Shown here piece after piece: positions 1 through 64,000 of a DNA stretch of 64,000 nt. This DNA comes from Candidatus Kinetoplastidibacterium crithidiae (GTDB taxonomy: Bacteria > Pseudomonadota > Gammaproteobacteria > Burkholderiales > Burkholderiaceae_B), in the NCBI GenBank assembly GCA_019278155.1, contig JADMLC010000005.1:61980-125979 (forward strand). The letters are read 5' to 3'. How positions within the stretch are numbered: the stretch's first letter is position 1; every line of letters starts with the position of its first letter. Under the pieces are notes generated by a model. That model had not been told where the DNA came from, did not search any database, and worked only from the letters and a program-made list of their open reading frames with translations. A program made the position numbers and the translations under genes.

Positions 1-1313
1 TTATAAACAATCTCAATTGCATCATGCATTTGAGATTTTAACTCTGGGATAAAACAATGCCACTTATCTAATGCTCTAGCTAGTCTAGCTGCAATTTCTG
101 GATTTATCTTATCGAGGCTAATGACTTGTTCAGCCCAAAATTGATATCCTGAGCCATCATGTCTATGCATATGCAAATAATTTTTAAAACAGAATTGAAA
201 AACTAATGATCTTACTCTGTTTGGATTTTGATTGGAAAAGGCAGGGTGTTTCATCAAACATTTAATGTCTTCAAGTCCAGTATATCTTGAGGAAGATTGT
301 ATTGCAAACCACTTATCTATTACTAAGTTATTGTTTTTCCATTTGTTATAAAAACATAATTTTGCTTTATTTGCTTTATTTTTATCTCCAAAATTTAACA
401 AGTTTGAAAGCATAGTAATAGAATCCGTCATGTTTTTAGAACTATAGAAATAGTTTTCAATTTTGTCTTCAATATGATTATTACCACCTGCTATAAGATA
501 TTGTATAATCAAATTTCTTAATAAACGATTATTTGCTACTCTAGGATTATATAGATCTGAAGTAACGAATTCTTCATTTTCAAGTTGTTCTAACTTAGAT
601 AAAAAGTAATTTGACAATCCAGATCCTATTGTTTTAATTAATCTGAAACGAGTATTTGTTATTAAAATAGGATCTATAATTTTTACATGATTGAATAATG
701 TATTTTCATTAGGAATTGTTAAGAGTTTTGCACAATAGGAATTGTCTATATTTTTATTTAATATTATTTTTTTTAAAGTTTCAGAATATTCTTCATTAAT
801 TTCTAAATCAGAACGACCTTTCATATTTTTTACTATTTGACGAATGCTTAATTCTTGAAGAGCTTCCCAACGAGCAAAATAATCTCTATCATGATTAGCT
901 AATATATATAATTCATTAGTACTATATTCGTAATTCACCTTAATTGGCGCTGAAAAATTTCTCAACAATGAAGGTACAGGTTGATTGTTTATAGATTTAA
1001 AAGTCCAGCTTTGTGTTTTTTTATATAACTCAAGAATAAAAGTATCTTTAATATTGTAATAATCTTTATTATCATCTTCTAATATTAAATCTATATTATT
1101 TCCATGATGATCTAAAAAACCAATAGCAAAAGGTATATAAAAAGGTTTTTTCTCTTTAAAAAAGATCTGATTTTTTTCTATACCAACAAAATCACATTCT
1201 TGATTAAGTGTAACTGTACAGGTATTTTTATTTTTATTATAATTTATAATTACATTAATAGTAGGAGTTCCCGCTTGTTTATACCAATTCTTAAATATGG
1301 CCTTAGTAACTAA
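1..1313 (-). pseudogene. pepN: aminopeptidase N (PepN), C-terminal half only; M1 catalytic domain absent; runs off the left edge of the window
   Basis: Hand translation of the minus strand gives an uninterrupted frame from 1313 to 1, e.g. KAIFKNWYKQAGTPTINVIINY..., FYIPFAIGFLD, QSWTFKSINNQPVPSLLRNFSAPIKVNYEY, ANHDRDYFARWEALQ, NPEIAARLARALDKWHCFIPELKSQMHDAIEIVY. These match PepN downstream of the zinc domain. In-frame TAA at 1314-1316; no HEXXH segment upstream and no ATG near the 5' end. Confidence 0.85.
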
Positions 1314-1470
1314 TTATATTATCTATTTTATTTTTTTGTAATTTCAACAACATTAATTGTAGTATACATAGTAAAACTAAAATTTTTGTAGCAATATATA
1401 TATCATTTGTATAATGATATGATGAGAAGAAAATAGATATTGGCAATATGTCTATAATAATTTTATTCAC
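1303..1470 (-). pseudogene. yciB: truncated septation protein A (YciB/IspZ family), N-terminal 55 aa only
   Basis: GTG at 1470 preceded by AGGA; translation MNKIIIDILPISIFFSSYHYTNDIYIATKILVLLCILQLMLLKLQKNKIDNIISY*, which aligns with the YciB N-terminus (M..FLDFLPL..FF..YK..DIYAATA.......RK.EKM..I.F). Ends at the junction with pepN. Confidence 0.75.
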
Positions 1471-1523
1471 TTATTTTTCCTAATATTAAGATTGTTTTTT
1501 AGTTTTTAGATATATGAATTATA

Positions 1524-2159
1524 TTAATATTTGATTTTTTGTTCATATTCACATATATCTTTTATTAAACACATATGACATTTTGGTGATTTTTTTTTGC
1601 AAGTATACCTACCAAGAATAAGTAGCCAATGGTGAGCATTTTGCAAATATTCTTTTGGTATGTTATTTAATAGATTATTTTCAACTTCTAAAACATTCTT
1701 TCCTTTTGCTAAGCCAGTTCTATTAGATACTCTAAATACATGTGTATCAACTGCAACTGTTGGTTGTTGGAATATTACATTTAATACTATGTTTGCTGTT
1801 TTTCTTCCTACTCCAGGTAAGCTTTCTAAATCTTGTCTATTTCCAGGAATTTTCCCATTAAAATCTTCTTCTATAATTGTAGAAGTTTTAAAAATATTTT
1901 TTGATTTTGATTTATACAATCCTATACTTTTTATATGAGATTCTATTCCTTCAATACCTAATTTTATTAATAATTTTGGTGTTCCATAGTTTAAGAATAG
2001 ATTTTTTGTTACAGCGTTTACAGATTTATCAGTTGACTGTGCTGACAAGATTACTGCTACCAACAATTGGAAATCAGAATTGTATTCGAGTTCAGTTTTT
2101 GGATTTGGATTTGCACTTTGAAAAAGCTTGAAGATACTAGTTATTTTTTCTTTTTCCAT
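1524..2159 (-). CDS. nth: endonuclease III
   Basis: HhH motif LPGVGRKTANIVLN, catalytic D (VDTHVFRV), C-terminal Fe-S cluster CX6CX2CX5C. Confidence 0.95.
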   Translation of the reverse strand: MEKEKITSIFKLFQSANPNPKTELEYNSDFQLLVAVILSAQSTDKSVNAVTKNLFLNYGTPKLLIKLGIEGIESHIKSIGLYKSKSKNIFKTSTIIEEDFNGKIPGNRQDLESLPGVGRKTANIVLNVIFQQPTVAVDTHVFRVSNRTGLAKGKNVLEVENNLLNNIPKEYLQNAHHWLLILGRYTCKKKSPKCHMCLIKDICEYEQKIKY

Positions 2160-2172
2160 AATAGATATAAAT

Positions 2173-2811
2173 TTATTTATTTCTTTTTTCTTTTGCTTTG
2201 CGAGTAATCTGATTTATTAAATCTAGTTTGTCTTTTAGAGAATCTCTGTTGCTCTCAATATCGAAGTTATTATTATTTTGGTTGTTTTTAATCACTTCTG
2301 TTAAACCTATATCCATAGAAGTTTTTGGCTTTGTTCTATTTTGATGTTTTTTTCTTCTTATTCTGGAATTGCTAGCATTTTTTTGTGTCCATAATTTATT
2401 GGTTGGAACCATTTCTATACAATCAACAGGGCATGGATCAATGCAAAGCTCACAGCCGGTACACCATTCTTGAACTATAGCATGCATCTTTTTTGGAGCT
2501 CCAATTATTGCGTCAACTGGACATTTATTTATGCATATTGTGCATCCTATACATGTATTTTCATCGATAATTGCTATTTTATATCCATCATATGTGCCTC
2601 TTGAATGATCAAGAGGTATTATTTCTTTATGTAAAATACTGGCTAGTTTGTATATGACCTCATCACCACCTGGAGGACAAAGATTTATTTTTGCATCTCC
2701 ATTAGATAAAGCTTCTGCATATGGTCTGCAAGCTTTATAGCCACATTTTCCACATTGTGTTTGAGGTAGTATTGCATCAATTGTATCTAGTAATTTTTCT
2801 TTGTTTGTCAT
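2173..2811 (-). CDS. rnfB: RnfB/RsxB-type electron transport ferredoxin
   Basis: 4Fe-4S motif [14 protein letters not shown] plus two CxxCxxCxxxCP ferredoxin motifs; adjacent to nth as in other betaproteobacteria. Confidence 0.85.
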
Positions 2812-2835
2812 TCTGTATTATGTGTTTTTATAAAA

Positions 2836-3639
2836 CTAAATCCAATAACGTTCCATAGCAAGGTTACCAGCAATATTCTGTTTTGAAGTATAGAATCCTC
2901 TATCATATAGTATTCTACGCATTTCCAATATCATTGTTGGATTGCCACACAGCATTATTTTAGAAGATTTTGGGTCTAATGTTTCTTTTGTTAATTCTTC
3001 TAAATTGCCGTTCATAACTAAGGATGTAATTCTTGATTCTGATAGAATTGATGATTTTTCTCTTGTTGTTATTGGAAAATATTTAAATCTTTTGTTTGTT
3101 ATGGATAGGATCTCTAGCTCTTTTTTATATGATAATTCATCTAAAAACTTGGTGCTATGTAACAAGATAACTTTGTCAAAATATTTCCAAGTGTTATGAT
3201 CTCGTAATATTGAAATATAAGCAGATAAACCTGTTCCTGTAGCGATAAGCCAAAGCTTATTCTTTTGTTTCTGTATATTTGGTCCAAGAAATTGATTTAT
3301 AGTTAAAAATCCATATGCTTTTTTTTCTATAAATATATGATCTTTTTGTTCTAGATTTAATAGAATTTTGCTAAATTCTCCTTTATTGACTATAGTATAG
3401 TAAAATTCTAAAAAATTTTCATGAGGTGCGCTAACTATTGAATATGCTCTCCATATTAATGGATTAACAGTTCTAGTTGGGTCGATAAGACCTAGACGAG
3501 CAAATTGACCTGATTGAAAATCATAACTTGCATCTTTGGTTGTTTTTATGGAAAATAGACTGCCATTTTTCCATATTTTAATATCCTCAATAATTTGAGA
3601 TGTGTAATTCTTGCTTTCTTTTGATTCTGTCATGATCAT
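2836..3639 (-). CDS. fpr: ferredoxin--NADP reductase
   Basis: FAD motif (RAYSIVSAP), NADP motif (ATGTGLSAYISILRD), C-terminal NLAMERYWI. Confidence 0.9.
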   Translation of the reverse strand: MIMTESKESKNYTSQIIEDIKIWKNGSLFSIKTTKDASYDFQSGQFARLGLIDPTRTVNPLIWRAYSIVSAPHENFLEFYYTIVNKGEFSKILLNLEQKDHIFIEKKAYGFLTINQFLGPNIQKQKNKLWLIATGTGLSAYISILRDHNTWKYFDKVILLHSTKFLDELSYKKELEILSITNKRFKYFPITTREKSSILSESRITSLVMNGNLEELTKETLDPKSSKIMLCGNPTMILEMRRILYDRGFYTSKQNIAGNLAMERYWI

Positions 3640-3963
3640 TTAACGTTTTAGGTATTTTATTTTTCCTTTTATATCTTTCCATTTATCTGCATCTTTTAAT
3701 GCTTGCTTTGATCTGGTAATATTCTTGAATGTTTTTGATAGCTCTTGATTGATAGAAAGAAATATTTTTTGATCTTCAGGCAAATCTTCATCAGAGAAAA
3801 TTGCATTTGCAGGGCATTCAGGTACACAAACTGCACAATCTATGCATTCATCAGGATCAATTACCAAAAAATTTTCTCCTTCTTTAAAACAATCTACAGG
3901 GCAAACATCAACGCAATCAGTATATTTGCAATTAATGCAGTTTTCTGTAACTACATGTGTCAT
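3640..3963 (-). CDS. fdxA: 7Fe ferredoxin
   Basis: [26 protein letters not shown]...[12 protein letters not shown]. Confidence 0.92.
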
Positions 3964-4061
3964 TTATGTGCCTCCTATGATATAAATAATTTGTTGCAAT
4001 GTGTTTAACATGTTAGTGTAAACTTTTAGTTATATTAAAAAAAGTTTTTTATAACAGAGCC

Positions 4062-5237
4062 ATGATAATAGAATCTTTACTTGATACAGATTTATACAAA
4101 TTTAGTATGATGCAAGTGGTTTTACACCATTTTCCTGCTGCTTATGTAGAGTATCGTTATAAATGTAGAACTGCTGGGATTAATTTATGCCCATATATTG
4201 ATGAGATAACAGAGGAAATTAATCATCTTTGCTCATTAAGATTTTCTGAAGATGAACTAAGTTATTTGGGTAATTTAAGATTTATCAAAAGTGATTTTAT
4301 AGATTTCCTAAGATTATTCTACCTTCCTAAAAAATGTATTTCAGTTAAAGCAAGTAATAATATAGGTGAAATCAGTATCAGTGTAAAAGGTCCATGGTTG
4401 CATACTATTTTGTTTGAAATACCAGTTTTAGCAATAGTTAATGAAGTTTATTTTCGTCATAATAGTAATAATTTAAATTTAGATGAGGGGAGGAAGAGAC
4501 TAAAATCAAAAATTAATTTGGTCTCGAAAGATTGTAATCTGGTTGATTTAAGGGTAGCAGATTATGGCACAAGACGTCGTTTTTCTAAGAGTTGGCATGA
4601 AGAGGTTGTAGATACCATGAAAAATGATATGTACCATAATTTTGCTGGAACTAGTAATGTTATGTTGGCTAAGAAAAATGGAGTGTTACCATTAGGAACA
4701 ATGGGTCATGAGTATTTGCAGGCTTGTCAATCACTGGGTCCGAGATTAAGGGATTCTCAAGTTTTTGCATTTGAAATTTGGGCTAAGGAGTATAGAGGTG
4801 ATCTAGGAATAGCACTATCCGATGTTTATGGAATAGATGCTTTTTTAAGAGATTTTGATTTGTATTTTTGCAAATTATTTGATGGTGTTCGTCATGATTC
4901 TGGAGATCCATTTGTTTGGGGCAATAGAATTTTGGAACATTATAGAAAAAATAGAATTGATGCTAGAAATAAGACTTTAATTTTTTCAGATTCTTTGACT
5001 TTTCCTAAAGCTATTGAATTAGCGAGACATTTCTCTAATGCCTGTAAACTTACTTTTGGTATAGGAACAGATTTAACAAATGATCTTGGTTTTAAGCCTT
5101 TGCAGATTGTTATGAAAATGGTTCGTTGTAATGATCAGCCAGTTGCAAAGATTTCTGATGCTCCAGAAAAAATAATGTGTGATGATCCAGATTATTTATT
5201 CTATTTAAGAAAAGTTTTTAATTTGCCTGATGTTTGA
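4062..5237 (+). CDS. pncB: nicotinate phosphoribosyltransferase
   Basis: [23 protein letters not shown]-type [20 protein letters not shown]. Confidence 0.95.
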
Positions 5238-5416
5238 TGAAATTAATCATTTTCGCTGACTATTATAAAGGGAAATGTGTTGTAATAATTTTATAGTTTA
5301 GGTCTTCATATGCAATATGATTTATTCTTCATTAAAGTTTATTACTTGAGCATTATTTTTTGTATAGAGAATGACAACAAATAGCAAATTATCTGATTGT
5401 TTAGATATAAGTTTTA

Positions 5417-5445
5417 ATACTAATTGCCATTAGTATCTTTTTTTT
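5417..5445 (+). terminator. rho-independent terminator downstream of pncB
   Basis: 7-bp stem ATACTAA/TTAGTAT with loop TTGCCA followed by a CTTTTTTTT run. Confidence 0.6.
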
Positions 5446-5898
5446 CTAGACTATATTTTTTGATTTTGAGATAGATATTTTAGTTCTAACTAATGAGTAT
5501 TTATGATTATTTTGCAATAAGCTACCCGTTTTAATTTCCTATGGAACTAAAAATTTCGAATGTGATGATTGTATTTCCTAATTCGAAGAGTTATTAATAA
5601 TTATGCATTTGTAAGGAAGTATGAATGTTATTATTTGAATTATAATTAGTGTAGATTATATTATCATTGATAATGGAAATCTTTTTATTTATTTAATTAT
5701 CCATATAGAATGTTGTATAAGTTAAATTATAAATTAAGCATAGTAATTTGAGTTCTTATGAAATCTTATGTATATGTCATATTTAGGGCATAATATTCTA
5801 TTAATTCACAATTTTTTCTAACTTAATGTAGAATTATATTTATTAGTTTTATGTGAGTTTGTAATAATAATTTTTATTAGTAACAGTGGAGAACTTTC

Positions 5899-7098
5899 TT
5901 GTTAAAGTATAATTACCCTGATGATAATGGCCATTTTGGTCAATATGGTGGGCTCTTTGTTTCTGAAACGTTAATGCATCCATTATCTGAGTTGCGTTTC
6001 AATTATGATAAATATCGTAATGACTTATTTTTTATTGAAGAGTTTGAAAATGAATTAAAACATTTTGTTGGCAGACCTAGTCCCGTATACCACGCTAAGA
6101 GATGGTCAGAAATGTTGGGTGGGGCACAAATATGGTTTAAAAGAGAAGACCTAAATCATACTGGGGCACATAAAGTCAATAATTGTATTGGGCAAGCATT
6201 ACTCGCTAAAAGAATGAATAAAAGACGCGTTATAGCAGAGACTGGCGCTGGGCAGCATGGAGTTGCTACAGCTACTGTTGCTGCTCGATATGGTATGGAA
6301 TGCGTAGTTTACATGGGTAGTGAAGATGTTAAGAGACAGGCTTCTAATGTATATAGAATGAAATTATTGGGAGCAAGCATAGTGCCAGTTCATTCTGGGT
6401 CGTGTACATTAAAGGATGCCTTAAATGAGGCTATGAGAGATTGGGTTACCAATGTAGATGATACTTTTTATATTATTGGTACTGTAGCAGGGCCTGATCC
6501 TTATCCTCGCATGGTAAGAGATTTTCAAACTGTAATAGGTAAAGAAAGTATTTGTCAGATGCCAAAATATGCAGGTCGTCAACCTGATTATGTTATTGCT
6601 GCAGTAGGTGGCGGTTCTAATGCTATAGGTATATTTCATCCTTATATTCCATATGAAAATGTTCAATTAATAGGTGTAGAAGCGGCTGGATCTGGTATAG
6701 ATACAGGTCTACATTCAGCTTCTTTAATAGCAGGCAAAGTAGGAGTTTTGCATGGAAATAGAACATATGTGATCCAAAATGACGATGGTCAAATAAAAGA
6801 GACTCATTCTATATCAGCTGGCTTAGATTATCCTGGAGTTGGTCCAGAGCATGTTTGGTTAAAGGAAATAGGTAGAGCTAATTATGTAGGTATAACTGAC
6901 GACGAAGCATTGAAATCTTTTCATGATTGTTGTCGTATTGAAGGAATTATGCCGGCTTTAGAATCAGCTCATGCAATTGCTCAAGCTGTTAAAATGGCTC
7001 CTTCTCTTTCAAAAGATAATATCATTCTTGTTAATTTATCTGGTCGTGGTGACAAAGATATGCATACAGTTGCCGAACGTTCTGGTATCTTTTTATAA
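5899..7098 (+). CDS. trpB: tryptophan synthase beta chain (TTG start)
   Basis: [40 protein letters not shown] initiator with upstream GGAG. Confidence 0.96.
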
Positions 7099-7104
7099 AA
7101 ATTT

Positions 7105-7944
7105 ATGAACACAAAAATAAATCGTATTGAATCGTTTTTTTCTAGAATGATTAGTGATGGTCGTAAGTCAGCTCTTATTACATATGTTACTGCTGGTGAT
7201 CCTTCAGTCAATTCTACTGTTCCTTTGATGCATAGCTTGGCAAAAAGCGGTGCAGATATTTTAGAAATTGGAATGCCTTTTTCTGATCCTATGGCAGATG
7301 GACCTGTCATACAAAAAGCTTCTGAAAGGGCTATAAAAAATGGCGTGACTTTAAAGAAGATACTAAGCTCAGTAGAGGAGTTTCGTATTCATGATAAAAT
7401 AACACCAGTTGTTCTTATGGGATATGCTAATCCAATAGAAAGTATTGGCCAAAAACAATTTGCACAATTGTCGAAAACTGCTGGAGTTGATGGTGTATTA
7501 GTAGTTGACTATACCCCTGAAGAGTCTGCTGATTTTTCAAAGATGCTTAGTGATGTAGGTATAAATATGATTTTTTTACTTTCTCCTACTTCTGGAGAAG
7601 AACGTATAAAGAAAATATCTAAGATTGCGAATGGTTATGTATATTATGTTTCCTTACGTGGAGTTACTGGTTCTAAAAAACTCAATATTGAAGAGGTAGT
7701 TGAGAAACTACAGTTAATTAGGAAACATATCCATATTCCAGTGGGTGTTGGCTTTGGTATTAGAGATGCTGAGAGTGCCAAGCAGATTGGTAATTGTGCT
7801 GATGCAGTAGTAATAGGAAGCAAAATTATAGAAATAATGCAAGAAGCGGCTAATAATGAAATTGTTGGAAATAAAGATAATGCAGCTATATCTGCTGCTA
7901 GTAGTTGGATATCTAATATAAGAAAATCTCTTGATAGTATATAA
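7105..7944 (+). CDS. trpA: tryptophan synthase alpha chain
   Basis: EIGMPFSDPMADGPVIQ, PVGVGFGIRDAE. Confidence 0.96.
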   Translation: MNTKINRIESFFSRMISDGRKSALITYVTAGDPSVNSTVPLMHSLAKSGADILEIGMPFSDPMADGPVIQKASERAIKNGVTLKKILSSVEEFRIHDKITPVVLMGYANPIESIGQKQFAQLSKTAGVDGVLVVDYTPEESADFSKMLSDVGINMIFLLSPTSGEERIKKISKIANGYVYYVSLRGVTGSKKLNIEEVVEKLQLIRKHIHIPVGVGFGIRDAESAKQIGNCADAVVIGSKIIEIMQEAANNEIVGNKDNAAISAASSWISNIRKSLDSI

Positions 7945-7974
7945 TTTTTTATTTTATTTTTCTGTTATATATAT

Positions 7975-8826
7975 ATGAGTTGGTTAGAAAAAATCTTACC
8001 TCCAAGAATTAGCAAGTCTAATGATAGTGGTGCTAGACGTGTTCCTCAGGGTTTGTGGTGTAAATGTGTTTCTTGCGATTCAGTTTTATATAACGAAGAT
8101 TTGATTGCTAGCTTATATGTTTGCCCTAAATGTAGTCATCATATGCGTATGGGATCAAGAGCAAGAATAGATTCTTTGCTAGATGCAGAAGGGCGTTTGG
8201 AAATAGGTGATAATATAAGATCTATTGATGTACTGAAATTTAAAGATACAAAAAAATATAGTGACAGATTAAATGATGCCATAAAGAATACAAAAGAAAC
8301 AGATTCATTACTTGTAATGCGTGGTTGTATAAGTAGGATGCCAGTTGTTTTAGCTTGTTTTGAATTTGCTTTTATGGGTGGTTCTATGGGTTCTGTAGTT
8401 GGTGAGCGTTTTAAATTAGCTGTACAGCATGCTATAGAGCATTCTATGCCTTTTATATGTGTATCTGCATCTGGTGGAGCAAGAATGCAAGAAAGTTTAT
8501 TTTCCTTGATGCAGATGTCTAAAACTAATGCTATGCTGGTTTCTTTATCAGCTGCTAAATTGCCTTTTATTAGTGTTCTGACTGATCCTACTATGGGTGG
8601 TGTTTCTGCTAGTTTTGCTTTTATGGGTGATGTTGTAATAGCTGAGCCTAAGGCTTTGATAGGATTTGCAGGTCCTAGGGTTATAGAGCAAACTGTTAGG
8701 GAAAAATTGCCTGAAGGATTTCAGAGAGCAGAGTTTTTACTAGACAAAGGCGCTATAGATATGGTTGTTGATAGAAGAAAATTAAAAGAAACAATTTATG
8801 ATTTATTATCAATTTTAGTAAAGTAA
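7975..8826 (+). CDS. accD: acetyl-CoA carboxylase carboxyltransferase subunit beta
   Basis: Zn finger CVSC...[26 protein letters not shown]. Confidence 0.96.
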
Positions 8827-8831
8827 TTATG

Positions 8832-8880
8832 AATATAGTATCTGTAATTTATTAAATAAATTACAGATACTATATTTTTG
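8832..8880. terminator. bidirectional terminator between convergent accD and rne
   Basis: Perfect 20-bp stem AATATAGTATCTGTAATTTA / TAAATTACAGATACTATATT with 5-nt loop, followed by T's. Confidence 0.75.
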
Positions 8881-8883
8881 TTT

Positions 8884-11370
8884 TTAATTTTTAGTTTCTA
8901 CCTGTGTTAGAGGTTTCTTTGTTGTATAGTCTGTAGTATTTTTTGTATAAACTCTTCTATTAATTTCTGGTTTAATATTACTGATTTCTTCATTAATAGA
9001 TTGGCAATTAGTTTCTATCATTTGCAGATTTTTTTTATCTTGATTACTAGTTGCCGTATTATAGTTTGTTTTTGGAAATTCTAGATCTATATTCTTTGTA
9101 GCTATTGTTCCTGTTATATTATCTTCTACTTTATTGGTAGTAAGTATCAGTTTTTCCGAGTTTTTTTGAGTATCATGATTATCAATTTTATCTTCAACAG
9201 AAAGAGTTTTATCTATATTTTCTGTTTCACGAGAATTAGCTAATTCTTTTGAAGTTTTAGATATATTAAAATTTTTCTGATTTTTTCTATAACCATTATT
9301 TCTTCTGCGGATATTTGATTTTTTATCATTATCGCCATTACTTGTTGGCAAATTAGTTTGATCTAAAGGATCATTTTTTTTATCATTATGGTTTTCTATG
9401 ATTTTATTTTCTACAAGATTTATTTGATTATCACGTTTATTTTTATTTTTGTCTTTTTTAGATAAAAGATAATCTTCTTCTATTTTATTCAAATTTTCAT
9501 TATATGAATCTATAGAGTTTATATGTTGTTTTTCTTGTAATAGTTTGCTTTGGTTTTTATTTTTATAATTATATTTTTTTTCATGCCTATATTTTGAGTT
9601 TTGTTGTTCATGTAAAGCTGGCTTATGCTTATTATGTTGATTTTGTGGAGTTAATTCTTTTTTATTGAATAAGTTGATCCAGGAAAATATTTTTTTGAAT
9701 ATATTACTACTAACACTAGAATCATTTAAAGATTTATATTTTACATTAGAAACTATTGGGGCTGGCTTTCTAGGAGTGCTATCCTTTATTAAAGCCTCCG
9801 GTTTATGTTTTTCTTCTGATTCTGATATATTCCACATTAAATTATTGTTTGGTATCTCTACTAAATTAAAACTTGTTTTTTGTTCTTCTAGTTTTGGATC
9901 ATCATTTTTTATTCTTTCTATGTTGTAATGAGGTGTTTCCAAATACTTATTTGGTATTAAAACAAGTTTTATATTTAGTTGTAGTTCTATATTATTTATA
10001 TCATTTCTTTTTTCATTTAATAAATAAGTGGCAACATCTACTGGTAATTGTGCATATACTGCTGAAGTAGCATCCTTCATTGCTTCTTCCTGAATTAGTC
10101 TTAAGACCTGTAGAGCACTAGATTCAGTATCTCTAATAACTCCAATCCCAGTACATCTTGGACATGTTATGTGTGATCCTTCATTTAAAGCTGGGCGTAA
10201 TCTTTGTCTTGATAGCTCTATTAATCCAAATTTTGATATTTTTTTACCAATTTGAACTCTTGCTCTATCAACTCTTAATGCCTCTCTAAGTTTTTGTTCA
10301 ACATTTTTTTGATTTTTAATATCTTCCATATCTATAAAATCAATCACTATAAGACCACCAAGATCTCTTAATCTTAATTGTCTTGCAACCTCTTCAGAAG
10401 CTTCAAGATTTGTTCTTAATGCTGTTTCTTCTATATCCGCTCCTCTTGTTGATTTTGCGGAATTTACATCTATTGCAACTAATGCTTCAGTATGGTCAAT
10501 GACAATAGATCCACCTGATGGCAATTGAATCATTCTAGAATATGCTGTTTCTATTTGGTGTTCTATTTGGAATCTTGAGAATAATGGTGTTTCATTTTGA
10601 TAATCCTTGATACATTGGACATTGTCTGGCATTACAACGCTCATAAATGCTTTAGCTTGTTTAACAATTTCTTGATTATCAATTACAATTTCATTAATAT
10701 CTGGTGAAAAATAGTCTCTTATTGCTCTTATAATCAGACTGGACTCCAAGTAGATAAGTACTGGGGAATTATTTTCTTTTGCCGCCTGATCTATTGCATT
10801 CCACAATTGAAGTAGATATGATAAATCCCATTGAAGTTCTTCAATTGTTCTACCAATACCAGCAGTTCTTGCTATTATGCTCATACCATTTGGCACATCC
10901 AGTTTTTCCATGATATCTTTTAATTCTTGACGTTCTTCTCCTTCTATACGTCTAGATACACCTCCTCCTCTAGGGTTATTAGGCATTAGAACTAGATATC
11001 TGCCAGCCAATGATATAAATGTAGTAAGAGCGGCTCCTTTATTTCCCCTCTCTTCTTTTTCTACCTGAACAATTAATTCTTGACCATCTTTTATCGCATC
11101 TTGAATTCTGGTGTTTCTAAAATCTATTCCTTCTCTAAAATAACTCTTCGCTATTTCCTTAAATGGTAGGAATCCATGCTTATCTTCTCCGTAGTTTATA
11201 AAACATGCTTCTAAACCCGGTTCTATTCTTGTTACAACTCCTTTATATATATTACCTTTACGTTGTTCACGGTTAGATGTTTCTATATCTAAGTCTATTA
11301 ATTTTTGTCCATCTACAATTGCAACACGTATTTCTTCAGGGTGTGTTGCGTTAAATAACATTCTTTTCAT
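8884..11370 (-). CDS. rne: ribonuclease E (start revised from 11403 to MKRMLFNATHPEE)
   Basis: N-terminal S1 region, DFIDME catalytic motif, Zn-link CPRCTGIG; long Lys/Asn-rich C-terminal tail. Confidence 0.95.
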   Translation of the reverse strand: MKRMLFNATHPEEIRVAIVDGQKLIDLDIETSNREQRKGNIYKGVVTRIEPGLEACFINYGEDKHGFLPFKEIAKSYFREGIDFRNTRIQDAIKDGQELIVQVEKEERGNKGAALTTFISLAGRYLVLMPNNPRGGGVSRRIEGEERQELKDIMEKLDVPNGMSIIARTAGIGRTIEELQWDLSYLLQLWNAIDQAAKENNSPVLIYLESSLIIRAIRDYFSPDINEIVIDNQEIVKQAKAFMSVVMPDNVQCIKDYQNETPLFSRFQIEHQIETAYSRMIQLPSGGSIVIDHTEALVAIDVNSAKSTRGADIEETALRTNLEASEEVARQLRLRDLGGLIVIDFIDMEDIKNQKNVEQKLREALRVDRARVQIGKKISKFGLIELSRQRLRPALNEGSHITCPRCTGIGVIRDTESSALQVLRLIQEEAMKDATSAVYAQLPVDVATYLLNEKRNDINNIELQLNIKLVLIPNKYLETPHYNIERIKNDDPKLEEQKTSFNLVEIPNNNLMWNISESEEKHKPEALIKDSTPRKPAPIVSNVKYKSLNDSSVSSNIFKKIFSWINLFNKKELTPQNQHNKHKPALHEQQNSKYRHEKKYNYKNKNQSKLLQEKQHINSIDSYNENLNKIEEDYLLSKKDKNKNKRDNQINLVENKIIENHNDKKNDPLDQTNLPTSNGDNDKKSNIRRRNNGYRKNQKNFNISKTSKELANSRETENIDKTLSVEDKIDNHDTQKNSEKLILTTNKVEDNITGTIATKNIDLEFPKTNYNTATSNQDKKNLQMIETNCQSINEEISNIKPEINRRVYTKNTTDYTTKKPLTQVETKN

Positions 11371-11815
11371 GAGTGGTATTTTCTCCGTTACCATTAAAAA
11401 CAATACTAAACGCTATCTTAATTTCCGCTACATATCATGTCGATATTAAAGATTAAATTAACTTATATTCATTATTTATGATTTATAATTAACATATTAT
11501 TTTTTTTGTTAAAAATAAGAATATTTATTTTTTGTTTTCCTTTAGTGTCTTCAGATAAATTGATAGCTTGTTTTGCTTGATTTTATTCTCTTATATTTGC
11601 TAAGGATTGTGTATAACAAATGTTATTATAAGTACACACAAAATATTTAAATTTAAAACATTTACTGATAAATGTATCAGTATTAATATAGAACCTATTA
11701 AATTTGATTACTGTATTTTATTATATTTTAATTTAATATTACAGTTTTCTAATTATCATCTTTATAGGTAAACTTTTCTAATTATAAGTCTCTTTCTGTT
11801 GCTAGCAAAGAGACT

Positions 11816-12754
11816 TTGATAACTATAATTACTTTTATTGTGAAAAATATAAATATTGATATAGATAATGAAGGTCAAAGGTTAGATAATTTTTTAGTAA
11901 AGATTTTAAAAGGTGTTCCTAAAAGTCATATTTATAAAATTATTCGGAAAGGCAATGTTAAAATTAATAATAAAAAATCAAAAGTTGATTATAAATTATT
12001 ATCTAAAGATGTAGTTTCGTTGCCTGATTTAAGATTACCACAAGCAGATACAAATGTTACTTTTCCCAAAATAAAATTTTCTATTGTTTATGAAGATGAT
12101 AATTTTTTTGTTATAGATAAACCATGTGGAATAGCAGTTCATGGTGGCAGTGGTATTTTATTTGGAGTGATAGAGCAGCTGAGAGCATGTTATAAAAAAG
12201 GTACATTTTTAGAATTAGTACATAGACTAGATAGGGATACTTCTGGCCTATTAATAGTTGCAAAAAAAAGGAGTTGTTTATTAGAATTTCATAGAATGTT
12301 TAGAGAATCTTTATGTTGCAAAAGATATATTGCTCTGGTTAAGGGTAAATGGTTGAACAAAAGGCAACATATTAAGTTGCCATTAAAAAAATATGTTACA
12401 AAATCAGGTGAAAGAAGAGTTGTTGTAAGTTCAGAGGGTCAATATGCTCATACCATTGTTGATTTAATAAAATATTATGGTGATTACAGTTTGCTGAATA
12501 TAAAAATACTTAGCGGTCGTACACATCAAATTAGAGTTCATTTATCACATAGCGGATTTCCAATTATAGGTGATAGCAAGTATGGTTCGAAAGAATATGA
12601 TTCATTTTTTATTCAAAATGGATTTAAAAGAATGTTTTTGCATGCACATGGTTTAAAATTTCTACATCCTGTAACCAAGGAAATGCTTGAATTAGAATCT
12701 TGTATGCCTGTCGAGTTCGATAGTATGTTAAGAATATTAAATTCAGACTTATGA
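11816..12754 (+). CDS. rluC: 23S rRNA pseudouridine synthase RluC (start TTG 11816 or GTG 11840)
   Basis: S4-like N-terminus, catalytic HRLDRDTSGLL, SGRTHQIRVHL. Confidence 0.9.
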   Translation: MITIITFIVKNINIDIDNEGQRLDNFLVKILKGVPKSHIYKIIRKGNVKINNKKSKVDYKLLSKDVVSLPDLRLPQADTNVTFPKIKFSIVYEDDNFFVIDKPCGIAVHGGSGILFGVIEQLRACYKKGTFLELVHRLDRDTSGLLIVAKKRSCLLEFHRMFRESLCCKRYIALVKGKWLNKRQHIKLPLKKYVTKSGERRVVVSSEGQYAHTIVDLIKYYGDYSLLNIKILSGRTHQIRVHLSHSGFPIIGDSKYGSKEYDSFFIQNGFKRMFLHAHGLKFLHPVTKEMLELESCMPVEFDSMLRILNSDL

Positions 12755-13474
12755 TTTTTTTAAAATGTTTTCTGCCATGTAGAGAAATATTGTTGGTTTT
12801 TTATGGATATTTGGATATTCTTGTGCTTTCCATTGCTTGATATTGAGTGTTTTAATTACTTCGTCCATTGAATTGAGTGCGCTTGCAATACATAATTTTG
12901 TATTCGAGTTTAGAGTATTAATTAAACTGTCATATAAGTGAATATTACGGTAAGGTGTTTCTATTAAAATTTGTGTTTGATGATTCGCAAGTGACTCTTT
13001 TTCCCAATTAGAGATTGTATTGACTCTTTCTTCTTGTTTTTTTGGTGCATATCCTCTAAAAGCAAAATTTTGTCCATTTAGCCCGCTCGACATTAGGCCT
13101 AATATTATGGAAGAAGGTCCAACATAAGGTTTGATCTGTATTCCCATATTGTGTGCAATTTTTACTACTTGTGATCCAGGATCAGCTATAGCAGGACATC
13201 CAGCTTCAGAAATTAATCCTATATCACTTATGTTGTCTTGTGATAACCATTTTTCTATTTCAGAATCTTGTGTTTTGTTTGTTATTGTATAAATAGTTAT
13301 TTCATTTAAAGGATATTTTGAATTTATTTGTTTTAAAAAAAATCTAGCTGTTTTTGCATTTTCTGCTATATATGTTTTTAAAATAGATGATAATTTTAAT
13401 GTTTCTAGCGGAATAGAAGAACTGATCAAATTGTTACCTATAGGTACTGGTATTAAATGTAATTTTCTATTCAT
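12749..13474 (-). CDS. tetrapyrrole methylase family / RsmI-like methyltransferase
   Basis: LIPVPIGN start, ISEAGCPAIADPGSQVV, RGYAPKKQEER, IETPYRN; adjacent to maf. Confidence 0.8.
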   Translation of the reverse strand: MNRKLHLIPVPIGNNLISSSIPLETLKLSSILKTYIAENAKTARFFLKQINSKYPLNEITIYTITNKTQDSEIEKWLSQDNISDIGLISEAGCPAIADPGSQVVKIAHNMGIQIKPYVGPSSIILGLMSSGLNGQNFAFRGYAPKKQEERVNTISNWEKESLANHQTQILIETPYRNIHLYDSLINTLNSNTKLCIASALNSMDEVIKTLNIKQWKAQEYPNIHKKPTIFLYMAENILKKS

Positions 13475-13481
13475 TTGAAGC

Positions 13482-14075
13482 TTAATCTAAAAATAATGGG
13501 TTTATATGAAATTCTTTTAGTATATTGGTCAACTGTATAATAGATAGCCCTAAAATAGCAGTAGGGTCATCACTATATATTTTTTCTAATAAAATTATTC
13601 CCAATCCTTCAGATCTAATGCTTCCTGCTACATCAAAAGGTTTTTCTATTTCCAAATATTTTTTTATAGTTAATTCATCTAGATTTTTAAATTTGCATTC
13701 TACAAGTGTTGTTGCTGTTTTAGTGATCATGCCATTTGTTACTGCTATGGAGTTACTAAAAAATATATCTTTTCCTGACATGAATTCTAATTGCTTTTTT
13801 GCAGTATAGAAGTTGCCAGGCTTTCCAATATGATGTGTGCCATAGCCTGCTACTTGATCAGATCCAATAACAATACAATTAGGATTTAGTTCTGAAACTT
13901 TTTTTGCTTTCATCAATGCTAGTCGCATAGAAGTTTCTTTTATAGTTTCTTTATCCAATGCTGTTTCATTTATTTCAGGTGATATACAAATGAAAGGTAT
14001 TTTTAACCTTGATAAAAGTTCTTTACGGTATTTTGAACTTGATGCTAGAATTAGTGGCTGATTAATTTTTTTCAT
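13482..14075 (-). CDS. maf: Maf-like nucleotide pyrophosphatase
   Basis: LILASSSKYRKELLSRL, IGSDQVA, FDVAGSIRSEGLG. Confidence 0.92.
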   Translation of the reverse strand: MKKINQPLILASSSKYRKELLSRLKIPFICISPEINETALDKETIKETSMRLALMKAKKVSELNPNCIVIGSDQVAGYGTHHIGKPGNFYTAKKQLEFMSGKDIFFSNSIAVTNGMITKTATTLVECKFKNLDELTIKKYLEIEKPFDVAGSIRSEGLGIILLEKIYSDDPTAILGLSIIQLTNILKEFHINPLFLD

Positions 14076-14249
14076 AGATTTTAGTCATCTTTAAGAAATA
14101 ACATGTAGGTAGTTTAAATGTTGATGTAATTTTTTATATCATAGTAACTGATTATTATTTTATCATTTCATTTATATTAATATTCAGTTAGGTTATTAAA
14201 CAGTATGCTATAGTATACTATATATCATTTTTTTTTATAGGGAGCTGTC

Positions 14250-14432
14250 GTGGCTGTTCAACAAAATAAAAAATCGCCTTCCAAAAGAGGAATGCATAGG
14301 TCTCATGATTTTATTAGCCCTGTTTCTACGTCTGTTGACTCTAAGACTGGAGAGATTCATTTGCGTCATCATATTAGCCCAAATGGTTTTTATAGAGGGA
14401 AAAAGGTTTTAACAGTAAAAGAAAACAATTAA
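14250..14432 (+). CDS. rpmF: 50S ribosomal protein L32
   Basis: [20 protein letters not shown]. Confidence 0.97.
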
Positions 14433-14447
14433 TTATATCTATATACT

Positions 14448-15446
14448 GTGATAAAAATAGCTATCGATTGTATGGGAGGAGATACTGGATTGCCAGTTAC
14501 CATACCGGCTTCAGTTTCTTTTGTTAAGAAGTATTCTGATACTTCTATTTTTTTAGTGGGCTTTGATGATTTAATAAAGAGCTATTTAGATAAAATTCGT
14601 AATGTACCATTTAATAGGATTGAAATAATTCCTTCTGAAGAAAGTATTGATATGAATGATTCTGTAGATATAGCTCTCAGAAAAAAAAAGAAATCATCTA
14701 TGCATTTATCAGCTTATAGCGTTAAAAATAAATTGGCTGATGCTTGTATTTCTGCTGGAAATACAGGAGCCTGGATGGCTATTTCAAAATATGTTTTAAA
14801 AACATTGGAAGGTATAGATAGGCCTGCTATAGCAGCATCTATACCTAATCAAATCGGGAAATCAACTACAATATTAGATCTTGGAGCAAATGTAGAGTGT
14901 TCGCCTGAGAATCTTTTGCAATTTGCTGTTATGGGGAGCGTTTTAATAAAGAGTATCGATGGAGTGGTTAATCCAAGCGTAGGTTTATTAAATGTTGGTT
15001 CAGAATTAATCAAGGGTAATAATTTAACTAAAAGCACTTTCGATCTTCTATCTTCAAGCGATTTAAATTTTTATGGAAATGTTGAAGGAAATGATATTTT
15101 TAGTGGCATTGTAGATATAGTGGTATGTGATGGCTTCGTAGGGAATATAGTTCTTAAGTCTATAGAAGGTTTGGCTAGAATGTTTTCTGTTACTATGCAA
15201 GAAGAGTTTAAGAAAAATTTATTATCTTTATTTGCAAGTATTGTAGCAAAACCTGTATTAAATAATTTGAAAAGAAGAATGGACAATAGGCGTTATAATG
15301 GTGCCTCTTTGCTTGGGTTGAAAGGTGTCGTTTTTAAAAGTCATGGTTCTGCAGATATAGTTTCTTTTCATTATGCATTACGTCGCACTCGTGAAGCAGT
15401 ATTAAATGGCTTAATAAATAATATTTCTGTAAATATTAACAGATAG
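14448..15446 (+). CDS. plsX: phosphate acyltransferase PlsX (GTG start)
   Basis: [27 protein letters not shown]. Confidence 0.95.
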
Positions 15447-15515
15447 AGTATTTGGTAATATTTTAGGGCATTAAGATATTTTTTTATAGAATTAAGTAAT
15501 TTTGCAGAGATATAT

Positions 15516-16493
15516 ATGGGGAATGCAAGAATTATAGGGTCTGGTTCTTTTTTGCCTGAAAAAATTGTTTCTAATGAAGAATTAGCAGCTACCTTGAATT
15601 CAAAAGGGATAAAAACTTCTGATGAATGGATTGTACAACGCACTGGTATTTGTCAGAGACATTTAGCAGATAATATCACAAATAGTTATATGGCTGGGGA
15701 AGCGGCTAAATTAGCTTTATTGGATGCTGAGCTAAAATCATCTGAATTAGATATGATAATAGTAGCGACTTCTACTCCAGATAATGTTTTTCCTAGCACT
15801 GCATGTTTGGTGCAAGCAAATATTAAAGCATATTCAGCATCAGCTTTTGATATACAGGCTGCTTGTAGTGGTTTTGTTTATGCATTGTCAGTGGCCAATA
15901 GTTTTATTAGTTCTGGATTTGCAAAAAATATCATGGTAATTGGATCGGAGATATTTTCTAGAATTATAGATTGGAATGATAGGAAAACATGTGTTTTATT
16001 TGGTGATGGTGCTGGTGCATTTGTTTTATCAGAGTCTGATAGTTTACATGGTGGTATATTATCAGTAGATTTGCAAGCCAATGGGGATTATTCCAATATT
16101 CTTCGTGTAGGCAGCCATTTTAATAATTCTTCTATCGTGGGAGATCCTTTTATAAGGATGGATGGGCAAGCTGTTTTTAAACAGGCAATTAATTTTTTAG
16201 AAATTTCTGCTCGTAATATTTGTAAAAAATCAAATTTTTCATTGGGAACTATTGATTGGTTTATTCCTCATCAAGCAAATATTAGAATTATGAATGCATT
16301 AGGTCATAAATTAGGTGTTCCGACTGATAAATTTATAATTACTGTAGATAAACATGCTAATACATCTGCAGCTAGTATTCCTCTTGCTTTTGATTATGCA
16401 AGGAAAGACGGTAAAATTAAGGAGCATGATGTAATTCTAATGCAAGGTGTAGGCGGTGGTTTTACATGTGGATCTATACTTGCGATGGTTTAA
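15516..16493 (+). CDS. fabH: 3-oxoacyl-ACP synthase III
   Basis: DIQAACSGFVYAL, WFIPHQANIRI, GVGGGFTCGS. Confidence 0.96.
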   Translation: MGNARIIGSGSFLPEKIVSNEELAATLNSKGIKTSDEWIVQRTGICQRHLADNITNSYMAGEAAKLALLDAELKSSELDMIIVATSTPDNVFPSTACLVQANIKAYSASAFDIQAACSGFVYALSVANSFISSGFAKNIMVIGSEIFSRIIDWNDRKTCVLFGDGAGAFVLSESDSLHGGILSVDLQANGDYSNILRVGSHFNNSSIVGDPFIRMDGQAVFKQAINFLEISARNICKKSNFSLGTIDWFIPHQANIRIMNALGHKLGVPTDKFIITVDKHANTSAASIPLAFDYARKDGKIKEHDVILMQGVGGGFTCGSILAMV

Positions 16494-16530
16494 ATACATT
16501 TTTTGTTAAATATAAATATTTTTAGAGTTT

Positions 16531-17463
16531 ATGAAGACTGCTTTTGTTTTTCCTGGGCAAGGTTCTCAGTTTTTAGGAATGTTAGATGTTTGGAATGGAA
16601 ATCATATTATTAAAGATGTTATTGCTGTAGCTTCTGATATATTGGATCAAGATTTGAATTATTTAATAAAGAATGGTCCAATTCAAGATTTAAACCTTAC
16701 CATAAATACTCAGCCAATTATGCTAACAATAGGTTTTGCATATTTTTCTGTTTGGAAGTCTTTTGGCGGCAACATGCCTTTTTTAATGGCTGGTCATAGT
16801 TTGGGGGAATATACAGCCTTAGTTGCAGCCGAGTCTATTTTATTCGAAGACGCTTTGCGTTTAGTACGAATTCGTGCTGAAGCCATGCAGTCAGCTGTTC
16901 CTATTGGACTTGGTGCTATGGCAGCTATCATTGGACTTAATCCAGAAGAAGTAATATCTATTTGCCGATCGAATAGTATTGATGGTTATATAGTAGAAGC
17001 TGTTAACTTCAACTCTCCTGTTCAGACAGTAATAGCAGGTCATAAACATGCTGTAGATAAAGTATGTAATGAAGCAAAAGATAGTGGTGCTAAGAAAACT
17101 ATTTTATTGCCAGTTTCTGCGCCATTCCATTCTTCTTTGCTTAAGCCTGCCGCGTTAACATTATCAGGTTTTATAGATAATATTAACGTGTTTGCTCCAA
17201 AGATTGATGTTATTAATAATGTAGATGTTGCTATCTATAGAGATTCCTTTGAAATTAAAGATGCTTTAATTCGTCAGGTTTGGAAGCCAGTGCGTTGGGT
17301 TGAAATTATAAATAAAATGTCTGCTTTAGGAATTACTCATATTATAGAATTTGGCCCTGGTAATGTTCTCTCTAATTTCATAAAAAGAATAGATTCTAAT
17401 TTATCTGTTATTTCAATTAAGGATCCAAAATCTTTAGATGATAGTTTGAGTTTTCTTCATTAA
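16531..17463 (+). CDS. fabD: malonyl-CoA:ACP transacylase
   Basis: FVFPGQGSQFLGM, AGHSLGEYTALV. Confidence 0.96.
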   Translation: MKTAFVFPGQGSQFLGMLDVWNGNHIIKDVIAVASDILDQDLNYLIKNGPIQDLNLTINTQPIMLTIGFAYFSVWKSFGGNMPFLMAGHSLGEYTALVAAESILFEDALRLVRIRAEAMQSAVPIGLGAMAAIIGLNPEEVISICRSNSIDGYIVEAVNFNSPVQTVIAGHKHAVDKVCNEAKDSGAKKTILLPVSAPFHSSLLKPAALTLSGFIDNINVFAPKIDVINNVDVAIYRDSFEIKDALIRQVWKPVRWVEIINKMSALGITHIIEFGPGNVLSNFIKRIDSNLSVISIKDPKSLDDSLSFLH

Positions 17464-17465
17464 TA

Positions 17466-18221
17466 TTGTGCGTGGTATCAATTATGAATTTTAGAGGTAA
17501 GGTTGCTCTTGTCACTGGTGCAAGTAGGGGCATAGGAAAAGCAATAGCTAGGGAATTATTAAGTAATAATGCATTCGTAGTAGGAACTTCAAGGTCTATA
17601 GAAGGAGCAGAAGAAATTAATTCAGAATTATCTCCTTGTGGTGGATGTGGAATGGTTTTGGACGTTTCTAATGTTAATAGTTGCGATCTTTTAATTAAAA
17701 AATTATCAGAAGAGAAAATATTTCCAGATATTATTGTCAATAATGCAGGTATTACTAGAGATTCTTTATCTATTAGAATGAAAGATTCTGATTGGAATGA
17801 TGTAATTAACGCTAATCTTAGCGGCGTTTTTTATTTGTCAAAGCGATTTATACCTCATATGCTTAAATCGAAATGGGGCCGTATTATCAATATAACCTCT
17901 GTTGTTGGTTCATTAGGTAATATTGGTCAAGCTAATTATGCAGCTTCTAAGGCTGGAATAGAGGCTTTTTCACGTGTTTTAGCTAAAGAGTTTGCCAGAA
18001 AAGGTATTACTATAAACTGTGTGGCACCAGGTTTTATAGACACAGATATGACGAAATCATTAAATACTAATAAGATAGATGCATTGCTATCACAAATTCC
18101 TTCTGGACGTTTGGGTCATGTTGATGATGTTGCTTATGCGGTATCTTTTTTGGCTAGTTCAAGAGCAGAGTATATTAATGGTATAACGTTACACATAAAC
18201 GGTGGTATGTACATGAATTAA
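17466..18221 (+). CDS. fabG: 3-oxoacyl-ACP reductase (likely ATG start 17484)
   Basis: VTGASRGIGKAIA, NNAGITRD, YAASKAG. Confidence 0.95.
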   Translation: MCVVSIMNFRGKVALVTGASRGIGKAIARELLSNNAFVVGTSRSIEGAEEINSELSPCGGCGMVLDVSNVNSCDLLIKKLSEEKIFPDIIVNNAGITRDSLSIRMKDSDWNDVINANLSGVFYLSKRFIPHMLKSKWGRIINITSVVGSLGNIGQANYAASKAGIEAFSRVLAKEFARKGITINCVAPGFIDTDMTKSLNTNKIDALLSQIPSGRLGHVDDVAYAVSFLASSRAEYINGITLHINGGMYMN

Positions 18222-18399
18222 TATGATATTTTGTTGTAAATTTTAATGAATTATATATAACAATATACTAAATAGTTCTACGATATTATAATTTGTTAAT
18301 TTACCTATTATGGTTCATTAGATATGTTATATATAATGTAATTAGGTTTTTCTTTTTAACAATGTGGTTTGCTTATTTTTTACACTTGGAGATAGGTTA

Positions 18400-18639
18400 A
18401 TGGATAGTATAGAACAGCGAGTCAAAAAGATTGTCGCTGAGCAGCTTGGAGTTAATGAGTCTAATATTAAGGATAGTTCATCTTTTGTAGAAGACCTAGG
18501 AGCGGACTCTCTAGATATGGTTGAATTAGTTATGGCTCTTGAAGATGAGTTTGAAACTGAAATACCTGACGAAGAAGCTGAGAAAATTAATACAGTACAA
18601 CAAGCAATTAATTATATACTTGGTAGCAAAAAACATTAG
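18400..18639 (+). CDS. acpP: acyl carrier protein
   Basis: [18 protein letters not shown]...[17 protein letters not shown]. Confidence 0.97.
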
Positions 18640-18748
18640 TACATTATAGTTGCGTGTGATATCAAAAGTTCATATATTGTAGATGATATTTGAAGTGATA
18701 TATGAATGATTTCACATGTTGTTTTTTATTATATATAAGGAGTTATGC

Positions 18749-19978
18749 TTGAAACGACGTGTTGTTATTACTGGTCTTGGTATAGTTTCTCCAGTAGGAA
18801 ACAATTTAGAAACAGCTTGGAAAAATATTATTAGTGGCGTTTCTGGTGTTGGTAAGATAACTAGATTTGATTCTTCTGATATGCCTTGTCAGATAGCTGC
18901 TGAAGTATCTAATTTTGATATTGGACAATATGTTTCTTTAAAAGAGTCTCGTCATATGGATACTTTTATTCATTATGGCTTTGCTGCAGCTAATCAAGCT
19001 TGGAATGATAGTGGGTTGTTAGTTAACGATGCAAATGCAGAGAGGATAGGAGTTCTAATAGGTTCAGGCATAGGTGGATTACAGAGAATTGAAGAAACTC
19101 AAAAAGAAGTTCTAAAAAGAGGTATAAAAAGAATATCTCCTTATTTTGTTCCAGCTTCTTTGATTAATTTAATTTCTGGGCATGTTTCTATTGAATATGG
19201 ATTTAAAGGTCCTAGTTATGCTGTAGTTTCTGCTTGTACTACAGGTTTACATTCTATAGGTAGTGCTGCCAGAATAATTAGTTATGGTGATGCAGATGTT
19301 ATGTTAGCGGGTGGTGCTGAATCCACAGTTTCTCCGTTGGGCATAGGAGGATTTGCTGCTATGAGAGCTTTGTCTATTCGTAACAATTCTCCAGAAACAG
19401 CTTCACGTCCGTGGGATATAGATAGGGATGGATTTGTACTTGGAGAGGGAGCAGGTGTTCTTGTTTTGGAAGAATATGAGCATGCTAAGAAGAGAGATGC
19501 TCGTATATATGGAGAATTACTTGGATATGGAATGAGTTCTGACGCTTTTCATATTACATCACCAGATAAATATGGTCCAAGCAAAGGTATTAAGAACGCT
19601 TTAAAAGATGCTTCTTTAAACTTTGACTCTATTGATTATGTTAATGCTCATGGAACATCCACTATTTTGGGTGATAAGAATGAGACAGAAGCTTTAAAAT
19701 ATGTATTTGGTTCTCATGCTAAAAAACTGGTAGTTAATTCTACTAAATCTATGACAGGCCATTTATTAGGAGCGGCTGGTGGAGTTGAAGCTGTTTTTAC
19801 AACTATGGCATTACATACTGGCATATCTCCACCTACTATAAATATTTTTAATCAAGATCCGGCTTGTGATCTAGATTACTGTGCTAATGAAGCAAGGGAT
19901 TTAGATATTAATTTTGCTATTTCGAATTCTTTTGGATTTGGTGGAACAAATGGAACAATAGTTATTGCTAAAGTATAG
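18749..19978 (+). CDS. fabF: 3-oxoacyl-ACP synthase II (TTG start)
   Basis: LKRRVVITGLGIVSPVGN, SACTTGLHSIG, NAHGTST, SFGFGGTNG. Confidence 0.95.
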   Translation: MKRRVVITGLGIVSPVGNNLETAWKNIISGVSGVGKITRFDSSDMPCQIAAEVSNFDIGQYVSLKESRHMDTFIHYGFAAANQAWNDSGLLVNDANAERIGVLIGSGIGGLQRIEETQKEVLKRGIKRISPYFVPASLINLISGHVSIEYGFKGPSYAVVSACTTGLHSIGSAARIISYGDADVMLAGGAESTVSPLGIGGFAAMRALSIRNNSPETASRPWDIDRDGFVLGEGAGVLVLEEYEHAKKRDARIYGELLGYGMSSDAFHITSPDKYGPSKGIKNALKDASLNFDSIDYVNAHGTSTILGDKNETEALKYVFGSHAKKLVVNSTKSMTGHLLGAAGGVEAVFTTMALHTGISPPTINIFNQDPACDLDYCANEARDLDINFAISNSFGFGGTNGTIVIAKV

Positions 19979-20056
19979 TTTTATAACTATAAGCGATATT
20001 ATTTAATTTTATGTTTTGCTGTTTTTAATAACAATTTATTCTCTTGGAGATTTTTT

Positions 20057-21493
20057 ATGAAGAGTATAATTTTATTTCGTAAGAGAATAGTGTTTTATTT
20101 TGCTATTGTATTTTTATATTTATTATGCATAAATAATATTTTTGCGGTAGATAACAATAATAATGGAACTTCAAGTTTAGTATCTTTGCCAGATTTCACC
20201 AAAATTGTAGAAAAATTAGACTCTTCTGTAGTTAACATACGTACAATGACTAATGTTAATGAATTTTTTCATGGTAACAACGATCCATATGAAGTATTTA
20301 GGTGGTTTTTTGGTCCACATATACCTTCTTTACCGCACGGTAATAATCAACAGCCTTTAGATGAAAAAACTCCTAAAGGGTTAGGATCTGGTTTTTTTAT
20401 TTCTAATGATGGCTATATTTTAACTAATAATCATGTAACATCAGATGCTAGTGAAATCCTTGTTACCTTAGCAGATGGCAGGGAGTTCGTTGCTAATTTG
20501 GTAGGAGCAGATGATAGAACAGATATTGCATTGCTCAAAATTGATATAAAAAATGTAAATCCTATTCCAATAGGTGATGTTACTACAGTCAAAAAAGGTC
20601 AATGGGTATTAGCGATAGGATCACCATTTGGTCTTGATTCCACTGTTACTGCTGGTATTGTGAGTGCAATTGGGCGTGATACTGGTGACTACTTGCCTTT
20701 TATACAAACTGATGTTGCTGTTAACCCTGGAAATTCCGGTGGCCCTTTATTAAATTTGAAAGGGGAGGTTATTGGGATTAATTCGCAAATAGTATCTAGA
20801 AGTGGTGGATTTATGGGTATTTCTTTATCTATACCCATAGATGAAGCAATGAGAGTTGTTCAACATTTAAGGGTTTCAGGTAAAGTAATAAGAGGCCGTA
20901 TTGGGGTTCAGATATCTGAAGTGAGTAGACAAGTTGCAGATGGTTTAGGTTTAACTAAAGCTCATGGAGCTTTAGTTACTAATGTTGAAATTTCTGGTCC
21001 AGCAGATAAAGCTGGAATTCAAGCTGGTGATGTAGTATTAAAATTTGATAATGAAGAAATAAAAAAATGGTCTGATTTGCCACGTATTGTAGGCCAAACA
21101 AAACCTGGAAAAATTTCTGAAATTGAAATTTTGAGAAGAGGAAAAAAACTTAACATCAAAGTAAAAATTGGTGAAATTTCTAATGATGTAGCTCCTCTAA
21201 ATCTTAAATATTCAAAAATTAATAATAAAATTGGATTGGAAGTAGAGGATATCTCACAAGAAATGAAGGCTAGCTTACGTATAGCTGGTGGTGTATTAGT
21301 CAAAAGTGTTAATGGTCCATCATTAAAGGCAGGATTAAAAGCTAATGATATTGTAATAGCAATTAATGATGAAAATATAAAAGATGTTAGTCATTTTAAT
21401 AATCTTCTGAATAAGACTAATAAAAAAACTTTTCTATTATTAGTTCGTCGTGGTGATCAGACTCAATGGATGCCAATTAAGTTGGTTGATTAG
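20057..21493 (+). CDS. degP: periplasmic serine protease DegP/MucD family
   Basis: Signal peptide, GSGFFISNDGYILTNNHV, DRTDIALLKI, NPGNSGGPLLN, two PDZ domains. Confidence 0.92.
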   Translation: MKSIILFRKRIVFYFAIVFLYLLCINNIFAVDNNNNGTSSLVSLPDFTKIVEKLDSSVVNIRTMTNVNEFFHGNNDPYEVFRWFFGPHIPSLPHGNNQQPLDEKTPKGLGSGFFISNDGYILTNNHVTSDASEILVTLADGREFVANLVGADDRTDIALLKIDIKNVNPIPIGDVTTVKKGQWVLAIGSPFGLDSTVTAGIVSAIGRDTGDYLPFIQTDVAVNPGNSGGPLLNLKGEVIGINSQIVSRSGGFMGISLSIPIDEAMRVVQHLRVSGKVIRGRIGVQISEVSRQVADGLGLTKAHGALVTNVEISGPADKAGIQAGDVVLKFDNEEIKKWSDLPRIVGQTKPGKISEIEILRRGKKLNIKVKIGEISNDVAPLNLKYSKINNKIGLEVEDISQEMKASLRIAGGVLVKSVNGPSLKAGLKANDIVIAINDENIKDVSHFNNLLNKTNKKTFLLLVRRGDQTQWMPIKLVD

Positions 21494-21536
21494 TTATATA
21501 TTATGTGACTTTATTAATTTTTGATAGTTTTTTAAA

Positions 21537-23330
21537 ATGAATTTTATACGTAATTTTTCTATTATAGCTCATATAGACCATGGAAAATCAACTTTAGCAG
21601 ATCGCTTGATAGAGAAATGTGGAGCTCTTGTAGATCGTGAGATGTCTAATCAGGTTCTTGATTCTATGGATATAGAAAAAGAGCGTGGTATTACAATTAA
21701 AGCCCAAACAGTTGCTCTCAATTATAAATCACTAGATGGTATTTTATATAAATTTAATATGATTGATACTCCTGGACATGTTGATTTTTCTTATGAAGTA
21801 AGTAGATCACTGTCAGCATGTGAAGGAGCATTATTAGTTGTTGATGCATCCCAGGGAGTTGAGGCTCAAACTGTAGCTAATTGTTATACTGCAATTGATT
21901 TAGGTGTAGAGGTTCTACCTATTTTAAATAAAATAGATTTACCACAAGCAGATCCAGAAAATGCAATTCAAGAAATAGAAGATTTTATTGGATTAGATTC
22001 AAGCAATGTTATTTTGGCTAGTGCTAAAAATGGTATTGGAATAGAAGAAATTTTAGAATTAATAGTTTCAAAGATTCCGGCACCAAAAGGTGATATATCT
22101 AAACCTTTGCAAGCTTTGATTATTGACTCTTGGTTTGATAGCTATACAGGAGTAGTTGTTTTAGTAAGAATAGTTAATGGAGTACTTAAGCCTAAAGAAA
22201 AAATTTTATTTATGTCTAATAAAATTAGTCATATGTGTGAACAAGTAGGGGTGTTTACTCCTAAATCAGAGTATAGAGAGTCTTTGTCTGCAGGTGAAGT
22301 TGGTTTCGTAATTGCTGGTATAAAAGATCTAAAACATGCTCAAGTGGGTGATACTATTACGTCATTTGATAATCAGGCTACTAATTCTTTACCTGGATTT
22401 AAAGTTGCTCAGCCACAGGTATTTGCAGGTTTATATCCAGTTGAAAGTTCTGAATATGATTTCTTGCGTATTTCTTTAGAGAAATTAAAGTTGAATGACG
22501 CCTCTCTAGTTTTTGAGCCAGAAGTATCACAAGCCTTAGGTTTTGGATTTAGGTGTGGTTTCTTAGGGCTATTGCATATGGAAATAGTGCAAGAAAGGTT
22601 AGAAAGAGAATTTGGAATGAATATTATTACTACAGCTCCTTCTGTAATATATGAAGTTCAAAGAAAGGATGGTAGTATAGAATCCATAGATAGTCCATCT
22701 AAAATTCCAGCGCTAAATTCAATTAGTGAAATTCGTGAGCCTATTGTTAAAGTTAGTTTATTTTTGCCACAAGAATATGTTGGTGCTGTAATGACTCTTT
22801 GTAATATGAAGAGAGGTATTCAGATTGATATGTCTTATCATGGCCGTCAAGTTAATTTGATTTATGAAATACCTCTAGCAGAAATAGTTTTAGATTTTTT
22901 TGATCGATTAAAATCTATTTCTCGTGGTTATGCCTCTATGGATTATGAATTATTGGATTATAAAGCGGCTGATGTTGTTAAGGTTGATATTATCATTAAT
23001 GGAGATTGTATAGATGCTTTATCAATGATAGTTCATAGATCTGTTGCCAGGTATAGAGCAAGAGAAATTGTTTCGAAAATGAGAGAAATTATTCCAAGAC
23101 AAATGTATGATGTTGCTATACAAGCTGCAATAGGATCAGAAGTTATTGCTCGTGAAAATGTTAAGGCTTTAAGAAAGAATGTTTTAGCCAAATGTTATGG
23201 TGGTGATATTAGTAGGAAGAAAAAATTATTGGAAAAACAAAAAACAGGCAAAAAAAGAATGAAAAATATTGGAAGTATAGAAATTCCACAGGAAGCTTTT
23301 TTGGCTATTCTAAAAGTAGAAGATAGATAA
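21537..23330 (+). CDS. lepA: elongation factor 4
   Basis: [37 protein letters not shown]-terminal [16 protein letters not shown]. Confidence 0.97.
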
Positions 23331-23336
23331 TTACAA

Positions 23337-24164
23337 ATGAGTCGTTATTTTTCCATTATTCTATTTTCTTTATTAGTATTGACAGGTTTTATTTATTTAT
23401 TAGAGATTTTTGTTTTTAGTGCTAAACGTAATAAAATAAATGATTCATTGAGTATTGTTAATGAAGTTTCTAAACAAAAGCCATTATGGATAGAGTGTTC
23501 TATTGCTCTTTTTCCAATGATTTTAATTGTTTTTTTATTAAGATCATTTTGTTTGGAACCTTTTAGAATTCCATCTGAATCTATGTTACCAACTTTAAGG
23601 TCAGGTGATTTTATATTCGTTAATAAATTTATATATGGCATTAAGATACCAATTATAGATTATAAGGTAGTATCTGTTTCCGAACCTTCTAGAGGAGATA
23701 TAATTGTATTTCGTGACCCTTGGCTACATAAATCAGATTATATAAAACGTGTTATTGGTATTCCTGGAGATCATATTGATTATCATAATAAAAAGTTGAC
23801 TATTAATGGTAAAGTAATTGTAAGTTTAATGGAAGATTCTTATTGTGATCAAGACTCTAATTTATTAACCAGTATATATAAAGAATTTATATCTGAAAAA
23901 TATCACTATATTGCATTACAAAATAATATTTTTAATTTGTTAAAACCTTCCTGGTATTATCCATATTATCATAATTGCACTTATCATGATAATGGACTAA
24001 CCTGTGTTGTTCCAAGTGGTCATTATTTTGTGATGGGTGATAATAGGGATAATAGTTTTGATAGTCGCTATTGGGGATTTGTTCCAGAAAAAAATATAGT
24101 TGGAAAGGCATTTTTTATATGGATGAATTTCAAGGATACTACAAGAATAGGTTTTTTGAACTAG
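23337..24164 (+). CDS. lepB: signal peptidase I
   Basis: EPFRIPSESMLPTL, RGDIIVFRDP, YIKRVIGIPGD, MGDNRDNSFDSR. Confidence 0.95.
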   Translation: MSRYFSIILFSLLVLTGFIYLLEIFVFSAKRNKINDSLSIVNEVSKQKPLWIECSIALFPMILIVFLLRSFCLEPFRIPSESMLPTLRSGDFIFVNKFIYGIKIPIIDYKVVSVSEPSRGDIIVFRDPWLHKSDYIKRVIGIPGDHIDYHNKKLTINGKVIVSLMEDSYCDQDSNLLTSIYKEFISEKYHYIALQNNIFNLLKPSWYYPYYHNCTYHDNGLTCVVPSGHYFVMGDNRDNSFDSRYWGFVPEKNIVGKAFFIWMNFKDTTRIGFLN

Positions 24165-24165
24165 C

Positions 24166-24870
24166 ATGACATTATCTAATTTAGAAAAGAGTCTCAGATA
24201 TTCCTTTAATGATATATCTTTATTAGAACTGGCATTGACACACCGCAGTTATAGTTCTAATCATAATGAAAGACTAGAATTTCTTGGTGATTCAATATTA
24301 AATGCTTCAATAACTATTATATTATTTAATAAATTTGCTGATATAGACGAGGGAGTTTTATCGAGATTAAGAGCTAGCTTAGTTCAACAAAATTCTTTGA
24401 TAAAAATTGCGAATAAATTAAATATATCTCGTTATATAAAGTTAGGTGATGGAGAAATAAAGAGTGGAGGATCTAGACGTCCATCTATATTAGCTGATTC
24501 TATAGAGGCCATATTTGGTGCTATTTTTCAAGATTCAGGATTTGATATATGTAAAAATATTATAGAATATCAGTACCTTGATTTTATAGAGAATTTAGAT
24601 TTAACTAATATGGGTAAAGATGCTAAAAGTTTACTACAAGAATTTTTGCAATCTAAACATGTATCATTACCTTCTTATATAATTGTTAATACTGATGGTT
24701 TAGCCCATAATCAAACCTTTGAGATAGATTGCATCATCTCAGATTTAAATATTAGAACAAAATCATTTGGCGATACTAGACGTTCAGCAGAACAATTAGC
24801 AGCTAAAATGGCACTAGATATGGTTATGAAATCAAATCTTTTTTGTTCAAAAAACAAGAAAAATTATTAG
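24166..24870 (+). CDS. rnc: ribonuclease III
   Basis: HNERLEFLGDSIL, ADSIEAIFGAIF, C-terminal dsRBD. Confidence 0.95.
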   Translation: MTLSNLEKSLRYSFNDISLLELALTHRSYSSNHNERLEFLGDSILNASITIILFNKFADIDEGVLSRLRASLVQQNSLIKIANKLNISRYIKLGDGEIKSGGSRRPSILADSIEAIFGAIFQDSGFDICKNIIEYQYLDFIENLDLTNMGKDAKSLLQEFLQSKHVSLPSYIIVNTDGLAHNQTFEIDCIISDLNIRTKSFGDTRRSAEQLAAKMALDMVMKSNLFCSKNKKNY

Positions 24871-24876
24871 TAGAAA

Positions 24877-25773
24877 ATGAATAATGAAATAAATAGTTAC
24901 CGGGCAGGATTTATAGGTATAATTGGACGCCCAAATGTTGGAAAGTCAACGTTAAACAATGCCTTGTTAGGGCATAAGCTTTCTATAGTTTCTAAAAAAT
25001 CACAAACTACTAGACATAGAATAAAAGGAGTTTTAACTAGAAACGATGCACAATTTATTTTTGTAGATACTCCAGGGTTTCAATTAAAATATTTAAATCC
25101 TTTAAATAGGATGATGAATAGAATAGTTTCTCAAGAATTATTAGAAGTAGATCTTATTATTCATGTTATTGATTCTACTAAATGGTTAGAAGAAGATAAT
25201 AGATTATTGGATATAATACCCAAATCGAAAAAAGTTATTCTAATACTTAATAAAGTTGATTTACTTAAAAATAAGAGTGAATTACTGCCATTTATATCTA
25301 AATTAACAAATATTTATTCTTATGATAGTATAGTTCCTGTTAGTGCTTTAAAAAAATATAATATAGATTCTTTATTAAACGAAATAGCATCTCATTTACC
25401 ATTACAAAGAAAAATATTTGATGATGATTATTTAACTGATAGACCTACTTCTTTTTTTGTTTCTGAGCTTTTAAGAGAAAAAATATTTAGATTTATTGGT
25501 AATGAAGTTCCATATGAATGCACAACTTTAGTAGAAAAATGGGAAGAAAGACTTAATACTTTATATTTAAGTATATGTGTAATAGTTGGTAGTAGTAATC
25601 ATAGAGCTATTTTAATTGGTCATCGTGGTGAAAATTTAAAACGTATTGCAACTGCAGCAAGATTAGATATTGAAAAATTTTTAGATAAAAAAGTTTATTT
25701 GAATGTATATATCAAAGTTAAAAAAAGATGGTTGAATGATAAGAATTCGTTAATAAGTTTTGGTTATGAATAA
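24877..25773 (+). CDS. era: GTPase Era
   Basis: GRPNVGKSTLNNAL, DTPGF, NKVD, KH domain. Confidence 0.95.
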   Translation: MNNEINSYRAGFIGIIGRPNVGKSTLNNALLGHKLSIVSKKSQTTRHRIKGVLTRNDAQFIFVDTPGFQLKYLNPLNRMMNRIVSQELLEVDLIIHVIDSTKWLEEDNRLLDIIPKSKKVILILNKVDLLKNKSELLPFISKLTNIYSYDSIVPVSALKKYNIDSLLNEIASHLPLQRKIFDDDYLTDRPTSFFVSELLREKIFRFIGNEVPYECTTLVEKWEERLNTLYLSICVIVGSSNHRAILIGHRGENLKRIATAARLDIEKFLDKKVYLNVYIKVKKRWLNDKNSLISFGYE

Positions 25774-26371
25774 AAAGAATCTTCGCATAAAGGAAGATAT
25801 CGGTTATATCTTGCATAGTATTTCTTGGAAGGAAACATCTTTAATCGTTAAGGTTTTTTCTCGTGAATATGGTTGTATAAATATGGTGGCTAAGGGGGCT
25901 AAAAGACCTTATTCTCAGCTTAGGCCTGTTTTATCTAAGTTTACTCCATTATTATTAAGATGGACTGGAAAATCTGAAGTTAAAACTTTGGTAAAGGCAG
26001 AATTAAATGGAATAATTTCTTTACCAGGGAAATTTTTAATATTTGCATGGTATTTGAATGAGTTAATTTTATCTTTCTTGCCAAAAGAAGATTCTCATCC
26101 TATTTTATTTGACGCATATCATAATGCATTATTAAAATTTTGTGATCATCACGAAAAAAATAGTAAAAATATTTCCAGTATATTAAGACGTTTTGAGTGG
26201 ACTTTGCTGAAGGAAATTGGGTATGGTTTTGATCAAGAAGAACCTGATTTCTGTAATCTCTTAGAGAGTTCTTTTATCAATCAAATTATGTCTGATCGTA
26301 TAGAGACATATTTATATGGAAGAACTTTGCATAGTAGAAAAATTTTAAAAGACCTAAAGCATTTTATTTGA
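25766..26371 (+). CDS. recO: DNA repair protein RecO (overlaps the era end)
   Basis: GYILHSISWKETSLIVKVFSREYGCINMVAKGAKRPYS; position after era. Confidence 0.85.
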   Translation: MNKKNLRIKEDIGYILHSISWKETSLIVKVFSREYGCINMVAKGAKRPYSQLRPVLSKFTPLLLRWTGKSEVKTLVKAELNGIISLPGKFLIFAWYLNELILSFLPKEDSHPILFDAYHNALLKFCDHHEKNSKNISSILRRFEWTLLKEIGYGFDQEEPDFCNLLESSFINQIMSDRIETYLYGRTLHSRKILKDLKHFI

Positions 26372-26423
26372 AATAAAGCCCACTGTTATTTTAAATAAAA
26401 TTATTTGTGGGCTATTATTTCTC

Positions 26424-27140
26424 TTAGTCTTTTTTATTATTTAAAAAGCCTATTATAATCAATAAGTTACTGAATACATTATATATATCCAAATATAAAG
26501 CTAAGGTTGCAGATATATAATTTGTTTCTCCATTATTTATAATTCTGTGAATATCAATAAGCATAAAAGAAGAAAAAACTATCATTGATAGCATACAGAT
26601 TGTTAACGTCATAGCACTCATCTGTAGAAAAAGATTCGCAATTATAGATAATAATAGCACTACTGCACCTATAGTCATAAATCTTTCAAAACTAGATAAA
26701 TCTCTTTTTACAGTATGTGCAATAAAATTCATAAAACAGAATATTATTGCAGTACCCCCAAATGCCATTGTTACTATTTTTGAGCCATTATGCATTCCTA
26801 TTACTATTCCTAATAGTCTTGAAAGCATGATTCCCATAAAAAAAGTAAATAATAGTAAAAATAATATGCCAGTAGAATTATTTTTATTTTTCTCTATGCA
26901 GGACATTAGAAAAAAAGATCCTACAAAAAATACTAAAGTGGATAATCCTGGATTAGATAGCATTCCATAATTTATACCAGAAAGTATTCCGAATATAGAT
27001 CCTAAAACAGTAGGTATCAAAGATATAGCCAGTAGTAAATAAGTATTTTTTAGGATCTTATTGTGTTTTAATATATTGTTTTTTGTAGCTATGCTACTGT
27101 TATTATCAAATTTAGAGTATTGATAATTATTCATATGCAA
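26424..27140 (-). CDS. Bax inhibitor-1 / YccA family membrane protein
   Basis: Seven predicted TM segments; AFGGTAIIFCFMN, FSSFMLIDIHRIINNGETNYISATLALYLDIYNVF. Confidence 0.85.
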   Translation of the reverse strand: MHMNNYQYSKFDNNSSIATKNNILKHNKILKNTYLLLAISLIPTVLGSIFGILSGINYGMLSNPGLSTLVFFVGSFFLMSCIEKNKNNSTGILFLLLFTFFMGIMLSRLLGIVIGMHNGSKIVTMAFGGTAIIFCFMNFIAHTVKRDLSSFERFMTIGAVVLLLSIIANLFLQMSAMTLTICMLSMIVFSSFMLIDIHRIINNGETNYISATLALYLDIYNVFSNLLIIIGFLNNKKD

Positions 27141-27232
27141 CTCCTAATTGGTAGTAGTCATTTATTTGTAGAATTGTTTTTAAAATTGTAACGTTATTGT
27201 TCTAATTGAATCTATTTATTATTTTATTTATT

Positions 27233-27607
27233 CTAAGTTGAAATCTTAAAAGGCTGTCCCTTTACAATATGGCCATTCTGTTTATAGAATTTCCACTTAA
27301 GTCGCGCTCTTGCACGATCATTTTCATCTTCTGATACTATTTCTATAAGATGATCAAATTGATCATAGTGTTGTGGATAATTATTAGATAAATTCACTAT
27401 GTATGATAAATAATTTTTATTGGTTTTGTCAATATATTTTAATTCAAATAAATCTTTAGTGGTAATTATTATTCTTGTATTATTTTTATTATAACTATCA
27501 CTTATGGAGTGTGGTATAAACGATGTTTCATCAAAAGACCATAGTAATTTATCTATTTTATGTGCAGTTGTTTTTTCTTCACAATATATTATAATACTAC
27601 TTGTCAT
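27233..27607 (-). CDS. holC: DNA polymerase III subunit chi (start revised to M25 of the supplied ORF)
   Basis: C-terminal RARARLKWKFYKQNGHIVKGQPF typical of HolC; position after pepA; AAGGA Shine-Dalgarno upstream of ATG at 27607. Confidence 0.8.
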   Translation of the reverse strand: MTSSIIIYCEEKTTAHKIDKLLWSFDETSFIPHSISDSYNKNNTRIIITTKDLFELKYIDKTNKNYLSYIVNLSNNYPQHYDQFDHLIEIVSEDENDRARARLKWKFYKQNGHIVKGQPFKIST

Positions 27608-27668
27608 ATAAATTCCTTTGATTATATGACAAGTAGCTAATAATTTATTTTTAATATCAAACACAAAA

Positions 27669-29156
27669 TCAATTTGCATTTGTTTTATCTAATAAGAATT
27701 GTGTAATCAATGCAACGGGTCTTCCAGTGGCTCCTTTTTTATTATTCTTGTTCCAAGCTGTACCCGCTATATCAAGATGAGCCCATTTATATTTGTCGAC
27801 AAATTCTGATAAGAAACATGCAGCAGTTATACATCCTGCAGAATAACCTCCGGTATTTTTAATGTCTGCAAAATCTGACTTTAATTGTTGTTTATATATA
27901 TTATCTAGTGGCATTTCCCATACGTAATCTAAAACCTTTTTGCTAGATGAAAATATTAAATCAGCAGTTTCTTTATCATTGGAGAATAGAGCTGTTCTAA
28001 TGTTTCCTAATGATACAACACATGCTCCTGTTAAAGTTGCCATATCTATTACAAGACATGGATCATATTTTTTTGCATAAGTTAGTGCATCACATAACAC
28101 TAGTCTTCCTTCTGCATCTGTATTTATTATCTCTATTGTTTTACCAGACATGCTTTCTACTACATCGCCAGGTTTATTGGCGCTTCCACTAGGCATGTTT
28201 TCACAAGCAGGTATTAATCCAATAATATTATGATTGACTTTAAGTTTGGCAATTGATTTCATTATGCCTAACACTGCAGCTGCTCCACACATGTCATATT
28301 TCATTTCTTCCATTGAAGAAGATGGTTTAAGAGATATTCCTCCAGAATCGAAAGTTATTCCTTTGCCTATAATTATAATCGGTTGTGCTTTTGTTCCATT
28401 AGGCTGATATATTATTTCTATAAATTTCAATGGTTCATCAGATCCTTTTGCGACAGACATAAAAGATTTCATGCCAATTTTGCTAACATCTTCAATATCT
28501 AATATATTAGTTTTTATAGATGAAAATTCTTGCGCTAATTTTTTAGCTTCATTTGCTAAATAAGTTGGCGTGCAAATATTACTAGGTAGATCTCCCAATT
28601 GTTTTGCCAAATATATTCCTTCAGATATTGAGATTCCTTCTAATAAACATCTATCTATATCTTTTAGGTTATTATTATTTGTCATAAACACAATTTTTTT
28701 TAATTTTACATTTTTTTCAACATCTTTTATTGTAGTAATATATCTGTAGGCAGATCCTTTTGCTGTTATTATGGAATTCTTAAGAAATAATATACTGTGT
28801 TCTGAGTCAGCTTCTAAAGCAATAGTTGAGTAGCATTCTTTTATTTGATGTTTAATACACGTATTAATGAATGATTCTTCAGCTATATTATGTTCTTCTA
28901 GTGAATATTTATCGTTATTGCCAAGACCTATAATTACAATGCTTTTTGCTTTGATATTTGGTATGTTGTATAAAACGATACTATTTCCTAGTTCTGCATT
29001 GAAATTATCTAAAAGTTGTTTTATAAAACCATTGCTGTTTTCATTTATTTCTTTTGCAGATGAAGTTAGAATGTTATTTTTATATATGCCTATAGCTAAT
29101 GATTCTGTTTCTATATTCGATATATTTATAGTTTTATTTTCTATATAAATTTCCAT
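27669..29156 (-). CDS. pepA: leucyl aminopeptidase
   Basis: GKGITFDSGGISLKPS, NTDAEGRLVLCDAL. Confidence 0.96.
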   Translation of the reverse strand: MEIYIENKTINISNIETESLAIGIYKNNILTSSAKEINENSNGFIKQLLDNFNAELGNSIVLYNIPNIKAKSIVIIGLGNNDKYSLEEHNIAEESFINTCIKHQIKECYSTIALEADSEHSILFLKNSIITAKGSAYRYITTIKDVEKNVKLKKIVFMTNNNNLKDIDRCLLEGISISEGIYLAKQLGDLPSNICTPTYLANEAKKLAQEFSSIKTNILDIEDVSKIGMKSFMSVAKGSDEPLKFIEIIYQPNGTKAQPIIIIGKGITFDSGGISLKPSSSMEEMKYDMCGAAAVLGIMKSIAKLKVNHNIIGLIPACENMPSGSANKPGDVVESMSGKTIEIINTDAEGRLVLCDALTYAKKYDPCLVIDMATLTGACVVSLGNIRTALFSNDKETADLIFSSSKKVLDYVWEMPLDNIYKQQLKSDFADIKNTGGYSAGCITAACFLSEFVDKYKWAHLDIAGTAWNKNNKKGATGRPVALITQFLLDKTNAN

Positions 29157-29218
29157 ATTATGTTTCTCTAGTTTATATTAATTAAACAAATTTAACATAT
29201 CTTTTGTATTTTTAGAAA

Positions 29219-30012
29219 ATGTCAATTTTTAAAAAATTATTTTTTTATAAAAAAATAAAAATTTTATAGTTGCTTTATCGATAGATTTTATATTTTAAAT
29301 GGTCTTTTTCTTATTATAACTGCATTACTACTTATAATAATGATTGTTTCATGATTTATATCAGTTATAAGAACTATAATGCATAGTTATAGAGATTCAT
29401 AAATGATAATTTTTATTAGTAGTGGTCTGTCTTTAAATAATTTCTTTAATCCAGTATTAACTATTTCTATACCTATATCACTAATAATTATGATATTTTC
29501 TTTATTTTTTTATCACTAATTGCCTATAGGAAGATAGAATAATTTCATAATTATGATTTAGTAAATTTTAATTTACACAAGATATCGTCTGGCAATTTGA
29601 TGAGATTTTATAATTGTAATAAAATATTTTTTACTGATAATATAAATAAAAAGTTTGTTTGGATGAATTTTATAAAATTAGTGCTAATTCTGGTTCTTTT
29701 ATAAATAATAAAAAAGGAATTTCTATAAAAAGACATTTTTGAAAAAAGTAATTTATCTTTGTCTTATGTAGTAGGGCATATTCCCATGCCTATAGTTTCA
29801 TTAAATTTGTCACTTCTAGCTATTCTATTAGGGGAAATAAATGCTAGGAATAAATTTATTAATTTTTTATAGTTGTATTGTTAGCATTAGGATATCTTAG
29901 TAGTGTTGGTTTATTTCAATTGCTGATTTTACAAAATATTATTGGGATTGTATCTGGTTTAATTTAGCCTCATATTTTAATTTATTTACTATATTTAGTA
30001 TTAGTAATATTT
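29219..30012 (+). pseudogene. lptF: decayed LPS export permease lptF
   Basis: Plus-strand fragments interrupted by stops/frameshifts: MSIFKKL; YRDS*MIIFISSGLSLNNFFNPVLTISIPISLIIMIFSLF; HKISSGNLMRFYNCNKIFFTDN; SYVVGHIPMPIVSLNLSLLAILLGEINARNKF (29774-29872 core). Collinear with betaproteobacterial LptF (YRESEMVVWFASGLSL...; KVTAGQF; WRISLPLAALNLALLAIPLGAVNPR). Divergent from pepA as expected for lptFG. Confidence 0.8.
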
Positions 30013-30044
30013 AATATATTACTATAGAAATTAAAATTTCTTTA

Positions 30045-30578
30045 TCAATAACATATTCTGCGAGATGTTATATATTTTTTTGACCAATAGTTGCTATTTA
30101 TGTTATCAAATTTGATTTGCTTGCCCGTTCTTGGAGCATGTATAAATATATCATCTTTTACATAAATTCCAACATGTAATTGATTATGTTTTGTTTTGAA
30201 AAAAACCAAGTCCCCAGTTCGTATTTTTTTCTTAGAAACTGAATTTCCAATTTTAATTAATTTCCTAGTGGTTCTTGGTAGGTGTAAATTTAACGATTTT
30301 TTTGCACAGTAATATACTAAACCACTACAGTCAAATCCTTTTTTAGGTGATGATCCTCCATAGACATATTTTTTATTTAATTGTTTTAACGCCTCTTTTG
30401 TAAATATAATGTTTTTTTCACTGCTTTTTTGTAAAACTATTTTTTGTGGAATATAAACTTTTTTTCTTGGGTTTTCTTGTATGCAACAAGAAGATGTATT
30501 AATACAAATAATTAATACAAATAATTTCTTGATTATGATTCTTATGCTAGAAATGTTCAAAATAGTGTAGTCTATCAA
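30045..30578 (-). CDS. NlpC/P60 family cell-wall peptidase, probable lipoprotein
   Basis: KKYVYGGSSPKKGFDCSGLVYYCAKK, GDLVFFKTKHNQLHVGIYV, FIHAPRTGK. Confidence 0.88.
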   Translation of the reverse strand: MIDYTILNISSIRIIIKKLFVLIICINTSSCCIQENPRKKVYIPQKIVLQKSSEKNIIFTKEALKQLNKKYVYGGSSPKKGFDCSGLVYYCAKKSLNLHLPRTTRKLIKIGNSVSKKKIRTGDLVFFKTKHNQLHVGIYVKDDIFIHAPRTGKQIKFDNINSNYWSKKYITSRRICY

Positions 30579-30761
30579 AACTTTAATAGTAGAATAAATA
30601 TATTACATAAATAAAATTTGTTATGGTCATGATATTGGGATAAATAATTATTATCAAGTTTATTGGTCAGAAAAAAATCTATTTTTTCAATGTTAGTGCT
30701 TGATGTCCATTATTTTTATTATAAATGATTGTATATTTAATATTTTATAGGGAGTCTTTTA

Positions 30762-31163
30762 ATGAAAACTAAAATTATTTTAAGTAGTTGTGAGGTAAAA
30801 AAAATTATATCTGCAGCGGAAGATTATGCTGTTAAAAATAATTTTAAAGTTACAATCGCTATTGTAGATGATGGGGGTCATTTGCTTGGAATGTCTCGAA
30901 TGGATGATGCTCCAGCAATATCAGCGTATATTGCTCCAGCAAAGGCTAAAACCTCATCTCTTGCCAGGCGTGATTCTAAAGTATATGAAGATCTTATAAA
31001 TAATGGTCGTTATTCATTTCTTTCCGCTCCTAATTTGGAAGGTATGCTAGAAGGTGGTTTGCCAATTATTCTGGATGGTAATGTTGTTGGAGGCATAGGA
31101 GTTTCTGGAGCAAAATCAGATGAGGATGTTGATATAGCCAGAGCTGGATTATTATCATTATAA
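30762..31163 (+). CDS. GlcG/HbpS family heme-binding-like protein
   Basis: VTIAIVDDGGHLLGMSRMDDA, GGLPIILDGNVVGGIGVSGAKSDEDVDIARAGL. Confidence 0.88.
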   Translation: MKTKIILSSCEVKKIISAAEDYAVKNNFKVTIAIVDDGGHLLGMSRMDDAPAISAYIAPAKAKTSSLARRDSKVYEDLINNGRYSFLSAPNLEGMLEGGLPIILDGNVVGGIGVSGAKSDEDVDIARAGLLSL

Positions 31164-31238
31164 TATTCATTTTAATTAAACATCATAAATAGAAGATTGT
31201 ATTGAGTATTGCCAGAATTAATAATTGGAGACATTGTT

Positions 31239-33224
31239 ATGTCTAATCATATAGAATCTGTTTTGATTGAGGACAGAGTTTTTAATCCTAAACAGAATAA
31301 TATTAAAGATAATCATTTTTTTATTAAGAATTTAGATTCTTATAAATCTTTATGTTTAGAGGCAGAAAATAATCATGAGTCATTCTGGAAAAAATATGCT
31401 TTAGATTTTCTAACTTGGCATAAGTTTTTTACGAATGTGTTAGATGAGTCAGAAGCCCCTCATTATAAATGGTTTACAGATGGCGAAATAAATGTTTCAT
31501 TTAATTGTCTTGATGTTAATTTAACTAATGGAAATAAAAATAAAATAGCTATTATTTTTGAATCAGATGATGGCAAAGTAGAAAAAATTAGATATATAGA
31601 TCTATTTAAGCGTGTTTGTAAATTTGCTAATGGTCTTAAGAAATTGGGATATGGTATTGGGGATAAATGCATAATATATATGCCCATGTCTATAGAAGTG
31701 GTTGTAGCTATGCAAGCATGTGCGAGATTAGGCATAATAATTTCAGTTGTTTTTGGTGGTTTTTCTTCTAAAAGTCTTCATGAAAGGATTGTAGATATTG
31801 GTGCCTCATTAGTGATAACAGCTGATAGTCAAAGACGTGGTGGGAGATTTATTCCACTGAAGGTCGCAGTGGATAATGCAATTGATATGGGTGGATGTGA
31901 GAGCGTAAGAAATATTATTGTTTATAAACGTGCAGATAATTATGTTAGTTGGAATATAGATCGTGATTTATGGATGTCTGATGTTGAGGATAGACAGTCA
32001 GAATATTGTGAGCCTACTTTTGTCAATTCAGAACATCCTTTATTTATTTTATATACATCTGGTTCTACAGGAAAACCTAAAGGTGTACAACACTCTTCAG
32101 CTGGTTATTTGCTTTGGTCTAAAATGAGTATGAATTGGACTTTTAATGCCAGTGATAGTGATATATTCTGGTGTACTGCAGATATTGGTTGGATTACTGG
32201 ACATACTTATATAGCATATGCTCCTTTAGCTTTGGGTATGACTCAAGTTATATTTGAAGGTATTCCAACTTATCCTGATTCTGGAAGATTTTGGAAGATG
32301 ATATCTGATCATAAAGTTACAGTATTTTATACAGCTCCTACTGCTATAAGGTCATTAATAAAATCATCTTCTAGTGATCAAGAGGTGCACCCTAAGAATT
32401 TTGATCTAAGCAGTTTGCGTATAATAGGTTCAGTTGGAGAGGCTATCAATCCAGAAACTTGGCTATGGTATTATAAAAATGTTGGTAGAGAAAAATGTTC
32501 TGTTGTTGATACCTGGTGGCAAACTGAGACAGGTGGTCATATGATAACACCAATACCTGGTGTTACTAAATTAAAACCAGGATCTTGCACTTTGCCTTTA
32601 CCGGGTATAGCTGCTTCAGTAGTAGATGAAACAGGTGAAGATGTACCACCTGGTAAAGGTGGGTTTTTAGTAATAAAAAGACCTTGGCCTGGTATGATAA
32701 GGAATATATGGAATGATTCAGAGCGATTTAAATCTAGTTATTTTCCAGAAGAATTAAGAGGTTATTATTTAGCTGGGGATGGAGCTCAAAGAGATAATGA
32801 TAATTATTTTTGGATTTTAGGACGTATTGATGATGTTTTAAATGTATCAGGTCATCGTCTTGGAACAATGGAAATTGAGTCAGCTTTAGTATCTCATGAG
32901 TTAGTCTCAGAGGCAGCCGTAGTAGGTCGTCCTGATGCAACAACAGGGGAAGCAGTAGTGGCTTTTGTGGTATTAAAAGATAAACAGCCAGAAGGAGAAG
33001 AAGCAATAAATATAGCAAAACAATTGCGAGAATGGATTTCAAAAGAAATAGGGCCTATAGCTAAACCAAAGGATATTAGATTTGGTGATAATCTGCCAAA
33101 AACTCGTTCTGGCAAAATAATGAGAAGATTGTTGAGATTGACGGCTAATGGAGAACAGATAACACAGGATATATCTACAGTAGAAAATATCCATGTATTA
33201 AAAAATTTATCAACAGTATTATGA
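31239..33224 (+). CDS. acs: acetyl-CoA synthetase
   Basis: [62 protein letters not shown]. Confidence 0.93.
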
Positions 33225-33232
33225 TGTAATAC

Positions 33233-34918
33233 CTACATTCCATCATATATTGGACCTTCACCTCCTTGAGGTGGAGTCCAGATTATATTTTGATTCGGAT
33301 CTTTGATATCACAAGTCTTACAATGGATGCAGTTTTCTGCCTCTATCACAAAATTAAATTTATTATTGTTATCTTTCTCAAATTTATATACTCCTGCTGG
33401 ACAGTATCTAACTTCTGGAGCTCCATATTCCATTAGATTAGTTTTTATTGGAATATTTGTATTAATTATTTTCAAATGTACCGGTTGATTTTTTTGATGA
33501 TGTGTATTTGATAATTGTACCGAACTTTCTTTATCAAACATGAATATATTGTCGGCTTTAGGATATTTTATATATTTGCTATGTTTTTTATCATTTAGGC
33601 ACATATGATCTTCTTTATGATTTTTAAGGTCAAATTTGAATTGTTCTTTCAAAAACTTTTGCTCTAAAAAATTCATTATGAATCCTATCAATTTTGGTTT
33701 TTTATTCCATAATTTAAAATTTCTAGATAAATATAATTCTTTATATAACCATGATTTTTTAAAGAAAGAATCATATTGTATAAGATCATTATTAATTGAT
33801 GATTTTGATGATAAATAATTATCCATTATTGTTTCTGCAGCTAGCATCCCACTTTTTATAGCAGTATGTACTCCTTTTAGTTTAGATGAATTTAAGAATC
33901 CTGCTTCACATCCTACTAATAGGCCTCCAGGAAATGATGTTTTAGGTAGTGAAAGCAGACCTCCATTTGTGATGCTTCTGGCACCATAAGATAGTCTTTT
34001 ACCACCTTTTAAAATATTAGAAATTAGTTTATGTGATTTGTAGTTTTGGAATTCTTCAAAGGGAGAAAACCATGTGTTTTTATAATCTAAGTCTATAACC
34101 ATCCCTATTGACAGTATATTATTCTTTAAATAATACAAAAAAGCTCCTCCAGAAGCTTTCTGATTTAATGGCCATCCTATAGTATGTATTACATTCCCTT
34201 GGTAATAGTCTTTACTTTCTATTTTCCAGTTTTCTTTTATGCCTATTGAGTATGTTTGTGAATTTTTTAAATTATCTAATTTAAATTTTTGTATTATTTC
34301 TTTGCCTAAATGTCCTCTTGATCCTTCTGCTAATATTGTATATTTTGCTTGTATTTCTAAGCCTTCTTGGAAAATATTACTTTTTTTACCATATTTATCT
34401 ATGCCAAAATCACCTGTCTTTACTCCACATACTTCTTGATTTTGATTATATAAAATATTTTTTGCTGCGAAGCCTGTAAAAATATCAACACCTAATTCTT
34501 CTGCTTTTTTTCCTAACAATTTTACTAAATGTCCTAATCTTACTAAGTAGCAATTTGTGTTTTTTAGGCATTTTGGTATCAGTATGTTTGATATCTTGAA
34601 ACTTTTGTTTTTAGTTAAATAAAAAAAGCTTTCATTTAAAACAGGATCTAGAATATCACTATTCGCTATATTATGATCTGGCAATAATTCCTCCAAGGAT
34701 CTTATATCTATAATAGCTCCTGATATGATATGAGAGCCTATCTCGGGAGATTTTTCTATTATGCAAATATTAAGTTCTTTATTCTTTTTTTTAGATAATT
34801 GTTTTAAGTGTATTGCCGTAGCTAGACCTGCAGGTCCGCCTCCAACAATTACAATATCATAATTTATAGTATCATTTTCTGACATTATATTTATTTCTCC
34901 AGAAAATATATATCGCAA
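33233..34918 (-). CDS. electron transfer flavoprotein-ubiquinone oxidoreductase (likely start 34885)
   Basis: DIVIVGGGPAGLATAIHLKQL, ISGAIIDIRSLEELLPD, C-terminal CIHCKTCDIKDPNQNIIWTPPQGGEGPIYDGM. Confidence 0.95.
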   Translation of the reverse strand: MRYIFSGEINIMSENDTINYDIVIVGGGPAGLATAIHLKQLSKKKNKELNICIIEKSPEIGSHIISGAIIDIRSLEELLPDHNIANSDILDPVLNESFFYLTKNKSFKISNILIPKCLKNTNCYLVRLGHLVKLLGKKAEELGVDIFTGFAAKNILYNQNQEVCGVKTGDFGIDKYGKKSNIFQEGLEIQAKYTILAEGSRGHLGKEIIQKFKLDNLKNSQTYSIGIKENWKIESKDYYQGNVIHTIGWPLNQKASGGAFLYYLKNNILSIGMVIDLDYKNTWFSPFEEFQNYKSHKLISNILKGGKRLSYGARSITNGGLLSLPKTSFPGGLLVGCEAGFLNSSKLKGVHTAIKSGMLAAETIMDNYLSSKSSINNDLIQYDSFFKKSWLYKELYLSRNFKLWNKKPKLIGFIMNFLEQKFLKEQFKFDLKNHKEDHMCLNDKKHSKYIKYPKADNIFMFDKESSVQLSNTHHQKNQPVHLKIINTNIPIKTNLMEYGAPEVRYCPAGVYKFEKDNNNKFNFVIEAENCIHCKTCDIKDPNQNIIWTPPQGGEGPIYDGM

Positions 34919-35073
34919 TAATATATTTATGTATTTATTTTAGTTTAATAGTATTGTTTATATATCATTAATATTATCTTGGTAGTTATTGATAGTAGTC
35001 TCTAGTGTATAATACTAATTTTGATTTTATGCTTTATTTTTTATTTTATTATCTTTATAAGCATATCATGTGA

Positions 35074-36738
<1,665 letters not shown>

Positions 36739-36802
36739 TAGATTTTATTTTTCATTGAATTATAGAAAGAAAATAGGTTATCAGGTTAAAGCTAATAAAT
36801 AA

Positions 36803-38173
<1,371 letters not shown>

Positions 38174-38181
38174 TATCAATA

Positions 38182-38224
38182 AAAGTATGTCAATAGAGAG
38201 TTTTGTTGGCATGCTTTCTATTTT
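38182..38224. terminator. terminator between convergent eno and the RNA methyltransferase
   Basis: AAAGTATGTCAA ... TTGGCATGCTTT (12-bp stem with G-U pairs) followed by CTATTTTT. Confidence 0.6.
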
Positions 38225-39426
38225 TGTGTTCTATAACTATTTTTTACTATCTCAAATTTAAATAATCTACACTCTAGTTTTCCATTAAAAATAGGCATTT
38301 TTCTTTTTGGTTTCAGACGCATTTTACTAGGTAGGGACATGTCATTTGAAATAATATTAACATTCCAGTCAAAGAAATTTTCTTTTAAGTTATGAGACCA
38401 AGAATACCATATATCTTCATTATATGTTCTCTCTCCATAAGGAGGATTAGTTACTATAAATCCTTTATTATAATTTTCTATTTTGATGTTACAAGCATCA
38501 TCATGTAGAAATTTTATATTATTGTTATCTATTCCTGATTTAGCTAAATTAACTTTAGCATATTCTAGAACTGACTTATCTATATCGCAGCCAATTAATT
38601 CTATTTGAATATTTCTGTCGATGTTGATTTTTGCTTCTTCTAAGATATCAGTCCAATTAGAGTGATTATGAAAATTTAGTTTTTCAAAAGCAAATTTTCT
38701 TGATATTCCAGGAGGGATAGAGCAGGCAATATGTGCTGCTTCTATAATTATAGTGCCACTTCCACAAAAAGGATCTAATAAAGGATATTGTGGAGTCCAT
38801 CCTGATAATGCTAATAATCCGGCTGCTAAATTTTCCTTTATTGGAGCTGTTCCTTTGTTTATTCTCCATCCTCGTTTAAATAGAGATTCTCCAGAAGAAT
38901 CTATATACAAGGTCAACGAGTTTTGTTTTATAAATGAATATATTCTTACATCAGGATCTTGTTTATCTACATTTGGTCTAACATCGTATGTTTTTCTGAA
39001 ATAATCGCATATGCCATCTTTTACTAACAGATTACAGTATTGAATGCTTTGGAATCTAGTATTATATCCAATGGTTTTTATTTTTATTGTTTTTTTAAAG
39101 TCAAACCATTCATCCCATTTAATTTGAGAAGAAATATCTAATATATCTTTTTCTTCATAAATTATATTTTTTTCAATTTGAATTAAAATTCTTGATGATA
39201 TTCTTGAATATAAATTAGCATACTGTATGCCCCGTAAATTACTTTTAAAGGTACATCCTGATTTTTCAATTCCTATTTTCTGGAAACCAATTGTTTTTAA
39301 TTCTTCTGCTAGTGTATCTTCTAGTCCATACGTGCATACGGCAAAAACAGTAAAAATTTCTCCTTCACAAAAGTTATTATGATTCTTTTTATTATGAAAA
39401 TTATTACTGCTATGTGTATTTAACAT
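38218..39426 (-). CDS. rlmL: THUMP-domain 23S rRNA (guanine-N2)-methyltransferase, RlmL-like
   Basis: LLDPFCGSGTIIIEAA, FIVTNPPYGER, N-terminal THUMP-like region. Confidence 0.85.
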   Translation of the reverse strand: MLNTHSSNNFHNKKNHNNFCEGEIFTVFAVCTYGLEDTLAEELKTIGFQKIGIEKSGCTFKSNLRGIQYANLYSRISSRILIQIEKNIIYEEKDILDISSQIKWDEWFDFKKTIKIKTIGYNTRFQSIQYCNLLVKDGICDYFRKTYDVRPNVDKQDPDVRIYSFIKQNSLTLYIDSSGESLFKRGWRINKGTAPIKENLAAGLLALSGWTPQYPLLDPFCGSGTIIIEAAHIACSIPPGISRKFAFEKLNFHNHSNWTDILEEAKINIDRNIQIELIGCDIDKSVLEYAKVNLAKSGIDNNNIKFLHDDACNIKIENYNKGFIVTNPPYGERTYNEDIWYSWSHNLKENFFDWNVNIISNDMSLPSKMRLKPKRKMPIFNGKLECRLFKFEIVKNSYRTQK

Positions 39427-39444
39427 TTTGATATTGTTTAATAT

Positions 39445-39876
39445 TTAGAATGGTTTTAAGGTTACTAAAGATAATATTGTAATTAAAAAAAATAATGGTA
39501 TTTCATTAAATACTCTATAAAAATTATGGCTTTTTTTATTTGAACCTTTTTCAAAATTTTCGATCATTTTGTTACATATTTGCTGGTATATAAAAGCCAT
39601 AAATACAATTATTAGTTTTAAGTACATCCATTTATGATGATCTTCAATATTTTGTTCTGTAGGATTTTTGGATAAGTATAGAATTATTCCAGAAATTATT
39701 ACCCCAATACTTAAGATATACATAAAATTATATAAACGTTTAGCCATTCCTATAAGGCAATGTCTGATATTATTTTCATCTTGTTGTGCTATATTTACAA
39801 ATATGCGTGGTAAATAAAATAATCCGGCAAACCATGATATTGTTATGGTCATGTGAATAATAATAAATAATGGCAT
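39445..39876 (-). CDS. hemJ: HemJ-type protoporphyrinogen IX oxidase / CopD-like membrane protein
   Basis: IHMTITISWFAGLFYLPRIFVN, DHHKWMYLKLIIVFMAFIYQQICNKM; four hydrophobic segments with conserved His. Confidence 0.75.
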   Translation of the reverse strand: MPLFIIIHMTITISWFAGLFYLPRIFVNIAQQDENNIRHCLIGMAKRLYNFMYILSIGVIISGIILYLSKNPTEQNIEDHHKWMYLKLIIVFMAFIYQQICNKMIENFEKGSNKKSHNFYRVFNEIPLFFLITILSLVTLKPF

Positions 39877-39911
39877 AAATATTTTTTATCCTAAATTCAA
39901 TTATCTATATA

Positions 39912-39963
39912 AAAAAGAAACAGGCCATGCATAAAGTGATATCTATATTTTATGCATAGCCTG
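39912..39963 (-). terminator. rho-independent terminator of maeB
   Basis: CAGGCCATGCATAAA ... TTTATGCATAGCCTG stem, U-rich tract on the minus strand. Confidence 0.65.
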
Positions 39964-39975
39964 ATATTAGAAAAA

Positions 39976-42258
39976 TTATATTTTATTTTTTTCTTTTTGC
40001 GCATCAATTACAGCTAAAACTGTCATATTGATAATTCTTCTTACAGTTGAACTATTCGTCAAAATGTGTACAGGTCTAGATGATCCTAATAATATAGGGC
40101 CAACAGTTATACCGTTACTTCCAGTCATTTTGAGCAAGTTATGTGCGATATTTCCTGCATCTAAATTTGGCATTATCAATAGGTTAGCATTTCCTTTCAG
40201 GTTATTATCTGGATAAGAAATATTTCTTATTTTCTCAGATAAAGCAGAATCAGCATGCATTTCTCCTTCTACTTCTAATTCTGGTTGTAATCTTCTTATT
40301 ATTTTTAATGCTTCTGACATTTTTTGTGAGGATTTACTGATCTGGCTACCAAAATTAGAATGAGATAATAATGCTACTTTAGGAGTGAAACCAAAATTAA
40401 CCATTTTTTGTACAGCTTGTATAGCTATGTTGGCAATTTCTTGAGAATCAGGATCTTCATTAACTTGTGTGTCTGCAATGAATAATGTTTGATTTGGTAG
40501 CATTAATATATTCAGAGCGGCATATGTATTATTTGATTCTTTCCCTATTACTTCATCTATGTATTTTAATTGATTATTATACTTGGTTGTAACTCCACAT
40601 AGCATTGCATCAGCATCGCCTCTTTTTAGAAGCATAGCTCCTATAAGAGTATTATGTTTTCTGATCATGGATTTAGCAATATCTGGACTTACTCCATCTC
40701 TACATTTTAATTTATAATAGCTAGTCCACAATTCCTTAAATCTAATATCATCTTCTGGATTAACTATTTCTAAATCATTATTTATATTGATTCGTAAACC
40801 CAATTTCTTTATTCGCATTTCTATTACTGATAATCTACCTATTAGTATAGGATATGCTAATTTTTCATCTATTATTGTTTGTACTGCTCTTAATACGCGT
40901 TCATCTTCACCATCAGCATAAATGACTCTTTTAAGATCTTTTTGTGCTTGTTCAAATAAAGGAAGCATTATTTGACCAGAATGATATACATAAGATGCTA
41001 ATTTTTGTTTGTAAGCTTCTAAATTTTTTATAGGTCTTTTAGCAACACCTGATTCTTCAGCGGCTTTTGCAACGGCTGGTGCTATATGTACTATTAATCT
41101 AGGATCGAACGGTTTTGGTATTATATATTCTGGTCCGAAAGAAAGATTTTGACCAGAATAGGCTAAAGCTACTTCATCATTTTGCTCTGCTTGTGCTAAA
41201 TCAGCTATAGCCCTAACAGTAGCCATTTTCATTTCTTCTGTAATTTGTGAGGCTCCACAATCTAGGGCTCCTCTAAAAATGAAGGGAAAGCATAAAACAT
41301 TATTTACTTGATTAGGGTAATCTGACCTTCCTGTAGCTATTATACAGTCTGGTCTAACTTCTTTAGCTAGCGGCGGTAATATTTCTGGCTCTGGGTTTGC
41401 TAGAGCCAGAATAAGTGGTTTATTAGCCATAGTTTTAACCATTTCAGGAGTTAAAACTTTTGCTGCGGAACATCCTAAGAAGACATCTGCATTTTTTACA
41501 ACATCAGCTAGTGTTCTTAAGGAAGTTTTTTTAGCATACCTCAGCTTGTTGGCCTCCATGTTTTCATCTCTGCCTTCCCAGATAACTCCACGAGAATCAA
41601 CTACATAGATGTTTTCAATTTTAGCTCCTAACCTTACTAAAAGGTCCAGACATGAAATAGCAGCAGCGCCAGCTCCAGAACAAGCTATTTTGACATCCTC
41701 TATTTTTTTATTTACTACCTTAAGACCGTTGAGGATAGCAGCAGATGATATTATTGCAGTACCATGTTGATCATCATGAAAAACTGGTATTTTCATTTTT
41801 TCTCTGAGTTTTTTCTCAATATAAAAACATTCTGGAGCTTTTATATCTTCAAGATTAACACCGCCTAATGTTGGTTCTAAAGCAGATATTATATCTACAA
41901 GTTTATCTGGGTCATTCTCTGCAAGTTCGATATCAAAAACATCAATTCCTGCAAACTTTTTAAATAAACAGCCTTTACCTTCCATTACTGGTTTTGACGC
42001 CAGAGGTCCTATGTTGCCTAGACCTAAAACTGCTGTTCCATTTGTAATTACTCCAACCAAGTTAGATCTAGAAGTATACATTGAAGCAGCACTATCTCCA
42101 GAATTAAAAATTGCCATACAAGCGGCTGCCACCCCAGGAGAATAGGCCAAAGACAAATCATCTTGATTAGCTAATGTCTTAGTAGGGGTAACTGATATTT
42201 TTCCTGGAGTAGGAAAAGCATGATATTCCAGTGCTCTTTGATTTAAATTTTCATCCAT
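39976..42258 (-). CDS. maeB: NADP-dependent malic enzyme with C-terminal phosphotransacetylase-like domain
   Basis: [29 protein letters not shown]-like domain [13 protein letters not shown]...[14 protein letters not shown]. Confidence 0.95.
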
Positions 42259-42800
42259 ATTTTTTACACTTTGTTGAAAGTTTTATAATAAAATTCTTAG
42301 CCAGCTTTAAAATACAAGATCGATAAATAGTCAAGTTAGTATTTTATACATACTATTGCTAATATCCGATTAAAAATTAATTGCTTAATTATAATTTTTT
42401 ATAATTATGGCCGACTGTAAATGGTCATAGATTTGATTAATATTTAATTTTATGAAAAATATTATTATCTCATAAATACTCTTTCTTCATAAGATCTTTT
42501 GAAAAATTAAGCAATTTTTACTTATATAAACAACTATTTTAACAGTCTTTTCTTATGCTACAAAGTTATATTTGTTTATGTATACTGTATCATTTCATAA
42601 CTCATTGTTAGTTGGTTTCTCATTTTTTGTTGTTTTATGATGTTATTCGTTACTTCTATAATGCTGAATTCATGATATTTAAGCATTTTTTTGTGTACAA
42701 TAGTTGTTGTAGTAAGTAGTTATAAAATTGTGACGAATAAGTTATAATTAACATGCTAGTTATTTTAGCCTTAGTGGCTTTAAAAATTTTAGGTTTTATG

Positions 42801-42905
42801 CACATGCCTTCTGCCCATTGCTATCCGCTGAACGGGAAGTCCGTGTCGCGGAAGGTTTTATCCCCTGCATCGTGTCGAGTGAAATGCTCGAAAAGGTGAA
42901 GCTAA
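42801..42905 (+). ncRNA. probable sucA RNA motif (cis-regulatory leader)
   Basis: GC-rich structured island in an AT-rich leader directly upstream of sucA: CCTT(42807-42810)/AAGG(42852-42855), CCGC/GCGG, ACGG/CCGT, and second hairpin TCGAG(42875-42879)/CTCGA(42887-42891) followed by the AAGGTGAAG Shine-Dalgarno region. Confidence 0.7.
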
Positions 42906-42908
42906 ATT

Positions 42909-45785
42909 ATGTCTTCTAATAAAGAATCTTTGTCCACATCATATTTATTTGGCGGTAATGCGCCATATGTAGAAGAGTTATACGAGATTTATCTTGATAA
43001 CCCAGGAGCTGTAGCTGAACATTGGCGACAGTACTTTGATCATCTACAGAATTCACCAGCCACAGATGGTAGTGAAAAAACTATAGATCAAGCACATGCT
43101 CCTATAGTAGAGTCTTTTGCTTATAGAGCTAAAACAAATTCTTTTGTTAATAATAGTTCTACATCTTCAGATTTGTCGGTTGCTTCAAAACAAGTATTTG
43201 TGCAATCTATAATTGCTGCCTATAGATCACTAGGAGTTCATTGGGCTGATTTAGATCCTTTGAAAAGAAAAGAACGTTCTGATATTCCTGAATTAGATCC
43301 TGGTTTCTATGGTTTTAAAGAATCTGATCTTGATCAGACCTACTCTTCAAGTAGTACTTATTTTTCAAAATCTAGTACCATGACTTTGAGGGAAATCTTA
43401 AAGTCTTTGAAAAACACATATTGTCGCTCTATAGGTGTTGAGTTTATGCATATATCCAATCCTGTAATAAAAAGATGGGTACAGGAGCGCATGGAATCAA
43501 CTCAAGGAGTAGATATTAATTTAGGTGTTGACGGAAAGCGCCATATATTGCAGCAATTAACTGAAGCTGAAGGTTTAGAAAGATTTTTGCATACAAAATA
43601 TGTCGGCCAGAAACGTTTTTCTCTTGAAGGAGGAGAGAGCTTTATAGCTTCTATGGATGAGGTTGTCAATCATGCTGCTGATCTTGGGATTCAGGAAGTT
43701 ATAGTTGGTATGGCTCATAGAGGGCGTTTAAACATGTTGGTAAATATCATGGGTAAAATGCCTGGTGATTTGTTTGCAGAATTTGAAGGCAAACATTCAC
43801 AATTCCTTAGCGACGGTGATGTTAAGTATCACAATGGTTTTTCTAGTGATCTAGCAACGCGAAGTGGTCCTGTCCATTTGTCTTTAGCTTTTAACCCATC
43901 ACATTTGGAAATAGTTAATCCAGTTGTTGAAGGTAGTGCCAGGGCTAGGCAAGAAAGACGGGAGGATCACAAAGGGAAGCAACAAGTGCTTCCTGTTCTT
44001 GTTCACGGTGACTCTGCTTTTGCTGGTCAAGGCGTTGTTATGGAAACATTGAATCTAGCCTTAACTAGAGGATATGGTACTGGTGGTACAATACATATTG
44101 TCATAAATAATCAAATAGGTTTTACGACATCTGATCCTAGAGATGCTAGATCAACGATATACTGTACAGATGTTGTTAAAATGATTGAGGCGCCAGTATT
44201 TCATGTTAATGGTGATGATCCTGAAGCTGTTGTATTTGCAAGCAGATTAGCTGTTGATTATAGAATGCAGTTTGGTCGTGATGTTGTTATTGATATAGTA
44301 TGTTTCCGTAAGCTTGGTCATAACGAACAAGATACTCCTGCTTTAACGCAGCCTTTGATGTATAGTCGTATTAAACAACATCCAGGAACCCGTAAGCTTT
44401 ATGCTGATAAGTTGATTGATCAAAAAGTTTTGACTGCTGAAGAGGCTGATAATTTTGTAAAAGAATATCGTCAGGTCATGGAAGATGGACAACGTACTAT
44501 TGAGCCAATATTGACTGATCATAAAAGTAAATATGCTATAGATTGGGCGCCATTTTTAAATTCCAAATGGACGGATCATGCAGATACTGCTGTTCCTATT
44601 TCTGAATTGAATCGTATAGGTGAGTTGATAACTAAGGTGCCTGATGGTTTTAATGCACATCCATTAGTTGCCAAATTGCTAAATGATCGTCGTAAAATGT
44701 CTCATGGAGAGATTAATTTAGATTATGGTATGGCTGAACATTTGGCTTTTGCTACTTTGCTAAATTCTGGTTATGCTATAAGAATTACAGGTCAAGATTC
44801 TGGTCGTGGCACATTTACTCATAGGCATGCTGTTTTACATGATCAAAATAGAGAAAAATGGGATGATGGAGTATATATACCTCTTAAAAACATTTCTGAT
44901 TCTCAAGCTCCTTTTGTTGTTATAGATTCTGTTCTTTCGGAGGAAGCTGTATTGGGATTTGAATATGGTTATTCTTGTTCAGAGCCTAATACTCTTACAA
45001 TATGGGAAGCTCAGTTTGGTGACTTTGTAAATGGAGCTCAAGTAGTTATAGACCAATTTATATCATCTGGTGAAGCAAAATGGGGTCGTCAATCTGGTTT
45101 GACTATGATGTTGCCTCATGGTTACGAAGGTCAAGGTCCTGAGCATTCTTCTGGAAGAATTGAAAGATTTTTACAATTATGTTCTGATAACAACATGCAA
45201 GTTGTTCAGCCTACTGCCGCATCACAAATATTTCATTTGTTGCGCAGACAAATGATTCGTCCTTTCCGTAAACCTTTGGTGATTTTTACGCCTAAATCGT
45301 TGTTGCGTAATAAAGATGCAAGTTCTCCATTAGTGGATTTATCTGAAGGATCTTTCAAGATGGTAATTCCAGAAGTGGATGCTAATATCAATTCGAAGTC
45401 AGTGAAAAGATTATTAGCCTGTTCTGGTAAGGTATATTATGACTTAGTGAACTCTCGTAAAGAGCGGTCGTTAGATAATGTTGCTATAATTAGAGTTGAA
45501 CAATTATATCCTTTTGCTCATAAATCTTTTGAGGCTGAATTGCAAAAATATCCTAACTTGTCTGAAATCATATGGGTACAAGATGAACCACAAAATCAAG
45601 GTCCTTGGTATTATATTCAACACCATTTATATGAAAATATGAAAGAGGGTCAAAAACTTGGTTATGCCGGACGTAATGCTTCTGCATCTCCTGCAGTGGG
45701 TTATTTAGCTAAGCATCAAGAACAACAAAAGAATTTAATTGATCAGGCTTTTGCTCAAAAATTTAAAGTTATACTTGCTAAATGA
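42909..45785 (+). CDS. sucA: 2-oxoglutarate dehydrogenase E1
   Basis: FGGNAPYVEELYE, VIVGMAHRGRLNMLVN, MEAPVFHVNGDDPEAV, SGRIERFLQL. Confidence 0.97.
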   Translation: MSSNKESLSTSYLFGGNAPYVEELYEIYLDNPGAVAEHWRQYFDHLQNSPATDGSEKTIDQAHAPIVESFAYRAKTNSFVNNSSTSSDLSVASKQVFVQSIIAAYRSLGVHWADLDPLKRKERSDIPELDPGFYGFKESDLDQTYSSSSTYFSKSSTMTLREILKSLKNTYCRSIGVEFMHISNPVIKRWVQERMESTQGVDINLGVDGKRHILQQLTEAEGLERFLHTKYVGQKRFSLEGGESFIASMDEVVNHAADLGIQEVIVGMAHRGRLNMLVNIMGKMPGDLFAEFEGKHSQFLSDGDVKYHNGFSSDLATRSGPVHLSLAFNPSHLEIVNPVVEGSARARQERREDHKGKQQVLPVLVHGDSAFAGQGVVMETLNLALTRGYGTGGTIHIVINNQIGFTTSDPRDARSTIYCTDVVKMIEAPVFHVNGDDPEAVVFASRLAVDYRMQFGRDVVIDIVCFRKLGHNEQDTPALTQPLMYSRIKQHPGTRKLYADKLIDQKVLTAEEADNFVKEYRQVMEDGQRTIEPILTDHKSKYAIDWAPFLNSKWTDHADTAVPISELNRIGELITKVPDGFNAHPLVAKLLNDRRKMSHGEINLDYGMAEHLAFATLLNSGYAIRITGQDSGRGTFTHRHAVLHDQNREKWDDGVYIPLKNISDSQAPFVVIDSVLSEEAVLGFEYGYSCSEPNTLTIWEAQFGDFVNGAQVVIDQFISSGEAKWGRQSGLTMMLPHGYEGQGPEHSSGRIERFLQLCSDNNMQVVQPTAASQIFHLLRRQMIRPFRKPLVIFTPKSLLRNKDASSPLVDLSEGSFKMVIPEVDANINSKSVKRLLACSGKVYYDLVNSRKERSLDNVAIIRVEQLYPFAHKSFEAELQKYPNLSEIIWVQDEPQNQGPWYYIQHHLYENMKEGQKLGYAGRNASASPAVGYLAKHQEQQKNLIDQAFAQKFKVILAK

Positions 45786-45824
45786 TATTTTTATAATTGT
45801 TAATGAATTACGGGATTTACCATT

Positions 45825-47042
45825 ATGGCTATTATTGATGTTGTTGTTCCTCAGTTATCTGAGTCTATTTCAGAAGCTACTATGATGACTTGGAAAAAGA
45901 GCGTGGGTTCTTTTGTAGAGTCAGATGAGATTTTAATTGAGATTGAAACTGATAAAGTTGTTTTAGAAGTTCCAGCTCCATCCTCTGGTGTGTTAATAGA
46001 AATAGTTAGAGGAGACAGTAGTACTGTTGTTTCTGGCGAGTTGATTGCAAAAATAGATACTGCTGCTGCTAAAACAGCATCTGTAGATGTCTCTAAAAAT
46101 ATTTCTAATTCTAATGAAGCATCGAATCAAACTTCCAGTCATAGTGTTAAGGATATGAAAAATGTTGCTTCACCAGCAGCTTCAAAAATCTTATCTGAAA
46201 AAGGGTTAGATGTATCATCAATATCTGGTTCTGGAAGGGACGGTAGGGTAACAAAATCTGATGTTTTATCTGCAAAAACTTCAGTTGATGCTGCTAAGCC
46301 TGCGATGGATAATACACAGCCAAAAACATTTTCTATTGATGGAAGGCCAGAACAGCGTGTTCCTATGAGTCGTTTAAGAGCAAGAATTGCTGAACGATTA
46401 ATACAGTCTCAACAGGAAAATGCTATATTAACTACTTTTAATGAAGTTAATATGCAGTCTGTTATTGATATCAGACGTAAATATAAAGATAAGTTTGAAA
46501 AAGAACATGGTGTAAAGCTTGGTTTTATGTCTTTTTTTGTGAAAGCTGCTGTTGCTGCTCTGAAGAAATTTCCATTAATTAATGCTTCTATTGATGGCAA
46601 AGATATTATATATCATGGTTATTTTGATATTGGTATTGCTGTTGGTAGTCCAAGAGGTCTTGTTGTTCCAATACTTAGAAATGCAGATCAATTGTCGATA
46701 TCAGATATAGAGAAATCCATTGCTGATTTTGGTAAGAGAGCGGCAGATGGCAAATTAAGTATAGAAGAAATGACAGGGGGAACATTTTCCATATCAAACG
46801 GTGGTGTTTTCGGGTCAATGTTGTCTACTCCAATAATCAATCCTCCTCAATCCGCTATTCTTGGAATACATGCTACTAAAGAACGTGCTGTTGTTGAAAA
46901 TGGTCAAATAGTTATTCGTCCAATGAATTATCTGGCTTTATCTTATGATCATAGGATTATTGACGGTCGTGAAGCTGTATTGGGGTTAGTTGCTATTAAA
47001 GATGCATTGGAAGATCCACAAAGTCTTTTATTAGATTTGTAA
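45825..47042 (+). CDS. sucB: dihydrolipoyllysine succinyltransferase (E2)
   Basis: Lipoyl motif [14 protein letters not shown], peripheral-subunit binding region, catalytic [13 protein letters not shown]. Confidence 0.96.
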
Positions 47043-47063
47043 AGCTTTTTGTTATTTTTTAAA

Positions 47064-47100
47064 ATAAGAGTGTTCAATATTATAATGAATACTCTTATTT
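47064..47100 (+). terminator. terminator downstream of sucB
   Basis: ATAAGAGTGTTC / GAATACTCTTAT stem with one G-U pair. Confidence 0.5.
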
Positions 47101-47179
47101 ATGATCTAGATAGTATTTTTATTATTGTTATCAAATATAATATCTAGAGTTTGTAAATTTTTATTTATATTGTAAAAAT

Positions 47180-48604
47180 ATGTCAAAACAATTTGATCTT
47201 GTAGTGATAGGTGCCGGTCCAGGTGGATATATAGCAGCTATTCGTGCTTCTCAGCTTGGATTAAATGTGGCCTGTATAGATGAGTGGAAAAATGTGGATG
47301 GTTCTCCAGCTCCAGGTGGTACATGTACTAATGTTGGTTGTATTCCATCTAAAGCGCTATTGCAATCCTCAGAACATTTTGATCTTGCAAACCATCATTT
47401 TGATGAACATGGTATAGTAGTTTCTAATGTATCACTTAATCTAAAAAAACTTATTTCTCGTAAAAATTCAGTAGTTAAGCAAAATAATGAGGGAATTTTA
47501 TATCTTTTTAAAAAAAATAAAGTTTCTTTTTTTCATGGTCTTGCTTCTTTTGTTGAAAAAAATAAAGATAACATAATAATAAAAGTATCTTCATTGGATG
47601 AAGAATTGTTAGCAAAGAATGTAATAGTTGCTACTGGTTCATCTGCTAGAGAGTATCCAGGTTTGAAATTTGATGAGAAAACTGTTTTATCTAATGATGG
47701 TGCATTAAATATTGAAAATGTTCCCAAGACATTAGGAGTTATAGGTGCTGGAGTTATAGGTCTTGAAATGGGTAGTGTATGGCGTAGGCTTGGTGCAGAT
47801 GTCACTATACTTGAAGCCATGCCTGATTTTCTTATGGCTGCTGACTCTCAAATATCAAAAGAAGCTTTAAAGGTATTCACAAAACAAGGTCTTAATATTA
47901 GAGTTGGTGTTGATATTATTGAGGTTAAAAATCTTGGTAAATCTGTATCTATTAAATATAAAGATAAAGATGCTTCAGTAAAAGACTTGTTAGTTGATAA
48001 AATTATTATTTCTATAGGACGTGTTCCCCGTACTGATGGATTAAATGCTTCAGCAGTTGGTTTAAATATAGACGAACGAGGTTTTATAGTAGTTGATGAT
48101 AATTGTAAAACTAATTTATCAAATGTTTGGGCTGTAGGTGATGTTGTAAGAGGACCTATGTTAGCACATAAAGCTGAAGAGGAAGGTGTTGCTGTTGCTG
48201 AACGTATAGTTGGGCAGCATGGGCATGTCAATTTTAATACTATACCTTCTGTTATATATACTTCGCCAGAAATTGCTTGGGTTGGTAAAAACGAGCAACA
48301 ATTAAAACAGGAAGGTCGTAAATATAAAGTTGGTAGTTTTCCTTTTTTAGCTAATGGTAGAGCAAGAGCATTAGGAGATACAACTGGTTTTGTAAAAATA
48401 ATAGCTGATGCCTCAACTGATGAAGTTTTAGGTGTTCATATTATAGGACCTATGGCTTCTGAGTTAATTTCGGAAGCTGTAACAATTATGGAATTTAAAG
48501 GAGCTGCAGAAGATATAGCTCGTATTTGTCATGCGCACCCAACTCTTTCTGAGTCAATGAAGGAAGCTGCTTTAGCGGTTGATAAGCGTTCTCTAAATTA
48601 TTAG
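47180..48604 (+). CDS. lpdA: dihydrolipoyl dehydrogenase
   Basis: VIGAGPGGYIAAIRA, GGTCTNVGCIPSKALL, HAHPTLSE. Confidence 0.96.
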   Translation: MSKQFDLVVIGAGPGGYIAAIRASQLGLNVACIDEWKNVDGSPAPGGTCTNVGCIPSKALLQSSEHFDLANHHFDEHGIVVSNVSLNLKKLISRKNSVVKQNNEGILYLFKKNKVSFFHGLASFVEKNKDNIIIKVSSLDEELLAKNVIVATGSSAREYPGLKFDEKTVLSNDGALNIENVPKTLGVIGAGVIGLEMGSVWRRLGADVTILEAMPDFLMAADSQISKEALKVFTKQGLNIRVGVDIIEVKNLGKSVSIKYKDKDASVKDLLVDKIIISIGRVPRTDGLNASAVGLNIDERGFIVVDDNCKTNLSNVWAVGDVVRGPMLAHKAEEEGVAVAERIVGQHGHVNFNTIPSVIYTSPEIAWVGKNEQQLKQEGRKYKVGSFPFLANGRARALGDTTGFVKIIADASTDEVLGVHIIGPMASELISEAVTIMEFKGAAEDIARICHAHPTLSESMKEAALAVDKRSLNY

Positions 48605-48612
48605 TATTGATT

Positions 48613-48655
48613 CCATAATATGATTTAATTAAATCATATTATGGTTTTTGTTTTT
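48613..48655 (+). terminator. rho-independent terminator downstream of lpd
   Basis: 32-nt perfect palindrome CCATAATATGATTTAATTAAATCATATTATGG followed by TTTTTGTTTTT. Confidence 0.75.
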
Positions 48656-48698
48656 GCTATTTTTTAAGTATTTGTTTTAATTTTATATTATATATTTC

Positions 48699-50033
48699 AT
48701 GAAAACCTGTATTGTTACTGGTATTACTACTTCTGGTACTCCTCATCTCGGTAATTATGCTGGTGCTATTCGTCCAGCTATACAGGCTAGTCTTCATTCA
48801 GATGCAGAGTCGTTTTTTTTTCTAGCAGATTATCATGCCTTAATAAAGTGTTGGGATCCAATCAGATTATGTCGTTCTAGGTTGGAAATAGCAGCCACTT
48901 GGTTGGCAGCTGGTTTAGATGTTGAAAGGGTTATTTTTTATAGACAATCAGATATTTCTGAAATATTAGAGTTATGTTGGATACTCACATGTAGTACCGC
49001 TAAAGGCTTAATGAATAGGGCGCATGCTTATAAGGCGTTAGTTAGTCAAAACTTGTCAAAATGTTTAGATGCAGATGATGGTGTTAGTATGGGGTTATTT
49101 TCTTATCCTGTTCTAATGGCTGCAGATATTTTGCTATTTAAAGCAAATAAGGTTCCAGTAGGGAAAGATCAAATACAACATTTAGAAATGGCTAGAGATA
49201 TAGCTCAAAAATTTAATCATTTATATAATGTTAATTTTTTTGTCTTACCTGAGGCATTTATAGTAGATAATGTTGCGACTTTGCCTGGCTTAGATGGTCG
49301 TAAGATGTCTAAAAGCTATAATAATACTATACCTTTATTTGATGGTGGAGCTAAAAATCTACGTTCTTCTATTATGCGCATAGTAACTGACTCAAGCAAA
49401 CCTGGTGATCCTAAGAATGCAGAAGATTCTCATTTATATATTCTTTTTAGAGCATTTGCTACAGAAGAAGAGTCGCAGTCTTACAAATCAAGTTTGAATA
49501 GTGGTATGTCTTGGGGTGAAGCAAAGAATATCCTATATGAGAAAATAGAAAGTGAGTTATTACCTATGCGTGAGAGATATAATAAACTTATTTCTCAGCC
49601 AGATTTAATAGAAAATATACTTCAATCAGGAGCCCAAAAAGCACGTTTTTTTTCTCAGAATACTATTAAAGATATACGTGATATAGTTGGATTACGTAGT
49701 TTAAATGTAGATATCTGTAATAGTAAAAAACAATGTGTTAATAATCAAACCTCTCATTTTAATAATAAGGACAATAAAGACCATCGCTTTATTTGTTATC
49801 GTGATAATAAAGGATATTTTAAATTTCGTTTAATATCTTCATCTGGTAAAGATATTCTAAAGTCAAGAGGTTCTTTTTCTGATGCTAATAATGTAGGTTC
49901 TTTAATAAAAGATATTAAAATATTTTTACAAAAGATCAAGAGTGAAAAAATGAATGAGTTTGAATATTCACCTATACTAGAGAGTTATGACTTAGATTAT
50001 GATATTCAAGAGTTGAAGAAATTTATTGATTAA
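48699..50033 (+). CDS. trpS: tryptophanyl-tRNA synthetase with C-terminal DUF1508/YegP-like region
   Basis: TSGTPHLGNYAGAI, DGRKMSKSYNN; C-terminal FICYRDNKGYFKFRLISSSGKDILKSRGSFSDANNVGSLIKDI. Confidence 0.93.
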   Translation: MKTCIVTGITTSGTPHLGNYAGAIRPAIQASLHSDAESFFFLADYHALIKCWDPIRLCRSRLEIAATWLAAGLDVERVIFYRQSDISEILELCWILTCSTAKGLMNRAHAYKALVSQNLSKCLDADDGVSMGLFSYPVLMAADILLFKANKVPVGKDQIQHLEMARDIAQKFNHLYNVNFFVLPEAFIVDNVATLPGLDGRKMSKSYNNTIPLFDGGAKNLRSSIMRIVTDSSKPGDPKNAEDSHLYILFRAFATEEESQSYKSSLNSGMSWGEAKNILYEKIESELLPMRERYNKLISQPDLIENILQSGAQKARFFSQNTIKDIRDIVGLRSLNVDICNSKKQCVNNQTSHFNNKDNKDHRFICYRDNKGYFKFRLISSSGKDILKSRGSFSDANNVGSLIKDIKIFLQKIKSEKMNEFEYSPILESYDLDYDIQELKKFID

Positions 50034-50775
50034 ATATAAAGTTACTCATATTTAATTCTTGATAAGATCTTTCTAGTATTTGTTTTGCCTTATAGCTATA
50101 AGGAGATTCTTTGAATTGCATGATAAGATTATTGGCGCGATTAATTGATGCTAAATAAGCTTCTTTGTTAAAATAATATTCTGCTATGTTTAATTCATTT
50201 TTCGCTATAGAATTTTTAGTATAGTTAAGTAGTAATTTTGCTTCTTCAACATATTTGCTATTTGGAAAATGCTGTATTAATTCGTCGTAGCTTTTATAGG
50301 CTTCTTGCATTTTTTCGACATCTTTTTCTAGAAAAAGATCTTTATTAAAGAAAGAAATAAATGATTTTTTAGGGGAGAAATTGATCACTCCTTTCATATA
50401 AAGGACATAATCTATATTATTATCTCCAGGGTACTTTTTCTGAAATTGTTCTATGTCGTTTAAAGCTTCTTCTATTTCACAATTCTGCCATTTTATATAT
50501 ATCAAATTTATTAATGATTGTTTATACATTTCTCCAAATGGCCTTATTTTTATAATTTTATGAATTAGTTCTTTTGATTTTATCCAATTTTTATTTTCTA
50601 TTTCTTTGATTGTTTGATCATATAATTGTTTAATCAATGCATCTTCTGAAGATATATTGTCATTTATATAATTTATATTATTGTATGCATATACATTAAA
50701 TGAGAGAATTATCGTTAATAATAAACTGCTATATCTAATGAAATAATTTAGTTTTTTTAAAAAAATATAAGACAT
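50023..50775 (-). CDS. bamD: outer membrane protein assembly factor BamD
   Basis: TPR-rich; YDQTIKEIENKNWIKSKELI, YVLYMKGVINF, HFPNSKYVEEA; divergent from rluD. Confidence 0.88.
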   Translation of the reverse strand: MSYIFLKKLNYFIRYSSLLLTIILSFNVYAYNNINYINDNISSEDALIKQLYDQTIKEIENKNWIKSKELIHKIIKIRPFGEMYKQSLINLIYIKWQNCEIEEALNDIEQFQKKYPGDNNIDYVLYMKGVINFSPKKSFISFFNKDLFLEKDVEKMQEAYKSYDELIQHFPNSKYVEEAKLLLNYTKNSIAKNELNIAEYYFNKEAYLASINRANNLIMQFKESPYSYKAKQILERSYQELNMSNFIFNQ

Positions 50776-50834
50776 GGAATGTTTATTGTTTGTTAGTTTA
50801 AAATTTGATTTTATGTATTATACGATTTATTACT

Positions 50835-51788
50835 ATGTTTAATAAATATAATTCTAATTGTTTTAATGAATCTTTTCCAAAAAATATAACTGTTCCTGAA
50901 GGTATTAGTGATAGATTAGATAAAATTTTGTCGTTTTTGATGCCTGATTATTCTAGAGAGCGTATCAAACAATGGATTAAAAATAATCATGTTTTAGTAA
51001 ATGGCAAATCAGTAAAAATACGCCATAATGTTCAATCTGGTGATACAATCACTGTTTGGATACAACCAACATTAGAATCTTTATCATTTAGTCCAGAAAA
51101 TATTAGTTTTGATGTTGTTGATGAAAGTGCTGATTGGATAATTATAAATAAACCAGCAGGATTAGTAACACATCCTGGTTCTGGAAACTGGAAAGGAACT
51201 TTATTAAATGGTTTGTTGTATAAATATCCTGAGTTATTTTATGTGCCACGTGCAGGTATTGTTCATAGACTAGATAAAAATACATCTGGAGTTATGATTG
51301 TTGCTCGTACAATAGAATCTCAGTTATATTTTGTACGACAATTGCAGTTAAGGAACGTTTCTAGAGAATATGTAGCAATAGTCCATGGCCACATATCTGC
51401 AGCTAATACTATAAATAAACCGATTGGTAGAGATGCTAATAATCCTATAAAAATGGCAGTCAAAAATATCATAGCACCCAAAGAAGCTATTACTCATTTT
51501 AAACCAATTTTAAAAGGTGTTACACCAAATGGTTTTAGTGTAACAAAAATTATATGTAAATTAGAAACAGGTAGGACTCATCAAATTAGAGTGCATTTAT
51601 CTAGTATCGGTAATCCTATTCTTGGAGATTCTATTTATAATAGTAATTATATAATTGAGGGGGGTAGGCATATGTTGCATTCAAGATTCTTAAATTTTAC
51701 TAATATTAAAGGTGATTCTTGCCAATTTGAATGCCATATACCTGAAGATATGACTAAAGTTATAAATTTTGTGAAATGGTTTAAATAG
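50835..51788 (+). CDS. rluD: 23S rRNA pseudouridine synthase RluD
   Basis: S4 domain, GIVHRLDKNTSGVMIVA, TGRTHQIRVHLSSIGNPILGD. Confidence 0.92.
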   Translation: MFNKYNSNCFNESFPKNITVPEGISDRLDKILSFLMPDYSRERIKQWIKNNHVLVNGKSVKIRHNVQSGDTITVWIQPTLESLSFSPENISFDVVDESADWIIINKPAGLVTHPGSGNWKGTLLNGLLYKYPELFYVPRAGIVHRLDKNTSGVMIVARTIESQLYFVRQLQLRNVSREYVAIVHGHISAANTINKPIGRDANNPIKMAVKNIIAPKEAITHFKPILKGVTPNGFSVTKIICKLETGRTHQIRVHLSSIGNPILGDSIYNSNYIIEGGRHMLHSRFLNFTNIKGDSCQFECHIPEDMTKVINFVKWFK

Positions 51789-51799
51789 TTAATAAACTA

Positions 51800-52185
51800 T
51801 GGTGGAGCCGGGGGGAATCGAACCCCCGTCCATTAGTTTTCCATAGTCACTTCTACATGTGTAGTCAGTTTACTTTTTTTAATCTAACAATATGCCAACT
51901 AACAGGCCATAGTTAGACGATTCACTAGAATTAAGTTTAAAATATGTGAAAATATTATAAACTGATTCCTTGTAAATGACACTGCAGCAATGAAATCATT
52001 CCATTTAAGAAACAATCGCATTACCTAACCCAAGGAAAGATTAGTGCAGCGGCTAGAAGAACTAAGCTGCTAGCTTGAAACGCGTATCGTTGGCGTTTAT
52101 ATTTTTTCCAGTGGATTAGCGAGCTTACTGGTGCTCGACATGCTGCGATCTATTTTCCAACCAATGTCGAAACCTTATCGGCCCC
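51800..52185 (-). ncRNA. ssrA: tmRNA (transfer-messenger RNA)
   Basis: 5' GGGGCCGATAAGGTTTCGAC..., 3' GGACGGGGGTTCGATTCCCCCCGGCTCCACCA; 7-bp acceptor GGGGCCG/CGGCTCC; tag ORF 52094-52062 reads GCC AAC GAT ACG CGT TTC AAG CTA GCA GCT TAG. Confidence 0.97.
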
Positions 52186-52316
52186 TTTATATAATACTGA
52201 TAATAATTAATAAAAACTAAACTGGATTATAACATATAATTAAAAGAAATATTCTAAGTGACTTACCTAGGTTTATTGTCATATGTATTTTAAATATTAT
52301 GTTTATATTTTTATTT

Positions 52317-52355
52317 AACCAGTAATATATTGAATGATTCAATATATTACTGGTT
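52317..52355. terminator. strong inverted repeat between ssrA and the ompA-like gene, possible terminator
   Basis: Perfect 18-bp stem AACCAGTAATATATTGAA / TTCAATATATTACTGGTT, 3-nt spacer. Confidence 0.55.
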
Positions 52356-52368
52356 AGTTCATATGTTA

Positions 52369-52914
52369 TTAGTTTTTGCTAAATACTTTAATCTCTGCTC
52401 TTCTATTTTTTGCTCTTCCTTCTTCATTATTGTTGTCGGCTATAGGGTCACTTGAACCATTAGCTTTTATAGATATAAAATCAGATTTAATTCCGTTATG
52501 AATTAGATAGTTTTTAACTGATTCTGCACGATTTTCGGAGAGTTTCTTATTATAATTGGCATTTCCTTTAGCATCTGTAAAACCAGAAATAATAATTTTA
52601 TCTATATCAATATTTTTTAAATCTTTTATCATTTCATCAAGATGGCTAATGTTTTCCGATTTTAAAATATAACTATCGAAATCAAAAAAAGTATTTTTAT
52701 TTAAACTAATTTTTTTTACTACATTAGTATTAGTAGGTTTATTTTTTACATCATTACTGTTAATACTATTCTTCCAATGCAGTTCATTAGTTCCATTTTT
52801 AAGTGGATTGCCAAATGAGTCTGTCCAACAATTTTTTTCATTAGTAACAGCACCGCTAGAAGTGGCAATTGTAGTACAAGCAATGATTAAAGCCATTTTA
52901 AGTGATTTATTCAT
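52369..52914 (-). CDS. OmpA-family outer membrane protein
   Basis: N-terminal signal peptide; C-terminal OmpA motif ISGFTDAKGNANYNKKLSENRAESVKNYLI, RAKNRRAEIKV. Confidence 0.88.
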   Translation of the reverse strand: MNKSLKMALIIACTTIATSSGAVTNEKNCWTDSFGNPLKNGTNELHWKNSINSNDVKNKPTNTNVVKKISLNKNTFFDFDSYILKSENISHLDEMIKDLKNIDIDKIIISGFTDAKGNANYNKKLSENRAESVKNYLIHNGIKSDFISIKANGSSDPIADNNNEEGRAKNRRAEIKVFSKN

Positions 52915-53256
52915 ATTTCTCCTCTTTTATAATTGAAAGGATAAGACACACGTATCATAGTCTTAATTTTACAGCATTAATTGATATTTAATCTAAATTA
53001 AATGTTAATATAATAATCTTTTAGATAATCATAAGATGATTTGATATGTTAATCTAATTATTTATAAAATAATAAGTGTAATGTTGTTTTAGATGGACAT
53101 TATCTTGAATTGTTTATTATTGAATTATAGATAATTTGCAAATAATATTTTGTTTTATATCTTAAGTTAAATGGTAGAACATATAATTCTATAATAGGAA
53201 TTGTGTTCTTTTATTGTATGAGTTAGAGATTATTTTTAAATAGTGTGATCGTAAAT

Positions 53257-55857
53257 ATGAATTCTTTTGCTATGGAAATGCTTCCAATATCTTTGGAAGA
53301 AGAGATGCGTCGTAGTTATTTGGACTATGCTATGAGTGTCATTGTTGGCCGTGCTTTACCTGATGTTCGCGATGGATTAAAGCCTGTTCATAGAAGAGTT
53401 CTTTTTGCAATGCACGAACTTAATAATGATTGGAATCGTGCTTACAAGAAATCAGCTCGTATTGTTGGTGATGTAATTGGTAAATATCATCCACATGGAG
53501 ATCAATCTGTATACGATACTATTGTAAGAATGGCACAAGATTTTTCTATGAGGTATGTACTTGTAGATGGTCAGGGTAATTTTGGATCTGTTGATGGCGA
53601 TAGTGCTGCCGCCATGCGTTATACAGAAATAAGATTAGCAAAAATTTCTCATGAATTATTAGCAGACATTGATAGTGAGACAGTTGATTTTGGTCTTAAT
53701 TATGATGGTAGTGAAAAAGAACCATTAGTTTTGCCTACTAAATTACCTAATTTGTTAATCAATGGTGGTTCAGGTATTGCTGTTGGCATGGCTACTAATA
53801 TTCCACCGCATAATCTTAGAGAAGTTATTTCAGGATGTTTATTTTGCCTAGATAATCCAGATTGTTCTGTAGATGAATTAATTGATTTTATTCCTGCTCC
53901 TGATTTTCCAACTGGAGGGATAATATATGGTCTATCTGGTGTTAGAGATGGATATAGAACAGGTCGTGGTAAGGTTATCATGAGGGCTAAAACTCATTTT
54001 GAAGAATATGGTAGAGATCATAAATCTGCGATTATTGTTGATGAAATTCCATATCAAGTTAATAAAAAAACTCTTCAAGAAAGAATTGCTGAATTAGTGA
54101 ATTCTAAACGCATTGAAGGTATATCTGATATAAGAGATGAATCGGATAAAGATGGAATGCGTTTAGTTATAGAACTTAAGAAGGGAGAGTCTCCTGAAAT
54201 TATTTTAAATAATTTGTATAAGAATACACAATTGCAAGATACTTTAGGTATGAATTTAGTTGCTTTAGTACATGGTCAACCCAGATTGTTAAATCTGAAG
54301 CAAATTATTAGTTATTTCATAGAACATCGTAGAGAAGTAGTTAATCGAAGGACTGTCTTTAGATTAAACAAGGCTAAGAATCGTGCACATATTTTGGAAG
54401 GATTGGCAGTTGCTTTAGCTAATATCGACGAGTTTATATTAATAATTAAAACTGCATCTAGTCCTTTAATTGCTCGTCAGAATTTGATGAGTAAGGATTG
54501 GCCATCTGATCTTGTATGGGCAATGATTAGTAAGTTTGAAAATAATGGAGTTGCTAAAGAACATTATAAACCATCTATTGTTGATGATAATTTTGGAATA
54601 GTAGAAGGTAATTTATATAGATTAAGTGAATGGCAGTCGCAAGAAATACTAAACATGCGTTTACAACGATTGACTGGTTTAGAACAAGATAGAGTGTTTG
54701 ATGAATATAGGGAAACTATGTCAATCATATCTGATTTATTAGATATATTATCTAATCATGAAAGAGTAACCGATATCATTAAGGAAGAGTTAATTTTAAT
54801 AAAAGACGAATTCTCTAGTGAGGCAAAAGACCCAAGAAAATCTTATATAGAATCCAATACGACTGAACTAGTAACAGAGGATTTAATTGTACCAAATGAT
54901 ATGGTTGTTACTTTATCCTACAATGGATATTTAAAAAGTCAGCCTTTATCTGAGTATCATGCTCAAAAGAGAGGAGGTCATGGTAAGCAAGCAACTTCTA
55001 TTAAAGATGATGACTGGATTGAACATTTGTTTATAGCAAATTCTCATGAATATCTATTATTTTTCTCTGATTTAGGAAGAGTTTATTGGATAAAAGTTTG
55101 GGAGACTCCTCAAGGTGGTAGAGGATCTAAGGGTAAACCAGTAATCAATTTATTTCCATTATCTAGTAATGAAAAAATTACAGTTATTTTGCCAGTAAAA
55201 GATTTTAGTGAAGATCTTTATGTTTTTATGGCAACAGCTAAAGGCACCGTGAAAAAAACACCATTATCTGATTTTTCTAATCCAAGAAAAAATGGAATTA
55301 TAGCTGTAAGTTTAAATGATGGAGATTATTTGATTGGAGCAGAGCTAACAAATGGGGATTATGATATTATGCTTTTTTCCGACTCAGGAAAAGCTGTAAG
55401 ATTCCATGAAAAAGATGTTCGTTCTATGGGAAGAAGCGCTCGTGGTGTGCGTGGTATGATTTTAGGAAAGAACCAACAGGTTGTATCATTGCTAGTATCT
55501 AACAATGAAGATAAGAGTGTTTTGATAGCTACAGAGAATGGCTTTGGAAAAAGAACTTCTATTAAACAGTATACTGTGCATAATAGAAGTACAAAAGGTA
55601 TGATTGCAATACAAAATAGCAAACGTAATGGTAAGGTTATCGGTGCTGTTTTAGTAAATCCGAACGATGAAATAATGTTAATTACTACTGCTGGTGTTTT
55701 AGTTAGAACTAGAATTTCTGAAATTAGGAATATGGGCAGAGTTACACAAGGTGTTACTTTGATAAATATTGCTAAAGGTAGTTATTTATCAAGAGTTAGA
55801 AAAGTTGTTGAGTCTGATGATGTCGGTTTCCTTGATCAAATAAAAGTAATAGATTAA
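53257..55857 (+). CDS. gyrA: DNA gyrase subunit A
   Basis: [43 protein letters not shown]-terminal beta-propeller repeats. Confidence 0.97.
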
Positions 55858-55917
55858 TTCTATATTAATTAATTTTTATGTTTTTTTGCTTATAAATAGT
55901 TAGGAGTTCATGTGATA

Positions 55918-57045
55918 ATGGATCAAATTTGGAATTTTTCATCTGGTCCTGGAGCTTTACCTAAAAGTGTATTAGAACAAATTTCTCGTGATGTAATTAG
56001 TTGGAATGATACTGGATTCTCTATACTAGAGATGAGTCATAGAAGTGATGATTTTTCTCATATTTGTTATGAAGCAGAATGTGATTTGCGTGATTTATTA
56101 AATCTAAGCCATGATTATGCAATTATTTTTACACATGCCGGTGGCCATGGTGCTAATGCTTTTATTCCTATGAACCTCATGGCTAGATGCTATAATAGAA
56201 ATGCTGACTTTATAGTTTCAGGGCATTGGTCTTACACATCTTATATCGAAGCAAAAAAATATGGTAATGTACGTATAGCAGTAGATAATAATTATATTTT
56301 AAATCACAGTGATTTAAAATATAAGCCTCGTAGATGGATGCCTCGATTAGAAGATTGGAGATTAAGTAAACAGTCTTCCTATGTTCACTTATGTAGCAAT
56401 GAAACTATTGATGGGATTGAATTTGTTGATTGGCCTATCCTGTCAGATATGTCTGTTAATTCTGTTTTAGTTGTTGATGCATCTTCTAATTTTTTGACGA
56501 GACCATTAGATATAGAAAAAACTGGATTAGTGTTCGCTTGTGCGCAAAAAAATATTGGTGTAGCAGGTCTCACTATTGTTATGATTAGAAAAGATTTACT
56601 AGAAAATTTTTTGCCATTGTGTCCATCATCTTTCAATTATACTAATATTTTTAAAGCAAATTCTTTGTATAGTACTCCACCAATATTCCCAATTTATGTG
56701 GCTTCTTTAATGTTGAAATGGTTGAAGCTAAAAGGAGGTTTGTCTATTGTGGCCGAAGAGAACAAGATGAAATCTTCAGTTTTTTATGATTACCTAGATT
56801 CTACTGATTTTTATTATAATGAAGTAGAAAGAAGTGTAAGATCAAGAGTAAATATTCCTTTTATGATGAAAGAGGATGCTTTGACTAGTGTTTTTTTATC
56901 TGAGGCTAAAAAACTAGGTCTAATTAATTTAAATGGGCATAGAACTATAGGTGGATTAAGAGCTTCTATCTATAATGCTATGCCAATGTCTGGTGTTTTA
57001 TCTTTGATTAAATATATGAGAGATTTTGAGTGTCATTATGGATGA
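55918..57045 (+). CDS. serC: phosphoserine aminotransferase
   Basis: WNFSSGPGALP, CAQKNIGVAGLTIVMIRKDL, GGLRASIYNAM. Confidence 0.95.
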   Translation: MDQIWNFSSGPGALPKSVLEQISRDVISWNDTGFSILEMSHRSDDFSHICYEAECDLRDLLNLSHDYAIIFTHAGGHGANAFIPMNLMARCYNRNADFIVSGHWSYTSYIEAKKYGNVRIAVDNNYILNHSDLKYKPRRWMPRLEDWRLSKQSSYVHLCSNETIDGIEFVDWPILSDMSVNSVLVVDASSNFLTRPLDIEKTGLVFACAQKNIGVAGLTIVMIRKDLLENFLPLCPSSFNYTNIFKANSLYSTPPIFPIYVASLMLKWLKLKGGLSIVAEENKMKSSVFYDYLDSTDFYYNEVERSVRSRVNIPFMMKEDALTSVFLSEAKKLGLINLNGHRTIGGLRASIYNAMPMSGVLSLIKYMRDFECHYG

Positions 57046-58129
57046 TGAAGTATTATTACAATCGAGTTTGCTGCCTTTGCGCAATTTAATAGATGATATT
57101 GATAAGCAAATTTTGGAATTATTAAACAAACGTGCTGAAGTAGTTATCAAAGTAGGTGATATTAAAAACAATACAAAGTTTAATTCAGCAGTTTTTAAAC
57201 CAGAGAGAGAAGCTCAAATTATAGATGCTTTGCAAAATAAAAATCAAGGTCCTTTTCAAAAAGATGCTATATATTATGTTTGGAAGGAGATTATGTCTGC
57301 TTGTCGTGATTTAGAACGTCGTACAAAGGTTGCCTACTTAGGGCCAGCAGGATCATTTTCTGAGCAAGCAGCGTTTGAGCATTTAGGACATTCTATGGAT
57401 AGATTGTCATGTGCTTCTTTTGATGAAGTTTTCAATTCAGTAGAAAATGGCAAAGCTGATATTGGTATTGTTCCTATTGAGAATTCTCTTGAAGGAGCTG
57501 TTAATAGGAGCTTAGATCTTTTTCTTAATACTAATGTCAAAATATTGGGTGAGCGTTCATTAATAATAGAGCATTGTTTGCTTACTAAGAATGGAACAAT
57601 GGATGGTGTTAATAAAATAATGGCGCACCCTCAAGCATTAGCTCAATGTCAAACTTGGTTAAATAAAAATTTTCCTAATATAGAAAGAGTTCCTGCCTCT
57701 AGCAATTCTGAAGCAGCTCGTCATGCTTCGTTGAATCCTAATTGTGCTGCTATAGCTGGAATGATAGCAGCAGATTCTTGGGATTTAAAGGCTGTCTATT
57801 CTAAGATACAGGATGATATTAATAATCGAACTCGTTTTGTTGCCATAGGTAATTCAGAGTCGATGCCTAGTGGAAAAGATAAAACAAGTTTGATTTTGGC
57901 TGTTCCAAATCGTTCGTGTGCTGTTTATGAAATGATAAAGCCATTTGCTACTAATCATGTTTCTATGACTCGCTTTGAATCTAGACCAGCTCGTACTGGA
58001 CAATGGGAATATTATTTTTATATAGATATTGAGGGTCATCAGAATGATGATAATGTTTTTAATGCTTTAAGGTTAATAAAGTCGCAAGTAGCATTTTTTA
58101 AGATATTAGGTTCTTATCCAGCACAGTGA
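57026..58129 (+). CDS. pheA: chorismate mutase / prephenate dehydratase (likely start 57038)
   Basis: LRNLIDDIDKQILELLNKRAEV, YLGPAGSFSEQAAFEHLG, SRPARTGQWEYYFYIDIEGH. Confidence 0.95.
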   Translation: MSVIMDDEVLLQSSLLPLRNLIDDIDKQILELLNKRAEVVIKVGDIKNNTKFNSAVFKPEREAQIIDALQNKNQGPFQKDAIYYVWKEIMSACRDLERRTKVAYLGPAGSFSEQAAFEHLGHSMDRLSCASFDEVFNSVENGKADIGIVPIENSLEGAVNRSLDLFLNTNVKILGERSLIIEHCLLTKNGTMDGVNKIMAHPQALAQCQTWLNKNFPNIERVPASSNSEAARHASLNPNCAAIAGMIAADSWDLKAVYSKIQDDINNRTRFVAIGNSESMPSGKDKTSLILAVPNRSCAVYEMIKPFATNHVSMTRFESRPARTGQWEYYFYIDIEGHQNDDNVFNALRLIKSQVAFFKILGSYPAQ

Positions 58130-58136
58130 GTAAATT

Positions 58137-59258
58137 ATGGTTATTGAAAATAGGTTTTTTTTACCAGATTATATAAAAAAAATTAATCCTTATCAGGCAG
58201 GTAAACCAATAGAGGAGTTAGCAAGAGAGTTTAATATAGATCCAAAATTCATTGTAAAACTTGCTTCTAATGAGAATCCCCTTGGTGTCTCTGATAGTGT
58301 TTTAAATGTGATAACTGAGTCTTTTAAGACTATATCCAGATATCCAGATGCTAATGGTTTTGACTTAAAGCATGCTTTGTCAAAGAAATATTCGATTCCA
58401 ATAGAGAATATTGTGTTGGGGAATGGTTCAAATGATATATTGGAGTTAATTTCGTTGGCTTTTTTAGACAATAGATCTTCTGCAATATATTCTGAGTATT
58501 CATTTTCTGTTTATAAAATAGCTACCCAGGCTAGAGGTTCCAGACATATACAAATACCATCTGTTGATTATAAGCATGATTTAAATAAATTTTATAATGC
58601 AATAGATGATGATACTAGATTGATTTTTATTGCTAATCCAAATAATCCAACTGGTACGTTTATACCTAAAAATGATATTATTGACTTTCTAGATAATGTA
58701 TATAAAAAATATAATAGTAAAGTTTTAGTTGTTTTAGATGAAGCTTATACTGAATATTTAGATGAAGTTGATAGATTTGATAGCTTTTCTCTAATACAAA
58801 AATATCCAAATTTGATAGTAGTTAGAACTTTTTCAAAAGCTTATGGCCTTGCTGGATTGCGTGTCGGTTTTTCAGTTTCTCATCCTGGTATATCTGATTT
58901 TATCAATAGAGTAAGACAACCCTTTAATGTAAATTCATTAGCGCAATTAGCAGCTATTGCAGCTTTAGAAGACCAAGATTTTTTATGTAAAAGTTGTACA
59001 CTAAATAAGGAAGAAAAATATCATTTGTATAAGTCATTTGATTCTTTAAATCTAGAGTATATTCCTAGTTTTGGCAATTTTATATTGGTTAAAGTAGGTG
59101 ATGCTAGAAATATAAATTTTGAATTGTTAAAAAGAGGAATTATTGTTCGTCCAGTTGATAATTATGGTTTATCAGAATGGCTTAGAGTTAGTATTGGTAA
59201 AAAATTAGAGAATACATTGTTTTTAAATGCACTAGAGGATATTATTAACAAAGTATGA
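58137..59258 (+). CDS. hisC: histidinol-phosphate/aromatic aminotransferase
   Basis: KLASNENPLGVSD, NPNNPTGTF, RTFSKAYGLAGLRVG. Confidence 0.95.
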   Translation: MVIENRFFLPDYIKKINPYQAGKPIEELAREFNIDPKFIVKLASNENPLGVSDSVLNVITESFKTISRYPDANGFDLKHALSKKYSIPIENIVLGNGSNDILELISLAFLDNRSSAIYSEYSFSVYKIATQARGSRHIQIPSVDYKHDLNKFYNAIDDDTRLIFIANPNNPTGTFIPKNDIIDFLDNVYKKYNSKVLVVLDEAYTEYLDEVDRFDSFSLIQKYPNLIVVRTFSKAYGLAGLRVGFSVSHPGISDFINRVRQPFNVNSLAQLAAIAALEDQDFLCKSCTLNKEEKYHLYKSFDSLNLEYIPSFGNFILVKVGDARNINFELLKRGIIVRPVDNYGLSEWLRVSIGKKLENTLFLNALEDIINKV

Positions 59259-60145
59259 ATAATGATAATGTTTTATTTGAAAATTGCAATATATCATCTT
59301 TGTCTATTATTGGTGTTGGCTTAATAGGTTCCTCTTTTGCTTTGGCTCTGAAGAAAGCTGGTTATAATGGTCGTATCATTGGTGTTGATAATAATCATAA
59401 ATCTTTGATGCGAGCTAAAGAGCTAAATATTATAGATGAATATGGTAGTGTGGAGTTTGCTATTTCAAAATCTAACTTTATAATCTTAGCTACTCCAGTT
59501 GGTCATGTAAGGGATTTATTGTTAAAAATAAAACCTTATCTTTTACCAGATGCAATAATAATAGATGTTGGCAGTACAAAAACAGATGTAATTAGTGCAG
59601 CTTATGATGTATTAGATACTTGTGTAGGTCAATTTATTCCGTGCCATCCTATAGCAGGAATGGAGAAAACAGGTCCTGATGCAGCTATTGCAGAACTTTT
59701 TAAGCAACAGAATATTATTATTACCCCATTACTAGAAAATAAAAAAAGAGATCTAGATACCGTAAATAATTTTTGGTTATGTTGCGGTGCAAACGTAATA
59801 TATATGAACCCAGAAGAACATGATAGTATTTTTGCCTCTGTTAGTCATTTACCTCATTTTTTATCTTACATGTATATGTCTCAGGTAGCATCTTCTGAAA
59901 ATTGTGATAGGAGATTATTATTAGCTGGTTCTGGATTTAGAGACTTCAGCAGAATATCTGGTAGTTCTCCAGATATGTGGTGTGATATATTTTTTTCTAA
60001 TAAGAAATTTATAGAGATAGAATTAGAGAAAGTTCTTTCTTTAATTTCAACTGCTAGAAAAGCTTTAGATACAGAAGATAGAAAATTATTGTATTCAATA
60101 CTAGAAAAAGCCTCTGTTGTTCGCCGTAACTGGTTTAAGGAATAA
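59255..60145 (+). CDS. tyrA: prephenate dehydrogenase
   Basis: IIGVGLIGSSFALALKKAG, IIDVGSTKTDV, PCHPIAGMEKTGPDAA. Confidence 0.95.
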   Translation: MNNDNVLFENCNISSLSIIGVGLIGSSFALALKKAGYNGRIIGVDNNHKSLMRAKELNIIDEYGSVEFAISKSNFIILATPVGHVRDLLLKIKPYLLPDAIIIDVGSTKTDVISAAYDVLDTCVGQFIPCHPIAGMEKTGPDAAIAELFKQQNIIITPLLENKKRDLDTVNNFWLCCGANVIYMNPEEHDSIFASVSHLPHFLSYMYMSQVASSENCDRRLLLAGSGFRDFSRISGSSPDMWCDIFFSNKKFIEIELEKVLSLISTARKALDTEDRKLLYSILEKASVVRRNWFKE

Positions 60146-60149
60146 ATGT

Positions 60150-61484
60150 ATGGATCAAAAAAAGGCTTATTTGGATTTAGGTAGATATTGTAAGGCCGAA
60201 GGTAGTTTTATTCTGCCAGGTTCAAAAAGCATATCTAATAGGGTATTGTTATTATCGGCTTTATCTAAAGGAATCACAGAAATTAATGGTTTATTAAATT
60301 CTGATGATACCAAAGTTATGATAGATGCTCTATCTAAATTAGGCATTACCATTGTAGATAAAGATGTAAATAATATTGAATTAATAAGCAATGGTAATTT
60401 TAATAATGGGAGTTTTGATTTATTTTTAGGTAATGCTGGTACTGCATTGCGTCCGTTGCTTGCTGTGCTTTCTTTTATGGATGGATATTATAAATTGCAT
60501 GGCATTCCAAGAATGCATGAACGTCCTATTAGAGATTTAGTGAATGCATTGAGACAATTAGGTTGCAATATTGAATATTATGGTAAAGAAGGATATCCAC
60601 CTTTGATGGTTAGTCCTTTCATAAAATCTAATACAGATAGTGTTTTTATAAAAGGTTCTGTATCTAGTCAATTTTTAACTGCTTTGTTATTAGCTGCTCC
60701 CGTATTTACAAATAAAAATAAAACTAATCTTACAATTAATTTAGATGGAGATTTAATTTCAAAGCCATACATAGATATTACCTTGAATTTGATGGAAAAA
60801 TTTGGGGTTATTGTTAATAAAATATCACATGATAGTTTTTTTATAAATCGTGAGGATTTTTATAGTACTCCTGGCAAAATATCTGTTGAGGGTGATGCTT
60901 CTGCTGCTTCTTATTTTTTAGCTTTAGGAGCTATTGCTGGAGGACCTGTTATCATAAATGGTGTAGGAAACGATAGTATTCAGGGTGATATACATTTTAC
61001 AAAGTTTTTGACATCTATAGGTGCCAATATTAAATTCTCGAAAAATTCTATTGAATCCAGTGGTATTCTAGTATGTAGTGGGGAAAAACTAAAATCTTTT
61101 GATATTGATTTTAATATGATACCTGATGCTGCTATGACGGCTGCTGTATTAGCACTATATGCTGATGGAAAATGTTTTTTACGTAATATAGGTAGTTGGC
61201 GCGTGAAAGAAACAGATAGAATACATGCTATGCAAGTTGAGTTGAGTAAATTTGGTGTTAAGGTAGAATCTGGTGATGATTGGTTATCTATTGATCCAAT
61301 TGATATTGATAATTGGCCATCGCAAGTTTCTATAGATACTTGGGATGATCATAGAATGGCAATGTGTTTTTCTTTGACGGCATTTGGCAAAACCAATGTA
61401 AGAATTATGGATCCCTCTTGTGTTAATAAGACGTTTCCAGAATATTTTGATGTGTATAGCAAAATGTTAGTACAAAAAATATAA
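60150..61484 (+). CDS. aroA: 3-phosphoshikimate 1-carboxyvinyltransferase
   Basis: LPGSKSISNRVLLLSAL, LGNAGTALRPL, WRVKETDRIHAM, DDHRMAMCFSL. Confidence 0.96.
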   Translation: MDQKKAYLDLGRYCKAEGSFILPGSKSISNRVLLLSALSKGITEINGLLNSDDTKVMIDALSKLGITIVDKDVNNIELISNGNFNNGSFDLFLGNAGTALRPLLAVLSFMDGYYKLHGIPRMHERPIRDLVNALRQLGCNIEYYGKEGYPPLMVSPFIKSNTDSVFIKGSVSSQFLTALLLAAPVFTNKNKTNLTINLDGDLISKPYIDITLNLMEKFGVIVNKISHDSFFINREDFYSTPGKISVEGDASAASYFLALGAIAGGPVIINGVGNDSIQGDIHFTKFLTSIGANIKFSKNSIESSGILVCSGEKLKSFDIDFNMIPDAAMTAAVLALYADGKCFLRNIGSWRVKETDRIHAMQVELSKFGVKVESGDDWLSIDPIDIDNWPSQVSIDTWDDHRMAMCFSLTAFGKTNVRIMDPSCVNKTFPEYFDVYSKMLVQKI

Positions 61485-61505
61485 CTTAATAATATTTATA
61501 TATTT

Positions 61506-62183
61506 GTGAAGATAAAGATAAAAAATAATATCCCAGTTATTACAATTGATGGTCCTACTGCTGCTGGTAAAGGGACAATATCATCTTCTTTAGCAAGAAG
61601 ATTGGGTTGGTCAATTTTAGATTCTGGTGCCATATATAGATCTTTAGCTTTTTTCATTATTCAGAATAATATTTCATGCAATGATATTAATGCAATTTTA
61701 AGGTTATTAAAAACACTAAAATTTTCTTTTCATAGTAATGATATATACGTTAATAATTTAAATATTACTAATAAAATTAGGAATGAAGATGTTGGTAAAG
61801 TAGCTTCTATTATTTCAGAAAATAGTAATATTCGTGATTCTTTATTAAATATACAGCGCCACAGTATTCAAGAACCTGGTTTAATAGCTGATGGTAGAGA
61901 TATGGGTACAGTAGTTTTTCCTTTTGCTAGTTTAAAAATTTTTTTAACTGCAAATATTGATGTAAGAGTGGAAAGACGTTATAAACAGTTGATAACTAGT
62001 AAAGTCTCTGTTAACATTAGCAACCTTAGAAGTGCTATAATGGATAGGGATTTAAGAGATACTGAACGTGTATTATCCCCTTTAATACCTGCTTATGATG
62101 CTCATGTGATAGATTCTTCTTATCTTACAAATGATGAGACAGTAAGCATAATATTAGATTTATGGAAGAATAGGCTCTACTAA
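61506..62183 (+). CDS. cmk: cytidylate kinase (GTG start)
   Basis: VITIDGPTAAGKGTISSSLARRLG, DGRDMGTVVFP. Confidence 0.95.
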   Translation: MKIKIKNNIPVITIDGPTAAGKGTISSSLARRLGWSILDSGAIYRSLAFFIIQNNISCNDINAILRLLKTLKFSFHSNDIYVNNLNITNKIRNEDVGKVASIISENSNIRDSLLNIQRHSIQEPGLIADGRDMGTVVFPFASLKIFLTANIDVRVERRYKQLITSKVSVNISNLRSAIMDRDLRDTERVLSPLIPAYDAHVIDSSYLTNDETVSIILDLWKNRLY

Positions 62184-62220
62184 TATTTTTTTATAATTAG
62201 CAAAATATTAGTAGTTTTTT
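62177..62220 (+). terminator. terminator/attenuator overlapping the cmk stop codon, upstream of rpsA
   Basis: Perfect 13-bp stem CTACTAATATTTT / AAAATATTAGTAG followed by TTTTTT. Confidence 0.7.
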
Positions 62221-62282
62221 AACTCCACCAATTATTTGGTGTGTATTTTTATGGTCTTTGTACCGAATGGTTTAATACTCCT

Positions 62283-63995
62283 ATGTCATTATTTTCATCA
62301 AACGCTAGTAGCGGAGAGAGTTTTGCTGAATTATTTGCAGAAAGTTTAAAAAAACAAGACATGAAGTCTGGTGAAGTAATTAGTGCTGAAGTTGTAAGAA
62401 TAGATCATAACTTTGTTGTTGTGAATGCTGGACTGAAATCAGAAGCGTTAATACCTTTGGAAGAATTTTTAGATGATCAAGGCAATATAGAAGTAAATAC
62501 AGGAGATTTTGTATCAGTAGCTATTGATTCTTTAGAAAATGGTTATGGTGATACTATTTTATCTCGAGATAGGGCAAAAAGATTATCAGCATGGCTGAAA
62601 TTAGAACAAGCTCTAGAAAGCGGGGAATTAATTACTGGAACAATTACAGGTAAGGTTAAAGGTGGTCTTACTGTAATGACTAATGGTATCCGTGCTTTTC
62701 TTCCTGGGTCATTAGTAGATTTACGTCCTGTAAAAGATACTACTCCATATGAAGGTAAAACTATGGAGTTTAAAGTTATCAAGCTTGATAGGAAAAGAAA
62801 TAATGTAGTTCTATCTAGAAGACAAGTTCTTGAAGCAAGTGTAGGGGAAGAACGTCAAAAATTGTTAGAGAACTTATATGAAGGAGCTGTGGTAAAAGGA
62901 GTAGTGAAAAATATCACAGATTATGGAGCTTTTATAGATCTAGGTGGTGTAGATGGTTTATTGCATATAACAGACATGGCTTGGCGTCGTGTTAGACATC
63001 CGTCTGAAGTTCTACAAGTTTGTCAGGAAATAGAAGCTAAAGTTTTAAAATTTGATCAAGAAAAAAATAGAGTGTCTCTTGGTGTTAAACAACTGGGAGA
63101 GGATCCATGGGTTGATTTATCTCGACGTTATCCACAAGGCACCAGATTATTTGGTAAGGTGACAAACTTAACTGATTACGGTGCGTTTGTTGAGGTAGAA
63201 TCTGGTATTGAAGGTTTAGTTCATGTATCAGAGATGGATTGGACTAATAAAAATGTTGATCCACGCAAAGTAGTAACTTTAGGTGATGAAGTTGAGATAA
63301 TGGTTCTTGAAATAGATGAGGAGCGTCGTCGTATTTCTTTAGGAATGAAGCAATGTCGAGTTAATCCATGGGAAGAATTTGCTATTAACTTTAAAAAAGG
63401 TGATAAGGTTAAAGGGGCTATTAAATCAATTACTGATTTTGGTATATTTGTTGGACTTCCTGGTGGAATTGATGGTTTGGTTCATTTATCAGATTTATCT
63501 TGGACTGATAGTGGAGAAGAAATAGTTCGATCCTTGAAAAAAGGTGATGAAATTGAAGCTGTTGTATTAGGGATAGATACCGCCAAAGAAAGAATTTCTT
63601 TAGGTGTAAAACAGTTAGTGAATGATCCTTTCCAAGATTTTGTAGCTACTCATGATAAAGGTTCAGTTGTTTCTGGCATTATAAAATCGGTTGAACCTAA
63701 AGGAGCTGTAGTTACACTAGCGCCAGAAGTTGATGCTTATTTAAGATCATCAGAAATATCTTCTGGTAAAGTTGAGGATGCTACTAGCATACTCAAGGTT
63801 GGCCAAAATATTGATGCTATGATTCTAAATATAGATAAAAAGGCGAGGTCAATTCAATTATCAGTTAAGGCTCGTGATGTAGTAGAAACGGTAGATACAA
63901 TACAACGTATGTCTGATGCTAGTGCTTCTTCAGGAACAACAAATCTTGGTGCTTTGCTAAAGGAAAAATTAGATCAACAGCGTAATGATGGTTAG
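62283..63995 (+). CDS. rpsA: 30S ribosomal protein S1 (start revised to MSLFSS)
   Basis: Multiple S1 repeats ([34 protein letters not shown] etc.). Confidence 0.97.
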
Positions 63996-64000
63996 TTAAT

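What the first reader, a model, noticed from the sequence alone, without database searches (positions are those of the whole stretch)
29219..30012. Unannotated lptF pseudogene, with lptG apparently gone
The ~890-bp gap between pepA and the NlpC/P60 gene carries collinear, stop- and frameshift-ridden LptF fragments: MSIFKKL; YRDS*MIIFISSGLSLNNFFNPVLTISIPIS; HKISSGNLMRF; GHIPMPIVSLNLSLLAILLGEINARN. In one place a Glu codon position reads TAA. Established: LptF/LptG form the inner-membrane permease of the Lpt LPS exporter and are divergent from pepA in many proteobacteria. Inference: LPS export is being or has been lost, or LptFG is encoded elsewhere.
Basis: partly seen in the sequence, partly recalled or inferred. 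Interest (0 to 1): 0.7.

Follow-up and report, generated by a model that had tools for sequence, protein, structure and literature searches.

The report
LPS pathway lost, LptD kept
The gap holds the wreck of lptF, one gene of a lipopolysaccharide (LPS) factory-and-export line that this trypanosomatid symbiont has lost almost entirely, yet the last export protein, LptD in the outer membrane, is still intact here and in three other LPS-less relatives, which suggests it has a job other than handling LPS.

Summary
Window 29219-30027 (+) is an lptF pseudogene, divergent from pepA: relatives' LptF matches it collinearly (tblastn E=1e-25; 70 bits against at most 22 in 300 shuffles). Against the closest intact copy it has five in-register stops (one is the Glu>TAA at 29400), six frameshifts and deletions of 72 and 187 nt.

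The genome matches Ca. Kinetoplastibacterium crithidii of Angomonas ambiguus TCC2435. lptG is not expected beside lptF in this lineage. It lies on another contig and is also broken.

The whole pathway has gone: lpxC, lpxD, lpxA, lpxB and msbA are wrecks; lpxK and lptB are absent. Across eight genomes of the genus it is essentially intact in four and broken or absent in four, implying at least three, probably four, independent losses. LPS-gene loss in this strain pair is already published in general terms (PMC8229890).

The unexpected part: lptD stays open (755-778 codons) in all four LPS-less genomes, with dN/dS like surA/bamA and no consistent rate acceleration. In the window's lineage the LPS genes collected 38 disabling lesions in 4.7 kb; lptD has none (19 expected if neutral). 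Lol and Mla are also kept. I infer an LPS-independent job for LptD; its substrate is unknown.

The parts
29219..30027 (+). lptF pseudogene (whole relic, from the ATG of MSIFKKL to the position of the ancestral stop)
   Evidence: Collinear tblastn to LptF of G002, E=1.3e-25; DNA alignment to intact G002 lptF, 82% over aligned bases; shuffle control
29400..29402 (+).
   Evidence: Codon alignment to G002
29346..29507 (+). Best preserved LptF piece, residues 68-121, 74% identical to G002
   Evidence: tblastn
29495..29650 (+). LptF residues 117-168, in another frame after a +2 insertion
   Evidence: tblastn, alignment
29650..29653 (+). Junction of a 187-nt deletion that removes codons ~168-230 (approximate position)
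   Evidence: DNA alignment to G002
29650..29973 (+). LptF residues 231-342, frameshifted
   Evidence: tblastn
27669..29156 (-). pepA (intact), divergent neighbour of lptF and synteny anchor in all 8 genomes of the genus
   Evidence: ORF; homologues at 47-91% identity
30045..30578 (-). NlpC/P60-type protein gene (intact ORF), downstream boundary of the relic; name taken from the finding, not tested
   Evidence: ORF list

Best explanation
Shown: the gap is a dead lptF gene. The symbiont (by assembly size and contig number, Ca. Kinetoplastibacterium crithidii of Angomonas ambiguus TCC2435) has lost LPS synthesis, flipping and inner-membrane export as one unit through accumulated frameshifts, stops and deletions. 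Shown: the outer-membrane component LptD escaped this decay in the window's genome and in three other LPS-less genomes of the genus. It is a full-length LptD with N-terminal beta-strand domain plus barrel, and its dN/dS is in the range of SurA and BamA. Inferred: inside a host cytosol LPS is dispensable and its genes decay once relaxed. The outer membrane is then a phospholipid and lipoprotein membrane maintained by Bam, Lol and Mla. LptD, without any LptB2FG pump, must do something that needs no LPS, most plausibly passing lipoproteins to the surface (as its Borrelia homologue does) or acting as an ungated barrel or channel.
For: lptF relic. Pathway profile over 8 genomes: LptF/G, LpxC (11), LpxA (15), LpxK (16), MsbA and LptB-type ATPases (34), gene-by-gene tblastn (38). 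All essentially intact in G001, G002, G004, G005; broken or absent in G000, G003, G006, G007. LptD over the Pfam cut-off with open frames in all 8. LptD lineage (nd/N)/(sd/S): 0.218 in G000 (LPS-less), 0.277 in G002 (LPS genes kept), 0.302 in G003 (LPS-less); SurA 0.23-0.33; BamA 0.26 pairwise. Decaying LPS genes in the G000 lineage 0.545, Fisher p=0.001 against LptD; 38 lesions in 4,660 nt against 0 in LptD's 2,334 nt, 19 expected, P=5e-9. LptD/control branch ratios 1.6-3.0 in LPS-less and 1.7-2.7 in LPS-bearing lineages. LptD conserved positions kept: 135-139 of 248 in LPS-less, 140-151 in LPS-bearing. Structure: pLDDT 75.6, matches solved LptD, E 4e-46. LolCE, LolD and MlaACDEF intact in G000 and G006. 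Literature: a Borrelia LptD homologue works without LPS (PMC13317210).
Against: The job of LptD is not shown. In G007 LptD dN/dS (0.241) is higher than SurA (0.121) and BamA (0.153) on the same branch, so some relaxation is possible. In G003 the decay is too recent for the dN/dS contrast (p=1). The LptD C-terminus is shortened in G003 and G007. LptE was not detected in any genome of the genus, LPS-bearing or not, so its fate is unknown. Lineage counts include time before the LPS genes died.
Confidence: 0.82

Rival explanations
1. LptD is simply slow to die: a relic not yet hit, with no present function.
For: G003 lost its LPS genes recently; LptD C-terminus trimmed in G003 and G007 and mildly raised dN/dS in G007.
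Against: Zero lesions in G000 where 19 were expected under neutrality (P=5e-9); intact in G006 and G007, where LPS genes have vanished almost without trace; dN/dS 0.22-0.30, not near 1.
Confidence: 0.13
2. LPS is still made, with the missing steps supplied by host-nuclear genes (endosymbiotic transfer) or by genes in unassembled sequence.
For: Retention of LptD would then be trivial. At least one nuclear gene of Angomonas deanei is reported to derive from the symbiont (PMC12176269).
Against: At least eight proteins, several of them inner-membrane, would have to be imported. Assembly 99.83% complete, and the wrecks are found in place, so the genes are not merely missing from the assembly. The host genome could not be searched here.
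Confidence: 0.04
3. The breaks are sequencing or assembly errors, or poly(A)/poly(T) frameshifts rescued by slippage, and LptF is functional.
For: Single homopolymer frameshifts do occur in otherwise intact LPS genes of G001 (lptB) and G002 (lpxB).
Against: Here five stops, six frameshifts and deletions of 72 and 187 nt in one gene, with matching decay of six other LPS genes and independent, different decay in G003.
Confidence: 0.01

Closest known systems
Reported loss of cell-wall/LPS genes in Ca. Kinetoplastibacterium crithidii strains (PMC8229890)
   Same: Same strains by assembly size; [quoted passage not shown]
   Different: The main text does not name lptF/lptG (no occurrence of 'lpt' or 'lpx'), does not present a whole-pathway loss repeated across the genus, and does not mention LptD. 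Its supplementary tables could not be read here.
Borrelia burgdorferi Lpt system without LPS (LptD homologue BB0838; PMC10353723, PMC13317210)
   Same: A diderm without LPS that keeps an LptD; no LptE found; BB0838 is essential and needed for surface lipoprotein display.
   Different: Borrelia keeps LptA, B, C, D, F and G; the LPS-less Kinetoplastibacterium genomes lack LptB, F and G, so LptD has no known energy source or periplasmic bridge.
Paulinella chromatophore envelope (PMC12176269)
   Same: Symbiont or organelle that lost LPS biosynthesis and export genes.
   Different: There BamA and the bacterial outer membrane are reported lost too; here BamA (in the LPS-less genomes G003, G006, G007), Skp, SurA, LptD, Lol and Mla are kept.

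Membership tests
LptF (LPS export permease, PF03739) | Sequence similarity to LptF along the gene | tested here: met
   Collinear tblastn to LptF of G002, G001, G004, G005; E down to 1.3e-25
LptF (LPS export permease, PF03739) | Match to the Pfam model over its cut-off | tested here: not met
   No PF03739 match at the window locus; only the C6 lptG fragments ring. Expected for a gene this broken.
LptF (LPS export permease, PF03739) | Position divergent from pepA | tested here: met
   Same arrangement in G001, G002, G004, G005 (intact), G003 (broken) and Bordetella ansorpii
LptF (LPS export permease, PF03739) | Open reading frame that can encode the permease | tested here: not met
   5 in-register stops, 6 frameshifting indels, 72- and 187-nt deletions
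LptD (PF04453), gene on G000 contig C9 | Barrel domain over Pfam cut-off | tested here: met
   216.6 bits against a cut-off of 22.4; best solved relative 7omm, E=2e-64
LptD (PF04453), gene on G000 contig C9 | N-terminal lipid-binding beta domain | tested here: inconclusive
   PF03968 only E=0.1, below cut-off; but the model shows strands through residues 58-200 and the fold search aligns full-length LptD, including 4q35 (TM 0.76)
LptD (PF04453), gene on G000 contig C9 | Conserved disulphide cysteines | tested here: inconclusive
   The C-terminal CC pair is one Cys in the Angomonas symbionts and absent in the others, LPS-bearing ones included
LptD (PF04453), gene on G000 contig C9 | LptE partner | tested here: inconclusive
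   PF04390 finds no LptE in any of the 8 genomes, LPS-bearing ones included; too divergent or absent
Borrelia-type LPS-free Lpt system | LptB2FG pump present together with LptD | tested here: not met
   LptB, F and G broken or absent as intact genes in the LPS-less genomes
Borrelia-type LPS-free Lpt system | LptD needed for lipoprotein surface display | not testable with these tools
   Needs an experiment; Lol genes are present

The most novel reading that the evidence does not exclude
In LPS-less Kinetoplastibacterium, LptD has been kept as a stand-alone outer-membrane protein that works without LPS and without the LptB2FG pump, for example as a lipoprotein flippase coupled to Lol or as an open channel for exchange with the host cytosol.
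Probability: 0.35. Interest if true: 0.78.

Novelty: new variant of a known kind. Interest (0 to 1): 0.52.

Why it matters
It is usually held that LptD exists to insert LPS, and why LPS-free diderms keep it is open. Here one bacterial genus gives a natural, repeated experiment: at least three losses of LPS synthesis and its inner-membrane pump, each leaving LptD in place. That makes an LPS-independent role of LptD directly testable in a culturable host, and it bears on how a symbiont's outer membrane is rebuilt on the way to an organelle.

Tried and rejected
Naming the genus via a PepA scan of genome contigs: the genus is withheld there; only outgroups came back. Alves et al. 2013 (PMC3590767) and Luo et al. 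2025 (PMC12065857) are not held. LptA/LptC/LptE: the Pfam models miss them in most or all LPS-bearing genomes, so their absence says nothing. Considered 'export lost but lipid A still made': rejected, because lpxC, lpxD, lpxA, lpxB and msbA are wrecks. Considered one shared loss in G000 and G003: lesions are almost all private; the few shared or near-shared frameshifts (lpxD position 1030, msbA position 1004) are in or next to homopolymer runs, and G002 is intact at those places. The grouping of G000, G002 and G003 is not resolved by my eight genes (53% support); the published 431-gene tree makes the two A. ambiguus symbionts paraphyletic. Two scripts for the shuffle control failed on parsing before the third worked.

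Full report
WHAT IS IN THE GAP. Between pepA (27669-29156, -) and the next gene (30045-30578, -) lies 888 bp without a long ORF. LptF proteins from four relatives match it collinearly on the + strand; the closest, G002, gives E=1.3e-25 and 2.9e-13 over residues 1-342. Its best HSP scores 70 bits; 300 dinucleotide shuffles of the stretch reach at most 21.6. A DNA alignment to the intact G002 gene shows in-register stops at codons 51, 69, 85 (GAA>TAA, window 29400), 131 and 339, six frameshifting indels, and deletions of 72 and 187 nt. The PF03739 model itself does not ring at this place.

WHICH GENOME. The window lies in an assembly of 803,286 bases in 13 contigs, 99.83% complete. A published assembly of Ca. 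Kinetoplastibacterium crithidii from Angomonas ambiguus TCC2435 has 803,474 bp in 14 contigs, and that of strain PNG-M02 has 816,901 bp, exactly the length of G003 (PMC8229890). The same paper gives 90-91% identity among the three crithidii genomes, as pepA shows here. From memory, the contig lengths of G001, G004, G005, G006 and G007 (820,037; 833,125; 822,140; 741,697; 810,172) fit K. blastocrithidii, desouzaii, galatii, sorsogonicusi and oncopeltii; I could not verify this.

lptG IS NOT EXPECTED THERE. In every genome of the genus with two PF03739 genes they are at separate loci, one beside pepA. In Bordetella ansorpii (L073) only lptF adjoins pepA, while in six other beta-proteobacterial loci tested lptF and lptG are adjacent. 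The separation is therefore probably older than the symbiosis. The lptG of this genome is on contig C6 (about 25,985-26,697, -) and is itself broken by deletions of 132 and 202 nt, frameshifts and a stop.

THE WHOLE PATHWAY IS GONE. I profiled the pathway in all eight genomes. LpxC, LpxD, LpxA, LpxB, LpxK, MsbA, LptB, LptF and LptG are present and essentially intact in G001, G002, G004 and G005. In G000 the genes lpxC (contig C2), lpxD, lpxA and lpxB (C1), msbA (C13), lptG (C6) and lptF (window) are wrecks, and lpxK and lptB are not found. In G003 lpxC, lpxD, lpxA, lpxB, msbA, lptB, lptF and lptG are wrecks and lpxK is not found. In G007 traces remain of lpxC, lpxD, lpxB and lpxK. In G006 almost nothing is left. 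FabZ, which sits inside the lpx cluster but serves fatty-acid synthesis (general knowledge), is intact in G000, G003 and G007; it was not found in the G006 stretches I read. WaaA is found only in G001 and G005, so G002 and G004 would make a Kdo-free lipid A precursor at most (inference).

HOW MANY LOSSES. The tree of seven other proteins places G006 beside the G001/G005/G007 clade with full support, and G007 inside that clade with LPS-bearing G001 and G005. The losses in G006, G007 and the crithidii group are therefore separate: at least three. G000 and G003 share almost no lesions, and LPS-bearing G002 is as close to each as they are to one another, so probably four. The published 431-gene tree, in which A. 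ambiguus symbionts are paraphyletic with respect to that of A. deanei, agrees. Two homopolymer frameshifts in LPS-bearing genomes (G002 lpxB, shared with G000; G001 lptB) suggest that slippage may be an early step, if they are not sequencing errors.

LptD IS KEPT. PF04453 finds lptD above its cut-off, in an open frame, in all eight genomes; after choosing starts, the frames are 755-800 codons. In G000 the protein matches solved LptD by sequence (7omm, E=2e-64). The AlphaFold model (mean pLDDT 75.6) has an N-terminal beta-strand domain followed by the barrel and matches solved LptD structures (E 4e-46; TM 0.76 to 4q35). Conserved positions of free-living relatives are kept as well in LPS-less genomes (135-139 of 248) as nearly in LPS-bearing ones (140-151). 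Lineage-specific (nd/N)/(sd/S) for lptD is 0.218 (G000), 0.277 (G002) and 0.302 (G003), in the range of surA (0.23-0.33) and bamA (0.26 pairwise). The six decaying LPS genes give 0.545 in G000, 0.336 in G003 and 0.198 in G002. In G000 the contrast is significant (p=0.001); in G003 it is not, because decay there is recent. In G000 I count 38 disabling lesions in 4,660 nt of LPS genes, after hand exclusion of alignment-end artefacts; lptD should have collected 19 and has none (P=5e-9). Branch lengths of LptD relative to controls show no consistent acceleration in LPS-less lineages (2.14, 2.96, 1.58, 2.29 against 1.67, 2.69, 1.97, 1.71). A mild sign of relaxation exists in G007, and the C-terminus is trimmed in G003 and G007.

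WHAT IT PROBABLY MEANS. Shown: LPS synthesis and its pump decayed while LptD did not. Also intact in G000 and G006 are LolCE, LolD and the phospholipid transporter MlaA, C, D, E, F, so an outer membrane with lipoproteins and phospholipids is still maintained; host phosphatidylcholine has been reported in symbiont fractions (PMC12176269). Inferred: LptD has an LPS-independent role. In LPS-free Borrelia burgdorferi the LptD homologue is essential and needed for surface display of lipoproteins, and in gamma-proteobacteria LptD binds lipoproteins handed over from Lol (PMC13317210). That makes lipoprotein display the leading guess, with an ungated barrel or channel as the alternative. Unlike Borrelia, these genomes have no LptB2FG (PMC10353723), so the mechanism cannot be the same bridge.

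NOVELTY. Loss of LPS genes in these two strains is published in general terms. No paper in the searchable library holds both Kinetoplastibacterium and LptD; that library is partial, and the supplementary tables of the 2021 paper and two key papers could not be read. The repeated whole-pathway loss with LptD left behind appears unreported, but I cannot be sure.

Noticed in passing
G002:C1 ~324000 (L154:5303-6498, -): lpxB of the otherwise LPS-complete G002 has a -1 frameshift in a poly(A) run, shared with G000: possible first step of loss, slippage-rescued gene, or sequencing error.
   Followed up: partly
G001:C1 ~74285 (L197:6747-7474, +): lptB of G001 has a -1 frameshift in a poly(T) run although all other LPS genes are intact.
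   Followed up: partly
G002 and G004 (whole genomes): WaaA (Kdo transferase) not found although lipid A genes are intact, so these would make a Kdo-free lipid A precursor at most.
   Followed up: no
L231:3731-8854 (G000 C8) and L233:3434-7770 (G006): A complete Mla set (F, E, D, A, C), followed by an ABC-2 type transporter ATPase, is kept in LPS-less genomes.
   Followed up: partly
G002:C1:532476-534058: A CydDC-type ABC exporter gene is split into two open frames (293 and 300 aa) in G002 only, suggesting another frameshift or an assembly error.
   Followed up: no
L028:6268-7314 (G004 lptF): LptF of G004 ends about ten residues early compared with relatives; otherwise intact.
   Followed up: no
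G000 contig C6, base 1: The contig starts at the first codon of cydA, just where lptC-lptA-lptB would lie, so the remains of lptCAB in this genome could not be read directly.
   Followed up: partly
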